A stretch of 64,000 nucleotides of DNA from Metallumcola ferriviriculae (GTDB lineage: Bacteria > Bacillota > JADQBR01), in contig NZ_CP121694.1 in the NCBI RefSeq assembly GCF_035573695.1, positions 720,501-784,500 of the forward strand, read 5' to 3'. The position numbers and the translations under genes were made by a program. Each line of letters opens with the position of its first letter. Position 1 is the stretch's first letter. The notes under the pieces were generated by a model. It worked only from the letters and a program-made list of their open reading frames with translations. It was not told where the DNA came from and did not search any database. Of this stretch, positions 1-64,000 are shown piece by piece.

Positions 1-483
1 GACCTTCGTAATAATCCCGGCGGTGCGTTAAATGCTGCCGTTGATGTGGCCGAAGCGTTTGTGCCTAAGGGACCGATAGTGCATATTGTCGGACGAGAAG
101 GCACCAATGTCTATGAAGCGGATAGTGAATACCTGAATCTGCCTCTGGTGGTGCTGGTGAATAAGGGCAGCGCTAGTGCATCTGAAATTGTATCCGGTGC
201 CATTAAGGATACCGGTACTGGCACAATTGTCGGAACAACCACTTTTGGTAAGGGCCTGGTGCAGACTGTTTACCCATTAGGTAAAGGGGCAGCGGTAAAA
301 CTAACCACCGCTAAGTATCTTACTCCTGATAAAAGAGACATTAACGAAAAGGGGATTGTCCCTGATGTGATAGTGGAGCTGGATGCGGAAACGGAACAGG
401 AAGCGCTGCTGACCGCGCCCAATCTAGAAAAGGATTCCCAGCTGCAGAAAGCCGTAGAAATACTGGCGGGTAAACTTAAATAG
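1..483 (+). CDS. C-terminal processing peptidase (S41 family), 3' part only
   Basis: This is the C-terminal part of a CtpA/CtpB-type serine protease; the gene begins before the window and frame 1 is open from base 1. The S41 core is visible: a DLRNNPGG segment at the very start, the serine motif GSASASEI and the lysine motif TTFGKGLVQ, which supply the Ser-Lys catalytic dyad of the family, then the IVPDV strand near the end. Such proteases are secreted or membrane-anchored and trim protein C-termini; in Bacillus CtpB acts in the sporulation sigma-K checkpoint. The next gene is a PDZ membrane protein and then uvrB, the same neighbourhood as ctpB-minJ-uvrBA in Bacillus, which supports the CtpB-like assignment. 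The PDZ domain and signal peptide lie outside the window. Confidence 0.93.
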   Translation, partial: DLRNNPGGALNAAVDVAEAFVPKGPIVHIVGREGTNVYEADSEYLNLPLVVLVNKGSASASEIVSGAIKDTGTGTIVGTTTFGKGLVQTVYPLGKGAAVKLTTAKYLTPDKRDINEKGIVPDVIVELDAETEQEALLTAPNLEKDSQLQKAVEILAGKLK

Positions 484-490
484 CGACATG

Positions 491-527
491 GGCTGTGGGG
501 CTGTCGGTTCCACGGCCTTTATTTCTT
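491..527 (+). terminator. Rho-independent terminator after the S41 protease
   Basis: GGCTGTGG at 491-498 pairs with CCACGGCC at 510-517 (8 bp, one G-U), followed by TTTATTTCTT. It lies 7 bases after the stop codon of the protease gene. Confidence 0.6.
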
Positions 528-593
528 GTATAGGAAGCCGAAATGCTTTTGTTCTTTGCAGCATGGAAATCAACGGATTAGGAGTGATATCTA

Positions 594-1844
594 ATGCAGG
601 AGTTTTTACCCGTGGTACCAAAGATACTGCAGGCCTTTTGGCAGATGCTGATAAATCCTATTTTTTGGCTGGTGGTAATATTTGTCGCTTATCAGTACCG
701 CCGTTATTCGCGTATGAAGGAGGACCTTTTCGGAGTCAAAGGCGAGCCCATTTGGCAGCATACCCTGCTGGCTACGGGTCATGGGATTATCGGCGGCTTG
801 GTGGGTAGTTTTTTAATGGTACTGGTGGGCATATCTCTTGGCGATATTGGTATCGGTTATCTATGGTTGTTGGCTGTATTGCTGATGTTTGTCAGCCCAA
901 GGTTCCTGTGTTTTTCCTATTCCGGCGGCATTATTTCTTTAAGTTACCTGCTATTGGGCTGGCCGCGGGTGGATGTACCGCAGTTAATGGGCCTGGTGGC
1001 TATTTTACATATGGTAGAGTCGGTGTTGATACTGGTGAGTGGTCATCTGGGGGCCATGCCAATCTACACCAGGGCTAAAGACGGTCGCGTGGTGGGTGGC
1101 TTCAACCTGCAGAAGTTTTGGCCTATTCCCATTGTCGGTATGCTGCTGATGCAGCTGCCCGGGAGCCAAGTAGTGCAGGGAATGGTATCTATGCCTGAAT
1201 GGTGGCCGCTGATCAAACCGAGCCTGGTGGCAAATTTGGATAATGTGGTGTATTTGATACTACCGGTGGTAGCCGGTCTTGGCTACGGCGATCTGGCCTT
1301 GACTTCCGTGCCGGAAAAGAAAAGCCGACGTACCGCTGTTTTTCTAAATATCTACAGCTTGGTGCTGCTTTTATTGGCCATTGCTGCGTCTTATTGGCCC
1401 ATATTGGCAATTTCCGCCGCCTTATTCGCGCCCCTGGGGCATGAATATGTCATTAAGCTGGGGCGGCAGTCGGAATTGAAGGGTGAACCTCTTTATGTTT
1501 CCCCGGAAGAAGGGGTTATGGTGCTTGATGTACTGCGTGGGACTGCCGCTGCCAGAGCCGGTCTTAAAAGCAGTGACATTATAAAAACCATGAACGGGGC
1601 GTCCATTAATAATGGTTCCGACCTGCGCATGGTGCTGGAAAAAATAGATGAACCGCGGTTGGAGATTAGTTATATCAACCGCAGCGGTCAAAGTGTGCGC
1701 AAAGTGGTGGCGAAAGATGATCGGGAACCGTTTGGTACCATTTTGGTGCCTGAGCCCTATCAGCAGCCTCAAGTGGAATTTGGTTCAGCGGGATTGTTGG
1801 TGAGATGGTGGCGTCGACTAATGGGAAAATTAGGGCGCGGCTAA
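594..1844 (+). CDS. Polytopic membrane protein with C-terminal PDZ domain (MinJ-like)
   Basis: This 416-residue protein has about eight hydrophobic segments in its first 290 residues and then a PDZ domain at roughly residues 300-375, seen as EEGVMVLDVLRGTAAARAGL followed by SSDIIKTMNG. A basic tail ends the protein. The layout matches MinJ (YvjD) of Bacillus subtilis, which bridges DivIVA and MinD at division sites and lies between ctpB and uvrB just as here. The start is ATG 594, preceded by TAGGAGTG. The division role is inferred from layout and synteny. MinJ function is shown only in relatives that have DivIVA, so a looser call of 'PDZ domain membrane protein' is the safe one. Confidence 0.75.
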   Translation: MQEFLPVVPKILQAFWQMLINPIFWLVVIFVAYQYRRYSRMKEDLFGVKGEPIWQHTLLATGHGIIGGLVGSFLMVLVGISLGDIGIGYLWLLAVLLMFVSPRFLCFSYSGGIISLSYLLLGWPRVDVPQLMGLVAILHMVESVLILVSGHLGAMPIYTRAKDGRVVGGFNLQKFWPIPIVGMLLMQLPGSQVVQGMVSMPEWWPLIKPSLVANLDNVVYLILPVVAGLGYGDLALTSVPEKKSRRTAVFLNIYSLVLLLLAIAASYWPILAISAALFAPLGHEYVIKLGRQSELKGEPLYVSPEEGVMVLDVLRGTAAARAGLKSSDIIKTMNGASINNGSDLRMVLEKIDEPRLEISYINRSGQSVRKVVAKDDREPFGTILVPEPYQQPQVEFGSAGLLVRWWRRLMGKLGRG

Positions 1845-1884
1845 TATCTGAGGGGGCCGGGCGTATGTCTGGAATAGCAGAATA

Positions 1885-1893
1885 TGATATAAT
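1885..1893 (+). promoter_or_regulatory. Extended -10 promoter element for uvrBAC
   Basis: TGATATAAT is a consensus TATAAT (1888-1893) with the TG extension, 45 bases before the uvrB start. No good -35 box is seen at 17-18 bp, which is usual for extended -10 promoters. No obvious LexA box of the Gram-positive type was found next to it. Confidence 0.5.
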
Positions 1894-1938
1894 GTGCTGA
1901 TAGCCCGGAATGGGCTGGGATTTGGAGGTGGTGAGACC

Positions 1939-3930
1939 ATGGCAGGATTTAAGTTAAAATCCGAATACCAACCCCGGGGAGACCAACCTAAGGCAATAGA
2001 CCAATTAGTAGAGGGGCTAAATAGAGGTGAACGACATCAGACTCTGCTGGGTGTCACCGGGTCAGGTAAGACTTTTACCATGGCCAATGTAATCGAAAAG
2101 GTGCAGCGTCCGACGCTGGTTATTGCGCATAATAAAACACTGGCTGCCCAGTTGTGCAGTGAATTTAAGGAGTTTTTTCCGGATAATGCTGTAGAATATT
2201 TTGTCAGCTATTATGATTATTATCAGCCGGAGGCCTATGTACCTCAATCTGATACCTATATTGAAAAGGACGCATCGGTTAACGATGAAATAGATAAACT
2301 GAGACACTCTGCTACCGCCGCTTTATTTGAACGGCAGGATGTAATTATTGTGTCCAGCGTTTCCTGTATTTATGGTTTGGGGTCGCCTGAGGACTATGAG
2401 CAGATGATGCTTTCCCTGCGGGTGGGCCAGGAGTACGACCGGGATGAAATCCTGCGCAAACTGGTAGAGATACAGTACAATCGTAATGATATAGATTTTT
2501 CCCGTAATACTTTCCGAGTACGGGGTGATGTGGTGGAGATATTTCCCGCTTCTTTCAGCGAGAAAGCGATCAGAGTGGAACTATTTGGTGATGAGATAGA
2601 GAATATCTTAGAAATAGATACTCTTACCGGTGAAATTTTAGGGCGGCGCAGTCATATAGCAATTTTCCCGGCCAGTCACTATGTTACCGAAGAGGACAAG
2701 CTGAAAAGGGCCATTATCTCTATTGAAGAAGAATTGGAAGAGCAGCTTAAATATCTGCATAGTCAAAATAAACTGCTGGAGGCCCAACGCATTGAACAGC
2801 GCACCCGCTATGACTTGGAGATGATGCGGGAGATGGGCTTCTGTCAGGGGATAGAAAATTATTCGCGGCACCTTACCGGCAGGAAGACCGGGGAACCGCC
2901 CTTTACATTAATTGATTATTTTCCGAAGGATTTTATGTTAATCGCAGATGAATCTCATGTGACAATCCCTCAGATAGGCGGGATGTATCATGGGGACCGT
3001 TCCCGTAAGAATACCCTGGTGGAGCATGGCTTCCGCCTGCCTTCGGCTATGGATAACCGGCCGCTTAGATTTGAAGAATTTGAAAGTAAGGTTACCCAGA
3101 TGGTATTTGTTTCCGCTACACCGGGACCTTATGAACAGCAGCACAGTAAGCAGGTGGTAGAGCAGATAATCCGCCCTACCGGACTTTTGGACCCTGAAAT
3201 TCATGTGCGTCCTGTTAAAGGGCAAATAGACGACCTATTGCATGAAATAAATCAGCGGGTAGATAAGCAACAAAGGGTATTGGTCACCACTTTGACCAAA
3301 CGGATGGCTGAAGACCTTACCGACTATTTTAAAGAGATGGGTACTAGGGTTCGCTATCTCCATTCGGAAATTAATACCCTGGAGCGGATGGAAATTATCC
3401 GTGACCTGCGCTTGGGTGAGTTTGATGTGTTGGTGGGTATTAATCTTCTGCGTGAGGGCTTAGATTTGCCTGAAGTATCATTGGTTGCCATTTTAGATGC
3501 CGATAAGGAAGGCTTTCTCCGTTCGGAGCGGTCACTGATCCAGACCAGCGGACGGGCTGCTCGTAACGTTGACGGCATGGTCATCATGTACGGTGACGTG
3601 ATTACCGAGTCTATGCGAAAAGCGATTAGTGAGACCAATCGCCGCCGGCGGATTCAGACTCAATTCAACCGGCAGCACAATATCACTCCGGCTACCATCA
3701 GAAAGGCGGTGCGTGATGTGATTGAAGCAACTAAGGCCGCCGAGACTGAGAGTAAGTATCTTACTCGTAAAGATATGCAGAAGATGCCTCAGAGTGAATT
3801 GAAACAGATGATTAACGATTTGGAAAGAGAAATGCAGCAGGCGGCCAGGGAGCTGCAATTTGAGCAGGCGGCGAAGCTGCGCGACTTGGTTATTGAACTG
3901 CAAGGTCAATTAAAGGGATTAAAGAAGTAA
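1939..3930 (+). CDS. uvrB: UvrABC excinuclease subunit B
   Basis: UvrB is the DNA-loading helicase-like subunit of nucleotide excision repair. It receives the lesion from UvrA and recruits UvrC. The 663-residue product has Walker A GVTGSGKT near residue 40, the beta-hairpin segment around [12 protein letters not shown] that clamps the damaged strand, the late helicase motifs including QTSGRAARN, and a C-terminal UVR motif ([13 protein letters not shown]) that contacts UvrC. ATG 1939 was chosen because TTTGGAGGTGG lies just before it and the family starts here ([17 protein letters not shown]). An in-frame upstream start at 1894 would translate through the ribosome binding site. It heads a uvrB-uvrA-uvrC run, 46 bases from uvrA. 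Confidence 0.98.
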
Positions 3931-3976
3931 ACGGTGCCGGCAAATAAAACAAGCTAGCTGCGGGAGGAAATATAAC

Positions 3977-6838
3977 ATGACAAAGGACCTGATCATCAAG
4001 GGTGCCAGAGCACACAATCTGAAAAATATAGATTTGACTATTCCCCGGGACAAGCTGGTGGTATTTACCGGCCTCAGCGGGTCCGGCAAGTCTTCCCTGG
4101 CGTTTGATACCATTTATGCCGAGGGTCAGCGGCGCTATGTGGAATCCTTGTCCGCTTATGCCCGGCAATTTCTCGGACAGATGGACAAACCGGATGTGGA
4201 CTATATCGAGGGGCTTTCCCCGGCTATTTCCATTGATCAGAAAACTACCAGCCGCAACCCCCGGTCTACGGTGGGTACGGTAACGGAGGTTTACGATTAT
4301 TTACGGCTGCTTTTTGCCCGGGTGGGTGAACCTCACTGCCCGGATTGCGGCAGACCCATTACGCAGCAGACCGTAACTCAGATGGTAGACCAGCTGATGG
4401 AATACCCGGAAAAAACAAAGCTGCAGATTTTAGCACCTGTAGTGCGGGGGCGTAAGGGAGAACACCAACGGTTATTGGATAACATCGTTAAGGAAGGATT
4501 TGTGCGGGCCAGGGTAAACGGAGAAGTGCGCGACTTGAGTGAAGATATTACGCTGGAAAAGAATAAAAAACACAGTATTGAAGTTGTGGTGGACCGGATA
4601 GTAATTAAAGCCGGGATTGAAAGTCGTTTGGCGGATTCTTTGGAAACCGCCCTGTCATTAAGTGAAGGGACAGTGGTGGTGGATATAATCGATGATACGG
4701 AAATAATGTTTAGTGAACACTTTGCCTGTGTGGATTGCGGTATCAGCCTGGAAGAGATCACCCCCAGGACATTTTCTTTCAACAGCCCTTATGGTGCCTG
4801 TAGTGACTGCAGTGGGCTGGGTTCTAAAATGGAAGTGGATATGGACCTGGTCATTCCTGATAAAGACAAGAGCATTAACCAAGGTGCGGTGGCCCCGTGG
4901 AGCAAACGTACCCATGGATACTATCGACAGCTTTTGGCTGCGGTGGCGGAAAACTACGGTATAGAGTTGGATACGCCTATTAAGGAGATTCCGCCTGAAC
5001 AGATGGATATTATTCTCTGGGGCAGCAAGGAGGAAAAGGTTACGGTGCAGTATGTTAATCGCTTTGGCCGCCGCCGGGTTTACGAAACCATCTATGAAGG
5101 AGTTATTCCAAACCTGGAACGTCGTTATCGTGAGTCCCAGTCCGATGGGTCAAGGACTGATATAGAATCGTATATGAGTGCAAAAACCTGCCCCAGCTGT
5201 AAGGGGGCAAGATTGCGCCCCGAGGCCTTGGCGGTGATGGTGGGGGGCAAAAATATTAATGCGGTTACCGGTATGTCCATTAAGGAAGCCCAGGATTTCT
5301 TTGAGAAGGTGACGCTGACTGAACGACAGCAGTTGATTGCCCGGCAGATTTTTAAAGAGATTAACAATCGCTTAGGTTTTCTGGTCAGTGTGGGCCTTGA
5401 CTACCTAACTTTAGACCGAGCAGCGGGCAGTTTATCCGGGGGGGAGGCCCAGCGGATACGTTTGGCTACTCAGATTGGTTCGAGCTTGGTAGGGGTGCTG
5501 TATATACTGGATGAGCCCAGCATTGGTCTGCATCAGCGGGACAACAGCCGGTTGATTGATACCCTGAAAAAACTACGGGACTTGGGCAATACCCTGATAG
5601 TGGTGGAACATGACGAAGAAACCATCCGTGAAGGGGATTATATAGTGGATATAGGGCCCGGGGCCGGAGAGCACGGCGGGGAAGTGGTAGCAGCCGGGTC
5701 CTTAGACACAGTGCTTGAATGTCAGCGTTCCGTAACCGGTCAGTATTTAAGCGGCTGTAAGAACATTCCCTTGCCTCTTTTCCGGCGGCCGGGAAACGGG
5801 AAGCGGTTGATGATAAAAGGAGCGCGGGAGCATAATCTTAAAAATATAGATGTAGAAATTCCCTTGGGCGTGTTTAACTGCATTACCGGGGTTTCCGGGT
5901 CGGGGAAAAGTACGTTGATTAATGAAATCCTCTATCGGGCCTTGGCAGGAAAACTCCATCATGCCAAGATGAAGCCGGGCGAACATGATGAAATTACAGG
6001 GGTTGATTATCTAGATAAGGTTATTGATATTGACCAGTCACCGATTGGTCGAACTCCGCGGTCAAATCCCGCCACATATACCGGTGTTTTTGATTATATT
6101 CGCGAACTTTTTTCTAATACCGCGGAATCAAAAATCCGCGGCTATAAGCCCGGCCGCTTCAGCTTTAATGTCAAGGGCGGGCGCTGTGAGGCCTGCCGGG
6201 GTGACGGAATTATCAAGATAGAGATGCATTTTTTACCTGATGTTTATGTGCCCTGTGAAGTTTGTAAGGGTGCACGCTATAACCGGGAAACGCTGGAAGT
6301 GAAATATAAGGGTAAGACCATTGCCCATGTGCTGGATATGACGGTGGACCAGGCAGTGGACTTTTTCCGCAACATCCCTAAAGTCTTCAGAAAGCTAAAG
6401 ACCATGCAGGACGTGGGGCTAGGCTATATTCGTCTGGGGCAGCCGGCTACTACCTTATCAGGCGGTGAGGCTCAGCGGGTCAAACTGGCTGCTGAATTAA
6501 GCCGACGCAGTAACGGTAAGACTTTATATATCCTGGATGAGCCAACCACCGGGCTGCACATGGCCGACATTCATAAGCTGTTGGATGTGTTGGCACGACT
6601 GACCGATGCCGGGGATACGGTACTGGTAATTGAGCACAACCTGGATGTGATAAAATCGGCTGACTATATCATTGACCTGGGCCCGGAAGGCGGCTATAAG
6701 GGGGGGGAGGTATTGGTTACCGGTACCCCTGAAGAGATTATTTGTGCTGAACAGTCGCATACGGGACAGTATCTCAGACCTATGTTGGAGTGTGACCGTG
6801 ATGACGCTGGAAGAAAAACTGAAGTATCTGCCGGCTAA
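3977..6838 (+). CDS. uvrA: UvrABC excinuclease subunit A
   Basis: UvrA is the damage-sensing ABC ATPase of nucleotide excision repair; a dimer scans DNA and hands lesions to UvrB. The 953-residue length is normal. It has two ABC modules: Walker [10 protein letters not shown] near residue 31 and GVSGSGKST near residue 640, two signature motifs ([17 protein letters not shown] and [17 protein letters not shown]) and two Walker B strands ([20 protein letters not shown]). Zinc-binding cysteine pairs are seen at CPDCGRP, CVDCG/CSDCSG and the C-terminal [14 protein letters not shown] finger that is important for damage recognition. GGGAGGAAAT precedes ATG 3977. Its end overlaps the start of uvrC. 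Confidence 0.98.
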
Positions 6839-8624
6839 ACCCGGCGTTTATCTGATGAAAGATGCAGAGGGTCAAATAATCTATGTGGGTAAGGCTCGGT
6901 CACTTACGGCTCGGGTACGCTCATATTTTCGTGGTGTTAACAGTCATACTGCCAAGGTACAGGCCCTGGTGGAAAGAATAGTTGACCTTGAATATATTGT
7001 GACTGATACGGAAGTGGAAGCACTGATATTGGAGTGCAACCTGATAAAACGCTATCGGCCGCGTTACAACATTAACATGAAGGACGATAAGCACTATCCT
7101 TATCTTAAGGTGACCGTTAATGAAGAATTCCCCCGCGTGGTAGTTACGCGCGCAATGAAGAAGGACGGCGCCAAGTATTTTGGACCATATACTCAGGTTG
7201 GTGCCCTGCGGGAAACGATGCGCCTGCTGCAGAAGCTTTTTCCAGTACGCAGATGTAGACAGCCGGTGGTGGATAAGAAAAGTCGGCCCTGTCTCAATGC
7301 TCACATCAAACGCTGCCTTGCGCCCTGTGGCGGGCAGGTCAGTGCGGTAGAATACGGGGAAATGGTAAAAGAATTAATACTCTTCTTAGAAGGCAGACAG
7401 GATAAGGTGATAAAACGGTTGGCAGACCGAATGAACGCTGCTTCTGCCCGACTGGAATATGAAAAGGCGGCTAAATTACGGGATCAACTCCAAGCGGTGG
7501 AAAACGTGGTGTCCCGGCAGAAAATCATTTCTTCGGCCCAGGAAGACCAGGATATTATTGCCTTTGCCCGGGGGAATAATGAGGTGTGTGTGCAGGTATT
7601 TTTCGTGCGTCAGGGGAAATTATTGGGTAGAAACCATTTTTTCCTTAAGGGTACTGATGAGATGTCACGTAGTGAGGTAATGACTGCATTTGTGAAACAA
7701 TATTACAGCAGGGCGGAGCAGCCGCCTAAGGAAGTACTATTGCAAGAGAAGCTGGAGGATGAAGAAGTTATCGCTGCCTGGCTTGGTGACAAAAGAGGCA
7801 GTAAGGTTTATCTGAAGGTGCCTCAGCGAGGTGAAAAGTTGAAACTGGTGGAGATGGTGGGCCGTAATGCTCTGATGCAGCTGCAGGAAGATGAGCTGTC
7901 CCGGCAGAAAAAAGAGATGAGCGGCGAGCAGGCCCTGCTGGAGCTCAGGGAAAGACTGGGCTTAGAGACGGTACCCCAGCGGATAGAGTGCTACGATATT
8001 TCCAATACTCAGGGCACTAATTCGGTAGCATCCATGGTAGTGTTTGAAAATGGCCAGCCAAAGAATGACCGCTATCGGCGTTTTAAGATTAAGACGGTAC
8101 AGGGTCCCGACGATTTTGCTTCCATAGCGGAGGTTATCGGCCGCCGCTTTCGCCGCAGTGAGCATGACGGCGAGGGAGGATTTAATGTTCCGCCTGATGT
8201 GGTGATTGTGGACGGCGGCAAAGGGCAATTAAGTGCCGCCCGGCGCGTAATGCATCAGTTAGGTGTAGCTCATATCCCCACCTTTGGCTTGGCTAAGGAA
8301 GAAGAGTTGTTGTTTCAGGAAAACAGTTCGGAACCTATCCGGCTGCAAGCAAACAGTGAGGCGCTTTATTTGGTGCAGCGCATCCGCGATGAGGCCCACC
8401 GGTTTGCTATTACCTACCATCGCAGCTTGAGGCAAAAAGAAAGTATTCGTTCGCTGCTGGACGAAGTTCCGGGTATTGGCCCAAAGCGAAAACAAGCATT
8501 ACTCAAACGGTTTGGTTCCGTAAAAAAAATCAGTCAGGCGGATATGGAAGAACTGTTGGATGTACCGGAAATGAACGAAAAGGCCGCCCTGCAGCTGCTT
8601 GAATATTTGGGACGCGGTGTCTAG
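6801..8624 (+). CDS. uvrC: UvrABC excinuclease subunit C
   Basis: UvrC makes the two incisions flanking a lesion. The N-terminal GIY-YIG nuclease is seen as [19 protein letters not shown] (3' incision), the central UVR motif is [17 protein letters not shown], the RNase H-like 5' nuclease contains [20 protein letters not shown] and [11 protein letters not shown], and the helix-hairpin-helix pair ends the protein ([20 protein letters not shown]). Translation begins inside the 3' end of uvrA (38-base overlap). TTGGAG at 6785-6790 serves either ATG 6801 or GTG 6798; a longer frame upstream runs through uvrA and is not family-like. The overlap implies translational coupling with uvrA. Confidence 0.97.
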
Positions 8625-8655
8625 GAGAGCGGCAGTAAAAATGGAGGGGATATCT

Positions 8656-9459
8656 TTGCAGATAAAACTAGTTGCCATAGATATTGACGGAACGTTATTG
8701 GGTGATGATCTGGTCATTTCGCCGGGGGCCAAGGAGGCAATTCGGGCGGCTATGGCTAAAGGTGTACATGTGACCTTGGCCACCGGTCGGATGTATCAAT
8801 CGGCTCTGCCTTACGCTCGGGAATTGGGGGTAGCGGTGCCGTTGATTACATATCAAGGCGCTTTGGTTAAACTAAGCAGTAACGGGCAGGTGCTTTATCA
8901 TCGAGAGCTTCCGCTCGAGTATGCCCGGGAAATCATTATTAGAGCTCGCAAATTTGGTTTTCATATTAATGCATACCATGAAGACAGTCTCTACATGGAA
9001 CAGGATACCAATCGCGGCAGAAAGTACAGCCAGGTTACCGGGGTGGAGATGCACTTGGTGGAAGATTTGACTGAATTTCTGCATCAGGATCCGACTAAGA
9101 TTTTGCTAATTGGGCGAGAAGGAGAACTGGATGTGATGCAGGAGGAATGCCGGGAGCTTTTTGGCGATAAGGTGTACATAACAAAATCAAAGAACCACTT
9201 CTTGGAATTTACGCATCCCCAGGCCACAAAAGGGTGTGGTGTTCAGGCGGTTAACGATTGGCTGGGTATTTCTCCCCAAGACACCATGGCTATAGGCGAC
9301 AGTTATAATGACCTAGAAATGTTTCGACATGTGGGCTTGAGTGTGGTTATGGGTAATGCCAGGGATGCTGTAAAGCAGGCAGCTGATTACGTCACTGCCC
9401 GGCAGGAGGATGACGGTGTAGCAGAAGCGATTCGGAAATTTGTTCTTCTTTATGACTAA
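8656..9459 (+). CDS. Cof-type HAD superfamily phosphatase
   Basis: The 267-residue protein is a HAD hydrolase with a C2-type cap, the Cof/YidA/YkrA kind that removes phosphate from sugar phosphates or FMN-like substrates; the substrate cannot be read here. Motif I is AIDIDGTLLGDD near the start (nucleophile and acid/base Asp), motif II is LATGR, motif III a Lys in the KGCGVQAV region, and motif IV GDSYNDLEMF. A TTG start at 8656 is preferred because GGAGGGG (8643-8649) lies 6 bases upstream and the family begins here; ATG 8641 would leave the ribosome binding site inside the gene. It follows uvrC closely. Confidence 0.85.
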   Translation: MQIKLVAIDIDGTLLGDDLVISPGAKEAIRAAMAKGVHVTLATGRMYQSALPYARELGVAVPLITYQGALVKLSSNGQVLYHRELPLEYAREIIIRARKFGFHINAYHEDSLYMEQDTNRGRKYSQVTGVEMHLVEDLTEFLHQDPTKILLIGREGELDVMQEECRELFGDKVYITKSKNHFLEFTHPQATKGCGVQAVNDWLGISPQDTMAIGDSYNDLEMFRHVGLSVVMGNARDAVKQAADYVTARQEDDGVAEAIRKFVLLYD

Positions 9460-9571
9460 AATGATTAAAAATTTTTTTTATCAAGTAAAACCCATGGGAG
9501 AAGGGGAAGCGAGAGAACTGTAACTTTCTGATTGCCTGCCGGAGGGCAGGGAAACAAAAGGAGGAGATTAG

Positions 9572-10315
9572 ATGCAGTTTACCGCAGACCTTCATATGCA
9601 CACCAAATACAGTGACGGGCGGGGTACGATGGAACAGATGGCTCGGGCAGGGTTTAAAAAGGGCTTGGGCAAAATTGCGATCACTGACCATGGACCGGCC
9701 AATATTGGTGTAGGTGTAAAAAGTGCCGAACAATTGTTGGAAATCAAACGGGAGGCGGCAAGAATATCCCAGGAGGTAGGTATCCGGGTATTAGTGGGTG
9801 TGGAGGCAGATATCATTGGAGTAGATGGCGAGATAGACGTGCCCCCTTCAATTTATCAGCAGTTGGATTTGTTACTGGTTGGGCTTCACCCTCATGTTTT
9901 TCCTCATGACTGGGGGGACGGTTATAACTTTATTCTGCCCAATCAAATATACCGGGCCTCCTCTTTGATGCGGGATAAGGTGATTGGGGTTAATACCCAG
10001 GCGGTAGTTGCAGCTTTGGAAAAACACCCGGTGGATATTTTAACCCACCCGGGGCTGCTGATGCCGGTAGATTATCTGGCGGTGGCTAAGGCCTGTACAC
10101 GTACCGGAACTTATTTTGAAATAAATACGGGACACCTGCACGAGCATTTCATGACACCGGCTATTATTAAACGGGTTTGTGATCAGGGCGTAGATTTTAT
10201 CGTTAATAGTGATTCGCATTACCCGGAGACAGTAGGTGAACTTGAGGCCGGCTGGGCGATGTTGGAGCAGGCCGGAGTGACTGCTGCTCGGGTGGCCAAT
10301 GTGCGTATGAACTGA
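9572..10315 (+). CDS. PHP domain phosphoesterase (YcdX/histidinol-phosphatase-like)
   Basis: This 247-residue protein is a stand-alone PHP domain. The metal-binding HxH motif is seen at DLHMHTKYSDG, the next histidine at TDHG, a further pair at HPHVF/HDW, then THPG and the late NSDSHYPE. These are the trinuclear metal-site residues of the family. Its substrate is unknown: the fold covers histidinol phosphatases, polymerase-associated phosphatases and YcdX. The position just before rapZ-yvcK-whiA is common in Clostridia. A strong AAAGGAGGAG precedes ATG 9572. No his genes are nearby, so a histidine-biosynthetic role is not supported by context. Confidence 0.85.
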   Translation: MQFTADLHMHTKYSDGRGTMEQMARAGFKKGLGKIAITDHGPANIGVGVKSAEQLLEIKREAARISQEVGIRVLVGVEADIIGVDGEIDVPPSIYQQLDLLLVGLHPHVFPHDWGDGYNFILPNQIYRASSLMRDKVIGVNTQAVVAALEKHPVDILTHPGLLMPVDYLAVAKACTRTGTYFEINTGHLHEHFMTPAIIKRVCDQGVDFIVNSDSHYPETVGELEAGWAMLEQAGVTAARVANVRMN

Positions 10316-10343
10316 TGAGTGGGACTTTATGGGAGGTGGTTAA

Positions 10344-11216
10344 ATGCAGTTGGTGATAGTTACGGGTTTGTCCGGGGCAGGAAAAACCCAAGCAGTCAGG
10401 GCTCTGGAGGATTTAGGTTACTTCTGCGTGGATAATATGCCGCCTAATCTTATTTCCCGCTTTGCGGAACTTTTCCGTGAGAACGAAGGGGAAATTCAAA
10501 AGGTAGCCCTAGTAATGGATATCCGCGGTGGTAAGTTTTTTGAGTCGGTGTTTGAAGCATTGACTTTTTTGGATGCCCATAATCATAACTACGAGATCTT
10601 ATTTTTGGAGGCATCGGAGGAAGTACTGGTGAAGCGTTTCAAGGAGACTCGCAGAAGGCATCCCCTTTCGACCCAGGGGCGCATTTTGGATGGAATAATT
10701 GAAGAGCGTAAGCGCCTGCAGGACCTCCGCGGTCGAGCCAGCAAGGTTATTGATACATCGGACTTAAATGTGCACCAGCTGAAGGAACAGGTTGTGGATT
10801 TGTACGGGGACAGCAAGGATAATCGCATGGTAGTGACGCTGATGTCCTTTGGTTTCAAATACGGCATCCCTCTAGATGCTGACCTGGTTATGGATGTACG
10901 CTTTTTACCAAACCCGCATTATGAGCCGCATCTGCGAAATTTTACCGGCCACGACCAAAAGGTCCAGGAATATGTGCTTGAGTCTCCGGTCACTCGCATT
11001 TTTCTAGAAAAGTTTGAGGGCATGCTCGCTTTTTTACTGCCCTATTATGTCCAGGAGGGTAAAAGTCATTTGGTGATTGCCATTGGCTGTACCGGTGGCA
11101 GGCATAGGTCTGTCACCCTGGCCAATGAAATCGGCGGCAGATTGGATTGCAAAGAGGAATGCCGTATTTCCGTAAAACATCGTGATATTATGCGAAATTC
11201 CGGTGAGCAAGCATGA
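10344..11216 (+). CDS. rapZ: RapZ/YvcJ nucleotide-binding protein
   Basis: The 290-residue protein has the RapZ signature: an N-terminal P-loop [20 protein letters not shown], an internal kinase-like domain ([19 protein letters not shown]) and the C-terminal domain with FLPNPHYEP and [12 protein letters not shown]. In enterobacteria RapZ steers RNase E to the GlmZ sRNA. In Firmicutes YvcJ binds and hydrolyses nucleotides and influences competence and cell-envelope precursor control. GGGAGGTGG precedes ATG 10344. Its last codon overlaps the start of yvcK in an ATGA arrangement, so the two are co-translated, as in most Gram-positive genomes. Confidence 0.95.
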
Positions 11217-12568
11217 ATTTGATACTGAAATGGCTTTATCCCGGGTTGGGGGTGAAGCGCTGGATATTGTTAGCGGTGTTGGGGATTATTCTGCTGGGTA
11301 CGGGTATAGCAGTTCTACTGGATTTTACCATTTGGTTTCAGCTGATGCAAACGGCGGGGACTACGGCAATAGGTTATCTCGGCGGGCAGCTGTCACGTTT
11401 TTTTGCCATTTTAACCGCCATTCTCGGATTGATATTTTTAATAATCAGTCTTCGCCGCTTAGTACAGTCACTGCTGCTGGGATTTTTACCTGGTAATGAA
11501 AATAAAGTGGTGGAAATTCTTTACCATCAGCGTCGGCTGAAGCAGGGGCCGAAGATTACGGCCATTGGCGGCGGCACCGGCCTTTCTGTGCTGCTCAGGG
11601 GCTTGAAAAAATACACCAGTAACCTAACGGCGGTGGTTACGGTAAGTGATAACGGCGGCAGTTCGGGGCGTCTGCGTGGCGAACTGGGGATACTGCCGCC
11701 GGGGGATGCGCGCAACTGTTTGGTTGCTTTGGCGGATACGGAAAGTCTAATGGAGGAAATGTTCAACTATCGTTTCGATAAGGGGGCACTGGAGGGTCAT
11801 AGCCTGGGCAACCTTTTACTGGCTGCCATGACCGATATCACCGGCAATTTTGATAGCGCGGTACAAGAAATTAGTAAAGTACTGGCCGTGCGCGGACAGG
11901 TATTTCCTTCTACGCTTTGTGATGTGGGGCTTAAGGCCAGGATGACCGATGGCAGCTGGGTGAATGGCGAAACGGAATTAGTGGAGCATCCCGGGAAGAT
12001 AGAAAGAATCTTTCTTGAGCCCCATGATGCAGAGGTCCTGCCCGAGGTGCTGAGACAGATTGCTGAAGCTGATGCGGTGGTGCTGGGGCCGGGCAGTCTC
12101 TATACCAGTATTATTCCTAACCTTTTGCTAAAGGGAATGATATCGGCTTTGCAGAAAACTAAAGCACCGGTGTTTTATGTCTGTAATGTTATGACTCAAC
12201 CCGGTGAGACAGATGGTTATACGGTTGCTGACCATGTGCGCGCGATTAATTATCATACAGGAGCATCGCTAATAGATTATGTGCTTATCAATAACCGGGA
12301 GGTATCCCCGCAGGCGGCGGCAAAATATAGTCATCAGCAGTCCTTCCCGGTGATTATCGATGAAAAGGAATTGATGGATTTAGATGTTATTTTGATTACC
12401 GATGAATTGATAGACGACACGGCAGTGGTGAGACATCAGCACGAAAAATTAGCGCGAAGGTTGGTTAAGGAGATTTTCCGTGCAAACAGTATGGTGGAGC
12501 GGCTGCGCATGCTCAATGCTTACTTAGGTCACCGATTAAAAGGGATCGGTGAAGATGTTGGAGGGTGA
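11213..12568 (+). CDS. yvcK: YvcK/CofD-like protein (gluconeogenesis factor family)
   Basis: The 451-residue product has two hydrophobic stretches in the first 90 residues, then a CofD-like domain with [31 protein letters not shown] and PPGDARNCL, the UDP-sugar-binding region of the family. YvcK is needed for growth and normal shape on gluconeogenic carbon sources and binds UDP-GlcNAc in relatives. The N-terminal membrane part is longer than in the Bacillus protein (about 320 residues) but is common in Clostridia. ATG 11213 overlaps the rapZ stop by 4 bases, and the gene ends 4 bases before whiA. Confidence 0.93.
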
Positions 12569-12572
12569 AGAT

Positions 12573-13511
12573 ATGTCCTTTTCTGCCAAGTGTAAAAATG
12601 AGCTAGCCCGAAAAGTGCCGGAAAAAGAATGCTGCCGATTGGCAGAATTAAGTGCCTTAATACGCATGGACGGTACGATTAAGCTGGAAGCAGGGCAAAA
12701 AATCAGTCTCTGGATAGATACTGAAAATGCTGCGGTGGCAAGAAAAACCATTAAGCTGATAAAAAACCTTTTTGATATTGATACTCAAACCTTGGTCCGA
12801 CGTAGGCAGCGTCTGCGTAAGAACAATGTTTATCGGGTGGAGGTAGCACATCAACCGGGATTAATGCGGATGCTGCAGCAGACAGGCACCGATTGGATAA
12901 TGGGCCGGGGTATGGAACAGTGGGAAGGGAAGCACCTGGACAAACTGTGCTGTCAAAAAGCCTACCTGCGAGGGGCTTTCCTGGCAGCTGGCTCAGTAAA
13001 TGATCCCCAAGCAGGTTCATACCATCTGGAGATAGTGAGTCATGATCACGGCCAGTTGAATTTGCTGCGGCGTATGATAAATCGCTTTAAGTTGGAACCG
13101 CGGTTGACTAACCGCAAGGATGGTGAGATGTTATATCTAAAAGGAGCAGAAAAAATAATTGGCTTTCTCAGCCTGGTGGGGGCGCATTCGGCCCTGCTTA
13201 ACTTTGAAAATATTCGCATTTATAAAGATATTCGTAATAACGTTAATCGGTTAGTAAATTGCGATTCGGCTAATCTTAATAAATCAGTAAATGCTGCTGC
13301 TCGACAAATAGAAGCAATACAGCTCATTGCCGCTGAAACTGGCCTGGATAAACTCAGCCCGGCCCTAAGAGATATTGCTTATATGCGTATGGAGAACCCG
13401 GATGTAAGCTTAAAGGAGTTGGGAGAAATGATGGACCCGCCTTTGGGGAAGTCGGCGGTAAACCATCGCATTCGGCGTATTGAGCAGGCAGCGGCGAAAT
13501 ATAAAAGGTAA
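12573..13511 (+). CDS. whiA: DNA-binding protein WhiA
   Basis: WhiA combines a LAGLIDADG-like fold, which has lost nuclease activity, with a C-terminal helix-turn-helix. It controls sporulation septation in Streptomyces and affects division and chromosome segregation in Bacillus. The 312-residue product starts with the typical MSFSAKCKNELARK, has YLRGAFLAAGSVNDP of the homing-endonuclease-like fold, and ends with the helix-turn-helix stretch LSPALRDIAYMRMENPD and KSAVNHRIRRIEQ. ATG 12573 has GGAGGG 7 bases upstream; the yvcK stop lies inside that Shine-Dalgarno area, so the genes are coupled. Confidence 0.95.
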   Translation: MSFSAKCKNELARKVPEKECCRLAELSALIRMDGTIKLEAGQKISLWIDTENAAVARKTIKLIKNLFDIDTQTLVRRRQRLRKNNVYRVEVAHQPGLMRMLQQTGTDWIMGRGMEQWEGKHLDKLCCQKAYLRGAFLAAGSVNDPQAGSYHLEIVSHDHGQLNLLRRMINRFKLEPRLTNRKDGEMLYLKGAEKIIGFLSLVGAHSALLNFENIRIYKDIRNNVNRLVNCDSANLNKSVNAAARQIEAIQLIAAETGLDKLSPALRDIAYMRMENPDVSLKELGEMMDPPLGKSAVNHRIRRIEQAAAKYKR

Positions 13512-13616
13512 AAAACATTATCTTTGGCGTACCCGGTTGGCTTATAGATGGTACTGCCCCTGCACTGCTATGCCCCAGGTAGTTAGAAGTTGATTGGTGT
13601 CTAGGAGGTGAAATAA

Positions 13617-14135
13617 TTGCGGCGTATTCAACGGTACCCTGTAGAGGGAAAGAATTCCCTGCAGTATTGGCCCCAGGTGGTGGGACGGTGGAAAAGCATT
13701 AGGAATTTCATCATTATTCAGTTAAGCAGGTATTCTCCGTCCATGGGTCTGAAAACCTGGCTTTTTAGGCATCTTCTCGGGATGGAAGTAGGGAAGAATG
13801 TTTCCGTGGGCCTGATGGCTATGGTTGATATCTTTTATCCGGAGATGATCACTTTGGGAAACGAGGTTATCCTTGGCTATAATAGTACTATTCTATGCCA
13901 TGAATTCTTGCGCCACGAATATCGATTGGGGCCTGTACGGGTAGAGGATGATGCAGTCATCTGTGCCAATAGTACGTTGCTGCCGGGTGTAACAGTGGGT
14001 AAAGGTGCCATTGTGGCAGCAGGTTCAGTGGTGACCCGTGATGTAGCACCATATACGATGGTGGGCGGTGTGCCGGCGCAAGTGATAAAGAAATTACCGG
14101 GAGGGAAACGGGAAAATGTGGTCCAAATGCATTGA
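13617..14135 (+). CDS. Left-handed beta-helix acyltransferase (hexapeptide repeat)
   Basis: The 172-residue protein has the imperfect hexapeptide-repeat pattern of LbH acyltransferases ([54 protein letters not shown]) and the typical end [21 protein letters not shown]. Relatives acetylate sugars, serine or other small hydroxyl acceptors using acetyl-CoA; the acceptor is not evident. It starts with TTG 13617, 6 bases after a perfect AGGAGGTG. It overlaps the next gene by 20 bases. The 105 bases before it, after whiA, hold no clear terminator. Confidence 0.8.
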
Positions 14136-14703
14136 AGTAGTGCGTGCCCCTGAACGCAAGTGGTTTATGCAGCTGCTAATAGTAGTTAATGTGTTGGGGT
14201 CCGCTTATGGTTACTACTGGTATCGTGCCCAGTTAGCAGCAAATCCATTAACTCTGTGGCCGGTGATACCGGACAGTCCACGCTCCACAACCTTTCTTGC
14301 CCTGGCACTATTGTTGTTGTTGGCCGGGCGGAAAGTGAGCTGGCTGCAGGCGGTGGCTTACACCGGCGTAATTAAATACGGCATTTGGGCAGTGGCGATG
14401 ATCTTGCATGCCTGGGCATTAGGTGATTCCCGCAATTTTACTGATTGGATGCTGCTGGTCTCCCATGGGGGGATGGCAATTCAGGGGGTAGTGTTCTTGC
14501 GTCCTGCCTATATCAGCGCCGCAGCGGTGGTTGTGGCGATTGTGTGGATGGTTTTTAATGATGCGGCGGATTATATATTCATGCTGCATCCCTACCTATT
14601 CAATTCTGAGCAGCTATCTTTGGCAATGGCCACGGCCATCGGGTTAACTATCTTGCTTTCTTTTCTATTGCTAGCCAAACAGCGGGTTGTTTCGAAGGAT
14701 TAA
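14116..14703 (+). CDS. DUF1405 family membrane protein (YpjA-like)
   Basis: A 195-residue protein with about five to six transmembrane helices. The pattern [13 protein letters not shown], then [17 protein letters not shown] and a late [12 protein letters not shown] is that of DUF1405 (YpjA of Bacillus). The function of this family is not known; conserved aromatic and acidic residues near the membrane faces suggest a transporter or enzyme, but this is a guess. It begins within the end of the acyltransferase gene, so the pair is translationally coupled. Confidence 0.75.
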
Positions 14704-14856
14704 ATGCCAACATATCCCTGTAATATGGATGAGCCGGGGCCGAATAAATATTTACCAATTAGCTTAAGCAGGAAAAGGATGATGCCGGGCAGAATATAAA
14801 GAATATAAAGTCTATTGTTTACACGGTTATTAATAGGATGGCGGGGAGTGGCCGAG

Positions 14857-16245
14857 ATGCGTATGGGTTATGATTTAACCCTTCAACAAACTCAAAAACT
14901 GGTGATGACGCCTGAACTGCGTCAGGCCATTACCATCCTGCAGTTTTCTACTATTGAATTGGCTGATTATTTGGAACAAGCGGTGTTGGAAAATCCGGTC
15001 TTAGAATTAAAAGACGAAGCACCTGAAGAAAAACCTGCAGATGAGGAGCCTACTGATAAGTTTGATGTTGACTGGCAGGAATATTTTCAAGATGGCAGTG
15101 ACATCGGCTATGTGGGCAGGTCCGGCGGCAGTCGCAATGAATTTTCCTACGACCAGTTTGTAACTCGATCGCCTAACTTACATGACCATCTGTATATGCA
15201 GCTTTATTTGACAGTAGAAACGGAACAGGAAAAGAAAATTGGCGAATTTCTTATCGGTAATATAGATGATAACGGCTATCTTTGTACAACTGTGGATGAT
15301 GCTGCTGAGCAAATGGCGGTTTCCGCTGCGGCCGTAGAACGGGTATTACAAATGGTTCATACTCTGGACCCCCCCGGTATTGGCGCTCGGGATTTGATAG
15401 AGTGTTTACTCCTTCAGCTCAAGCATGAAAAAGGGGAGACATATGCCTTAGCGGAACAGATTATTCGTTTTTATTTAGACGATTTGGCTGCCGGCAGAAT
15501 AAGCCGCATTGCTCAGAAATTAAGGGTTGAATCTCGTCAGGTGCAGCAGGCGGCAGATGTAATCAAACGGCTGGACCCTAAACCCGGCTGTAAGTTTAGT
15601 GATGGCAATGATGTTAAGTACATTATTCCCGACGTCGTGTTGGAGCGGGTGGAAGGCGAATATATAGTATTGGTCAATGATGTCAATACACCGCGATTGG
15701 GGATTAACCCTTTTTACCGCACTATCTTGAAAAACGGTACTAAATTTGATTCCGGTACAAAAGAGTTTCTAGAAAGCAAATTAAATGCAGCATCATGGAT
15801 TATCCGCAGCATTGAACAGCGGCGTTTGACTCTTTACCGGGTAGTTAATACCATTGTAGATTTTCAACGGGAGTTTTTTGATAAAGGCGTTAAACATTTA
15901 ACACCTTTAAATCTGAAGCAGGTGGCCGATATTTTAAGCATACATGAATCCACGGTCAGCCGTGCCACTGCTAACAAATATGTGCAGACTCCGTTGGGGG
16001 TATTTCCGTTAAAATTTTTCTTTGCCAGTGGTGTACACACCACCGGCGGCCCCAGCACATCTTCTGAAAGTATTAAAAAGATGCTTGAAGAAATTATCCA
16101 GGAAGAAAATAAGAAGAAACCACTTTCTGATCAAAGATTAACTAAAATGCTGAACATGCAGGGAATTAATATTTCTCGCCGTACTGTAGCCAAATACAGG
16201 GGTGAGATGGGTGTACCCTCGGCAAATAAGCGACGACGTTACTAA
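14857..16245 (+). CDS. rpoN: RNA polymerase sigma-54 factor
   Basis: Sigma-54 (SigL in Bacillus) directs RNA polymerase to -24/-12 promoters, which are opened only by AAA+ activators. The 462-residue product has region I (LTLQQTQKLVMTPELRQAI), an acidic region II around residues 50-90, the core-binding domain, the helix-turn-helix (LKQVADILSIHESTVSRATANKYVQTPLG) and the RpoN box (RRTVAKYRGEMGVPSANKRRR) at the end. ATG 14857 is preceded by GGGGAG at 8 bases. The gene lies just before gap, the place where Bacillus-type genomes carry the repressor cggR; no CggR-like gene is seen here. No activator gene or -24/-12 site was noticed in the window. Confidence 0.95.
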   Translation: MRMGYDLTLQQTQKLVMTPELRQAITILQFSTIELADYLEQAVLENPVLELKDEAPEEKPADEEPTDKFDVDWQEYFQDGSDIGYVGRSGGSRNEFSYDQFVTRSPNLHDHLYMQLYLTVETEQEKKIGEFLIGNIDDNGYLCTTVDDAAEQMAVSAAAVERVLQMVHTLDPPGIGARDLIECLLLQLKHEKGETYALAEQIIRFYLDDLAAGRISRIAQKLRVESRQVQQAADVIKRLDPKPGCKFSDGNDVKYIIPDVVLERVEGEYIVLVNDVNTPRLGINPFYRTILKNGTKFDSGTKEFLESKLNAASWIIRSIEQRRLTLYRVVNTIVDFQREFFDKGVKHLTPLNLKQVADILSIHESTVSRATANKYVQTPLGVFPLKFFFASGVHTTGGPSTSSESIKKMLEEIIQEENKKKPLSDQRLTKMLNMQGINISRRTVAKYRGEMGVPSANKRRRY

Positions 16246-16246
16246 T

Positions 16247-16272
16247 CCTCCTGCTGGGAGGTTATTTTTTTT
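16247..16272 (+). terminator. Terminator after rpoN
   Basis: CCTCC (16247-16251) and GGAGG (16257-16261) form a short stem, followed by a run of eight T. It separates rpoN from the glycolytic genes. Confidence 0.65.
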
Positions 16273-16353
16273 GTTTGATGATCTTTTTATTGCTAGATTT
16301 TTTTACCAATACAAAAGGAATTCTTCGCCGCGATGTTGAATACTTATCATGTT

Positions 16354-16382
16354 TTGACCTGAGCCGGGATAAGGGATAAATT
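16354..16382 (+). promoter_or_regulatory. Probable sigma-A promoter for gap
   Basis: TTGACC (16354-16359), 17 bases, then TAAATT (16377-16382), about 110 bases before the gap start. The remaining untranslated leader is long enough for regulation, but no known riboswitch or CggR operator repeat was recognised in it. Confidence 0.5.
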
Positions 16383-16461
16383 GGCTTGGCTTAAGACACA
16401 ATAAAACTTAGTATGGGAAGTAATGACCGGTCTTCGCGGCAGGAGAGCGTTTTGCCGGTAA

Positions 16462-17499
<1,038 letters not shown>

Positions 17500-17519
17500 A
17501 AGAGGGATTGAATAAAGAC

Positions 17520-17556
17520 TTTTTTAGGGGGGAGGGGTAACCTCCCCCTAAAAAAA
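17520..17556 (+). terminator. GC-rich hairpin after gap, with A and T tracts
   Basis: TTTTTTAGGGGGGAGG and CCTCCCCCTAAAAAAA face each other across a loop of five bases, with one bulged G. The A/T flanks make it look like a terminator readable from both strands. It is the first of three inverted repeats between gap and pgk. Confidence 0.6.
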
Positions 17557-17566
17557 TACTTTCTTG

Positions 17567-17607
17567 ATGTATAGGAAATTATGGATTGTGGATAATTTCC
17601 TATACAT
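17567..17607 (+). repeat. Perfect 16-bp inverted repeat between gap and pgk
   Basis: ATGTATAGGAAATTAT at 17567-17582 is matched exactly by its reverse complement at 17592-17607, with a 9-base loop. It is AT-rich and has no T-run after it, so it is not a standard terminator. It may be an RNA stability or processing element, or an operator. Confidence 0.75.
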
Positions 17608-17615
17608 GGGGGTTG

Positions 17616-17637
17616 TTAAGGGGGCATGCCCCCTTAA
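17616..17637 (+). repeat. 22-bp perfect palindrome before pgk
   Basis: TTAAGGGGG-CATG-CCCCCTTAA is self-complementary over its full length and ends 21 bases before the pgk start. It could fold in RNA close to the pgk ribosome binding site (GGAGGG at 17647-17652) or be a protein-binding site. Confidence 0.75.
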
Positions 17638-17658
17638 AACTAATGTGGAGGGTCACTA

Positions 17659-18840
17659 ATGAACAAACTGACGCTGCAGGAAGTGGATGTAAAGGGTAAG
17701 AGGATACTGGTGCGGGTGGACTTCAATGTGCCGATGCAGGATGGGAAGGTAACCGATGATACTCGTATCCGGGCAGCTTTGCCCACCATTAAATATTTGG
17801 TGGAGGAAGAAGCTAAAGTAATTTTGATAACGCACTTGGGCAGACCAAAGGGGCAGTACAAGGAAGAATTAAAATTAGATCCGGTGGCCCAAAGGCTTGC
17901 CGATGTCCTACATATGCAGGTAGGAAAGGTTAACGGAGTAGTTGGTGAAGCTGTTAAGCAGGCGGTTGACCAGCTCAAACCCGGAGAAGTGCTGCTGTTA
18001 GAGAATGTGCGCTTTGAGCCGGGTGAAAAGGCCAATGATGCGGAATTTGCTGCTCAATTGGCAGAGCTGGCCGATATCTATGTTAATGATGCTTTTGGTA
18101 CAGCTCATCGGGCACACGCTTCAACAGCCGGCGTAGCCAAGCACTTGACAGCGGCTGCCGGGTTCTTGATGGAAAAGGAAATCGAAGCAATGGGTCAAGC
18201 TCTAACAGATCCTCAGCATCCGTTTTCCGCCATTTTAGGCGGCGCTAAGGTTTCGGATAAAATCGGTGTTATAAATAACTTATTAAATAAAGTGGACGCT
18301 TTGATTATCGGCGGCGGCATGGCCAATACCTTTCTACAGGCTCAGGGTCTTGATATGGCAGATTCTTTGGTAGAGAAGGAAAAGCTTGAAGCGGCAAGAG
18401 TCATCATGCAGCAGGCGGAGAAACAGGGTGTAAAGCTGCTGCTGCCTGTGGACGTAGTGGTAGCTGAGGAGGTTTCGGCCGACAGCAGCCACAAAACAGT
18501 GGCTGTCGACCAGGTGCCTGCAGGATGGAAAGCGGTGGATATAGGCGACAGTACGGTGCAGTTATTTACCGAACAGATACGGCAATCTCGTACTATTATC
18601 TGGAATGGGCCGATGGGTGTCTTTGAGATGGAACCATTTGCCGGCGGCACCAATGCCTTAGCGCGAGCTATGGCTGAAGTGGAGGGTACTACTATTGTAG
18701 GCGGCGGTGATTCCGTGGCAGCAGTGGAAAAGACCGGTGTGGCGAGTCAACTCACCCACATTTCTACCGGCGGCGGTGCATCGTTGGAGTTTTTGGAAGG
18801 CAAGGAATTGCCGGGTATCGCAGCTTTGACCGACAAGTAG
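17659..18840 (+). CDS. pgk: Phosphoglycerate kinase
   Basis: PGK transfers the phosphate of 1,3-bisphosphoglycerate to ADP. The 393-residue protein has the N-terminal substrate-binding motifs [20 protein letters not shown] and THLGRPKG, then ENVRFEPGE and [12 protein letters not shown], and in the nucleotide-binding half [28 protein letters not shown] and [14 protein letters not shown]. Its start ATG 17659 follows GGAGGG. It is 44 bases from tpiA and probably co-transcribed with it. Confidence 0.98.
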
Positions 18841-18884
18841 TTTCAAGCAGGTAAACTGAATATTTCGCTTAGGGGGTTTTCAAT

Positions 18885-19640
18885 ATGCGTAAACCGATTA
18901 TTGCTGGTAACTGGAAAATGCATAAGAATGCTGCTGAAGGGACTGTGTTGGTAAAGGAATTGAAACAGCTCTCAGCCGGTAACACCAACGTGGAAGTAGT
19001 GGTATGCCCGCCATTTACCGCTTTGGCCGGGGTAATAGCCGAAGCCAAAGGCAGTGGGATTAAGGTAGGTGCTCAAAACATGCATTGGGAAGAAAAAGGC
19101 GCCTATACCGGCGAGATTTCGCCCACTATGCTGATGGAAATGGGACTGGATTATGTTATTATCGGGCATTCGGAGCGGCGTCAGTATTTCAGTGAAACGG
19201 ATGAGACGGTAAATAAAAAGGTAAAAAGCGCTTATGCCCACGGTATTAAACCAATAGTCTGTGTCGGAGAAACACTGGAACAGCGCGAAGCAGCCAGTAC
19301 CGAACAGGTAGTGGGAAGACAAATTGAGGAGGGCCTAGCCGGTTTGGAGCAGGGTCAGGTGTCGGAATTAGTGGTGGCATACGAGCCCATTTGGGCCATT
19401 GGCACCGGGAAAACTGCCTCCAATGCTGATGCGGAAAAAGTAATTGCTCATATTCGTCGGGTATTGGCCGGAATGTATGGCGAGCAGTCGGCTGAGCAGG
19501 TAAGAATACAGTACGGCGGCAGTGTTAAACCTAACAATATTAATGAGCTAATGGAGCAGCCTAATATTGATGGCGCTTTAGTGGGTGGCGCGGCGCTGCA
19601 GGCGGAGTCTTTTGCCGGAATAGTAAATTTTAAAGCATAG
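18885..19640 (+). CDS. tpiA: Triosephosphate isomerase
   Basis: TIM interconverts dihydroxyacetone phosphate and glyceraldehyde-3-phosphate. The 251-residue protein shows the active-site residues: N and K in [10 protein letters not shown], the electrophilic His in GHSERR, the catalytic Glu in [12 protein letters not shown] with the following flexible loop, and the phosphate-binding YGGSVKPNN and GALVGGAAL. The start follows TAGGGGG. It is the middle gene of the glycolytic run. Confidence 0.98.
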
Positions 19641-19688
19641 CCGCAGGCATTATACCCGCCAGTTTCTGCTTCAATGAGGAGGATAAAT

Positions 19689-21236
19689 GTGGCAAAACCG
19701 TTAATGCTAATGATACTAGACGGATGGGGTATCAGTACCCGGAAACAGGGTAACGCCCTGGCCGATGCATCACTGCCCAATTTTCAAGCGTTACTTAAAC
19801 AGTATCCGCATACTGCCTTACAAGCATCGGGAGAGGCTGTGGGATTACCTGAAGGGCAGATGGGCAATTCTGAGGTGGGGCACCTAAATATTGGTGCCGG
19901 CAGGGTGGTTTATCAGGAGATTACACGGATAAATAAAGCCATCAAAGAGGGAGATTTTTCTAAGAACCCTGCTTTCTTGAAAATAATGGGCAGGGTAAAG
20001 GAACAGGGTGGCGCTTTACACCTGATGGGTTTGTTATCCGACGGCGGTGTACATAGTCACATAGAGCATCTGTTTGCTTTATTGGAACTAGCAAAAGCGC
20101 AAGGCGTTGAAAAGGTATTTGTCCATGCTTTTCTCGACGGTCGTGATGTACCGCCGGCTAACGCTATGGAATATTTCGATGCGCTGCAGAAGAAATTTGC
20201 TGAATTGAAGCTGGGCCAGGTGGCAACTGTAATGGGACGCTATTACGCCATGGACCGGGACCAGAGGTGGGAACGCGTCGCTAAGGCGTTTAAGGCAATG
20301 GTCAGTGCAGAGGGAATTAAGGCTACGTTTCCTAAAGCAGCAGTAGAGCGTTCTTATGACCGACGGGTTACCGATGAGTTTGTAGAACCCACGGTAATTG
20401 TGGACAAAACAGGACAGCCTGTGGGCCAGGTTAACAATAATGACGGGGTTATTTTTTTTAACTTTAGGGCAGATAGGGCCAGGGAAATTACTCGGGCATT
20501 TGTGGATGAGGATTTTCAAGGATTCGTCAGACCGGATGGATATAAACCGATTCCCTTTGTCTGTATGACCCAGTATGACATAACCATTGATACTCCCACG
20601 GCGTTTCTGCCGCAAAATTTGGTGAACACTTTGGGAGAGGTACTTGCGGCAAAGGGTATGAAGCAGCTGCGTATTGCCGAAACGGAAAAGTATGCTCATG
20701 TCACTTTCTTTTTCAACGGTGGCGCCGAAGAGGAGAATGAAGGCGAGGACCGGATATTAATTCCTTCACCTAAGGTTGCTACATACAATCTTAAGCCGGA
20801 AATGAGTGCCTTTGAGGTGACAGAGAAGGTGTTAGAGCAAATAAAGGCAGATAAGTACGATGTAATAGTGTTGAACTTTGCCAACCCAGATATGGTGGGG
20901 CATACCGGAATAGAAGAAGCGGCGGTAAAAGCAGTGGAAACTGTAGATGAATGCATCGGTAAGATAAGCAGGGTAATGCAAAAACGGGCAGCACCGCTGC
21001 TCATCACTGCAGATCACGGTAATGTGGAAAAGATGGTAGACTTGGATACCGGCGAACCTCATACGGCGCATACCAACGATTTGGTACCCTTTATTCTTGT
21101 GTATGATAAATTAAAACACAGTACATTGGCAACCCAGGGTTCTTTACGGGATGTGGCGCCGACGATGTTGAAACTGCTGGGTATCCCGTTGCCCGAAGAA
21201 ATGAGCGGGAAAAGTCTGGCGGGGGAAGAAAAATAA
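19689..21236 (+). CDS. gpmI: 2,3-bisphosphoglycerate-independent phosphoglycerate mutase
   Basis: This Mn-dependent mutase converts 3- to 2-phosphoglycerate through a phosphoserine. The 515-residue protein belongs to the alkaline phosphatase superfamily: first metal motif LMILDGWG, nucleophile serine in GNSEVGHLNIGAGR, FLDGRDVPP, NFRADRARE, and the late metal ligands in NFANPDMVGHTG and TADHGN. GTG 19689 is the likely start because GAGGAGG lies 6 bases before it; the in-frame ATG 19674 would put the ribosome binding site inside the gene. The cofactor-independent enzyme is the usual form in Clostridia and Bacilli. Confidence 0.96.
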   Translation: MAKPLMLMILDGWGISTRKQGNALADASLPNFQALLKQYPHTALQASGEAVGLPEGQMGNSEVGHLNIGAGRVVYQEITRINKAIKEGDFSKNPAFLKIMGRVKEQGGALHLMGLLSDGGVHSHIEHLFALLELAKAQGVEKVFVHAFLDGRDVPPANAMEYFDALQKKFAELKLGQVATVMGRYYAMDRDQRWERVAKAFKAMVSAEGIKATFPKAAVERSYDRRVTDEFVEPTVIVDKTGQPVGQVNNNDGVIFFNFRADRAREITRAFVDEDFQGFVRPDGYKPIPFVCMTQYDITIDTPTAFLPQNLVNTLGEVLAAKGMKQLRIAETEKYAHVTFFFNGGAEEENEGEDRILIPSPKVATYNLKPEMSAFEVTEKVLEQIKADKYDVIVLNFANPDMVGHTGIEEAAVKAVETVDECIGKISRVMQKRAAPLLITADHGNVEKMVDLDTGEPHTAHTNDLVPFILVYDKLKHSTLATQGSLRDVAPTMLKLLGIPLPEEMSGKSLAGEEK

Positions 21237-21295
21237 TAAATTGCTAAAAGATTATGCGTAACCTTACGTAAAATTGCAATAGGAGGTTTTTATAA

Positions 21296-22579
<1,284 letters not shown>

Positions 22580-22724
22580 AACACCTGAGTGGAAATTATT
22601 CGATATTTTGCAGGAAATCTTGGGGAAAAGTAGAATTATTGAATAGTTTTAATTTTATGAAATTTTTCAATCGTTGAAAGGGGGGCGGATTGAGTAGGTG
22701 TAAAGGCCGGTATAAAGGTGCTTG

Positions 22725-22753
22725 TTGCCACGGGACAACTATTATGCTAAAAT
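22725..22753 (+). promoter_or_regulatory. Sigma-A promoter for secG
   Basis: TTGCCA (22725-22730), 17 bases, TAAAAT (22748-22753), 35 bases before the secG ATG. The upstream 22580-22720 stretch is AT-rich, with nothing further recognised. Confidence 0.6.
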
Positions 22754-22787
22754 ATATGTGTTATTCCCCTTTAGGAGGTGGCAGGAG

Positions 22788-23009
22788 ATGAAGACAGCAT
22801 TAACAATTCTGCAAGTACTGGTTTCCTTGGGCTTAATTTCCACTGTTCTACTACAGTCTGGAAAAAGTGCTGGAATGTCAGGAGCTATTACCGGCGGCGC
22901 GCAGACTTTTTTTGGTAAGAAAAAGGGTATGGATGAACTGCTTGGAAAGATTTCTATTGGATTGGCAACTACTTTTATCGTGTTAACCTTATTATTATCT
23001 ATTGTATAA
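22788..23009 (+). CDS. secG: Preprotein translocase subunit SecG
   Basis: SecG is the small third subunit of the SecYEG channel in the cell membrane. The 73-residue product has two transmembrane helices flanking a glycine-rich cytoplasmic loop (LLQSGKSAGMSGAITGGAQTFFGKKKG), which is diagnostic. ATG 22788 was chosen because AGGAGGTG lies 7 bases upstream; an in-frame start 66 bases earlier would lie before the promoter. In Firmicutes secG is commonly next to an esterase, rnr and smpB, as found here apart from the inserted hppA. Confidence 0.95.
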   Translation: MKTALTILQVLVSLGLISTVLLQSGKSAGMSGAITGGAQTFFGKKKGMDELLGKISIGLATTFIVLTLLLSIV

Positions 23010-23036
23010 CCCCCACTTAAGGAGGTAGAAAAGTTA

Positions 23037-25034
23037 ATGTCAAACGCTTTGTATCTTGCTCCCATTGCCGGGGTCATTGCTCTTATTTTCGCGTTTTATC
23101 TAACATCTAAGATTAATAAAACTCCTCCCGGCAGTAAAATAATGGTGGAGATAGCTGACGCCATTCATGAAGGGGCACTGGCTTTCCTGAAAAGAGAATA
23201 TGCTGTGTTGGTTTGGTTTGTGGCAGGTTTAGCGGCAATAATTGTAATAGCCGGGATACTCACTCCTGGTTCTGATAGCATGCAGCCCACAACTGCAGTT
23301 GCTTTTATCCTGGGTGCTATTGCTTCCGTTACTGCAGGTTGGATTGGAATGAATGTGGCTACCAAAGCCAACGTGCGTACCGCTAATGCTGCTCAAGAAA
23401 GTGCCAATAAGGCCTTAGGAGTTGCCTTCTCCGGCGGTGCCGTAATGGGTATGTCCGTTGTAGGATTGGGTCTTCTAGGTCTAGGTATTGTGAACATATT
23501 ATTCGACAATCCTCAGGTCATTAATGGCTTTGCTTTGGGCGCTAGTTCCATTGCTCTGTTTGCTCGTGTAGGCGGCGGTATCTATACCAAAGCTGCCGAC
23601 GTGGGTGCTGACCTAGTTGGTAAGGTTGAAGCTGGTATCCCTGAAGATGACCCGCGGAACCCTGCGGTTATTGCCGATAACGTAGGTGATAATGTGGGTG
23701 ACGTAGCCGGTATGGGCGCGGACTTGTTTGAGTCCTATGTGGGATCTATCATCGCCGGTATCGCTTTGGGTGCTACCATGAGTAATACTAATGCTACGCT
23801 GTTGCCGCTGATGGTAGCTGCAGCAGGTATCATTGCATCTATTATCGGGACATTCTTTGTACGTACCGGTGAAGGTGCGAATGCTCAAAGTGCTTTAAAC
23901 ATGGGCACATTGGTTGCCAGTATTTTATCCATAGCGGCTACTTATTTCTTGGCTACATCTTTACTGCCGGAAATCGGTATGGGTGTCTTTGGTGCTACTG
24001 TGGCCGGTTTATTGGCCGGAGTGCTTATTGGAAAAATTACCGAATATTATACTTCAGAACGCTATACTCCGGTTAAGGAGATTGCCAAGGCATCTCAGAC
24101 TGGTACCGCTACCAATATTATCTCCGGTATCAGTTACGGTATGATGAGTACTACGCTGCCTATCCTGGTAATTGTAGTAGCTATTCTTTTGGCTTATAAA
24201 TTTGCTGGATTGTATGGTATTGCTTTGGCGGCCGTTGGTATGTTGTCTACAACTGGTATGACCGTAGCAGTTGATGCCTATGGTCCTATTGCAGATAATG
24301 CCGGCGGTATTGCGGAAATGGCCGGATTAGATCCGAAGGTTAGAAAAGTTACTGATGCACTGGATGCTGTGGGTAACACCACTGCTGCCATCGGTAAGGG
24401 ATTTGCCATCGGTTCCGCGGCATTGACAGCGCTGGCCTTATTCTCTGCATATACCAAGGCGGCAAACATTCAATCAATTGATATTATGTCGCCTCCGGTA
24501 GTTGCTGGATTATTCCTGGGCGGTATGCTGCCCTTCCTATTTTCTGCCTTGACCATGAAGGCGGTAGGCCGTGCGGCCTTTGATATGATTGAAGAGGTTC
24601 GCCGTCAGTTCAAGACCATTCCCGGACTGATGGAAGGAAAAGCTAAGCCTGACCATAAGACTTGTGTAAGTATTAGTACCGACGCTGCTTTGAGAGAAAT
24701 GATTATTCCAGGTCTTCTTGCTGTATTTGTACCTATCGTGGTGGGTTTGATGCCCGGTTTGGGTAAAGAAGCGCTGGGCGGCCTATTGGCCGGCGCACTG
24801 GTTGCTGGCTTCTTGCTGGCGATTATGATGGCAAATGCCGGCGGTGCTTGGGATAATGCTAAGAAATATATTGAAGGCGGTGAATATGGCGGTAAGGGCT
24901 CCGAAGCCCATGCTGCTGCAGTAAATGGGGACACAGTGGGTGACCCTTTTAAGGATACTTCCGGTCCGTCTATTAACATACTAATCAAGTTGATGACCAT
25001 CGTATCCTTGGTATTTGCACCCTTATTTATGTAA
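23037..25034 (+). CDS. hppA: Membrane-bound ion-pumping pyrophosphatase
   Basis: This is an M-PPase that uses pyrophosphate hydrolysis to pump H+ and/or Na+ across the membrane. The 665-residue protein has about 16 helices and the conserved active-site blocks [18 protein letters not shown] and [34 protein letters not shown], and a late [12 protein letters not shown]. The segment [10 protein letters not shown] has Ala where K+-independent enzymes have Lys, which marks the K+-dependent subfamily. Whether Na+ or H+ is pumped was not decided. It salvages energy from pyrophosphate, common in energy-limited anaerobic Clostridia. It has its own ribosome binding site (AAGGAGG) and a terminator after it. 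Confidence 0.96.
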
Positions 25035-25050
25035 TATCCGGGTTTTTGAG

Positions 25051-25084
25051 GGAGTGTTGGGCTTGGGTCCAACACTCCTTTTCT
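25051..25084 (+). terminator. Terminator after hppA
   Basis: GGAGTGTTGG (25051-25060) and CCAACACTCC (25069-25078) form a perfect 10-bp stem, followed by TTTTCTT. Confidence 0.9.
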
Positions 25085-25265
25085 TATACCAGTCTGGAAG
25101 CATAAGTTCTAAGTATAAGTTCTGGAGGCATAAATTTCGACTAAGCCTTCCGCACCTATAAAGGGCACGCGGAGTATAAGTGCATTTGCTAAATACGGTT
25201 GTTAATATCTAATATATGAGATGCTTTTGTTTCTTATTGAGATATTGAGTTTGGTGGTGGTTGTT

Positions 25266-26054
25266 TTGGGAAAAGTTCCGGCAATGAAAGAAGCATTTTA
25301 CTTTCGCGGTGGCCAGGCTGCCTGTCTCTTAATTCATGGCTTTGCCAGTACACCTTCGGAAGTTAGGTGGCTGGGGGAAAAGCTGCACCAGCAGGGTTTC
25401 ACTACCCAAGGGGTGATGTTGACCGGACATGGTGTCACCCCCGAAGATTTGGCCCGAACCCAATGGAGCGACTGGTACCATTCAGCCGAGGAGGCATTTT
25501 TAGAGCTAAAGCAGCGGTATGAGATTGTATTTGTAATTGGAGTTTCTATGGGCGGCTTGCTCGCTTTAATGCTGGCGGCAAACTACCCCAATCATGTCAC
25601 TGCGGTTGTGACAGCGGGGACGCCGGGAGGCAGGCGTTTTTTCCGGGACCGCCGTATCCATTTGGCTGCTGTGGCGAAGTATTTCGTGCCATATCAAGAA
25701 CGGCGGGTGCCGGCAGATATTAAAAAACTGCATGAAGAAATGGGAAGGGTCTACTATTCTAAGCGGCCTTTGGCAGCTGTACACAGTTTATTAAAATTGG
25801 TGGATAGCACTATTAAGTTGCTGCCGCGAGTGACCTGCCCGACATTGATTATGCATTCCCGCAGCGATGATGTGATACACTGGCAAAGCGCACCGTTTAT
25901 AAAGAAACATTTGTCAAACGCGCGGCTGGGTTTTGTGGAGAATTCCGCGCATATTATTACTGTGGACCAGGAACGGGAAAAAGTACTGATGTATATTGAA
26001 GGGTTTTTTAGGGAAATAATGGAAGAGGAAGGTGTAATGTTTGAATTCGATTAG
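25266..26054 (+). CDS. Alpha/beta hydrolase (carboxylesterase Est30/YvaK-like)
   Basis: A serine hydrolase of about 262 residues. The oxyanion region is LLIHGFASTPSEVR, the nucleophile elbow GVSMGGLLAL, the acid is in MHSRSDDVI, and the catalytic histidine in NSAHIITVD. It matches the Est30/YvaK carboxylesterase that lies between secG and rnr in Bacillus. The start is uncertain: TTG 25266 with GGTGGTGG just before it is preferred, ATG 25284 is possible, and ATG 25221 lacks a ribosome binding site and would add hydrophobic residues. Its 3' end overlaps the next gene by 14 bases. The natural substrate is unknown. Confidence 0.82.
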   Translation: MGKVPAMKEAFYFRGGQAACLLIHGFASTPSEVRWLGEKLHQQGFTTQGVMLTGHGVTPEDLARTQWSDWYHSAEEAFLELKQRYEIVFVIGVSMGGLLALMLAANYPNHVTAVVTAGTPGGRRFFRDRRIHLAAVAKYFVPYQERRVPADIKKLHEEMGRVYYSKRPLAAVHSLLKLVDSTIKLLPRVTCPTLIMHSRSDDVIHWQSAPFIKKHLSNARLGFVENSAHIITVDQEREKVLMYIEGFFREIMEEEGVMFEFD

Positions 26055-26454
26055 CGGAAATTATTGTTTTGCCTGCGGCGAGGATAACCCCAGAGGACTT
26101 CGTCTTGAATTTGTCTGGGAAGAGGATAAGTTTGTTACCTATTTTACCCCTGAAAAATATCATGAGGGTTATCCCGGCATAGTTCACGGCGGCATTACAG
26201 CAGCATTATTGGACGAGATAATGGGAAAAAGTATGCTGAGTATTGGCTGTCCCGTTATGACTGCCGAGCTCAAGGTTCGCTATAAAAAACCTCTGCGCGT
26301 TGGTCAAGAATATAGAGTCGTGGGTTGGATAGTTGAAAGGAAAAGCCGGGTGATATTTACCCAGTCCGTAATTCAAGACGTGGAAGGTAATGTAGTGGCT
26401 GAGGGTGAAGGGAAAATGATAGTTTTAAAGGAGGAGGATAACGATGTTGAGTAG
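26041..26454 (+). CDS. PaaI-type hotdog-fold thioesterase
   Basis: The 137-residue protein has the hotdog pattern of the PaaI group: an opening with CFACGEDNPRGL, then GIVHGGITAALLDEIMG, where the HGG turn and the following Asp/Glu are the catalytic region, and MTAELKVRYKKPL. Relatives hydrolyse acyl-CoA esters; no substrate can be named. It starts with TTG 26041 after GGAAGAGGAAGGTG, inside the end of the hydrolase gene, so the two are translationally coupled. Confidence 0.8.
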   Translation: MNSISGNYCFACGEDNPRGLRLEFVWEEDKFVTYFTPEKYHEGYPGIVHGGITAALLDEIMGKSMLSIGCPVMTAELKVRYKKPLRVGQEYRVVGWIVERKSRVIFTQSVIQDVEGNVVAEGEGKMIVLKEEDNDVE

Positions 26455-26998
26455 GGAAGAAGCATATCAATTGCTAAAAAAACATTTGAAAAACAAAAAT
26501 CTTTTTAAGCATTGTTTGGCGGTAGAGGCGGTGATGCACCGATTGGCGGAGCATTTTGAGGAGGATACCCAACTCTGGTCCATAGCCGGACTGTTGCATG
26601 ATATTGATTATGAGAAGACTAAGGATGACCCTGGTCAACATAGCATCGTGGGTGCGGAAATGCTGGCAGCGGAAGGGCTGCCTGAGGAACTGGTCTACGC
26701 TGTTAAAGTACATAACGATCACCATGGCTTGCCGAGGAACAGTCAATTGGATAAGGCACTATACGCGACTGACCCACTTACCGGTTTGATAGTAGCGGCG
26801 GCCTTGATTCGTCCTGAGAAAAAGCTGGCCATTATAGATGTGGACTTTCTGGTTAACCGTTATAATGAAAATTCCTTTGCTCGGGGTGCACGGCGGGATG
26901 TCATTGCTTCCTGTGAGGAATTGGGGTTGACTTTGGAGGAATTTATGGGACTAGGTTTGGAAGCGATGAAAGATAGTGCCGCTGAGCTGGGACTATAG
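26444..26998 (+). CDS. HD domain (HDIG-type) protein
   Basis: A 184-residue metal-dependent phosphohydrolase-type HD domain. The metal ligands are visible: the first His in FKHCLAVEAVMHRLA, the HD pair in IAGLLHDIDYEKT, and later histidines in HSIVGAEML and AVKVHNDHHG. Short stand-alone HD proteins of this type act on nucleotides or are of unknown role. AAAGGAGGAGG precedes ATG 26444, and the gene overlaps the thioesterase by 11 bases. Confidence 0.8.
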   Translation: MLSREEAYQLLKKHLKNKNLFKHCLAVEAVMHRLAEHFEEDTQLWSIAGLLHDIDYEKTKDDPGQHSIVGAEMLAAEGLPEELVYAVKVHNDHHGLPRNSQLDKALYATDPLTGLIVAAALIRPEKKLAIIDVDFLVNRYNENSFARGARRDVIASCEELGLTLEEFMGLGLEAMKDSAAELGL

Positions 26999-27080
26999 TT
27001 AAAGTGCAAAGTTATCAATCATTGGCTTAGTGGGAATACTTTCAAGTAATATCAAAACTTATGATACAGGTGGGGTTATA

Positions 27081-29195
27081 GTGAACAAGCAGGATATTTT
27101 AGAATTTATGCGGGAAAAGACATATAAACCGCTGACCGCCGAGGAGTTAGTGGCGGTACTTAATATTCATGATACTGGGGAAGTGGAAAGCTTTTTGTCC
27201 ATTCTTCGGGAGATGGAACGCCGCGGTGAGGTAATTCTTACCAGGAAAAGTAAATATGGTTTAGCGGAAAAAATGGGTTTAGCAGTTGGTCGGCTTCAAG
27301 GCCATGCAAAAGGCTTTGGCTTTATCATAACCGATCAGGTTGGAGAGGCAGATATTTTTATCAGCCCAGAGAACATGAACGGTGCTATGCATAACGACAG
27401 GGTGGTGGCGCGGCGGCAAAGTTCCGGTCGCAACGGCAAACCTGAAGGCGAAATAATTAGGATATTGGAACGGGCCAATGAAAAGATTGTCGGTACTTTT
27501 GAACGGAGTAAAAACTTTGGCTTTGTCGTTGCCGATGACCGGCGCATCAGGCAGGACATCTATATTGCCAAAGGGGGAACCATGGATGCCCATACTAAGG
27601 ATAAGGTAGTGGTGTCAATCATCCATTGGCCTCAGGGTGGGCGCAATCCCGAAGGCCGGGTTATCGAGGTTCTAGGTAAAGAAGATGACCCGGGCGTCGA
27701 TGTGGTTTCAATTGTGCGTAAGCACCAATTGCCGGAGAATTTCCCTGATAAAGTAACGTCGGAGGCAGCCCGGGTTGCGAAAATATCCGAAGAGGATTAT
27801 CGGGACCGTAAAGACCTGCGTCAGTGGAAAACAGTTACCATTGACGGTGCGGATGCTAAGGACCTGGACGATGCTATCACCATCGAAAAGCACGGTAACA
27901 ATTATCGCTTGGGAGTACATATAGCGGATGTTAGTTACTATGTTAAGGATGGAAGCGAGCTGGATAAAGAAGCATATAGTCGCGCTACAAGTGTCTATCT
28001 GGTGGACCGGGTAATTCCCATGCTGCCGCCTCAGCTTTCCAATGACATCTGCAGTTTGAATGCCGGAGTGGATAGGCTGGCTATGTCGGTTATTATGGAA
28101 GTCACTGCTGATGGAACTGTAGCCGACTATGAAATTACTCCTTCGGTTATAAATGTTAACCACCGCATGACTTACGCGGCCGTGCGGGAAATATTGGAGG
28201 AAAAGGACCGGGATTTAGTCGAGAAATATCAAGAGTTTGTACCGGAATTCGAAATGATGGCCGAACTGTGCGGGATACTGCGGAAAAATCGGCTCAAACG
28301 CGGCGCTATAGATTTTGAATTCCCCGAAAGCAAGGTTATTTTAGATGAACAGGGAAAACCCCAGGAGATCAAAAAAATTGAGCGTTCGGTAGCAGAAAAA
28401 CTAATTGAAGAATTTATGATTTTAGCCAACGAAACAGTTGCGGAACATATGTTTTGGGCGGAAGCGCCTTTTGTCTACCGGGTGCATCAACAGCCGGACC
28501 CTGATGATTTTGGTGAGTTAAATGACTTTTTACACCGGTTAGGGTATCACATTTCCGGCAAAGCCGATAAATTGGAACCTGCCTCTTATCAGGAGGTTAT
28601 CGCAAAAGTTCAAGGCAAGCCGGAAGAACGGGTAATCAGCACCGTGATGCTGCGTTCAATGAAGCATGCCCGTTATGCATCTGCATGCTTGGGGCATTTC
28701 GGCCTAGCTTCAAAATATTACAGCCACTTCACATCGCCTATCCGCCGCTATCCGGACCTGGTAATTCATCGTATTATTCGCGAATTTTTCAGCAAGGAAA
28801 AAATCAGTCAGGATCGCCTGAATAAGTTAGAAGAATTTGTGGCCGATGCTGCCGAACAATCCTCCATCCGTGAAAAAGTAGCAGAAGAAGCAGAGCGGGA
28901 GTCAGTAGATATGAAGAAGGTAGAGTATATGCAGCGCCATTTAGGGGATGTATTCCCCGGCTTTGTCAGCAGCGTATTACCCTTCGGATTGTTTGTAGAA
29001 CTAGAGAATACCGTGGAAGGCCTAGTGCATGTATCTAGTTTAACAGACGATTACTATGAATATTTGGAAGACCGGCTAGCATTCATCGGCCAGCATACCA
29101 ATAAAATGATTAAAATCGGTGACCCGGTTAAAATCCAGGTAGCCAAAGTTAACATAGCCGCCCGCGAAATTGATTTCGAACTAGTAGAAGAATAA
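27081..29195 (+). CDS. rnr: Ribonuclease R
   Basis: RNase R is a 3'-to-5' exoribonuclease that degrades structured RNA and works with tmRNA-SmpB on non-stop messages. The 704-residue protein has an N-terminal winged helix, two cold-shock domains (GFGFIITDQVGEADIFI and NFGFVVADDRR), the RNB catalytic domain with DGADAKDLDDAI and IADVSYYV (metal-binding aspartates), HFTSPIRRYPDL, and a C-terminal S1 domain (VFPGFVSSVLPFGLFVEL). GTG 27081 with AGGTGGGG at 5 bases is preferred over ATG 27030, which lacks a ribosome binding site. The order rnr-smpB-ssrA is a functional cluster for ribosome rescue. Confidence 0.96.
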   Translation: MNKQDILEFMREKTYKPLTAEELVAVLNIHDTGEVESFLSILREMERRGEVILTRKSKYGLAEKMGLAVGRLQGHAKGFGFIITDQVGEADIFISPENMNGAMHNDRVVARRQSSGRNGKPEGEIIRILERANEKIVGTFERSKNFGFVVADDRRIRQDIYIAKGGTMDAHTKDKVVVSIIHWPQGGRNPEGRVIEVLGKEDDPGVDVVSIVRKHQLPENFPDKVTSEAARVAKISEEDYRDRKDLRQWKTVTIDGADAKDLDDAITIEKHGNNYRLGVHIADVSYYVKDGSELDKEAYSRATSVYLVDRVIPMLPPQLSNDICSLNAGVDRLAMSVIMEVTADGTVADYEITPSVINVNHRMTYAAVREILEEKDRDLVEKYQEFVPEFEMMAELCGILRKNRLKRGAIDFEFPESKVILDEQGKPQEIKKIERSVAEKLIEEFMILANETVAEHMFWAEAPFVYRVHQQPDPDDFGELNDFLHRLGYHISGKADKLEPASYQEVIAKVQGKPEERVISTVMLRSMKHARYASACLGHFGLASKYYSHFTSPIRRYPDLVIHRIIREFFSKEKISQDRLNKLEEFVADAAEQSSIREKVAEEAERESVDMKKVEYMQRHLGDVFPGFVSSVLPFGLFVELENTVEGLVHVSSLTDDYYEYLEDRLAFIGQHTNKMIKIGDPVKIQVAKVNIAAREIDFELVEE

Positions 29196-29235
29196 CTTGA
29201 CAAAATGGTGTCAGGCACCATTTTGTCAAGTTATT
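29191..29235 (+). repeat. Perfect 20-bp inverted repeat at the rnr 3' end
   Basis: The arm at 29191-29210 is matched exactly by 29216-29235 around a TCAGG loop. The left arm contains the rnr stop codon. The tip reads GGTGTCAGGCACC, a palindrome that I recall as scattered through many Firmicutes genomes as a REP-like element. No T-run follows, so if it ends transcription it does so imperfectly. Confidence 0.8.
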
Positions 29236-29251
29236 GCAAAGGCAGGGCTTC

Positions 29252-29279
29252 TTGACTAAATGCTGAGCTGTGCTATAAT
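29252..29279 (+). promoter_or_regulatory. Sigma-A promoter for smpB
   Basis: TTGACT (29252-29257), 16 bases, then a consensus TATAAT (29274-29279), 70 bases before the smpB start. Confidence 0.75.
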
Positions 29280-29298
29280 TGTTAATACGCTATCAATT

Positions 29299-29343
29299 TC
29301 CCTTGCCTGACATGAGTGGGTCAAGGGACTTTTTGTCGGGGTG
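29299..29343 (+). promoter_or_regulatory. Terminator-like hairpin in the smpB leader
   Basis: TCCCTTG (29299-29305) pairs with CAAGGGA (29332-29338) and is followed by CTTTTTG, just before the smpB Shine-Dalgarno region. It lies between promoter and gene, so it could attenuate smpB transcription. Confidence 0.5.
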
Positions 29344-29348
29344 TCCAT

Positions 29349-29813
29349 ATGGCAGATAAAAAAGTTATTACGGAAAATAGAAAAGCCAGGCATGATTATC
29401 ATATCCTGGAGGTATTTGAAGCCGGGATTGCCTTGAAAGGTACTGAGGTGAAATCCTTGCGGGCTCATAAGGTAAACTTGAAAGACAGTTTCGCTCTAGT
29501 GCATAATAACGAGGTTATCCTCTATAAAATGCACATCGGGGCGTATGAGCAGGGTAACCGCTTTAATCACGAGCCGGAGCGCGAGCGCAAATTGCTCCTT
29601 AATAAGGCGGAAATCCGGCGTCTGATCGGTAAGACTAAGGAAACAGGTATGGCATTAATTCCTTTGCGGGCATATTTCAATGACCGCGGCTTGGCCAAGA
29701 TAGAAATGGCGCTGGCTAAGGGTAAGAAAACGTATGATAAGCGGGAAGATATTGCCAAACGGGATGCCAACCGTGAAATCCAACGGGCGCTGCGAGAACG
29801 GCAGAAGCTGTAA
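29349..29813 (+). CDS. smpB: SsrA-binding protein SmpB
   Basis: SmpB binds the tRNA-like part of tmRNA and brings it to stalled ribosomes. The 154-residue product shows [30 protein letters not shown] (in two halves around residue 20), [15 protein letters not shown] and the basic C-terminal tail [20 protein letters not shown] that inserts into the empty mRNA channel. ATG 29349 gives the family-typical start; the preceding GGGGTG is a modest ribosome binding site. ssrA lies 67 bases downstream. Confidence 0.97.
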
Positions 29814-29836
29814 ATGCTTTAGTTTTCGTTCTGTGT

Positions 29837-29842
29837 TATAAT
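29837..29842 (+). promoter_or_regulatory. Probable -10 box for ssrA
   Basis: A consensus TATAAT 39 bases before the mature tmRNA 5' end, fitting a precursor that RNase P would trim. The -35 region is weak. Confidence 0.4.
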
Positions 29843-29880
29843 ATTAATAGAGTAATGTAAAATAATATGCTATTCCTCTT

Positions 29881-30237
29881 GGGGGCGAATTGGCTTCGAC
29901 GGGGGAAGTGTTGGCATAGGTGGCCAGGCGAGATTCCATCGGCTCGTTAAACGGTGGACCTTATATTAACTGGCGAAGATAATTTCGCACTAGCTGCGTA
30001 AATACGCAGCTCATCCGCCCGGTTCTTGCCCATAGAGCCGGTTCCGGGTGTCAAACTTAATGGGCTACCCTGAACACTTTACCTGTTGGTTTTAGGGGAC
30101 ACTTAAAGCAGGTTAGTCTTTAAGGAAATCCTGTCTCTGGGAGTTCCTTTGGGCGAATTTTAAATCAGAGACTATCCTGGTAGAAGCTTATGCAGGTGCT
30201 CTTTCGGACGTGGGTTCAAATCCCACCGCCTCCACCA
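29881..30237 (+). ncRNA. ssrA: Transfer-messenger RNA (tmRNA)
   Basis: The 357-base gene starts GGGGGCGAATTGGCTTCGAC and ends CGCCTCCACCA, which pair as the acceptor stem with CCA encoded. The T-loop GGTTCAAATCCC lies near the 3' end. The tag reading frame begins at GGC 29972, just after TAACT, and encodes GEDNFALAA with a stop at 29999-30001 in the loop of a strong hairpin (GCTGCGTA/TACGCAGC), the usual position. The molecule rescues stalled ribosomes and tags the peptide for proteolysis with SmpB, which is encoded just upstream. The 3' end is a common phage attachment site; here it marks the border between core chromosome and accessory DNA. Confidence 0.98.
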
Positions 30238-30264
30238 AATAAAAACTCAAATTTTGATACAATG

Positions 30265-30293
30265 AAAATCCCTTGATACCAAGGGGTTTTCTT
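30265..30293 (+). terminator. Terminator after ssrA
   Basis: AAAATCCCTTG (30265-30275) pairs with CAAGGGGTTTT (30280-30290), loop ATAC, ending in TTTTCTTG. Confidence 0.8.
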
Positions 30294-30352
30294 GATTCAA
30301 GGGGTAAAAGGTCGTCCAGAAACGGGCGATTTTTTATTTTGCACACCTTTTT

Positions 30353-30413
30353 GCTAAAAAGTATGCACCGGGGGGGGGTGCAAATTGGGGCAGGGGTGTG
30401 CATACTTTTTAGC
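30353..30413. repeat. 16-bp perfect inverted repeat near the presumed left attachment site
   Basis: GCTAAAAAGTATGCAC (30353-30368) and its exact reverse complement (30398-30413) flank 29 bases containing a run of nine G. Shorter matching pairs lie around and inside it (GCACACC at 30341 with GGTGTGC at 30395). It lies 116 bases from the tmRNA 3' end. Confidence 0.75.
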
Positions 30414-30509
30414 GGGAACGGATAGCTTGAAAAATATGAAATATAAAAGGAAATTAATAGGCTATGTAGAATGAGAATTATTATGTTAACAATGATTTGG
30501 GGGAAAAGA

Positions 30510-31478
30510 ATGTTGACTGAATCTTATGTTTTAAAGAAAGAAACCATGATTCCTAAAACCATTTTTCACTATACGAGCTTTGAGAAATTTAAATGTATAT
30601 TGCAATATGGCACATGGAGATTCAAATTAAGTACCCAATCAAATGATTTACTTGATACAACATACATCGTTGACATTATTAAGAATCTTAAAATAGAAAG
30701 CAAAAATCTAGCTGAGGATCACCTTAAACTATTGGATCTGTTAATAGGTTACTTCAAGCGGGATGCATATGAGAGACAGTTTTTATCGTATGTAACGTGC
30801 TTCACGGGTAAAGCTGATTCCAGGCTACTATGGGATGCGTATACGATAAACAGGCCGGTAGTAAATGAAGATGACGTAAGAGATTATAACGGCGTGTGTA
30901 TTGGTGTAAATAGAGATAAACTGCTCAATATATTACATAGTAAAAAACCTGAATATTGCGATGCAGGATTTTTAGCGCTAGTTTATTACACTCTTCAGCA
31001 ACAGGTGGTTGCACTTAATTTTCTATGCAAAAGTGCCTTAGGTACTTGGGATAAACTAAAAGATGGCAAAGATCAATTACAAGAGGCAGTCCCTACAATT
31101 CGAACGGCTTATTCTATTCAAATCGGAGATTATGTTGGGAAACCACATTTTATTGAGATGAACCTGAAAAAGTCTTTTATAAACTCCATGTTTTCCTACA
31201 TTGAATCTGTAGAGAAAACAGCACCTTTTTTGAAACATCAGTTTTGGGAAGAGGAAAATGAATATAGAGCTGCATTGAATTTGCATATTTCAAAAAAGCC
31301 CAGTCATGATTATATTGATATAAATATTAATGAAGAACTGATTGATTTTATAATTCTTGGGCCTACATTCTCAGATAGGGAAGAGGAAGTTATTAGGAAG
31401 ATTAAAGATGCTAAGTTAGACTTTAATAAGGTCAGTAAAAAACAATCTGTAGGAACTGGAATCATTCAAATGAAATGA
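30510..31478 (+). CDS. DUF2971-type protein
   Basis: The 322-residue protein begins a domain with IFHYTSFEKFKCILQYGTWRFKLSTQSNDL and later has LSYVTCFTGKADSRLLWDAY and GVCIGVNRD, which is the pattern of DUF2971 proteins. These are often found in defence islands and near abortive-infection genes, but their biochemical role is not known to me. ATG 30510 has GGGGG about 6 bases upstream; ATG 30546 (MIPKT) is a possible later start, and ATG 30471 lacks a good ribosome binding site. It stands alone between ssrA and the convergent restriction operon, is AT-rich, and is likely horizontally acquired cargo. Confidence 0.6.
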   Translation: MLTESYVLKKETMIPKTIFHYTSFEKFKCILQYGTWRFKLSTQSNDLLDTTYIVDIIKNLKIESKNLAEDHLKLLDLLIGYFKRDAYERQFLSYVTCFTGKADSRLLWDAYTINRPVVNEDDVRDYNGVCIGVNRDKLLNILHSKKPEYCDAGFLALVYYTLQQQVVALNFLCKSALGTWDKLKDGKDQLQEAVPTIRTAYSIQIGDYVGKPHFIEMNLKKSFINSMFSYIESVEKTAPFLKHQFWEEENEYRAALNLHISKKPSHDYIDININEELIDFIILGPTFSDREEEVIRKIKDAKLDFNKVSKKQSVGTGIIQMK

Positions 31479-31833
31479 ACTAAACTTTAAAATACACAAA
31501 TTGGGAAACAGGAAATGTCAAGTAGTTACTTGTGGATATGTTCCCACATACGCAAGGTTCGAAAATCAGCCAAAGACATCAATACTGCCTCACGAGCCAC
31601 GTAGATTGATGTCAAGAGTGGATAGATAGTAGAACTGAAAAAGCTTATAAACAAAGGGTTTCCAGAAATTAAGTTTATCTTATGGCTACCTTGCCAAAAG
31701 TGCTCATATCAGGAAACCCTTATTTTATTGTTTGGGGTAACATATCAACTGCTCTGAAGGTGATGGAGTTGAGTTGACAGATTGGATAATGCTTATTATT
31801 ACAGGGGTTGAGGAGACAAATTAGCTGTAGGCT
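31479..31833. other. 355-base gap between convergent genes, with two inverted repeats
   Basis: No gene is supported here. It holds GACATCAAT/ATTGATGTC (31575-31583 and 31605-31613) and AAGGGTTTCC/GGAAACCCTT (31654-31663 and 31712-31721, followed by TATTTTATTG). The second could be a weak terminator for the rightward gene or the ends of a decayed small element. No transposase remnant was recognised. Confidence 0.5.
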
Positions 31834-34341
31834 TTAGTCTTCTCGTATCGCATCCGTATCAAATATTCTGTCAAGCTCTTCATTTGATGTTATGCCACGC
31901 ACCTTATTTCTAATCGTTGTTTTTTCCATGTCTAAACGATAGAAATGCTCACGTCCATCAACGCCTTTCATTAAGCGTATCAGCTGAATTCTTCCGAATT
32001 TATCCCAGTGATTTTCTGCAAACTTTGCTAGTCCAACTGCTTTAGGATAATTGTCTTTGCGGCTAGGATCATGTGGTTCTAAAATATCAAAAACATAGCC
32101 GTGGGAATCTGCGCGAACAACTACCAAATCTGGGAACATAGAAGTGGTAACTCCACTGACTTCATATGGAATTTCGAGCGACCACTTCTTACGGTCAAGA
32201 TTACGCAGCCAACAGACAGCACCGTTTTTAAGTTCCTCTTCAATAATTCCATTTTCCCAAGTGTTCAAAGATGTGTGGAATTGACCATCTTCAGAACAGT
32301 AGAGATGCTGATCATAACCTGTGTTGCTATCCGGAACAGAAACATCAATTGAATCCGGTAATATCCATGGTATAGAGATTGGCTTTGTTGAAGCATTTGT
32401 TAGTCTCTCATAAAAAGTTTTACGTAATTCATTTAACTTGGCGATTGATCTTTTATTGACCTCATACAATGCAATAAACTTTTCTTCTGCATAAGCATTT
32501 AACTCTTCCATTGTAGCAGTATCGTTTGTTAGAACAATAACTTCAATTTTTACATCAATATGATTGCGTGTACTATTTCGAATCCAGTACTCTTTGTGCA
32601 AGCCTTCTCCTAGGAGTCTGCCAGATTGTTCAAAATGCCTTGAAATATCGTATTCTGACACAGTCATAGTCTGTGATGATTCGTCAAAAGAATATGCATT
32701 GTCTCCATAGTCAAATGTAAGTGTACCAAGTGGGAACCCGGTGATTGAAGCGGCTCTTTCATTAAAATCAGTATTTTCTTTAATTCTATTAATTTCGTTA
32801 CTCATTTTTGACAGGACTTCATTTTTTATGGTTTTCTGAGCTCCCAAGTCAATACCGTCCATCGTTAGTGCACGTGATATTTGCATTAATAGCTTTAGCG
32901 GTGATTGCTTACGGACTGAATCTATACGATAGGTAACAAGAGTGTCCATTGCATCAAATACATCAGTAAATTCTAAGTTTCGTTCAAGTGTAACAAGTTC
33001 TTTGTTAGTTCCAGTCTCTGTTGGTAATATAGCTTCGCTGTCTCGGAGGGCATTAACAACATTCTCTACTGTTTCCTCATTGAAATATGGAAGGAATAAG
33101 CTAACGCTATTAAGCTCAGCATCAGAAGAAATCCTTCTGGCTAAAGGTGTACGAATTACACGTCCCAATAATTGAGCTATATAAGTGTAATCCTGTGCAC
33201 TACGGAACGACATCATTGTTTCAGCCCTTGGACAATCCCAACCTGTTGAAAGATTCATTTTAAAGAAAACTACCATAACCTTTTCTTCGTCATTAATTCG
33301 TGAAGCTTCGATTTGCGGAATGTCTACATTACGAACATTAAGATTGCTGCGGTCATTAAATGTGTGAACAACTTCTCCTGGTTGCAATTTCCGGCCCAGT
33401 GTTTCTTCAAGCAATTCAATGCAAGTCCCTAAATCAGTATGAGTTGCTTCACGATCATTACCGTCCTCTACTTGAATTACCAAAATTGGACTAACCATAT
33501 TTTCATCTTCGCGTTCACAATAAGCTTTCCAATGATTGCATTTTTTTTGCCAGTTATCAACCGCACCTTTAAACATTGTCATGTCCGCCCTTAATTGAAT
33601 ATCAGGATAATGGATGATGATTCTATCTTTTAATAGACCAGATTCACGAACCTGTTCAGGTGGAACGATAACTTTTTGAACGGTTGATGTGGTTCCTGCA
33701 ATCAAGTTATCGAACCTCTGGGGTGTTGCTGTCACACCCATAACTAAAGGCATGACGCTAAGTCTATCATCCTTGCTACCTTTGATGAATTTTTGCATTA
33801 TTGACTGTGCCTTATTTTCTGCTTGAACAGATGTATGAGTTCCCCGATGTGCTTCATCAATTACAACATAAAACTGTGTAGGATTACGTTTAGCTGTATT
33901 TGTGAGTGTTTCCCAGATGGAGTATTGACGAGTATCGGAGGTTCCAGTTAGCAATTTATCGGTGCCTAGTTTTTGAGTGTTCAAAAAATATATGTGGCCT
34001 CCTTCAAAATACTCAGCATTAAAATTTGAGTCAATTGTAACCAAATCACGGATTTGTATCTTATCGGATTTACTTTCAATTTTCAATCTAGTTTGTTCGT
34101 TAAGTTCAGGAGAATCGGATAACCACACAAAAATTGAATCTGGATCTCCAATATCATCAGCACTGCCATATAAAATATCTTCGAAAAGTGTTGTCATTAT
34201 GATAGTTTTACCTGAACCGGTAGGAGCAGAAAATGAGATTATCTGGGGATCTCGTTCGCTCCACATCGTGTGTGCTTTTTTGATCTTATCATGTAGTTCA
34301 TCAAGAGCTGTTTCTTGAAAAGGAAATAATATATCTCTCAT
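31834..34341 (-). CDS. res: Type III restriction enzyme, Res subunit
   Basis: Res is the ATP-dependent translocase and nuclease of type III restriction. The 835-residue protein has Walker A SAPTGSGKT (residues 39-46), DEAH box VVIDEAHRG (162-165), GVTATPQRF, the late helicase motifs MVVFFKMNLSTGWDCPRAE and IAQLLGRVIRTPLARR, and a C-terminal PD-(D/E)xK-like nuclease around residue 745 (FPDLVVVRADSHGYVFDILE). It is somewhat shorter than EcoP15I Res (about 970). Its start shares one base with the mod stop and has AGGAGGG before it, so it is the last gene of the leftward operon. It cuts when two recognition sites are unmethylated, together with Mod. Confidence 0.9.
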   Translation of the reverse strand: MRDILFPFQETALDELHDKIKKAHTMWSERDPQIISFSAPTGSGKTIIMTTLFEDILYGSADDIGDPDSIFVWLSDSPELNEQTRLKIESKSDKIQIRDLVTIDSNFNAEYFEGGHIYFLNTQKLGTDKLLTGTSDTRQYSIWETLTNTAKRNPTQFYVVIDEAHRGTHTSVQAENKAQSIMQKFIKGSKDDRLSVMPLVMGVTATPQRFDNLIAGTTSTVQKVIVPPEQVRESGLLKDRIIIHYPDIQLRADMTMFKGAVDNWQKKCNHWKAYCEREDENMVSPILVIQVEDGNDREATHTDLGTCIELLEETLGRKLQPGEVVHTFNDRSNLNVRNVDIPQIEASRINDEEKVMVVFFKMNLSTGWDCPRAETMMSFRSAQDYTYIAQLLGRVIRTPLARRISSDAELNSVSLFLPYFNEETVENVVNALRDSEAILPTETGTNKELVTLERNLEFTDVFDAMDTLVTYRIDSVRKQSPLKLLMQISRALTMDGIDLGAQKTIKNEVLSKMSNEINRIKENTDFNERAASITGFPLGTLTFDYGDNAYSFDESSQTMTVSEYDISRHFEQSGRLLGEGLHKEYWIRNSTRNHIDVKIEVIVLTNDTATMEELNAYAEEKFIALYEVNKRSIAKLNELRKTFYERLTNASTKPISIPWILPDSIDVSVPDSNTGYDQHLYCSEDGQFHTSLNTWENGIIEEELKNGAVCWLRNLDRKKWSLEIPYEVSGVTTSMFPDLVVVRADSHGYVFDILEPHDPSRKDNYPKAVGLAKFAENHWDKFGRIQLIRLMKGVDGREHFYRLDMEKTTIRNKVRGITSNEELDRIFDTDAIRED

Positions 34342-36659
34342 TATGAATCCCTCCTACTTCCTAATACAAAGTTATCAATATAATCACGATACAATTGATA
34401 GGTGTTTTTAACTTTTATTCCGGCAGTCATTTCGCGAAAAGCATCTTCAGAATTAGTTACAAAATAGACTACTTGGATATTACCCTCTTCAGCTAGTTTT
34501 GCTGTGAATTCTGAATACATAGTTTCATCAACTAATACTGCAAAACCATTTTGAGGAAGGATTAACATTTCCGGCTCATCATTGATACTTAATTCAGGTC
34601 TTTTACCTTTAGCACCAGACTTAAGCCAAAGCAACGGCAGTATTTCGTGAAATTGCTGTCCTAGAGTTACATTATTTCTATCTAAGAACCCTAGTTTAAA
34701 GTATTCAACATTCGAAGGAAACCCTTCACTCATTGGTCGTCTAATTTGAGATGTAACATTCACTGGACCAAGCAAATCGGAAACTTTTTCTTTTATTTCC
34801 TTAAATAGTTTCGTCTCTTTAACAACGATATAAAAATCAGTAATGTGATCTTGATCATTTAACGCTTCCAACCATTCATCAATTACGCTTGTATCAAAAA
34901 TTATTGAGGCTGTATGTTTATTAGAAACAATATATTTAGTATTCGCTTTTACTAAAGTTTGTGGAAGTTGGGTCTTTCCATCTTTATTGCGTAGCAAAGA
35001 AAGTAATTGTTTTTTATCTTTGGCTTTTAATTTAGAAGGGTCCCCTACAAACCCAAGGTGATAAAACGATCGATTTACTTCTTGGATTGTCGTTTGGGTA
35101 CTTATATAATCTCCGCCAATTGGAGAGCCCTCTACGCACTTTCCTAATATGCTGTATTTTGTTCGCGGCCAGGTTACTGATCGACATATACCTAGTTCTT
35201 CCCATTTTCGGTCACCGGGTTGGTGTCCATCTTTTCGTAGTGTCTTAGCTTCAGAATCAGATACTTCATTATTAGTCACTAAAATACATCTACGCTTACC
35301 TTGATCCTCTGCGTTTATTAGGTTTACAGCATGAAGAGTTGTTCCACTACCTGCAAAGAAGTCAACAACCAAGGCGTTAGGATTTTTTGATAGGGCTGGT
35401 TCAATTGTTTTTAATACAGTATATAAAGATTTTGGGAAAGGAAATTTTGTTTTGATAATTTTTTCAACCAGTTCACTTCCATAAACACCACCAGCATCGA
35501 GTTCAGGTGCGGACCATACTGTTTTTGGTGGAGATAACTCAGAAGTAAGGAATAAATCAATCCCATTATCTTTAGGTAATGCTACGATTCGTTCAAAATG
35601 AGAAGAAATTTCATTATAAGAATAATTCCAACGTCGTTCAACTCCATCTTGATCTATAGGCCATACTTCAATAACCTCATTGTCCAATTGAATATTACGG
35701 CCAGACGGATGAAAGTCATCAGGTGGTTGTTCCCCAATATCTACTATATGCCCGGTTTTAACATAAATTGGATAGAACATAGAACGTCTATCTGTACGTA
35801 ATGAAAAATGTCCCCAACGTCTTAATTTTCGTGGGGTTTCATTCTCTGATGGTGTACGAGCCAGTGTTTTTGCTGATTTTGGTGTCAAATAAACAACATA
35901 CTCATTAGTTCTTGCGAAGTTATTTGTTATGTTTCCACGTGGATTGTGAACGACTGTAATAATCGTCATTTCATGGTTATCAAATAAACCGTTAGTTTCT
36001 AGGAGACAATAAAGATGCGCTAGTTCATTATGATCTATAGCAATTGCCATTACACCGCTTGGTTTGAGAATTCGACCAGCAATTTTTAACCGTTTTTGCA
36101 TCATGGATAGCCATTTGCTGTGACGCCAGTTATCGTTTGAATCTACATAATTATTGTTATATTTCCAGTCGCGCGCACCAGTATTGTACGGTGGATCAAT
36201 ATAAATGCAGTCAACTTGTTTGGGATAAAGATATTCTAGTAGTTGGAGTGCATGATAATTGTCTGCCTCGATAATACTGTGCCATAAGTTGCTATCAGAA
36301 GCATTTTCAATTAAATCAACAGGTTGGAGCATCGGAAATATTGGTTCACCAAATTGAGCAACAGAAACCAATTCAGTTAGCAATAGATGCTCAACATCCC
36401 CGGTTGATTTGTTTCTGCATAAAGCCGTTTCACCATTCAGTTTTAATACTAAATATAGGTCATTTATATTTCCTGCTTTATGTGCTACTGTTGAACCGCT
36501 TTTAATCGCAACATCATAAAGAGGGGTGCACTCAGGAATATGTTCTTCAAATAATAGTCCAAATTTTTTATTCTTTGAAATACGGGCAACTTCCTGGCTC
36601 AAGCGATTACGCAATGATGAGTCTGGAATTTGCCGTAATAAATCATTAATTGCAGCCAT
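34341..36659 (-). CDS. mod: Type III DNA methyltransferase, Mod subunit
   Basis: Mod recognises the target site and methylates adenine N6 on one strand; with Res it forms the restriction complex. The 772-residue protein has DPPYNTG at residues 155-161 and the SAM-binding motif VVDFFAGSGTTLHAV near residue 432, i.e. the beta-class order typical of type III Mods, with the target recognition region between them. AGGAGG precedes its ATG. It begins 17 bases after the DUF2326-type ATPase gene on the same strand, so the ABC-3C genes and this R-M pair appear to be one transcription unit. The recognition sequence cannot be predicted here. Confidence 0.92.
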   Translation of the reverse strand: MAAINDLLRQIPDSSLRNRLSQEVARISKNKKFGLLFEEHIPECTPLYDVAIKSGSTVAHKAGNINDLYLVLKLNGETALCRNKSTGDVEHLLLTELVSVAQFGEPIFPMLQPVDLIENASDSNLWHSIIEADNYHALQLLEYLYPKQVDCIYIDPPYNTGARDWKYNNNYVDSNDNWRHSKWLSMMQKRLKIAGRILKPSGVMAIAIDHNELAHLYCLLETNGLFDNHEMTIITVVHNPRGNITNNFARTNEYVVYLTPKSAKTLARTPSENETPRKLRRWGHFSLRTDRRSMFYPIYVKTGHIVDIGEQPPDDFHPSGRNIQLDNEVIEVWPIDQDGVERRWNYSYNEISSHFERIVALPKDNGIDLFLTSELSPPKTVWSAPELDAGGVYGSELVEKIIKTKFPFPKSLYTVLKTIEPALSKNPNALVVDFFAGSGTTLHAVNLINAEDQGKRRCILVTNNEVSDSEAKTLRKDGHQPGDRKWEELGICRSVTWPRTKYSILGKCVEGSPIGGDYISTQTTIQEVNRSFYHLGFVGDPSKLKAKDKKQLLSLLRNKDGKTQLPQTLVKANTKYIVSNKHTASIIFDTSVIDEWLEALNDQDHITDFYIVVKETKLFKEIKEKVSDLLGPVNVTSQIRRPMSEGFPSNVEYFKLGFLDRNNVTLGQQFHEILPLLWLKSGAKGKRPELSINDEPEMLILPQNGFAVLVDETMYSEFTAKLAEEGNIQVVYFVTNSEDAFREMTAGIKVKNTYQLYRDYIDNFVLGSRRDS

Positions 36660-36676
36660 ATTTTAGCCTCCTGTGT

Positions 36677-38314
36677 TTAATTACTTGATTTGTACTTGCT
36701 CCATGAACGTCCAAATAATTCATTGCCATCTGATAAGCGTAGAATTGTAGTATCTTCTAAAATTTCATGTGCTTTCTCAGTAGTTGAATCAGCTTTATCA
36801 AAAGCAATAAATATTTGTCGTCTACTTGATTGGTAGCGTTCCAATATATGTTCTAAATGTATGTCCTCAATGCGTTTAATAATGTTGGAATCATGAATCA
36901 GGGTAGGTAGTGGGCATAGTTCCAATATGCTTAAATCGTACACCACAAGGCTCTTAAACGCTGTACCTTCACTGGTGTTTCCCGGTGTTTCAAAGAATAT
37001 TTCTTTTTTGGGAGTAATTTGTAGTTTAGGAGCAGTTTCGTGTTGTTCGGTTACTATTCCATTGATTATCTTCATTTTATAGTTGACTGCTTCCTGTATT
37101 TCTTCTAATTTTTCTGTTTGCATTGATAATAAGTTCTCCATTTTATTCTCAGCTTGGGCTCTAGCTTCCTGTAGTTCTTTTTGATGGATTAATTCAGCCG
37201 TCTCTTCTTCCAATTTATCAATACTTTTTGAAACATTAACGCATTGAGATAAGACCCTCTCAGACATTTCTTTAGCCAAACCAGAATCTTCAATTTTTGC
37301 ATTTAGCACTTCAATTTCCTTGTCATACTGATAAATAAGAGGTTGTATCTGGATGATCTCTTGATGCATTTCATCATTTAATATTTTCCTGATTTTTACA
37401 TGAAATTGCTCAATTTCTTCGAAGGCCTTTAAATTTGCATCTGGGAAAAAATGTGTTAGAGAATGAAACTCATCAGAGATTTCTGATTTACTATCTGAAA
37501 TATTAGTTTTAATAGCGTTAACTTCAGATTGAAGTCTATTTCTCTTTCGATTGAAATGATTAAGCTCCTTTTGAATCTTAGTAATTCTTTCAAAAGATTG
37601 AGTATCAAATCCAAACATTGCTAATTGCGCATCTTCATTACTTTTCATGAGTTTTTGCAGTCTTACCTTAAGTGACTCTATTGCTTTTTTGTTCATTTCG
37701 ATTTTTTCTATATCGACCTGCTGGCGCTGCTTCGATTTATACTGTAATGCTTTTACGCCCAGCTCTTCTTCCATAGTTTTGATTGAGGTTAGTATTTCAC
37801 TATGCCCGAAAAACTTCATCAGGAAATCAACAGCTTTTTCATCTTGCTCTCTAGGTTTAATTAATAATGGATATTTTTCTAGTGTGTTTTTTCGTCCATA
37901 AATACGAAAAAATCGCTCAGTAATTTCTCCGAACTTGAGCATGGGTAGTCCAATGCTATATTCCTGGTACAGTAAGGCTCTATATTCTTCTAATGATAAT
38001 TTTTCAATTAAATGGTAGTCTTTGTCGCTTCGATATACATTCTTTGGATCTTCAGTGTTTCGATAAAAATAATGCGGTTTACCTTCAAACTCGAAAACGA
38101 AAAAAATAGTATGTGGCCCAATCTCTGATTTTATATCATCTGAGAGAGAGTAGTAACTGTCACCACCGAAGACATAGTCAATAATCCAAAGAAATGTTGA
38201 TTTGCCGATAGCATTGCTTCCGCCATCATTACCTAAAACTGTATTAAGGCCGGAACTAAAATCTATTGTTTGATGCCCTGGAGCAAATTTATCACAGTGA
38301 ATCTGTTTTAACAT
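36677..38314 (-). CDS. DUF2326-type ABC ATPase (ABC-3C component)
   Basis: A 545-residue SMC/Rad50-like ATPase. Walker A is GSNAIGKST (residues 32-40), followed by WIIDYVFGGDSYY. A long predicted coiled coil covers about residues 190-420, broken near the middle. The C-terminal half has TSEGTAFKSLVVYDLSIL as the signature-like helix and PTLIHDSNIIKRIED, where an Asp-Ser replaces the usual Asp-Glu of Walker B. This is the DUF2326 pattern, the ATPase of many ABC-three-component conflict systems. GGAGGG lies 9 bases before ATG (38314). Its start overlaps the middle-component gene by 23 bases. The exact effector mechanism is unknown. Confidence 0.8.
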   Translation of the reverse strand: MLKQIHCDKFAPGHQTIDFSSGLNTVLGNDGGSNAIGKSTFLWIIDYVFGGDSYYSLSDDIKSEIGPHTIFFVFEFEGKPHYFYRNTEDPKNVYRSDKDYHLIEKLSLEEYRALLYQEYSIGLPMLKFGEITERFFRIYGRKNTLEKYPLLIKPREQDEKAVDFLMKFFGHSEILTSIKTMEEELGVKALQYKSKQRQQVDIEKIEMNKKAIESLKVRLQKLMKSNEDAQLAMFGFDTQSFERITKIQKELNHFNRKRNRLQSEVNAIKTNISDSKSEISDEFHSLTHFFPDANLKAFEEIEQFHVKIRKILNDEMHQEIIQIQPLIYQYDKEIEVLNAKIEDSGLAKEMSERVLSQCVNVSKSIDKLEEETAELIHQKELQEARAQAENKMENLLSMQTEKLEEIQEAVNYKMKIINGIVTEQHETAPKLQITPKKEIFFETPGNTSEGTAFKSLVVYDLSILELCPLPTLIHDSNIIKRIEDIHLEHILERYQSSRRQIFIAFDKADSTTEKAHEILEDTTILRLSDGNELFGRSWSKYKSSN

Positions 38315-38531
38315 AGTGTAGTACCCTCCCTTCCTCAATAATTTCAATTTGGCCTAATGCAAACAAGCAATCTAAGGCGCTTAAAAAATCCCCCATAGTT
38401 CCTTTACCTAAAGATACTTGTTCAAATAGTTCTTTTGGTATCATATCGCTTTCTTCCAGTGCTTCTAGGATATTAGGGAAGAGGGCAATGATGCTGTTTG
38501 TATATGTGGTTACTTTATTAGGTAATCTCAT
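38292..38531 (-). CDS. Small ABC-3C middle component
   Basis: A 79-residue protein squeezed between and overlapping both neighbours (14 bases with the HNH-like gene, 23 with the ATPase gene). It has the look of a small winged-helix adaptor: helical, then IEIIEEGRVLHYV as a beta wing. Size and position fit the 'middle component' (MC6-like) of ABC-three-component systems, predicted to link the ATPase to the effector. ATG 38531 with GAGGTG before it is preferred over GTG 38543. The family assignment rests mostly on position. Confidence 0.65.
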   Translation of the reverse strand: MRLPNKVTTYTNSIIALFPNILEALEESDMIPKELFEQVSLGKGTMGDFLSALDCLFALGQIEIIEEGRVLHYVKTDSL

Positions 38532-39753
38532 CGAACACCTCACACCTTTGCACGAAGTAGGAGATAATTATCTCACAAGCTTCTCTGTATTTTCGTCCTG
38601 TTTTTTCAAATAGTGTTTGTACCAGTAGGTGGTATAGATCGCTTTGTGATATGTTTGTTTCATTCGCATCTTCATACATTCTTTTTATGCTTTTTGCAAA
38701 TTTATTGGTATTCAATTTATTCTCTCCAGCTAAGCGATCTAAGGAGTCGTTAACCCCCTGGTACAATCTGTTGACATCGTAAAGTACGCGCTCTCTTAAG
38801 CGCTTTTCAGCAATTTTATTTTCTACTTTTACAGGCTTTATTTTAAGTTGCGTATCGACTGTGACATCCATTAAATCAACTTCTCGTAGAACATGCTCGA
38901 TCTGTTTTTCAATCTTATAACGTGAAGTTGCTTCTCTTGCAGTTATAAATGTTTCCAAATCATGTTTTGCAGACAGTAGGGCTTGTTTCTCTCCATCAGA
39001 AGCATTTTGGATTTCACGCTCACATTCAACACACAAAACAATATCTTCATTTTCGGAAAGGTTAATGATTTTAGCGTAGTTGACATCGTTGCCTTCTTTT
39101 TTTATGCCTAAAACTTTACTACAACGCTGACATTTACCTCCGGTTTCCGATAGTAGAACCAAAGTGCGTGCATCCATAGCAATTTCATGGGCCGTTTCAG
39201 TAGAAAAATTGCTGTAGCTACCCTGAAAGATTACATTGATTTTTTGATCTTCAAAGCTTTCTATGTACTCATGGGTTATTTCTTTTATACTATCTTCGCA
39301 GTTTCTATTATTGACATTAAGGACTGTATAAAGAAATATCCCTGCTAAAAAATCTCCTAAGACAAAAGCATTACGGTTAGCGATATCTTCCTTTGTCATA
39401 TCGTTCACAATTTCAATAACAGTATCATTTTCGATTGTATCATCAGAATCAATTATATCTTTCAATGCTAAAACTATCAGGCTTCTTTTATTACCATCTA
39501 ATAAAGGCAATACACTTCTTTCAAAGTATTCTGACAGTTCTTTCTTGTCTGCTGTTAAAGCAAGTTCAGTGACATGAGGAGATAGGTTTTTCTTCCCTTT
39601 CAACAAATCTGAAACAGTCCCATCGTCGTGACGAATATCATAAGTAGGCGCAATAGAAAGAAGCAATGTACCACACAGCCACTTTTGGGTAACACTCTTC
39701 ACTTTGCAAAGTTTTAGTATTGTTGTGAAACTACCAAAACATAATTTTTTCAT
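38518..39753 (-). CDS. HNH-like zinc-ribbon protein (ABC-3C effector/CTD component)
   Basis: A 411-residue protein. The N-terminal part (SFTTILKLCKVKSVTQKWL, then KGKKNLSPHVTELAL) is helical and resembles the N-terminus of ABC-three-component proteins as I recall them. The middle has a treble-clef zinc site of HNH type: GGKCQRC (C208, C211) and IVLCVEC (C241, C244). The usual catalytic histidine is lacking: the family's A-H-I is A-K-I here (K228), and the histidine after the last cysteine pair is Glu. It may therefore be a structural or DNA-binding zinc domain and not an active nuclease. The C-terminal helical part ends inside the next gene. It is second in the leftward operon. Confidence 0.65.
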   Translation of the reverse strand: MKKLCFGSFTTILKLCKVKSVTQKWLCGTLLLSIAPTYDIRHDDGTVSDLLKGKKNLSPHVTELALTADKKELSEYFERSVLPLLDGNKRSLIVLALKDIIDSDDTIENDTVIEIVNDMTKEDIANRNAFVLGDFLAGIFLYTVLNVNNRNCEDSIKEITHEYIESFEDQKINVIFQGSYSNFSTETAHEIAMDARTLVLLSETGGKCQRCSKVLGIKKEGNDVNYAKIINLSENEDIVLCVECEREIQNASDGEKQALLSAKHDLETFITAREATSRYKIEKQIEHVLREVDLMDVTVDTQLKIKPVKVENKIAEKRLRERVLYDVNRLYQGVNDSLDRLAGENKLNTNKFAKSIKRMYEDANETNISQSDLYHLLVQTLFEKTGRKYREACEIIISYFVQRCEVFDEIT

Positions 39754-39776
39754 AGATTGCAGCCCCTTTCAATCAC

Positions 39777-39998
39777 TTATTTATTGGTAGATTTTTCGTC
39801 ATCTACGTAATCTACAATGTCTCCTATGTTTACATCAAGTGCTTTACAAATTCTACCTAACACATCCATGCTTACAGGCAAATCCTTGCTCATTTTAGCC
39901 ATTGTTGTTGATGTTAAGTTTGTTTTAGCCATTAAGTCTTTTTTCATCATTTTTCTATCAATTAACAATTTCCAAAGTTTGTTATAACTAAAAGCCAT
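39777..39998 (-). CDS. Small Cro/C1-type helix-turn-helix regulator
   Basis: A 73-residue XRE-type DNA-binding protein: LWKLLIDRKMMKKDLMAKTNLTSTTMAKMSKDLPVSMDVLGRICKALDVNIGDIVDYV shows the five-helix layout of the short HTH_26 group (read in two halves around the turn TNLTSTT). ATG 39998 has TTGGAGGCG 6 bases upstream; an earlier ATG would include this site. It heads the leftward defence operon and faces the early phage genes across a repeat-rich region. It may repress both directions, and so could be the phage repressor or the switch of the defence operon. Confidence 0.8.
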   Translation of the reverse strand: MAFSYNKLWKLLIDRKMMKKDLMAKTNLTSTTMAKMSKDLPVSMDVLGRICKALDVNIGDIVDYVDDEKSTNK

Positions 39999-40057
39999 TA
40001 TTATCGCCTCCAAGCATTACCGCATGGTAATAAAACTCATCTCTATAATTATAGCTT

Positions 40058-40185
40058 TTATATTAGCGAATTACAATCAAATATTTAAAAACGCTTATTT
40101 ATGCTTTATATTAGCTGAGTTAATTTGTGCAAGAATATTTTAATTAAAAGTGAGTCTTAGCGGAGTCCTAGCCGAGTCTTAGCTG
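40058..40185. promoter_or_regulatory. TTAGC repeats in the divergent control region
   Basis: TTATATTAGC occurs at 40058-40067 and 40106-40115. Three tandem 11-base units, GAGTCTTAGCG, GAGTCCTAGCC and GAGTCTTAGCT, fill 40153-40185. All five contain TTAGC or CTAGC. Spacing of one helical turn in the tandem part suggests cooperative binding of a regulator, perhaps the nearby HTH protein. Confidence 0.55.
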
Positions 40186-40262
40186 AGGATTTGAAGGGAT
40201 TAAACATATAAAATTTAGATAGAAAGAAGACAAGCATCTAATTAGTCAAAGGAGGAGCATTA

Positions 40263-40472
40263 ATGGAAGATATTAGGGATTGCAAAGGGCGTTTAGCATG
40301 TAAGGGCAATGCGACTACAGGTTTTATCGAAATTGCATATAAAAGATGTAAGACAAGCACTCAAATACCAATAGGAGGAAGGTTGAAAATTGAACGAGAT
40401 GATGTTGTGACAATAGTTTTAAGACCGAATAATTCTACTTTTCATGTAGAAAGCCATGTTCAAGCAGCATAG
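40263..40472 (+). CDS. Small conserved phage protein
   Basis: A 69-residue protein with AAAGGAGGAG before its ATG. It opens DIRDCKGRLACKGNATTG and ends STFHVESHVQAA. I recall similar short proteins as the first rightward gene in clostridial prophages, but know no function. Two cysteines near the start and mixed beta pattern are all that can be said. It is followed by a strong terminator, so it is transcribed as a unit of its own, perhaps as an early regulator. Confidence 0.7.
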   Translation: MEDIRDCKGRLACKGNATTGFIEIAYKRCKTSTQIPIGGRLKIERDDVVTIVLRPNNSTFHVESHVQAA

Positions 40473-40507
40473 CAAATAATTGAATAGATAATCCGCAGAG
40501 CTGTATG

Positions 40508-40560
40508 ACGGCCAGGATTAGTTCTCACATTAGAGGACTATCCCTGGCCGTTATTTTTGT
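40508..40560 (+). terminator. Long-stem terminator after the first early gene
   Basis: ACGGCCAGG (40508-40516) pairs with CCTGGCCGT (40543-40551); TAGTTCTC/GAGGACTA extends the stem inward. TTATTTTTGTT follows. Confidence 0.85.
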
Positions 40561-40625
40561 TCTACGGATTTTAGGCTTCTGCGGATTTTCAAAACCAAAA
40601 TTTGAAAACCAAAGGAGCCAATAAT

Positions 40626-41114
40626 ATGCAAAAAAAGTACAAAACAAGCCCAAATAAGAGAACGGAGTATATTTACTATCCAGCAGATGGAACTAAAATT
40701 ACCATTAGCCCTGGAGAAGCTTCGAATTCATTTATTGAATTACTGCACAGCATGGATGATAACGAAGTAGATGAACAGAGACGTTATGACTATCGAGTGA
40801 CTACTCATCTGGATGCATACCATGATGGTGAAGATGAATCTGCAAATGACCGCAATAAATATCTTGCAGACAATAGCACTAATCCAGAAAAGCTACTTAT
40901 TGAAGCTGAAAAAGAAGCCGAGCATCTGGATATGCTGGACAAGTTAACCAAGGCTATGGATTGCCTCCTTCCCCAACAAAAGGAGCTCTTTAAGAAGGTC
41001 TATATCGAAAACCGAACCAATGTGGATATCGCTACAGAAGAAGGAGTTACAGAGACAGCTATTCGTAAACGATTGAAGAAGATGCACGAAAAATTAAGAA
41101 AAGTACTTTCATGA
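40626..41114 (+). CDS. Phage sigma-70 region 4-like regulator
   Basis: A 162-residue protein whose C-terminal half is a sigma-factor region 4: LTKAMDCLLPQQKELFKKVYIENRTNVDIATEEGVTETAIRKRLKKMHEKLRK (in parts around residue 110-160). The N-terminal half has an acidic linker. Such proteins act as phage transcription activators or alternative sigma-like factors. ATG 40626 has AAAGGAG 7 bases upstream. It has no region 2, so it probably works with the host enzyme or sigma factor. Confidence 0.75.
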   Translation: MQKKYKTSPNKRTEYIYYPADGTKITISPGEASNSFIELLHSMDDNEVDEQRRYDYRVTTHLDAYHDGEDESANDRNKYLADNSTNPEKLLIEAEKEAEHLDMLDKLTKAMDCLLPQQKELFKKVYIENRTNVDIATEEGVTETAIRKRLKKMHEKLRKVLS

Positions 41115-41120
41115 GAATGG

Positions 41121-41205
41121 GGTTCGAAAGAACCCTACCTCAATATCTTTCCTGAAAAGGGGGTTCGAAAGAACCTTCTTTTTCGCTTATTGGTGAGGGG
41201 CAAAT
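41121..41205 (+). promoter_or_regulatory. Three hairpins, two with GAAA tetraloops
   Basis: GGGTTC-GAAA-GAACCC (41121-41136), then GGGTTC-GAAA-GAACCT with AAG/CTT extension and a TTTTTC tail (41158-41183), then GGGGC...GCCCC (41187-41205). The last part, GCTTATTGGTGAGGGGCAA, is repeated in variant form after the polymerase gene (45395-45411). Confidence 0.65.
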
Positions 41206-41233
41206 AAATCGCCCCCCGGAAAGGAGACGGACA

Positions 41234-41449
41234 ATGAGCCTAAAACACAAAGTCACTATCAATGTGACAAAGCCCGGTGGCGACAGAAAACCTGTAATTG
41301 AAAGCAGCAAGAAAACCGTCCGAAGTAAAATGCTCGATTGGTTACTCGGCAAAAATCTAAACTTGCTTGTGATTACACCTGGTGACTCAGTCGAGACGGT
41401 AGAAATCAAGGAATTAAAGGAAGGAGGTGTGAGCCATGAGCAAAACTAA
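41234..41449 (+). CDS. Small phage protein of unknown function
   Basis: A 71-residue basic protein (LKHKVTINVTKPGGDRKPVIE...). AAAGGAG precedes ATG 41234. It overlaps the next gene by 14 bases. The 'GDSVETVEIKEL' end suggests a small beta domain. I cannot assign a function. Confidence 0.6.
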   Translation: MSLKHKVTINVTKPGGDRKPVIESSKKTVRSKMLDWLLGKNLNLLVITPGDSVETVEIKELKEGGVSHEQN

Positions 41450-41744
41450 GCTTTTTCTTGATGTAGTCTCTGGCCTGAGGTCACTCGCAGACAGTGTTCA
41501 GGCAGTTGCTGATGCAATCACTAATAATGATGAAACGGAAAAACAACAACATGAGCCGGTAAATGAGCCAATCAACAAGCAGATTACTTTGGAAGAGGTA
41601 AGAGCTGTACTTGCTGAAAAAAGCCATGATGGATTCACTGCTGAAGTGAGAGAACTACTTCAAAAGTATGGTGCATCCAAACTCAGCAAGATTGATCCAT
41701 CAAAGTACGCTTCCCTGCTCTCTGATGCGGGGGGATTAAAATGA
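41436..41744 (+). CDS. Small phage protein preceding DUF2800
   Basis: A 102-residue acidic protein with two parts: an N-terminal helix (KTKLFLDVVSGLRSLADSV) and a C-terminal helical domain (ITLEEVRAVLAEKSHDGFT, then LLQKYGASKLSKIDPSKY). This two-part pattern is widespread next to DUF2800/DUF2815 in clostridial phages. Annotation pipelines often name it after unrelated rRNA proteins; I do not support that. AGGAGGTG precedes the start, and the gene overlaps DUF2800 by 4 bases. Confidence 0.7.
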   Translation: MSKTKLFLDVVSGLRSLADSVQAVADAITNNDETEKQQHEPVNEPINKQITLEEVRAVLAEKSHDGFTAEVRELLQKYGASKLSKIDPSKYASLLSDAGGLK

Positions 41745-42868
41745 GCACTCATGCTATTCTTTCCGCGTCAGGTTCCCATCGCTGGTTGAATTGCACACCA
41801 TCGGCCAGGCTTGAGCTTGAATTTGATGATAAAAGCGGTGAAGCTGCAGCCGAAGGAACAGCCGCCCACGAATTAAGTGAACACAAGCTTCGAAAGGCAC
41901 TTAAGATGCAGTCAAAAAAGCCTGTCTCACCTTATGACTCCGATGAAATGGACAATTACACTGATGGTTATGTGGAATTTGTGCTTGAGATTATTGAACA
42001 GGCAAAGCAAACCTGCAATGATCCACTCGTTTTGATAGAACAGCGGCTGAACTTCTCGAAATATGTGCCTGATGGGTTTGGAACCGGTGACTGCGTGATT
42101 ATCGCTGATGGAAGCCTTCACATTATTGATTTTAAGTATGGACAGGGCGTTTTAGTAAGTGCAGAAGATAATCCGCAAATGAAGCTCTATGCACTTGGTG
42201 CACTGGAAATCTTTGATGGGATCTATGACACCGACACAGTATCAATGACAATCTATCAACCAAGACGGGAAAATGTTAGCACATATACAGTTTCAAAAGA
42301 AAGCCTATATCAATGGGCTGAGGAAGAGTTGAAGCCCAAAGCTGAACTAGCCTTTGCAGGTGATGGCAATTACTGTGCTGGTGAATGGTGTCAATTTTGC
42401 CGGGCGGCAGTGAAGTGTAGAGCAAGGGCGGAAGCCAAGATGAAATTAGCAACATTTGAGTTTGCACTGCCGCCACTACTTTCAGATGAAGAAATTGCAG
42501 AGATTTTATCATCGGTTGGTGATCTTACCAGCTGGGCAAATGAAATCATGGCTTATGCAACAGATGCAGCAGTGAATCATGGAAAAGAGTGGCCTGGATT
42601 TAAGGTAGTGACAGGTCGATCCAATCGCAAGTACACAGATGAAAAAGCAGTAGCAGAAGCAGCAAAGAACACAGGATATAACGATATCTACAGGCAAAGC
42701 CTCATCACGATTACCCAAATGGAAAAATTGATGGGAAAAACCAAATTTAAAGAAATCTTAGGTGGTCTGATCAAGAAGCCGCCAGGGAAACCAACGCTTG
42801 TACCTGTCTCAGACAAGCGTCCTGAAATAACAACTGGGACAGCAAAAAATGATTTTATGGAGGAATAA
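41741..42868 (+). CDS. DUF2800 RecB/Cas4-like nuclease
   Basis: A 375-residue PD-(D/E)xK-type nuclease. Motifs: HAILSASGSHRWLNCTPSA at the start, EGTAAHELSEH, GFGTGDCVI, and IIDFKYGQG with the catalytic Asp and Lys. Four cysteines near residues 212-226 (C-x4-C-x2-C-x5-C) lie close to the nuclease core, a spacing that suggests an iron-sulphur cluster as in Cas4 and AddB. It is likely a recombination or replication exonuclease of the phage, working with the DUF2815 protein and polymerase that follow. Confidence 0.85.
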   Translation: MSTHAILSASGSHRWLNCTPSARLELEFDDKSGEAAAEGTAAHELSEHKLRKALKMQSKKPVSPYDSDEMDNYTDGYVEFVLEIIEQAKQTCNDPLVLIEQRLNFSKYVPDGFGTGDCVIIADGSLHIIDFKYGQGVLVSAEDNPQMKLYALGALEIFDGIYDTDTVSMTIYQPRRENVSTYTVSKESLYQWAEEELKPKAELAFAGDGNYCAGEWCQFCRAAVKCRARAEAKMKLATFEFALPPLLSDEEIAEILSSVGDLTSWANEIMAYATDAAVNHGKEWPGFKVVTGRSNRKYTDEKAVAEAAKNTGYNDIYRQSLITITQMEKLMGKTKFKEILGGLIKKPPGKPTLVPVSDKRPEITTGTAKNDFMEE

Positions 42869-42870
42869 TT

Positions 42871-43431
42871 ATGTCAAATAAAGCAAAAAGAACAAATCCT
42901 ACGAAAGTAATCACTGGAGTTGTAAGACTCTCTTATGCAAATGTTTGGGAACCAAAATCAATCAATGGTGGCGCTGAAAAATATAGCGTGAGCCTGATTA
43001 TTCCTAAGAGTGATACGAAAACACTCGGTGCCATTAATGAAGCAGTAAATGCAGCAATTGAAGAAGGTAAAGGTAAATTTGGCGGCAAGATTCCTAATAA
43101 GGCAGCTTTAAAGCTTCCTCAACGAGATGGGGACATAGACCGTCCTGATGATGAAGCCTATGCGAATAGTTATTTCGTCAATGCAAATAGCAATACACCA
43201 CCGCAAGTCGTAGACAAAGACATCAACCCAATTTTCGAGCGTTCGGAAATCTACTCAGGGGTGTACGCAAGAGTAAGTATCAACTTCTACGCTTTTAACA
43301 CAAATGGCAATAAAGGAATCGCCTGCGGCCTTGGAAACATTCAAAAGATCCGCGACGGTGAGCCTCTAGGTGGCAGAACAAATGCAGCTGAAGATTTTGT
43401 CACCGACGTGGATGATGATTTCTTAGCATGA
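42871..43431 (+). CDS. DUF2815 single-strand DNA-binding-like protein
   Basis: A 186-residue protein of the DUF2815 family (KVITGVVRLSYANVWEPK, KYSVSLIIPKSDTKT, VYARVSINFYAFNTNGNKGIACGL). Structure-based comparisons place this family near OB-fold single-strand binding proteins such as T7 gp2.5. Together with the upstream nuclease it forms a likely exonuclease/annealing pair. GGAGG precedes the start; the end overlaps the polymerase gene by 4 bases. Confidence 0.82.
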   Translation: MSNKAKRTNPTKVITGVVRLSYANVWEPKSINGGAEKYSVSLIIPKSDTKTLGAINEAVNAAIEEGKGKFGGKIPNKAALKLPQRDGDIDRPDDEAYANSYFVNANSNTPPQVVDKDINPIFERSEIYSGVYARVSINFYAFNTNGNKGIACGLGNIQKIRDGEPLGGRTNAAEDFVTDVDDDFLA

Positions 43432-45362
43432 AAACCCTCAGTATAGATATAGAAACATATAGTAGCGTAGACCTCGCCAAAAGCGGGGTCTATCGTTACG
43501 CTGAAGCACCGAATTTTGATATTTTGCTTTTGGGCTACAGTGTGGATGGTGGACCGGTGCATGTGGTTGATCTGGCATGTGGTGAAGAAATTCCACAGCA
43601 GGTACTGGATGCAATTTTGGATGACAAGGTAACAAAATGGGCTTTCAATGCGCAGTTTGAACGCATCTGTTTATCCCGTTATTTTGGTATGTGGCTAGAG
43701 CCTGATTCATGGCGCTGTACGATGGTGTGGTCTGCGTATCTTGGGCTTCCCCTTTCCCTTAAGGGAGCAGCGATCGTAACAGGAGCGGATAAGAAAAAAC
43801 TGACCGAAGGGAAAGAACTCATCCGCTATTTCTGTCAGCCCTGTAAGTCGACAAAGACCAATGGTGGCCGCACACGCAATTTGCCAGGACATAATCCGGA
43901 TAAGTGGGATCGATTTAAAGCATATAACCATCGAGATGTTGAAGTTGAGCTCTCTATACAGGCAAAGCTTCAGAAGTTCCCTATGCAGGAGGATGAGTGG
44001 GAAAACTATATCCTTGACCAGCAAATCAACGATCGAGGCATTCAGTTGGATCTTAAGTTGGTGCATCAAGCCATCCGATGCGACGACAAAGTCAGAGAAG
44101 AATTGATGGGACGCCTGAGAGAGCTTACAAAACTAGAAAACCCTAATTCAGTGGCCCAGATGAAAACTTGGCTATCCGAAAATGGTCTGGAAACGGATAG
44201 TCTTGATAAAGCATCCGTCAAAGCGTTATTAAAGAAAGCTCCAGCCCATCTAAGTGAAGTATTGGAGCTACGTCAGTTACTTGCTAAGTCCAGCGTAAAG
44301 AAATACACCACAATGGAAAATGCAGTGTGTTCTGATGGAAGAGCGCGTGGACTGATACAGTTTTACGGTGCCAATCGAACCGGCAGATTTGCAGGAAGGC
44401 TTATTCAAGTTCAAAACCTCCCACAGAACCATTTGCCGGATTTGGAAGAGGCACGAAAATTAGTGAGGTGTGGGTACTTTGAGGCATTGGAACTTTTATA
44501 CGAGTCTATTCCCAATGTCTTATCTGAATTAATCCGTACTGCCTTTGTTCCAAAAGAGGGCCACAAATTCATCGTTGCTGATTTTAGTGCCATTGAAGCT
44601 AGAGTAATTGCTTGGCTTGCAGGCGAAACGTGGAGAAATAAAGTCTTCGCTACTCATGGGAAAATATACGAAGCATCCGCTTCTCAGATGTTTAGAGTCC
44701 CCCTGGAGGAAGTGACAAAAGGAAGCCCCTTAAGACAAAAAGGTAAAATTGCAGAATTGGCTCTTGGATATGGCGGATCCGTAGGAGCTCTAAAGGCTAT
44801 GGGCGGCTTGGAGATGGGACTTGCTGAAGAAGAACTAAAACCTTTGGTTAACGCATGGCGAAATGCAAATCCCAATATTGTAAGGCTATGGTGGGATGTC
44901 GATAGATCAGTGAAAAATACTGTTAAAGAGCGAATCAAAACTCAAACGCATCGCATCCGCTTTGAATACCGCAGTGGAATGCTTTTAATATGGCTTCCGT
45001 CCCGGAGACAACTATCCTATGTAAAACCAAGAATGGGCCTTAATAGCTTTGGCAGTGAAGCGGTGACATACGAAGGTGTAGGAGCAACAAAAAAATGGGA
45101 GCGCATTGATAGTTACGGTCCGAAATTTGTTGAGAATATCGTGCAAGCCATCTCAAGAGATCTTCTTTGTTATGCCATGAGAAACCTAAACAAAGCAGGT
45201 TATCGGATTGTCATGCATGTCCACGATGAGGTGGTTTTGGAAGCGCCCAAGGAGGAATCCGTCGAGAAAATTTGCGCTATTATGAGTCAGATCCCGCCTT
45301 GGGCTAAAGGGCTTATGCTACGTGCTGATGGCTTTGAGTGTAACTTTTATCAGAAAGATTAA
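43428..45362 (+). CDS. Phage DNA polymerase, family A
   Basis: A 644-residue polymerase with an N-terminal 3'-5' exonuclease (LSIDIETYSS, FNAQFERICL, HRDVEVE) and a polymerase domain with motif A VADFSAIEARVIAWLAGE, motif B RQKGKIAELALGYGG and motif C MHVHDEVVLE. It lacks the 5' nuclease of bacterial Pol I, as usual in phages. It should replicate the phage genome together with the VapE-type primase-helicase. It starts inside the DUF2815 stop region (ATGA overlap). Confidence 0.95.
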   Translation: MKTLSIDIETYSSVDLAKSGVYRYAEAPNFDILLLGYSVDGGPVHVVDLACGEEIPQQVLDAILDDKVTKWAFNAQFERICLSRYFGMWLEPDSWRCTMVWSAYLGLPLSLKGAAIVTGADKKKLTEGKELIRYFCQPCKSTKTNGGRTRNLPGHNPDKWDRFKAYNHRDVEVELSIQAKLQKFPMQEDEWENYILDQQINDRGIQLDLKLVHQAIRCDDKVREELMGRLRELTKLENPNSVAQMKTWLSENGLETDSLDKASVKALLKKAPAHLSEVLELRQLLAKSSVKKYTTMENAVCSDGRARGLIQFYGANRTGRFAGRLIQVQNLPQNHLPDLEEARKLVRCGYFEALELLYESIPNVLSELIRTAFVPKEGHKFIVADFSAIEARVIAWLAGETWRNKVFATHGKIYEASASQMFRVPLEEVTKGSPLRQKGKIAELALGYGGSVGALKAMGGLEMGLAEEELKPLVNAWRNANPNIVRLWWDVDRSVKNTVKERIKTQTHRIRFEYRSGMLLIWLPSRRQLSYVKPRMGLNSFGSEAVTYEGVGATKKWERIDSYGPKFVENIVQAISRDLLCYAMRNLNKAGYRIVMHVHDEVVLEAPKEESVEKICAIMSQIPPWAKGLMLRADGFECNFYQKD

Positions 45363-45364
45363 AT

Positions 45365-45424
45365 GGAGGGGGTTCGATACCTCCTCTTTTTTGGCTTATA
45401 GGTGAGGGCAAGGTTTTGTCGCCC
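45365..45424 (+). terminator. Terminator hairpin after polA-like gene, with second hairpin
   Basis: GGAGG/CCTCC (45365-45384) around GGGTTCGATA is followed by TCTTTTTT. Then GGCTTATAGGTGAGGGCAA and a GGGC/GCCC stem resemble the elements at 41158-41205. Confidence 0.65.
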
Positions 45425-45450
45425 TACAACTATATGCTGGAGGCTTTGAT

Positions 45451-46242
45451 ATGAAAGATTTAAAGGTTTTTAGTTACGAAGGCAGCGCAGTTAGAACTGT
45501 AGTGAAAAACGGAAGCCCTTGGTGGGTGCTCAAAGATGTTTGCAGTGTACTGGACATTGGAAACAACCGCGATGTTATGGCCCGCCTGGACAGTGATGAA
45601 AAGGGAGTCGATATTATCGACACCCCTGGTGGAAGACAAGAAGTATCTATTATCAATGAAAGCGGTCTTTATAGTGTCATATTGGTTTCTCGAAAACCGG
45701 AGGCCAAAAATTTTAAGCGTTGGGTAACCCACGAGGTTCTCCCTACTATTCGAAAGCATGGGCTCTACGCAACAGACGAGTTGCTTGCCAATCCAGATTT
45801 TCTAATTAAGGCATTACAGGAGTTAAAGGCGGCAAGAACAAAGAACGCTGAACTTACGACTGCCATAGGTATTCAAGAACAGCAGATTGCAGAGATGAAG
45901 CCCAAAGCAAGCTACTACGACGTGGTGCTTAATTGCAAGGATGCGGTATCCATCACTACCATTGCCAAGGACTATGGAAAATCCGGTCGCTGGTTCAATG
46001 AATACCTGCATAATCTTGGCGTTCAATTTAGACAGGGTAAGATTTGGCTTCTGTATCAAAAATATGCCCGTCATGGATATACGACTACGAAAACCCATAC
46101 GTACCCCGGAAATGATGGAACGATGCATTCTAAAGTACACACCTACTGGACTCAAAAAGGGCGATTGTTCATTTATGAGCTTCTAAAGGACCATGGCATG
46201 CTACCACTGATTGAACAAGACTCTGATGATGAGGTGGAGTAG
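45451..46242 (+). CDS. Phage antirepressor (BRO-N plus KilA-C/ANT domain)
   Basis: The 263-residue protein has an N-terminal BRO domain (KVFSYEGSAVRTVVKNGSPWWV, SRKPEAKNFKRWVTHEVLPTIRKHG, as two parts) and a C-terminal ANT/KilAC domain (PKASYYDVVL, VSITTIAKDYGKSGRWFNEYLHN, KGRLFIYELLKDHGML). Such proteins bind or displace phage repressors and favour lytic growth, though many have lost that role. A good GGAGG lies before ATG 45451. Its target could be the HTH protein at 39777-39998. Confidence 0.85.
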   Translation: MKDLKVFSYEGSAVRTVVKNGSPWWVLKDVCSVLDIGNNRDVMARLDSDEKGVDIIDTPGGRQEVSIINESGLYSVILVSRKPEAKNFKRWVTHEVLPTIRKHGLYATDELLANPDFLIKALQELKAARTKNAELTTAIGIQEQQIAEMKPKASYYDVVLNCKDAVSITTIAKDYGKSGRWFNEYLHNLGVQFRQGKIWLLYQKYARHGYTTTKTHTYPGNDGTMHSKVHTYWTQKGRLFIYELLKDHGMLPLIEQDSDDEVE

Positions 46243-46244
46243 TT

Positions 46245-46661
46245 ATGGACAAGTACAATGCAGAAGGTTATCCAGATCCCACAGCAGCAGAAGCTTTGGC
46301 TAATGTGGCACTAGAGGAAAAGAAGCAATTCCGTCGGCTCGTTTATGTCTGCTCCCCTTTTGCGGGTAACATTGAACACAACATCAACCGTGCGCGTGGC
46401 TATTGCAGGTATGCAGTCAACAAGGAGTACATACCCCTTGCGCCGCACCTTCATTACCCGCAGTTTATGGACGATGAGGATCGCGAACAGCGCGAACTTG
46501 GACTATTATTCGCTCTCATCCTGCTCTGTAAATGCGATGAGGTATGGGTCTTCGGTGGCAGGGTGTCGGGCGGCATGGCTAGGGAGATCAGTAAAGCGAA
46601 AAAGAGGGGCATTCCCATCAGATACTTCACCGAAAAATGCGAGGAGGTGCAGGAAATATGA
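46245..46661 (+). CDS. DUF4406 protein (nucleoside deoxyribosyltransferase-like)
   Basis: A 138-residue Rossmann-like protein: RRLVYVCSPFAGNIEHNINRA, YIPLAPHLHYPQFMDD, and CDEVWVFGGRVSGGMAREI. This fold is shared with nucleoside 2-deoxyribosyltransferases; in phages it is widespread next to the replication genes, with a possible nucleotide-modifying role. It starts 2 bases after the antirepressor stop and overlaps the next gene by 4 bases. Confidence 0.75.
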   Translation: MDKYNAEGYPDPTAAEALANVALEEKKQFRRLVYVCSPFAGNIEHNINRARGYCRYAVNKEYIPLAPHLHYPQFMDDEDREQRELGLLFALILLCKCDEVWVFGGRVSGGMAREISKAKKRGIPIRYFTEKCEEVQEI

Positions 46662-49003
46662 AAATAGCGGTTGGCAACAGCCGTATGGATAAGAAATGGA
46701 AGAACAAAGACATCACCTGGGAGGACTTCACTGCCCGCGTTAGGACAACCATCCGGACAACCGAAACGGTATCCGAGTTTCGCAAGATGAGTCGCGCTCA
46801 ACAGGATGCTATCAAAGACGTGGGCGGCTTTGTAGGCGGTGCCCTGCGTGAAGGCAAACGCCGAAATGGTTATGTGCTTTGCCGTTCTCTACTTACCCTT
46901 GATATGGATTATGCAAAACCTGGAGTCTGGGATCAGATAGAGACACTGCACGATTTTAAATGTTGTATCTATTCTACCCACAAAAACACCCCCAAGTTCC
47001 CTCGACTAAGGTTACTTATACCACTGGCTCGCGAGGTCAGTGAAGATGAATACCCGGCTCTTGGACGAATGGTAGCGAAGGAAATAGGCATTGATTTCTT
47101 TGACGATACCACCTATGAACCATCCCGTTTGATGTATTGGCCATCAACACCTTCAGACGGAGAGTTTGTTTTTGAAGAAAAAGAGGGGCCTCTACTTGAC
47201 CCTGATGTATACCTTTCCTATTACGAAGATTGGCGGGATACCTCGATGTGGCCGGTATCCTCTAGGCAGTCAGAAGTGGTTCAGCGCAAGATCACCAAGC
47301 AGGCGGATCCGCTCGCCAAAGAAGGCGTCATCGGTGCATTTTGCAGAGCCTATACTACGGAAGAAGCTATTGACACGTTCTTACCAGATGTTTACGAGCC
47401 AAGTGCAATGAACGGTCGCTTTGACTATATCCCAGCGGACTCATCAGCCGGGCTGGTGGTTTACGATGGAAAATTCGCATACAGCCACCATGCGACAGAT
47501 CCTGCAAGTGGCACCCTGCTCAATGCATTCGACTTGGTTCGAGTGCACAAATTTCAAGATCTCGATGAAAAGGTATCCATCAATACTGCGCCAAGCAAGC
47601 TGCCTTCCTTCAAAGCCATGACCGATTTTGCTTTGAAAGATGAGCGGGTGAAGGAGCAATTTGCTGAAGAAAGAAAAGCACAGGCAGAAAGTGAGTTTGT
47701 TGATGAAGATTGGGAAAACCAACTGGAACTCGATAAGACCGGTACCGTTAAAAACTCACTTCGAAACCTGATCTTAATTTTAGAAAACGCTTCGGACCTG
47801 AAAAGCATTGTATATAATCAGCTATCCGACAGCCTTGAAATTAAAGGAGACGTGCCTTGGCCTCACCCATCTAAGTTTTGGCGTGATGCGGATGATGCAC
47901 AGTTAATCAGCTATATTGACACGCTCTACGGAACTTTCTCTGCAAGAAACTACGATGTAGCGGTAGCGAAGGTCGCCGATGATCGCTCATACCATCCCAT
48001 CAGGGAGTTCATTGAAGCATTACCAGAATGGGACAGAGTTCCCCGTGTGGACACCCTCTTGATCGATTATCTGGGTGCAGCTGATAACCCCTATGTACGC
48101 TCGGTAACCAGAAAAACGCTTTGTGCTGCTATTACCCGGGTGTTAACCCCGGGAATCAAGTTTGACTCCATGTTGGTGCTTAATGGCCCGCAGGGTGGAG
48201 GTAAAAGCACACTTATTGCTAAGCTTGGCGGCGAATGGTTTTCCGATTCACTCAGCCTTTCAGACACAAAAGACAAAACCGCCGCTGAGAAGCTGCAGGG
48301 GTATTGGCTACTGGAGATCGGAGAGCTCGCCGGACTTAAAAAGGCTGAGGTGGAAACCCTTCGCAGTTTCCTATCACGCCAGAACGACATCTATCGCGCC
48401 AGCTTCGGGCGCAGGGCAACCCCTCACCTCAGGCAGTGCGTCTTTTTCGGCACCACCAATGCGGAAAAAGGCTACTTAAGAGACTCGACAGGTAATCGCC
48501 GCTTTTGGCCGGTAAAAACCCCGGGAAGCAGCAATAAACAATCTTGGCAGCTTACCCAAGAAGAAGTCCTGCAGATATGGGCAGAGTCGCTTACTTATGT
48601 CAAAACCAATGAAAAGCTCTACCTGGATGTTAGTCTTGAAAAGCTTGCTAAGGATGAGCAGCGGGAAGCGATGGAGTCTGATGAGCGAGAAGGGCTGGTC
48701 CGGGACTACTTGGACATGCTCCTGCCGGAGGACTGGGACAGCATGGACTTATATGAACGCCGGGCTTTTATTAACGGTACAGAATTCGGTGAAAGTAGAC
48801 GCATGGGTGTATGGAAGCGTGAATCCGTCTCCAATATGGAGATATGGTGTGAATGCTTTGGGAAAGATCGAGCCAATCTCCGCCGGATGGATGGCAACGA
48901 AATTTCAGCAATTATGGCAGGTATCGGTGGTTGGAGTGGCCTTGTGAAAAAAGAGCGAATTCCGCTATACGGGCCACAGTGGCTTTACGTTCCCAAGGCA
49001 TGA
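46658..49003 (+). CDS. VapE-family primase-helicase
   Basis: A 781-residue replication protein. The N-terminal third looks like a primase of the archaeo-eukaryotic type (LLTLDMDYAKPGVWDQIETL, PRLRLLIPLAREV, YEPSRLMYWPS). The C-terminal half is the VirE/VapE SF3-like helicase: Walker A VLNGPQGGGKST near residue 512, LLEIGELAGLKKAEVE, and GNRRFWPVK near residue 611. ATG 46658 with GAGGAGGTG 8 bases upstream replaces an earlier start that includes this site. It probably initiates phage replication at the GGAAC-rich region that follows. Confidence 0.9.
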   Translation: MKIAVGNSRMDKKWKNKDITWEDFTARVRTTIRTTETVSEFRKMSRAQQDAIKDVGGFVGGALREGKRRNGYVLCRSLLTLDMDYAKPGVWDQIETLHDFKCCIYSTHKNTPKFPRLRLLIPLAREVSEDEYPALGRMVAKEIGIDFFDDTTYEPSRLMYWPSTPSDGEFVFEEKEGPLLDPDVYLSYYEDWRDTSMWPVSSRQSEVVQRKITKQADPLAKEGVIGAFCRAYTTEEAIDTFLPDVYEPSAMNGRFDYIPADSSAGLVVYDGKFAYSHHATDPASGTLLNAFDLVRVHKFQDLDEKVSINTAPSKLPSFKAMTDFALKDERVKEQFAEERKAQAESEFVDEDWENQLELDKTGTVKNSLRNLILILENASDLKSIVYNQLSDSLEIKGDVPWPHPSKFWRDADDAQLISYIDTLYGTFSARNYDVAVAKVADDRSYHPIREFIEALPEWDRVPRVDTLLIDYLGAADNPYVRSVTRKTLCAAITRVLTPGIKFDSMLVLNGPQGGGKSTLIAKLGGEWFSDSLSLSDTKDKTAAEKLQGYWLLEIGELAGLKKAEVETLRSFLSRQNDIYRASFGRRATPHLRQCVFFGTTNAEKGYLRDSTGNRRFWPVKTPGSSNKQSWQLTQEEVLQIWAESLTYVKTNEKLYLDVSLEKLAKDEQREAMESDEREGLVRDYLDMLLPEDWDSMDLYERRAFINGTEFGESRRMGVWKRESVSNMEIWCECFGKDRANLRRMDGNEISAIMAGIGGWSGLVKKERIPLYGPQWLYVPKA

Positions 49004-49011
49004 AAAAATTT

Positions 49012-49253
49012 GGTTCACTTGGAACAAGTGCATTCTGGGGACAGAATAGTTTGGTTCCGATGAACCAAAAAACATCTTTCGGTACACCACATCGGAACAG
49101 GCGCCAGCCCCTTATAAAATGCGTTGCCTAATACCCTGTGTTCCTATGTTCCGAAGATTACTATTAAAAATAATAGTAAAGAAAGAGAGAGATAACACAC
49201 ATGCAGACGCGTATATACGCGCGTATAGGGTTTTTTCGGGACTAGGAACACAG
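49012..49253. other. Candidate phage replication origin (GGAAC/GTTCC-rich)
   Basis: The 265-base gap after the primase-helicase gene contains six perfect GGAAC or GTTCC units (49021, 49054, 49094, 49140, 49148, 49245). It also has an 8-bp hairpin TTTGGTTC-CGAT-GAACCAAA (49050-49069) and an 11-bp inverted repeat CTGTGTTCCTA (49136-49146) / TAGGAACACAG (49243-49253). No gene is supported. Position beside the initiator and iteron-like repeats suggest an origin. Confidence 0.5.
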
Positions 49254-49268
49254 TTTTATGGAGGATAT

Positions 49269-49550
49269 ATGAGAGAAAAAACTGTAGAGCAAAAACTGAT
49301 CAGAGCGGTAAAAGACATGGGCGGCCTTGCACTAAAGTTTATATCACCTGGTTTCGATGGAATGCCAGACCGCCTGATTCTACTGTCTTATGGAAAAATA
49401 GCTTTTGTGGAAGTGAAAGCCCCAGGAAAGAAAATGCGTCCTTTGCAGGAAAAACGAAAAAGACAGTTGGAGTCACTTGGGTTTTTGGTTTTCTGTATAG
49501 ATGGACCAGAACAGATTGGAGGGATCCTTCATGAAATACAGACCACATGA
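49269..49550 (+). CDS. VRR-NUC domain nuclease
   Basis: A 93-residue stand-alone VRR-NUC domain: an N-terminal EQKLIRAVKDMGG helix, FDGMPDRLILLSYGKIAFVEVKAPGKK with the catalytic D..E.K pattern of the PD-(D/E)xK fold, and LQEKRKRQLESLGF. Stand-alone phage forms are thought to resolve junctions or nick branched DNA. ATG 49269 with GGAGGA is the correct start. It overlaps the SNF2-like helicase gene by 20 bases; this pairing is very common in Firmicutes phages. Confidence 0.9.
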   Translation: MREKTVEQKLIRAVKDMGGLALKFISPGFDGMPDRLILLSYGKIAFVEVKAPGKKMRPLQEKRKRQLESLGFLVFCIDGPEQIGGILHEIQTT

Positions 49551-50886
49551 ATACCAGGTCTATGCAACAGACTATATCCTCTCCCATCCCGTTGCAGCAG
49601 TTCTGCTTGATATGGGGCTTGGTAAGAGCGTTATCACGCTGACTGCTATTTTTGACTTGACACTGGACAGCTTTCTCGTCCGTAAGGTGTTGGTCATTGC
49701 CCCACTTAGAGTAGCAAGGGATACCTGGCCAGCCGAGATTGAAAAATGGGATCATTTGCAGGGCTTGACATACAAGGTCGCTGTGGGCTCGGAAAAGCAA
49801 AGGAAATCAGCTCTCCTACAGAAAGCACAGGTGTATATAATCAACCGGGAGAATGTTGAGTGGCTCGTTCACCGAAGCGGCATTCCCTTTGACTTTGACA
49901 TGGTGGCCATCGATGAGTTGTCTTCCTTCAAATCCCACCAGGCTAAGCGGTTTAAGAGCTTGCTGAAAGTCAGGCCCAAAGTAAAAAGGATTGTAGGCTT
50001 GACCGGCACGCCTTCCTCAAATGGACTAATGGATTTGTGGTCAGAGTATCGGCTCTTGGATATAGGGCAGCGGTTAGGAAGATTTATCGGTAAATACCGC
50101 GATAACTACTTTGTGCCGGATAAGCGTAACCAACAAGTGGTGTTTTCCTATAAGCCAAGACCTGGAGCAGAAGAAGCAATCTATCAGCTGATTTCTGACA
50201 TTACCATCAGTATGAAGGGTTCTGATTATCTCAAACTGCCGGAACTGCTACTAAACGAAGTGCCTGTCCGGCTATCGGAAAAGGAAATGGAAACTGTCAA
50301 AACCCTAAAACGAGACCTTATTGCTACAATCAAAGGCGAAGAAATCACAGCATCAAACGCAGCTGGGCTATCCGGCAAACTTTTGCAGATGGCAAATGGT
50401 GCCGTGTATGACGATGATGGTGCGGTGATACACATTCACGACCGTAAGCTAGACGCTTTGGAGGATCTAATCGAAGCAGCCAATGGAAAGCCTGTCCTAA
50501 TAGCCTATTGGTTTAAGCACGATATTGCCCGAATCAAAAAGCGGTTTGCAGTGGAAACACTGGACAGTTCTGATTCCATCAAACGGTGGAACAGCGGTGA
50601 AATCCCCATTGCAGCAGTCCACCCCGCTTCGGCCGGACATGGATTGAACCTGCAAACTGGCGGATCCACCCTTGTTTGGTTCGGTTTGACATGGAGCCTG
50701 GAACTTTATCAGCAGACCAATGCCAGGCTTTGGCGGCAAGGACAAAAGGACACTGTAGTCATTCACCATCTTATAGCTAAAGAAACGATAGACGAGCGAG
50801 TGATGAAAGCTCTGAAAGATAAGGACAATACACAAGCCGCACTCATCGATGCGGTCAAGGCTACATTCAAAGGGGGATTGATGTAA
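49531..50886 (+). CDS. SNF2-type helicase
   Basis: A 451-residue SF2/SNF2-like ATPase: RPHEYQVYATDYIL, Walker A LLDMGLGKSVITL, VLVIAPLRVARDTW, a DEAH-like VAIDELSSFKS, GLTGTPSSNGLMDLW, and late motifs HPASAGHGLNLQTGGSTLVWF and QQTNARLWRQGQ. ATG 49531 follows GGAGGG by 7 bases. It likely assists phage replication or recombination with the VRR-NUC nuclease. Confidence 0.9.
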   Translation: MKYRPHEYQVYATDYILSHPVAAVLLDMGLGKSVITLTAIFDLTLDSFLVRKVLVIAPLRVARDTWPAEIEKWDHLQGLTYKVAVGSEKQRKSALLQKAQVYIINRENVEWLVHRSGIPFDFDMVAIDELSSFKSHQAKRFKSLLKVRPKVKRIVGLTGTPSSNGLMDLWSEYRLLDIGQRLGRFIGKYRDNYFVPDKRNQQVVFSYKPRPGAEEAIYQLISDITISMKGSDYLKLPELLLNEVPVRLSEKEMETVKTLKRDLIATIKGEEITASNAAGLSGKLLQMANGAVYDDDGAVIHIHDRKLDALEDLIEAANGKPVLIAYWFKHDIARIKKRFAVETLDSSDSIKRWNSGEIPIAAVHPASAGHGLNLQTGGSTLVWFGLTWSLELYQQTNARLWRQGQKDTVVIHHLIAKETIDERVMKALKDKDNTQAALIDAVKATFKGGLM

Positions 50887-51320
50887 TGAACGCAAAGGAA
50901 TATTTATCCCAGGCCTTTCACCTAGACCAGAGAATTAATAGTAAACTTGAGCAGGTGGCTAACCTAAGAGAACTTTCTAGCAAAGCCACTGCTACCATTC
51001 ATGCCGAGCGAGTAAGCGGTACAAAGAACAGAAGTCCCATGGAAAATGCCGTTGTTAAGTTGGTAGATCTTGAGCATGAGATTGATAGAGATATTGATAA
51101 GCTGGTGGATTTAAAACGGGACATCATTAATGTTATTAATTCAGTGAAGCAACCCGAGTATCATCTTTTGCTGGAACTTAGGTATTTGAATTACAAGACT
51201 TGGGAAGAAATTGCAGAGCACATGAACTACGGTTGGCGTAATGTCCACTATATTCATGCAAAAGCATTAAAAAAAGTAAAACTGGACATTTCTTTGCATT
51301 GTTTTGCACAGTCACCCTAA
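50886..51320 (+). CDS. DUF1492/ArpU-like phage late regulator
   Basis: A 144-residue protein with an N-terminal coiled coil (RINSKLEQVANLRELSSKA) and a C-terminal sigma region 4-like helix-turn-helix (HLLLELRYLNYKTWEEIAEHMNYGWRNVHYIHAKALKKV, in two halves). DUF1492/ArpU/RinA-type proteins switch on late phage genes. Its position is exactly at the early/late border. It overlaps the helicase stop by one base. Confidence 0.8.
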   Translation: MNAKEYLSQAFHLDQRINSKLEQVANLRELSSKATATIHAERVSGTKNRSPMENAVVKLVDLEHEIDRDIDKLVDLKRDIINVINSVKQPEYHLLLELRYLNYKTWEEIAEHMNYGWRNVHYIHAKALKKVKLDISLHCFAQSP

Positions 51321-51328
51321 GATATAAT
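51293..51328 (+). promoter_or_regulatory. Candidate late promoter with TTTGCA repeats
   Basis: TTTGCATTG (51293) and TTTGCACAG (51303) are spaced exactly 10 bases apart, 12 bases upstream of a consensus TATAAT (51323-51328). No good -35 box is present, as in activator-dependent promoters. It overlaps the end of the late-regulator gene. Confidence 0.45.
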
Positions 51329-51357
51329 ATAAACTGTACAAGAAGCATATAACGCAG

Positions 51358-51391
51358 GCCCTTGGAGGATGTTCCTTCCAGGGCTTTCTTT
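51358..51391 (+). terminator. Terminator at the early/late border
   Basis: GCCCTTGGA (51358-51366) pairs with TCCAGGGC (51377-51384) with one bulge, followed by TTTCTTT. It lies downstream of the candidate late promoter, so late transcription may need antitermination or may read through. Confidence 0.7.
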
Positions 51392-51424
51392 ATGCACACT
51401 TTGATAAGTATGGAGTTGACATAG

Positions 51425-51778
51425 ATGCCAATGAAACCCAAGAAGCCTTGTAAACATCCGGGCTGTCCTTTACTCGCTGACGAAACCTATTGCGAATTTC
51501 ATGTGCGGCTGCATCAAGGTGACAGACCAAGTGCCAGAGAGCGTGGCTATGGCAATCGCTGGAGGAAAGCCAGTAAGAGGTTTTTAAAAGTTAATCCCCT
51601 CTGCAAGTACTGTGAAAAGGAGGGAAAGCTTACCCCTGCTACGGTAGTGGACCACATACAACCGCATCGGGGAGATAAGACTCTCTTTTGGGATGAAAAT
51701 AACTGGCAGCCTTTATGTAAGAAATGTCATGATCGGAAGACGATGACAGAGGATCGACACCCAAGGTATAGCTACTAG
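51425..51778 (+). CDS. Phage HNH endonuclease
   Basis: A 117-residue HNH nuclease: zinc cysteines in CKHPGCPLL, CEFH, CKYCEKEG and CKKCHD, and the catalytic core VVDHIQPHRGD, WDENNWQPLCKKCHDRKT. In HK97-type phages this protein lies beside the terminase genes and helps DNA packaging at cos. Here a probable cos region follows further downstream, with one extra gene between. The start ATG 51425 lacks a strong ribosome binding site, so it may begin with the second ATG (51431). Confidence 0.9.
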   Translation: MPMKPKKPCKHPGCPLLADETYCEFHVRLHQGDRPSARERGYGNRWRKASKRFLKVNPLCKYCEKEGKLTPATVVDHIQPHRGDKTLFWDENNWQPLCKKCHDRKTMTEDRHPRYSY

Positions 51779-51845
51779 GCATACCAAATAAAGGTAAGAT
51801 ATGCTAGTATTTAAGTAAGGTATTTTACAGTGGGGGAATTAAAGC

Positions 51846-52388
51846 ATGGATATGGCGAAGGCCTTAGAAGCTATTGAAAGAGTAGAACCGGGGTTAGAAA
51901 AGTATTTACAAATAATGAAATTGCTGCATAAGGTTGATGTCTCAAAAGACACGCAGTTTCGGAAAAAGTATAATGGCTTTTACCGCATGCGCCAAAGAAA
52001 GGCGGAATTTTATAAAGAGTACTATCTGTACATGGAAAGGAATAAATCCAGGGAAGTTACTTTCTCTGAAGTGCTTAAACATTTCTACAACAAATTTGAA
52101 AGAATAGAGGCATCTTTTTCTAGCAAGTTAGCAGCAACAATAAATCCCCAATTGCCTGTCTGGGACACATTTGTCCTGCAAAACATCGGTTTTAAAAAAC
52201 CAGCTTATTCAAGTAAGAATCGACTTGAAAAGACTATCGATATCTACAGCAGGATTAAACATTGGTATGAAGCGTTTATGGTGACTGCTGATGCAGAAAG
52301 ACTAATCGAACTCTTTGACAACCGATACAAGGACGTTAACGTAAGTGATATCAAAAAAGTAGATTTAGTTTTATGGCAAATGCGTTGA
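51846..52388 (+). CDS. Unknown 180-residue protein between HNH and cos
   Basis: I do not recognise this protein. It is helical and basic (FYRMRQRKAEFYKEYYLYMERN), with a more conserved-looking centre (SSKLAATINPQLPVWDTFVLQNIG). GGGGG precedes ATG 51846. It sits between the HNH nuclease and the presumed cos region, where extra cargo genes are often found; it could be a defence or superinfection gene, but nothing in the sequence proves this. Confidence 0.6.
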   Translation: MDMAKALEAIERVEPGLEKYLQIMKLLHKVDVSKDTQFRKKYNGFYRMRQRKAEFYKEYYLYMERNKSREVTFSEVLKHFYNKFERIEASFSSKLAATINPQLPVWDTFVLQNIGFKKPAYSSKNRLEKTIDIYSRIKHWYEAFMVTADAERLIELFDNRYKDVNVSDIKKVDLVLWQMR

Positions 52389-52397
52389 AGATTTACC

Positions 52398-52476
52398 GAC
52401 CCCCCAGGAGGCCTGAAATCCCTACAACCCTTGACCTGGGGACCGTCCGCCCCCTTCGCGTAAATTTTCGCGGAAT
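52398..52476. other. Probable cos/packaging region
   Basis: A GC-rich, C- and G-tract-bearing stretch: GACCCCCCAGGAGGCC, then CTACAACCCTTGACC, GGGGACCGTCCGCCCCC and CGCG-TAAATTTT-CGCG. It looks non-coding and differs sharply from its AT-rich surroundings. I recall similar sequence between HNH and small terminase genes in many HK97-type phages, where cos lies. The assignment is inferred, not shown. Confidence 0.45.
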
Positions 52477-52631
52477 TTAATAAGGGGGGTTATCCTTTAG
52501 ATGGTGAAAGAGTTATAAAATTCAGTAGCGATAAGACTTTACGACCTCTTGGAATTTGCGATGAGGTTATAAATAAGTTAAATGTATTTGGCTATTATTT
52601 TGCGGTTGAAGTAACGGTGCCATTGGAATAA
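52461..52631 (+). pseudogene. Possible gene fragment without a start
   Basis: An open frame ends at 52631 and reads GGYPLDGERVIKFSSD and then LRPLGICDEVINKLNVFGYY in good coding style, but no ATG, GTG or TTG lies at its 5' end, where a stop codon closes the frame just before 52461. It looks like the C-terminal remnant of a displaced gene. The nearby ATG at 52501 after GGGGGG is in another frame and gives only five codons. Confidence 0.35.
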
Positions 52632-52712
52632 GCTGTAGTACATGGTTTATATGCAGTAGTTAATTTTGCAAAAAGTTTTTTAATTACTTTGAAGCTCCAA
52701 AATTGCCTGGAC

Positions 52713-53231
52713 TTATTTTGTTTTATGTGAACTGGAGTTACGGCTAAAAACCTTTGTAAAATAATCAATTCTAGTTTCGATATTTTTTTGTTCTTTTTCC
52801 TTATGGTTTAACTTTTCTTTTTGTAAATTTTCCTTTCTGATGACAATATCTTTTTCAAGATCCTCAACTTGGGATAGAATCTCAATGCACCAGGGACCTT
52901 GATGAATCCAATTTAAATTACTACTAAACTCTCTATTTTCTTTATCATCATACGTCCGACCATCAAGTAAATTAAACTCAATAGGAGCCTTATAAACAAC
53001 TAGACACGCATTTCCATTTAATAAAGTAATTGTTATATCTACTATAGTTTCGTCTCCATTAGTACCTCCTTGCTCACAAAACCGTTTCATTATTTCAGCG
53101 TTTTCAAGTTTAAGTGCAATGGTTTTCCAGTGGTCATGCAAGGTATATTCACAATTGCTAATCTTATGTATTAAAGCATTGTTTAAAAGATCATTAAGTC
53201 TTTTTGCAGATAACTTCGATCTAAAAAACAT
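52713..53231 (-). CDS. Unknown leftward protein with C-terminal coiled coil
   Basis: A protein of about 172 residues, not recognised. The first 125 residues are mixed alpha/beta (TIVDITITLLNGNACLVVYK and WIHQGPWCIEILSQ), and the rest is a lysine- and glutamate-rich helix likely to be a coiled coil. GGAGGTG lies about 12 bases before the chosen ATG; an upstream start is also possible. It runs against the phage late genes, which is typical of an independently expressed lysogenic cargo gene. Confidence 0.6.
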   Translation of the reverse strand: MFFRSKLSAKRLNDLLNNALIHKISNCEYTLHDHWKTIALKLENAEIMKRFCEQGGTNGDETIVDITITLLNGNACLVVYKAPIEFNLLDGRTYDDKENREFSSNLNWIHQGPWCIEILSQVEDLEKDIVIRKENLQKEKLNHKEKEQKNIETRIDYFTKVFSRNSSSHKTK

Positions 53232-53446
53232 ACTGGATTCAACACCTCCTTCTATTTGTTTAATCGTATGCCAAATCATACAACTTTTATGACATAATGT
53301 ATAACTGGTAAAAATCTTTTCTTTACGAAATCAAGGGCATAACTAATTAATTTATAATAATATTATTTAAGGTCGATTATATCGAAAGTACTGCACATAA
53401 TGTAAAAACTGTGCCACTACAGCTGCAAATTTAGATTAAACGAAAG
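53232..53446. other. AT-rich divergent intergenic stretch
   Basis: It carries the promoter of the leftward gene and probably the start of rightward transcription. Nothing more specific was recognised. The gap to the next gene, including the terminator at 53447-53490, is 302 bases. Confidence 0.4.
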
Positions 53447-53490
53447 AACGTTTTAAGAAGCTGATATAGAGCTATCTAAGACGTTTTTTT
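53447..53490 (+). terminator. Terminator before the ParB-methyltransferase cargo
   Basis: AACGTTTTA (53447-53455) and TAAGACGTT (53477-53485) form the outer stem with one G-U pair, an AGCT/AGCT inner stem and a trailing T run. Confidence 0.6.
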
Positions 53491-53533
53491 GTTGCCATTT
53501 TGAACACAGCACACGAAGAAAGGAGTGCGAGAG

Positions 53534-53971
53534 ATGACGGAAGTGGAAAAGCAGCAAATTCATGACCTCCGGCTTAAAGGGGTTGGATATAAGGCCATTG
53601 CTGCAGTGCTAGGGAAGTCCCGAGATAGCGTTCGTGGCTATTGTAAAAGAAATGGCCTCGATGGGGATTCGAGAGTTGTAGCACTTAACGTTAAAGAAAA
53701 AATTAAAAATCATCTCCTCTGCTCCTATTGTGGCAAACCTATTAAACAAAAAGGACGCGGAAGGGTGCGGAAGTTTTGCTCGGAATTTTGCCGGCGGAAA
53801 TGGTGGAGAGAAAATCCCCAAGCAAGGAACAAAAAGGACACAGCAACCTATCAATATACTTGCCCGCATTGCGGCAAGGAGTTTAGCTGCTACGGGAACA
53901 AGAAACGAAAGTATTGTTGCCATGACTGCTATATCAAATCAAGATTTTGGAGTGAAGAAGATGGAATTTAA
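53534..53971 (+). CDS. HTH plus zinc-finger phage protein
   Basis: A 145-residue protein with an N-terminal helix-turn-helix of resolvase/sigma style (QIHDLRLKGVGYKAIAAVLG, then RDSVRGYCKRNGL) and two zinc ribbons: CSYCGKPIKQKGRG...FCSEFCRRKW and CPHCGKEFSCYGNKKRKYCCHDC. It is probably DNA-binding. ATG 53534 follows AAAGGAG. It overlaps the methyltransferase gene by 11 bases, and the two are frequently found together, so a joint role is likely. Confidence 0.75.
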   Translation: MTEVEKQQIHDLRLKGVGYKAIAAVLGKSRDSVRGYCKRNGLDGDSRVVALNVKEKIKNHLLCSYCGKPIKQKGRGRVRKFCSEFCRRKWWRENPQARNKKDTATYQYTCPHCGKEFSCYGNKKRKYCCHDCYIKSRFWSEEDGI

Positions 53972-55190
53972 AAAACTAAAAATAGATGATATGATTCCCG
54001 CTGGTTACAACCCAAGGAAAAAACTTAAGCCGGGTGACAGCGAGTTTGAAAAGATTAAGAACAGCATAACTGAATTCGGTTATGTTGATCCCATTATAGT
54101 TAATAGGGATATGACGGTGATTGGTGGACATCAACGGATTACCGTTTTAAAGGAATTGGGTTATACAGAGATTGATTGTGTGGTAATCGACATTGATAAA
54201 ACAAAGGAAAAAGCTCTGAATGTGGCCTTAAATAAAATTAGTGGCGAGTGGAATAAAGAGCTGCTGGCTGATCTGATTAAGGATTTGCAGTCTCTGGATT
54301 ATGACGTTTCCTTCACCGGTTTTGACCCACCGGAAATTGATCAGCTTTTCAATGAGATCCACGATAAAGAGATTGAGGAAGACGACTTTGACGTAGATGA
54401 GGAGTTGGCCGAACCGGCGATAACAAAAAAGGGTGATGTGTGGTTGCTTGGAAGGCACCGACTTGTGTGTGGGGATAGTACCGACTCAGAGATTCACCGG
54501 GTGCTTATGAATGGGCAGAAAGCCAACCTGGTAGTAACGGACCCGCCATATAATGTGAATTACTCTGCCCAAGCCGGCAATATTAAGAACGATAACATGA
54601 GGGGTGAAGAGTTTTACAAATTTTTGCTTAAAGCCTTCACCAACGTAGCTGCTTATATGGAAAAGGATGCATCCATCTATGTTTTCCACGCGGATACCGA
54701 AGGCTATAACTTTAGAAAGGCCTTCAAAGATGCAGGCTTTTACTTATCCGGTGTTTGTATCTGGGCCAAGCAGAGTCTTGTTCTTGGCAGGAGCCCGTAC
54801 CAATGGAAACACGAACCTATTCTTTTCGGATGGCTAAAAGAGGGTAAGCATAACTGGTATACCGACAGAAAACAGAGTACCATCTGGAACTTTGATAGGC
54901 CGTCAAAGAATGAACTTCATCCGACTATGAAACCGGTGGCTCTTTGCGCCTATCCAATCCAAAACAGCAGCATGAGCAATTGCATTGTCCTTGACCCTTT
55001 CGGTGGTAGCGGCTCTACCCTTATTGCCTGTGAACAAACAAACCGAATTTGTTATACGGTAGAGCTGGATGAAAAATACACCGATGTCATTGTAAAGAGA
55101 TTTATTGAGCAAGCCGGTTCAGATGCTGGGGTCTTTCTTGAACGAGATGGTAAAAAAATATCTTATAAAGATGTACCAAAACCAGAATAA
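53961..55190 (+). CDS. ParB-domain DNA methyltransferase
   Basis: A 409-residue fusion. Residues 1-130 are a ParB/Srx-like nuclease-fold domain (MIPAGYNPRKK, YVDPIIVNRDMTVIGGHQR, LNKISGEWN). The rest is an amino-DNA methyltransferase with VVTDPPYNVNYS first and VLDPFGGSGSTLIACEQ later, i.e. beta-class order. It could be N6-adenine or N4-cytosine specific. It has no partner nuclease and may protect phage DNA from host restriction or act in gene control. ATG 53961 has GGAG 8 bases upstream; an earlier in-frame start lies inside the zinc-finger gene. Confidence 0.9.
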   Translation: MEFKKLKIDDMIPAGYNPRKKLKPGDSEFEKIKNSITEFGYVDPIIVNRDMTVIGGHQRITVLKELGYTEIDCVVIDIDKTKEKALNVALNKISGEWNKELLADLIKDLQSLDYDVSFTGFDPPEIDQLFNEIHDKEIEEDDFDVDEELAEPAITKKGDVWLLGRHRLVCGDSTDSEIHRVLMNGQKANLVVTDPPYNVNYSAQAGNIKNDNMRGEEFYKFLLKAFTNVAAYMEKDASIYVFHADTEGYNFRKAFKDAGFYLSGVCIWAKQSLVLGRSPYQWKHEPILFGWLKEGKHNWYTDRKQSTIWNFDRPSKNELHPTMKPVALCAYPIQNSSMSNCIVLDPFGGSGSTLIACEQTNRICYTVELDEKYTDVIVKRFIEQAGSDAGVFLERDGKKISYKDVPKPE

Positions 55191-55194
55191 ACCC

Positions 55195-55247
55195 TTGCTA
55201 AATCTTGTGTTTAGAGTGATATATAGAATACCACAAAACACAGGAGG
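55195..55247 (+). promoter_or_regulatory. Leader element, copy 1
   Basis: TTGCTA, then CTTGTGTTT (55204-55212) that can pair with AAACACAGG (55236-55244), whose last GG belongs to the AGGAGG ribosome binding site. The loop holds AGAGTGATATATAGAATACC. A near copy lies at 55611-55664. Confidence 0.6.
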
Positions 55248-55255
55248 TAATGAGA

Positions 55256-55567
55256 ATGAGAGCACTTTTCGGAAGAAAAATGGCAAGCCTTGAAGAACTC
55301 ATGGAGGCTACCAGACAAGCAAAGAAAGAGGGATTTACTGGATCAACTTATGAGGTAACAAAGGAGATTACACTTAACGATTATGCTTTTCAGGAATTCG
55401 TAAAGGACCTGCTTGAAGACCAACCTTGGATTGAGAAAGACGATGGCGGTTCAAATCAAAACGGGGAGATAAGGTGCATCAGGGTGACAAATCTTGATAC
55501 CGGCGAGCGGGTGCTAGTAAACAGCGAAGGTTATGATTACCCAAGGTATACGGCCATTGAAGAATGA
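55256..55567 (+). CDS. Small phage protein after the methyltransferase (DUF6329-like)
   Basis: A 103-residue acidic protein (SLEELMEATRQAKKEG, AFQEFVKDLLEDQPWI, RCIRVTNLDTGERVLVNSEGYDYPRY). I recall similar proteins as DUF6329, of unknown function, common beside ParB-methyltransferases in clostridial phages. ATG 55256 is 8 bases after AGGAGG. It carries its own leader and terminator, so it can be expressed as a single unit. Confidence 0.65.
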   Translation: MRALFGRKMASLEELMEATRQAKKEGFTGSTYEVTKEITLNDYAFQEFVKDLLEDQPWIEKDDGGSNQNGEIRCIRVTNLDTGERVLVNSEGYDYPRYTAIEE

Positions 55568-55572
55568 ACAGA

Positions 55573-55597
55573 AGCGGGCTTAGCGGCCTGCTTTTTT
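55573..55597 (+). terminator. Terminator after the small protein gene
   Basis: AGCGGGC (55573-55579), loop TTAGCG, GCCTGCT (55586-55592), then TTTTT. Confidence 0.85.
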
Positions 55598-55610
55598 GAT
55601 TAGAAACATC

Positions 55611-55664
55611 TTGCTATTTCCTGTGTTTAGAGTGATATATAGACTACCAAAACACACAGGAGGG
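55611..55664 (+). promoter_or_regulatory. Leader element, copy 2
   Basis: TTGCTATTTCCTGTGTTTAG then AGTGATATATAGACTACC, about 90% like copy 1. CCTGTGT (55620-55626) pairs with ACACAGG (55654-55660), again overlapping the GGAGGG ribosome binding site. Confidence 0.6.
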
Positions 55665-55671
55665 ATAAAGA

Positions 55672-56436
55672 ATGGATAGAAAAGAAATGGTGAAAAAGCT
55701 GAGTGAGTTCCTAGGGGTAAAACATAAGTACTTAGGAGCGCCCAGTTTTGCTTATGAAGTTGCGGCAGGAGAAAAGATCTACACCATTGACAGGCAGGGA
55801 ACCATTACAACTGCAGGTGGGAAGATTACAACTTTGGAAGAGATTTTGCAGGCAGAGCAGCCCGAAGAAACGGGTACACCAGAAGGTAATGAAGATAAAC
55901 CAGAACTCATTGGCTTTGACGGTTGTGAAGTCAAACTACCCCTCGAAGGGCACACCGGGGTGACATTACAAAACATCGTGAACATGCTTGCCAGCAAACA
56001 ACACCTCATCATGAAGGCTTTTAAGTTGACGGAGGAATTGTTGGATAAGACCTTTGCAGAGGATTTAAGCTCGAAGGAAATTAGTACGATAGAAGATTTT
56101 AAAACAGCCCTCATGGAACTGGGGCCAGAAAGATGCCAAGGCTTAACTTTTGATTTTGAACAAGAGACCCTTACCTTTAAACTGGCAGCGGAGAACTTGG
56201 ATGCTGATAAGATAGCTGCTTTTCAAGACCTTATAGCATTTATCAACCAAACTGCCCAAAAGCTAAAACGCTCATCTTTTAAACCAACCCAAGATGACAA
56301 TCCCAAGTATGCTTTTAGAACTTGGCTAATTCGGTTGGGGATGAACGGTAAGGAGTATAAAACCACTAGGAAGGTGCTGCTTGTTAACCTTGAGGGCAGC
56401 GGGGCTTTCAGGAAAGTGGATATGAAAGATGAGTAA
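55672..56436 (+). CDS. Phage protein of unknown function ('virulence-related' family)
   Basis: A 254-residue protein. The N-terminal part (EMVKKLSEFLGVKHKYLGAPSFAYEV, in two pieces, and YTIDRQGTI) is a small domain; a variable linker rich in Glu, Pro and Gly follows; the C-terminal domain has FRTWLIRLGMNGKEYK and a basic end. Pipelines label this family 'virulence-related' without experimental support that I know of. GGAGGG precedes the start. It is the second gene with the duplicated leader. Confidence 0.65.
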   Translation: MDRKEMVKKLSEFLGVKHKYLGAPSFAYEVAAGEKIYTIDRQGTITTAGGKITTLEEILQAEQPEETGTPEGNEDKPELIGFDGCEVKLPLEGHTGVTLQNIVNMLASKQHLIMKAFKLTEELLDKTFAEDLSSKEISTIEDFKTALMELGPERCQGLTFDFEQETLTFKLAAENLDADKIAAFQDLIAFINQTAQKLKRSSFKPTQDDNPKYAFRTWLIRLGMNGKEYKTTRKVLLVNLEGSGAFRKVDMKDE

Positions 56437-56476
56437 TACAACCATAAAGTATTAGGGGTTAATTTTACTCGGAATT

Positions 56477-56506
56477 GAGTCTATCAGAAGATAGGCTCTT
56501 TTTCTT
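56477..56506 (+). terminator. Terminator before the terminase genes
   Basis: GAGTCTATC (56477-56485), loop AGAA, GATAGGCTC (56490-56498), then TTTTTCTT. One G-U pair in a 9-bp stem. Confidence 0.8.
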
Positions 56507-56535
56507 ATGGCGGTTTTGGAGAGGAGGTGATACCT

Positions 56536-57018
56536 GTGGCCCAACGTGGAAGAAAACCAAAACCCACCGCAATTAAAGAACTAGAAGGTAACCCTGGAAA
56601 AAGAGAGCTTAATCAGAATGAACCTAAACCGGAAAAGAAAGCGCCAAGATGCCCAACATGGCTGGAACCAGACGCGAAAAAGGAATGGCGTAGGATGGCC
56701 AAGCAACTGGAGCAGCTAGGTATACTTTCAGAAGTTGATATGGCTGCCTTTGCTGGATACTGCCAAGCTTATGCAAGGTGGAAAGAAGCGGAAGAGTTTA
56801 TCACTAAACATGGAACCATTGTTAAAACGCCCTCCGGGTACTGGCAACAAGTGCCCCAGGTATCCATCGCCCAGACCTACTTGAAGATTATGAACCGATT
56901 CTGTGAGCAGTTTGGGTTAACACCTTCTGCCAGAAGCAGACTTGTTACGGATAAGTCCGGTGATGCGGATGATCCGATGGAGCTGGTGCTCTTAAAAGGC
57001 GGTGGTAAGGGTGCATGA
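56536..57018 (+). CDS. terS: Phage terminase small subunit, P27 family
   Basis: A 160-residue protein of the P27 group: RGRKPKPTAIKELEGNPGKRE at the start (quoted up to the Arg) marks the family, followed by PRCPTWLEPDAKKEWRR and SEVDMAAFAGYCQAYARW. Small terminase recognises phage DNA ends and directs the large subunit. GTG 56536 with GAGGAGGTG 6 bases upstream is the start. It overlaps the large-subunit gene by 8 bases, giving coupled translation. Confidence 0.93.
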   Translation: MAQRGRKPKPTAIKELEGNPGKRELNQNEPKPEKKAPRCPTWLEPDAKKEWRRMAKQLEQLGILSEVDMAAFAGYCQAYARWKEAEEFITKHGTIVKTPSGYWQQVPQVSIAQTYLKIMNRFCEQFGLTPSARSRLVTDKSGDADDPMELVLLKGGGKGA

Positions 57019-58555
57019 TGAGAGAAAAGCACAGCATGCCGTCAACTTTATCAACTGCTTAAAACATACAAAAGGCCAATGGCGAGGCGTGCCTTTCGAC
57101 CTTCTGCCTTGGCAGGATAAAATCATCCGGGATGTGTTTGGTACGGTGAAGGAAAACGGCTACCGGCAATATAACACCGCCTATATTGAAATTCCCAAGA
57201 AGAATGGTAAAAGTGAGATGGCAGCTGCGGTTGCATTACTCATGACCTCTGGTGATGGTGAGTGGGGTGCTGAAGTATATGGTTGTGCTTCGGATAGACA
57301 ACAGGCCTCCATTGTATTTGACGTTGCTGTTGATATGGTGGATCAGTCCCCCGCCCTTAAGAAGAGATTTAAACCGGTGATGTCTGTGAAGCGTCTGGTC
57401 TATAAACCGACAAATAGCTATTATCAGGTGTTGTCTGCAGAAGCGTTCACCAAACATGGACTTAACGTTCACGCGGTTGTCTTCGATGAATTACACGCGC
57501 AACCGAACCGGGACCTATATGATGTGATGACAAAAGGCTCTGGCGATGCAAGACTTCAACCTTTGTTTTTCCTAATAACCACAGCAGGAACAGATAGGCA
57601 CTCCATCTGTTATGAGGTGCATCAAAAGGCAGTGGATGTCCTGGAAGGAAGAAAAATTGACCCCACTTTTTACCCAGTGATTTTTGGGATTGACTATGAG
57701 GCTGACTGGTCCGATGAGAAAAACTGGTATAAAGCTAATCCATCTCTAGGCCATACCATTGATATAGAAAAAGTTAGAAATGCTTATCTTAGCGCAAAAG
57801 AAAATCCTGCGGAAGAAAATCTTTTCAGACAGCTGAGGCTTAATCAGTGGGTGAAGCAATCAACCCGCTGGATGCAAATGGAGAAATGGGATGCCTGTAA
57901 TGAAAGAGCTGATATCGACAAGCTTCAAGGCAGAGAATGTTATGGCGGCCTTGACCTTTCCAGCACCACAGATATTACGGCGTTTGTGCTGGTTTTTCCA
58001 CCAAGGACAGAAGAAGAGAAATTCATTGTGCTTCCTTACTTCTGGATGCCGGATGACAACCTGAAAGTAAGAGTCAGGCGGGATCATGTGCCCTATGATA
58101 TTTGGGAGAAGCAGGGCTACATCAAAACCACTGAAGGAAATGTCGTCCATTACGGCTTTATTGAGGCTTTCATTGAAGACTTGGGGACAAAGTATAACAT
58201 TAAGGAAATTGCTTTTGATAGATGGGGTGCTGTGCAGATGGTGCAGAACCTTGAAGGGATGGGTTTTTGTGTGGTTCCCTTTGGACAAGGTTATAAGGAT
58301 ATGTCGCCACCTTCGAAAGAACTGATGAAACTGACCCTTGAAAGGAAAATTGCTCATGGGGGTAACCCGGTTCTAAGATGGATGATGGACAATATCTTTG
58401 TAAAAACCGACCCGGCTGGTAATATAAAGCCTGACAAAGAAAAAAGCACCGAGCGTATTGACGGTGCTGTAGCTCTTATTATGGCCTTGGATAGGGCTAT
58501 AAGGAATGAAAATAGAGAAAGTGTTTATGATGGGAGAGGGATTTTGGTGCTATAA
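57011..58555 (+). CDS. terL: Phage terminase large subunit
   Basis: The packaging motor and nuclease. The 514-residue protein has a degenerate Walker A (EIPKKNGKSEMAAAVAL), Walker B with catalytic Glu (AVVFDELHAQPNRDL), LFFLITTAGTDRHS as the coupling motif and the C-terminal RNase H-like nuclease (YGGLDLSSTTDITAFVLVF, IAFDRWGAVQMVQ, RIDGAVALIMALD). Start is not certain: GTG 57011 or GTG 57002, both inside the end of terS. It defines an HK97-like, probably cos-type, packaging module. Confidence 0.93.
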   Translation: MHDERKAQHAVNFINCLKHTKGQWRGVPFDLLPWQDKIIRDVFGTVKENGYRQYNTAYIEIPKKNGKSEMAAAVALLMTSGDGEWGAEVYGCASDRQQASIVFDVAVDMVDQSPALKKRFKPVMSVKRLVYKPTNSYYQVLSAEAFTKHGLNVHAVVFDELHAQPNRDLYDVMTKGSGDARLQPLFFLITTAGTDRHSICYEVHQKAVDVLEGRKIDPTFYPVIFGIDYEADWSDEKNWYKANPSLGHTIDIEKVRNAYLSAKENPAEENLFRQLRLNQWVKQSTRWMQMEKWDACNERADIDKLQGRECYGGLDLSSTTDITAFVLVFPPRTEEEKFIVLPYFWMPDDNLKVRVRRDHVPYDIWEKQGYIKTTEGNVVHYGFIEAFIEDLGTKYNIKEIAFDRWGAVQMVQNLEGMGFCVVPFGQGYKDMSPPSKELMKLTLERKIAHGGNPVLRWMMDNIFVKTDPAGNIKPDKEKSTERIDGAVALIMALDRAIRNENRESVYDGRGILVL

Positions 58556-58556
58556 A

Positions 58557-58964
58557 CTAAATCTGTTCAATCCTTCTGACTACTCTCATGGTAGCCGGTC
58601 CTGTTTTAGCATAGGTCATGGCTGAAGTGACAAACCTTGCGTTATAACTTTTAGGAATGTCTTTCTGAGATTTCGTTAAATAACCGAAGGGTTCAAGGAC
58701 AATACGTACCATCGTTCCGAGTGCCTGCTTAGTAAAATTATCCCTTAAGTCAAAGGTGGGAAATGCTTGGCTTAAGTAATAATCTTCAACTTGTTCCAGG
58801 CAAGCGCATAATGCAGGCTTTCCTGCTTCACTAGCATCAATCATTACAATAATGTTTTGATCATCAGAAAGGATCTCATTAAAGATATGGATTGCTTCTG
58901 CATTGCCTTTAAATTTCTTGTAGTTGGGAGCTTTCCTAATGAAGTCGTTAAAAGTTGCTTTCAT
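58557..58964 (-). CDS. Unknown leftward 135-residue protein
   Basis: Not recognised. It is a soluble mixed protein (FNDFIRKAPNYKKFKGNAE, NIIVMIDASEAGKPALCACL) with an AGGAGG just before its ATG on the - strand. It ends one base after the large terminase stop, tail to tail. Running opposite to the late genes, it is likely cargo with its own promoter in the AT-rich 58965-59188 stretch. Confidence 0.65.
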   Translation of the reverse strand: MKATFNDFIRKAPNYKKFKGNAEAIHIFNEILSDDQNIIVMIDASEAGKPALCACLEQVEDYYLSQAFPTFDLRDNFTKQALGTMVRIVLEPFGYLTKSQKDIPKSYNARFVTSAMTYAKTGPATMRVVRRIEQI

Positions 58965-59188
58965 AAATAAAACCTCCTCATATTATAAGTAGTTTCAGTT
59001 ATCTGAAACACCATAACTAAAATACCATATTATTGGAAAAAGCACAATAGAATTTACAAAAAAAATAAAACTTTCTCTACGATAGAAACAGGGCCGTAAG
59101 ATTTTTCGATAATTGACGTATGTAAACTATCAAATTGCTAAACCGGGTTACCAAATATTGTGATATAATCCCCTCTAGGGGTGATGAT

Positions 59189-59491
59189 ATGAGAAATGAT
59201 GCGTTTTCTGATTGGCTAGTGTATGTGGATGGTAGGGATAAAAGACAAACCAGCGATAATTTATCAAGAGTGAGACGTGTGGAAGAAGCGCTTACAGAGC
59301 ATTTAAAGCGAACGATAAATCTAGATGACGAGTACAACAAGGACCGATGTAACCTAATACTTGAGACAATATCCTTCGAGTGTTCAGAGAAAATAGTAGA
59401 AACTGTCAATCTTCCCAAGGACAAAAATGGGTTATCAAGTTTAAGGACAGCAGTAAATAAATATGTTAAATTTTGTGACACGAAAAAGTAA
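59189..59491 (+). CDS. Small unknown phage cargo protein
   Basis: A 100-residue protein (RNDAFSDWLVYVDGRDKRQT, NLSRVRRVEEAL, SSLRTAVNKYVKFC). ATG 59189 follows TAGGGGTGAT, and an extended -10 TGTGATATAAT (59161-59169) lies 20 bases upstream; no clear -35 was found. It has a strong terminator and is therefore independently expressed. The N-terminus recalls short proteins found beside restriction nucleases, but I cannot assign it. Confidence 0.6.
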   Translation: MRNDAFSDWLVYVDGRDKRQTSDNLSRVRRVEEALTEHLKRTINLDDEYNKDRCNLILETISFECSEKIVETVNLPKDKNGLSSLRTAVNKYVKFCDTKK

Positions 59492-59496
59492 GATTA

Positions 59497-59523
59497 CCGC
59501 TCTTATGGAAGGGCGGTTTTTTT
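59497..59523 (+). terminator. Terminator after the small cargo gene
   Basis: CCGCTCTT (59497-59504), loop ATGG, AAGGGCGG (59509-59516), then seven T. Confidence 0.9.
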
Positions 59524-59656
59524 CATAAGTTTCGGAATACGACCCTAAATGCTAGAATTTGATAAATTCTGACACCGATAACGCCAAGGGGCTTCCTTTT
59601 CAAAATGCTTTATGAGATAATTACTTTGGCTTTGGCATATTTAACCAGGAAATATC

Positions 59657-59672
59657 GGTATCAATTGATACC
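59657..59672. promoter_or_regulatory. 16-bp perfect palindrome upstream of the toxin-antitoxin pair
   Basis: GGTATCAATTGATACC, followed by seven A and then TTGACA (59680). It lies 35 bases before the toxin start and is the natural candidate operator for the helix-turn-helix antitoxin. Confidence 0.6.
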
Positions 59673-59707
59673 AAAAAAATTGACAAAGGAATTTTGGGAG
59701 TGTTATA

Positions 59708-60172
59708 ATGAAGAAAAGCGAAGCACATGAAGAAAAAAGAATAGAAAGAAAAGCGGACATCTCAACGTATATAGATCGATTACAATATGCAATAAACAGC
59801 GGTAATGCTAAGGTTCAGTTTCAAAAAGATCGTAAGGTAGATGAACGCAGGGATAAAAAATACACAAACCGGTATACTATGCTAACCCTATTTCCAGATG
59901 AAGATGAAGTAGAAGTTATGAAAAGAGAGCTAGAACAGCTAACTGTAGAGGACTATATTGAAACAGTTAAAGATAAAAGATATCCAAAGCGATCAGAAAT
60001 GACAGTATTCGGCAAAAAATATTCTGATGAAGATGTCTATATAAAAATTAGAGTAGAAATTCTAGATGCGATTGCTGCTGGCGGCGATAACCATATCTTT
60101 GTTATGTCGTTCCATTTTGCTGAAGAGAAGTTTGTGGATGATGATTTTCCTTATAGGAAAAAACAGGGGTGA
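59708..60172 (+). CDS. Probable MqsR-like toxin
   Basis: A 154-residue protein. The second half (LEQLTVEDYIETVKDKRYPK, EMTVFGKKYSDEDVYIKIRV, NHIFVMSFHFAEEKF) resembles MqsR/RelE-fold mRNA interferases, where a strand of the D-VYIK-I type is followed by a short SF strand. The N-terminal helix is Lys/Glu-rich. It is directly followed by an antitoxin with MqsA-like and Panacea domains, which is the strongest support. GGGAG lies 7 bases before ATG 59708. Toxicity is inferred from context. Confidence 0.6.
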   Translation: MKKSEAHEEKRIERKADISTYIDRLQYAINSGNAKVQFQKDRKVDERRDKKYTNRYTMLTLFPDEDEVEVMKRELEQLTVEDYIETVKDKRYPKRSEMTVFGKKYSDEDVYIKIRVEILDAIAAGGDNHIFVMSFHFAEEKFVDDDFPYRKKQG

Positions 60173-60178
60173 ATGAAA

Positions 60179-61192
60179 ATGGAAACTTTAAGAAGCGAGC
60201 ACAAACTCTGTTTGAGTTGTATGGAAGAACATGATGTAAGTATTGTTGAAATTGAGGAGAAAGAGATTTTTAAGGGCGGCGAGGTAGAAATCACATCCAT
60301 CTATGAATATTGCTCTAACACGGATGAATTGTTGGAAACAGAGGATATGATTAGAGCAAATAACCTTGCTGTAAAAGATGCTTATAGAAAGAAAATGGGT
60401 TTATTAACCTCCAGTGAGATCAAGAATTTAAGAGAAAAGTACGGAATTAGCCAAAAAGACTTTTCTGAAATCCTTGATTGGGGAGGAGCCACAATAACAC
60501 GATATGAAAACCATCAAGTACAGGATAGAGCTCATGATGATGTTTTAAGAAAAATTGACTCGGACCCCAAATGGTTACTGGATATGCTTAAAAGAGCAAA
60601 AGATAGATTATCAGAAAAAGCTTTTGCTAAATATTTTCATGAGGCTAATGAAGAATACAATAAAAGAAAGAACCAATATCTTATAGACGCAATCTATGCA
60701 ATTTATGCCGACTTTGAAGAAGAAACTGTGCCTGGCTCTATGGAACTAAGGCTTGATAAAGTTGTTGAAGTCATTAATTATCTTGCCCAAAGAGTTAGTA
60801 ATCTTCACAAGGTGAAACTTATGAAGATGTTGTGGTACTCAGACATATTAAACTTTAAAAGGCATGGAAACGCAATAACAGGTCTTGCGTATAGTGCATT
60901 ACCTATGGGCGCTGTACCAGAGGGGCATGACCAAATTGTAAAGTTAGAAGGAGTCAGTTTTGATATCGTTTTATATGACGAAATTGCCTATAAATTTAAG
61001 CCGACTCCAGGTTTTGAAATTAAGAACCTTTCAGATGATGAGATTGCTTCAATTGATAAGATTATTAATGAATTCGGGGAACTTACCACTCCACAAATTG
61101 TAAAAAAGATGCACGACGAAGAGGCGTACAAAAACACACCAAAGAATTGCGTAATTCATTATTCGTTCGCAGGGAGTCTTTCAATTGAGTAA
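60179..61192 (+). CDS. Panacea-domain (DUF4065) antitoxin with zinc finger and HTH
   Basis: A 337-residue antitoxin-like protein in three parts. First a zinc-finger-like start (LCLSCMEEH, later YEYCSNTDELL) as in MqsA/YgiT; the last cysteine of the pair is missing. Then a Cro/C1 helix-turn-helix (LREKYGISQKDFSEILDWGG and TITRYENHQVQD). Last is the Panacea/SocA-like domain (KVVEVINYLAQRV, LHKVKLMKMLWYSDILNFKR, GLAYSALPMGAVPEGHD). ATG 60179 gives better spacing to AGGGGTG than ATG 60173. Panacea domains are known to neutralise very different toxins. The gene abuts the toxin gene. Confidence 0.82.
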   Translation: METLRSEHKLCLSCMEEHDVSIVEIEEKEIFKGGEVEITSIYEYCSNTDELLETEDMIRANNLAVKDAYRKKMGLLTSSEIKNLREKYGISQKDFSEILDWGGATITRYENHQVQDRAHDDVLRKIDSDPKWLLDMLKRAKDRLSEKAFAKYFHEANEEYNKRKNQYLIDAIYAIYADFEEETVPGSMELRLDKVVEVINYLAQRVSNLHKVKLMKMLWYSDILNFKRHGNAITGLAYSALPMGAVPEGHDQIVKLEGVSFDIVLYDEIAYKFKPTPGFEIKNLSDDEIASIDKIINEFGELTTPQIVKKMHDEEAYKNTPKNCVIHYSFAGSLSIE

Positions 61193-61299
61193 CAAATTAA
61201 TTCAAGGACGGTTAAAGTAAGTTAGACTATCCAACCGCATGTTATTTAGCATCTCAATATGAGGTGCTATTTTCATGCCCATTTTTAGGAGGAAAGTGT

Positions 61300-62529
61300 A
61301 TGAAGATACCCTTTTTGTCAACGTTATTCCAGTCAAGAGCCAGCCCGAAAAACAGCTTATGGCCAAGCACCTATAGCTTCTTCTTTGGCAGCGCCACAAG
61401 CGGAAAAGCAGTAAATGAAAGAACTGCCATGCAGACCACTGCAGTATATGCCTGTGTTCGGATACTGGCAGAAACCATAGCAAGCCTGCCGCTTCATATA
61501 TATAAACACACCGATAGCGGCAAGGAAAAAGCGGTGGGTCACAACCTATATTACAAGCTCCACGATGAGCCAAACCCAGAGATGACTTCATTTGTGTTCA
61601 GAGAAACACTGATGAGTCATCTTTTATTATGGGGAAATGCCTATGCACAGATTATCAGAGATGGCAGAGGAAATATCTTAAGCCTCTTTCCCCTGCTCCC
61701 TGACAAAATGACGGTGAACCGCACTTCTAAAGGCGAGCTTTACTATCAATACCAAACAGAAACCGGCACAGCAATCCTTAGAAGCGAAGAAGTCCTTCAT
61801 ATACCGGGGCTTGGCTTTGACGGTCTGGTGGGATACTCCCCTATCGCTATGGCTAAAAACGCTATCGGGATGGCCATTGCCACAGAGGAATATGGAGCTA
61901 AGTTCTTCGCTAACGGGGCCAGCCCCGGCGGAGTTTTAGAACATCCCGGGGTGGTGAAAGACCCGGCAAAAATCAGAGAAAGTTGGAACACAGTTTATCA
62001 GGGAAGTGCTAATGCGCACCGCATTGCAGTCCTAGAAGAAGGGATGAAATTTCAAAGCATTGGCATTCCGCCTGAGCAAGCGCAGTTTTTGGAGACGAGG
62101 AAATTTCAGACGGAGGAAATCTGCAGAATCTTTAGAGTTCCTCCCCATCTTGTGGCTAGCCTTGACAAGGCGACTTTCAGCAACATCGAACATCAGTCTA
62201 TTAGCTTTGTAGTGCATACCATAAGACCTTGGTTGGTAAGGATCGAGCAATCCATAAATAAAGCACTGTTTAGCAAAGCGGAAAAAGGTAAATATTTTGC
62301 TGCCTTTTTAGTGGAGGGCCTTTTAAGAGGAGACTACACTTCCAGGATGCAAGGCTATGCTGTGGGAATACAAAACGGTTTCTTAAGCCCAAATGACGTA
62401 AGAGCTTTGGAGAATATGAATGCAATTGAGCACGGAGATGTTTATGCCATGAATGGAAATATGCTTAAGCTTGAAGATGTTGGTGCATACGCAAATAAGA
62501 ATACCGGAGGATTGGAGGGAGATAAGTGA
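61300..62529 (+). CDS. Phage portal protein (HK97 family)
   Basis: A 409-residue portal protein: AVNERTAMQTTAVYACVRI-type start (NERTAMQTTAVYACVRILAE), PNPEMTSFVFRETLMSHLLL, GNAYAQIIRD, IPGLGFDGLVGYSPIAMAK and FRVPPHLVASL. It forms the ring through which DNA enters the head. ATG 61300 follows AGGAGG by 7 bases. It overlaps the protease gene by 4 bases. Its separation from terL by the cargo genes at 58.6-61.2 kb is unusual, since the two are normally adjacent. Confidence 0.93.
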   Translation: MKIPFLSTLFQSRASPKNSLWPSTYSFFFGSATSGKAVNERTAMQTTAVYACVRILAETIASLPLHIYKHTDSGKEKAVGHNLYYKLHDEPNPEMTSFVFRETLMSHLLLWGNAYAQIIRDGRGNILSLFPLLPDKMTVNRTSKGELYYQYQTETGTAILRSEEVLHIPGLGFDGLVGYSPIAMAKNAIGMAIATEEYGAKFFANGASPGGVLEHPGVVKDPAKIRESWNTVYQGSANAHRIAVLEEGMKFQSIGIPPEQAQFLETRKFQTEEICRIFRVPPHLVASLDKATFSNIEHQSISFVVHTIRPWLVRIEQSINKALFSKAEKGKYFAAFLVEGLLRGDYTSRMQGYAVGIQNGFLSPNDVRALENMNAIEHGDVYAMNGNMLKLEDVGAYANKNTGGLEGDK

Positions 62530-63236
62530 ATAAAAAATTTTGGAATTGGGTCAAGGATGAGGACGGAAGAACCCTTTATCTTGACGGAGTCATTGCTGAA
62601 GAGACCTGGTTTGGCGATGAGGTAACACCTAAACAGTTTAAAGCAGAACTATTAGATGGTACCGGTGATATTACCATCTGGATTAATTCACCTGGGGGTG
62701 ACGTCTTCGCAGCAAGTCAAATATACAACATGCTGATGGAATATAAGGGTGAGGTTACAGTGAAGATTGACGGGATTGCAGCTAGTGCCGCGTCGGTTAT
62801 TGCTATGGCTGGCGGTGAGGTGCTGATGTCCCCTGTTTCCATGATGATGATCCATAACCCCATGACCATCGCCTTTGGAGATGCAGGGGAAATGGAAAAG
62901 GCCAAGGGTATGCTCAGTGAGGTGAAGGAAAGCATCGTCAACGCTTATGAACTGAAGACCGGTCTTTCAAGGGCAAAGCTTTCACACCTAATGGATGCTG
63001 AAAGCTGGTTTAATTCGAAAAAGGCAGTGGAGCTTGGCTTTTGTGACGGCGTCATGTTCGCAAAAGAAAATGATCAAGCATCACCAGAGGAAGGAATGAT
63101 TTACAGCCAAATGGCAGTCGTCAATTCATTCTTAAATAAACTGCCGCAAAAGACAAAGAAAACTGGAACAGATATCACACAACTTGATAAGAGGCTTGGC
63201 CTCTTAAAACCTAAAGGGGGAAACCATAATGAGTAA
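62526..63236 (+). CDS. ClpP-like head maturation protease
   Basis: A 236-residue S14-type protease: DITIWINSPGGDVFAASQIY, IDGIAASAASVIAMAG with the nucleophile serine, and MSPVSMMMIHNPMTIAFG with the catalytic His; the acid is in the LSHLMDAESWF region. It trims capsid and scaffold during head maturation. Start is GTG 62526, inside the portal stop; it overlaps the capsid gene by 8 bases. Confidence 0.93.
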   Translation: MNKKFWNWVKDEDGRTLYLDGVIAEETWFGDEVTPKQFKAELLDGTGDITIWINSPGGDVFAASQIYNMLMEYKGEVTVKIDGIAASAASVIAMAGGEVLMSPVSMMMIHNPMTIAFGDAGEMEKAKGMLSEVKESIVNAYELKTGLSRAKLSHLMDAESWFNSKKAVELGFCDGVMFAKENDQASPEEGMIYSQMAVVNSFLNKLPQKTKKTGTDITQLDKRLGLLKPKGGNHNE

Positions 63237-64000
63237 AATTTTAGAGCTGCGTGAAAAAAGAGCAAAGGTTTGGGAGCAGGCTAAAGCCTTTCTCGATTCC
63301 AAAAGAGGAGAAGATGGTTTAATCTCTGCAGAAGACACGGCCAATTATGAAAAGATGGAAGCAGAAGTGGTAAGTCTCGGTAAGGATATTGACAGATTAG
63401 AAAGACAGCAGGCCCTTGATTTAGAGCTTGCAAAGCCAGTTAATCGCCCGATCACTTCAAAACCCGGTGGAACAGATGAACATAAAACCGGGCGAGCAAC
63501 CGATGAATACAAAGAAGCTTTCTGGAGAGCCCTAAGAAACAAGAATAGCTTTGATGTGCAAAACGCCCTGCAGATTGGAACTGATTCTGAAGGAGGCTAT
63601 CTGGTTCCAGATGAGTTTGAAAGAACCCTGATCCAAGCTCTTGAAGAAGAGAACATTTTTAGATCCCTAGCCAAGATCATCACCACATCTTCCGGGGATA
63701 GAAAAATTCCGGTTGTCGCTTCTAAAGGGACAGCATCCTGGGTGGATGAAGAAGGACCAATTCCAGAATCAGACGATGCATTCACCCAAGTATCCATAGG
63801 CGCTTACAAACTTGCCACTATGATTAAGGTGTCAGAAGAACTCCTTAATGATAGTGTTTTTAATTTACAGGCATATATTGCCAAGGAGTTTGCCCGCCGT
63901 ATTGGCGCTAAGGAAGAAGAAGCCTTCTTTATTGGCGATGGAACTGGAAAGCCGACCGGTATTTTCAATGCTACCGGCGGTGCAGAACTTGGCGTGACTG
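63229..64000 (+). CDS. Major capsid protein, HK97 fold (5' part)
   Basis: The gene runs off the window end after 257 codons. It begins MSKILELREKRAKVWEQAKA, a coiled-coil scaffold-like delta domain, followed by RATDEYKEAFWRALRN and the capsid fold start (TDSEGGYLVPDEFERTLI, SASWVDEEG-like TASWVDEEGPIPES, EEAFFIGDGTGKPTGIF). The delta domain is normally removed by the upstream protease. AGGGGG lies 8 bases before ATG 63229. Confidence 0.93.
   Translation, partial: MSKILELREKRAKVWEQAKAFLDSKRGEDGLISAEDTANYEKMEAEVVSLGKDIDRLERQQALDLELAKPVNRPITSKPGGTDEHKTGRATDEYKEAFWRALRNKNSFDVQNALQIGTDSEGGYLVPDEFERTLIQALEEENIFRSLAKIITTSSGDRKIPVVASKGTASWVDEEGPIPESDDAFTQVSIGAYKLATMIKVSEELLNDSVFNLQAYIAKEFARRIGAKEEEAFFIGDGTGKPTGIFNATGGAELGVT

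Follow-up and report, generated by a model that had tools for sequence, protein, structure and literature searches.

Two small genes and their leaders

The window analysed here is a 64,000-nucleotide stretch of Metallumcola ferriviriculae (contig NZ_CP121694.1, positions 720,501 to 784,500 of the forward strand). It contains a prophage in which two small genes, both in one cassette flanked by a DNA methyltransferase gene and, downstream, by terminase genes, are each preceded by a similar leader. The features of the locus, in window coordinates, are as follows.

55194–55226, + strand: promoter-like motif, copy 1, with the CTTGCTA box at 55194–55200 and the core TTTAGAGTGATATATAG at 55210–55226
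55203–55212, + strand: hairpin 5' arm, copy 1, TCTTGTGTTT, in the spacer between the two boxes
55236–55245, + strand: hairpin 3' arm, copy 1, AAACACAGGA, overlapping the Shine-Dalgarno (SD) sequence AGGAGG at 55242–55247
55256–55567, + strand: gene 1, 103 aa, DUF6329 / phrog_21303
55574–55597, + strand: intrinsic terminator after gene 1, GCGGGC-TTAGCG-GCCTGC-TTTTTT, read in the sequence
55610–55642, + strand: promoter-like motif, copy 2, with the CTTGCTA box at 55610–55616 and the core at 55626–55642
55617–55626, + strand: hairpin 5' arm, copy 2, TTTCCTGTGT
55654–55663, + strand: hairpin 3' arm, copy 2, ACACAGGAGG, with the whole SD (55658–55663) inside it
55672–56436, + strand: gene 2, 254 aa, matching part of phrog_2443 (labelled amidoligase enzyme)

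A start for gene 1 at 55250 was replaced by 55256 on the basis of SD spacing and homologues (MRALFGRK...). The two leaders are direct repeats (55194–55258 and 55610–55674) of 65 nt each, with 85% identity and a distance of 416 bp. The 18-mer TTTAGAGTGATATATAGA occurred twice in the window compared with 0.07 expected occurrences, and in the organism's own genome (3.72 Mb) beyond both leaders the 18-mer core was never matched with fewer than two mismatches. The pair of similar leaders described in the initial annotation is thus real, and these are the sole two copies in the genome. The terminator that the annotation had assigned to the gene between them is also present, though it was not among the entries of a generic terminator scan. 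The description of the two genes as unlinked was loose, as they adjoin and belong to the same cassette.

Predicted folds confirmed the proposed pairing of the arms with part of the AGGAGG site in both copies. In copy 1, TCTTGTGTTT pairs with AAACACAGGA in a predicted fold of −15.8 kcal/mol (z −3.0); the corresponding fold of copy 2, TTTCCTGTGT with ACACAGGAGG, has a predicted energy of −15.9 kcal/mol (z −2.05). Pairing takes in AGGA of the SD in copy 1 and the complete AGGAGG in copy 2. Predicted SD accessibility was 0.21 in the long RNA compared with 0.61 in the short RNA for copy 1, and 0.04 compared with 0.82 for copy 2.

A two-box motif shared with other phages

IMG/VR and the GTDB species genomes were scanned for the core, with the CTTG box kept outside the query. 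Alignment of the sites on the core gave the consensus CTTGMTATT-N9-TTYAGAGTGATRTATRK, in which CTTG is followed by A or C, mostly TATT and about 9 variable bases, and is preceded immediately 5' by an A-rich stretch. At 160 distinct sites the TTG of the CTTG box lay exactly 15 nt 5' of the core; among the offsets listed, none was 14 or 16. Motif loci were identified in Clostridia, Negativicutes, Erysipelotrichia, Streptococcus, Lactococcus, Gemella, Gardnerella and Atopobium, and some single matches, for example in Methylococcales, look like chance. The motif thus recurs in many prophages of Firmicutes and in some of Gardnerella and Atopobium. No convincing motif was found on plasmids. The full pattern was present in 19 of the 399 genomes of the phylum, compared with 0 for the reversed control. 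A sample assembled independently of the motif, by way of the neighbouring DUF1492 gene, contained 66 sites, all co-directional with the gene, and the reversed sequence again gave 0.

Downstream of the motif we found 38 small-gene families together with serine integrases, and phrog_2443, the family of gene 2, was the most frequent. The median distance from the end of a co-directional upstream ORF to CTTG was 28 nt, and read-through RNA is therefore to be expected at the motif. Terminators upstream of the motif showed a mild enrichment, and because it was only mild they were dropped as proof of a promoter. At one locus of Lactococcus reticulitermitis (L107, 2826–3943), four motif copies lie within about 1.1 kb, three of them with a near-identical leader; here small genes have been duplicated repeatedly together with their putative promoter. 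The integrase of the prophage lies past the end of the window, at window coordinate 78255 (L195), and is preceded by a diverged motif, CTTGCTATGTATCAAAATCAGAGTTAACATGTC, in which the −10 part is replaced. This diverged form was common to only 5 IMG/VR contigs and is therefore not a broad class.

As read from the sequence, a phage promoter whose −35 and −10 are non-canonical accounts for the conserved boxes better than an RNA that senses a ligand. This reading follows from the rigid spacing of the two boxes, the A-rich stretch upstream, the many unrelated genes downstream and a limit on the position of the SD, which never started before +22 (numbering from the first core T). Such a limit is what a promoter starting near +21 would show. 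Comparison with sigma-A promoters failed: the −35-like box reads TTGMYW, but no TATAAT-like −10 was found at 16–18 nt in any register. The leaders were also absent from the list of a promoter scan. Since the boxes are unlike those of sigma-A, a phage-encoded factor is likely.

Pairing of the spacer with the gene's own leader

Pairing energies were compared at 142 sites whose variable parts shared less than 62% identity. With the UTR of its own gene, the spacer arm paired at −8.82 kcal/mol compared with −6.85 kcal/mol for swapped UTRs (z −11.6; relatedness inflates these z values, so they are not readable as probabilities). Control segments gave z values from +0.1 to −4.3, the larger of which are probably due to relatedness and to a common base composition. 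Stems of at least 8 consecutive pairs were found at 54 of 212 sites compared with 12.3 ± 3.1 after swapping, and when the common TGTG arms were removed, at 28 of 161 compared with 7.7 ± 2.5. When each arm type was represented by a single site, the counts were 6 and 1.8, a small excess. Quite different arms pair in the same manner, as CTCCTTTCAG does with CTGAAAGGAG (L095) and CCTTCTTTAG with CTAAAGGAGG (L189). Thus, covariation in homologues, which the initial annotation had proposed as the check on its stem, was found beyond swapped controls and in a register-free form. The 3' arm floats: its position varies between sites, and it often lies over the SD. For this reason no column pair co-varied above chance when the register was held fixed. 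A simple model in which TTY pairs with the conserved AAA at +24 to +26 showed no association in a fixed register and was dropped. Serine integrases kept the complete core with weak UTR pairing (z −2.6 compared with −12.8 for other genes).

Predicted mean SD accessibility depended on where the RNA starts, and was 0.33 for a start at −30, 0.61 at the core and 0.65–0.69 at +21 to +24. Native arms gave a predicted accessibility of 0.367 compared with 0.415 for swapped and 0.405 for shuffled arms (P about 0.01); the predicted drop is partly generic, since swapped and shuffled arms also lower SD accessibility. Among 131 sites, the stem was strong and covered the SD in 60, strong but to one side of the SD in 23, and weak in 48. 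Hiding of the RBS is therefore well supported by these predictions at many sites, including both window copies, though not at all of them.

A model for the leaders and its candidate factors

What was observed directly is a motif with rigid spacing, the distribution of that motif and a complementarity that tracks each gene. We consider it probable that each leader is a phage-specific promoter built into an RBS-sequestering hairpin, by which read-through RNA is silenced and the gene's own RNA is translated. The promoter would consist of CTTGMTATT, about 9 variable bases and TTYAGAGTGATRTATR, and the spacer between the −35-like and −10-like boxes would be complementary to the 5'UTR of the gene, often across the SD. 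Read-through RNA from upstream would contain both arms, fold and be poorly translated; RNA initiated at the motif would start past the 5' arm and leave the RBS exposed. Cassette genes would then be expressed from their own promoter, probably via a phage sigma-like factor, rather than from passing operon transcripts. Here we infer the transcription start, the cognate factor, the effect on translation and the timing. With a little less than even confidence, we extend this to a phage lineage of Firmicutes and some Actinobacteria, which may have its own promoter class, a sigma-like phage factor and separately evolved anti-RBS arms that insulate its regulon.

The leaders could instead be promoters for a phage factor and nothing else, with the dyad as a by-product or in another role such as mRNA stability. 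The integrases, which keep the motif with weak pairing, are in keeping with this, as are the weak stems and the strong stems off the SD among the 131 sites and the modest advantage of native over swapped arms in SD accessibility. We nevertheless regard it as rather unlikely, given that complementarity to the own UTR lies far above the swapped controls with arms that differ between genes, and that the stem covers the SD in both window copies. Dyad symmetry about the core, present in the two window copies, would also suit an inverted repeat bound in the DNA by a dimeric repressor or activator. The arms, however, vary freely by gene, the spacing of the half-sites is not fixed, and no column pair rose above chance in a fixed register while register-free pairing was strong. 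A floating 3' arm with register-free pairing points to pairing in RNA, and a DNA operator seems to us very improbable indeed.

The initial annotation had favoured an RNA that responds to a ligand or protein, in which AGTGATATATAGA would be the sensing loop. A protein or ligand that opens or locks the RBS hairpin at the AGAGUGAUAUAUAG loop would agree with the register-free covariation of the stem, with the loop being the best-conserved part and with the hairpin predicted for full-length RNA. The main argument against a sensor comes from the integrases, which retain an intact motif without the stem. The spacing from CTTG to the core is fixed while the 3' arm floats, and the motif of gene 2 begins 13 nt past the terminator of gene 1, so that the simplest place for its transcript to start is inside the motif. 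A sensor is for these reasons improbable in our judgement, and the AGTGATATATAGA loop fits a −10 region; transcripts starting there would be without the 5' arm. As for an undescribed RNA motif, the element is recurrent and can hide the RBS, and an Rfam search at gathering and permissive thresholds found only tmRNA in the window and no relevant match for the leaders, but a promoter fits it better.

Promoters combined with RBS-hiding hairpins have precedents. According to PMC3014915, the T4 genes e, soc, 49 and I-TevI carry an RBS-sequestering hairpin that is relieved by a late promoter lying within its 5' strand. The leaders would resemble these genes in that the putative promoter region encodes the 5' strand, the RBS lies in the 3' strand and the gene's own transcripts would be without the inhibitory arm; in both window copies, the stem predicted for the longer RNA includes SD bases. 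Unlike in T4, the promoter sequence is a different one in unrelated phages and is deduced from sequence, and a single conserved promoter motif is shared by many genes whose arms are individual. If the model is true, a mechanism known from only a few genes of T4 is in general use in a widespread group of temperate phages, and cassette genes can lie in the main transcription path of the phage yet remain unexpressed from it. In the transposase genes of IS10 and IS50, RNA entering from outside folds over the RBS. Read-through is likewise silenced there and RNA from the own promoter translated, the role being insulation of a mobile element, but the arm comes from the element end, whereas in the leaders it belongs to the spacer of a putative promoter and the genes are internal to the phage. 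In the open-access papers searched, the core was not found in a phage context and occurred only in a single plant paper on an unrelated subject. The class of mechanism is known; the class of promoter, and its use across a regulon, seem to be undescribed. If the model holds, the signature CTTGMTATT-N9-TTYAGAGTGATRTATRK would serve to find members of the regulon, serine integrases included, and to identify the phage factor.

Activators of the RinA/ArpU type, and sigma-like proteins of Gram-positive phages that have region 4 only, are known for late operons. The window prophage encodes two candidate factors of a related kind.

50886–51320, + strand: DUF1492 / sigma region-4-like regulator (phrog_36), a candidate by co-occurrence with the motif
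40602–41114, + strand: small protein with sigma-70 region 4, encoded where the early genes begin, a second, putative candidate

A gene of this type (phrog_36/DUF1492) lies ahead of the cassette in the window phage, as it does in the remaining motif phages of the comparison; the putative target differs, being this cassette instead of a late operon, and the factor remains a candidate. Five further motif phages in the comparison cover this region, and all 5 have a DUF1492 homologue, in one case shortened; relatives of the 40602–41114 protein were found in 4 of these 5. The DUF1492 clade was present in 10 of 18 motif genomes compared with 26 of 380 others (odds ratio 17, P = 3e-7), and in the paired cases checked the motif lay 2.4–5.3 kb downstream of DUF1492 on the same strand. 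With 8 of the 18 motif genomes lacking the gene, 26 genomes carrying the gene without the motif, and no motif near 18 of the 43 DUF1492 loci for which the sequence was long enough, this co-occurrence indicates that DUF1492 marks the phage group and not the factor.

An HTH plus zinc-finger protein (phrog_2308), with two paralogues at 53525–53971 and at 77617–78052 (the latter beyond the window end, L195), was rejected as a universal factor; it accompanied 0 of 296 non-integrase motif genes and was absent from three motif phages. The family was found directly upstream of 42 of the 61 motif-driven serine integrases, and the protein is perhaps an integrase-associated regulator or directionality factor.

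The relative PV036459, labelled Ca. Heliusvirales in its record, was matched by 27 reading frames of the prophage region; in the literature searched, this order name, 'Heliusvirales', was found in one review only. The left flank of the prophage (31834–39753, − strand) carries a Type III restriction-modification pair (REase 31834–34341, MTase 34341–36659) and beside it, also on the − strand, genes for a DUF2326 ATPase (36677–38347) and a HamA-like DUF1837/ABC-3C protein (38518–39753). The tmRNA gene (29881–30237) lies about 1.6 kb before these left-flank genes.
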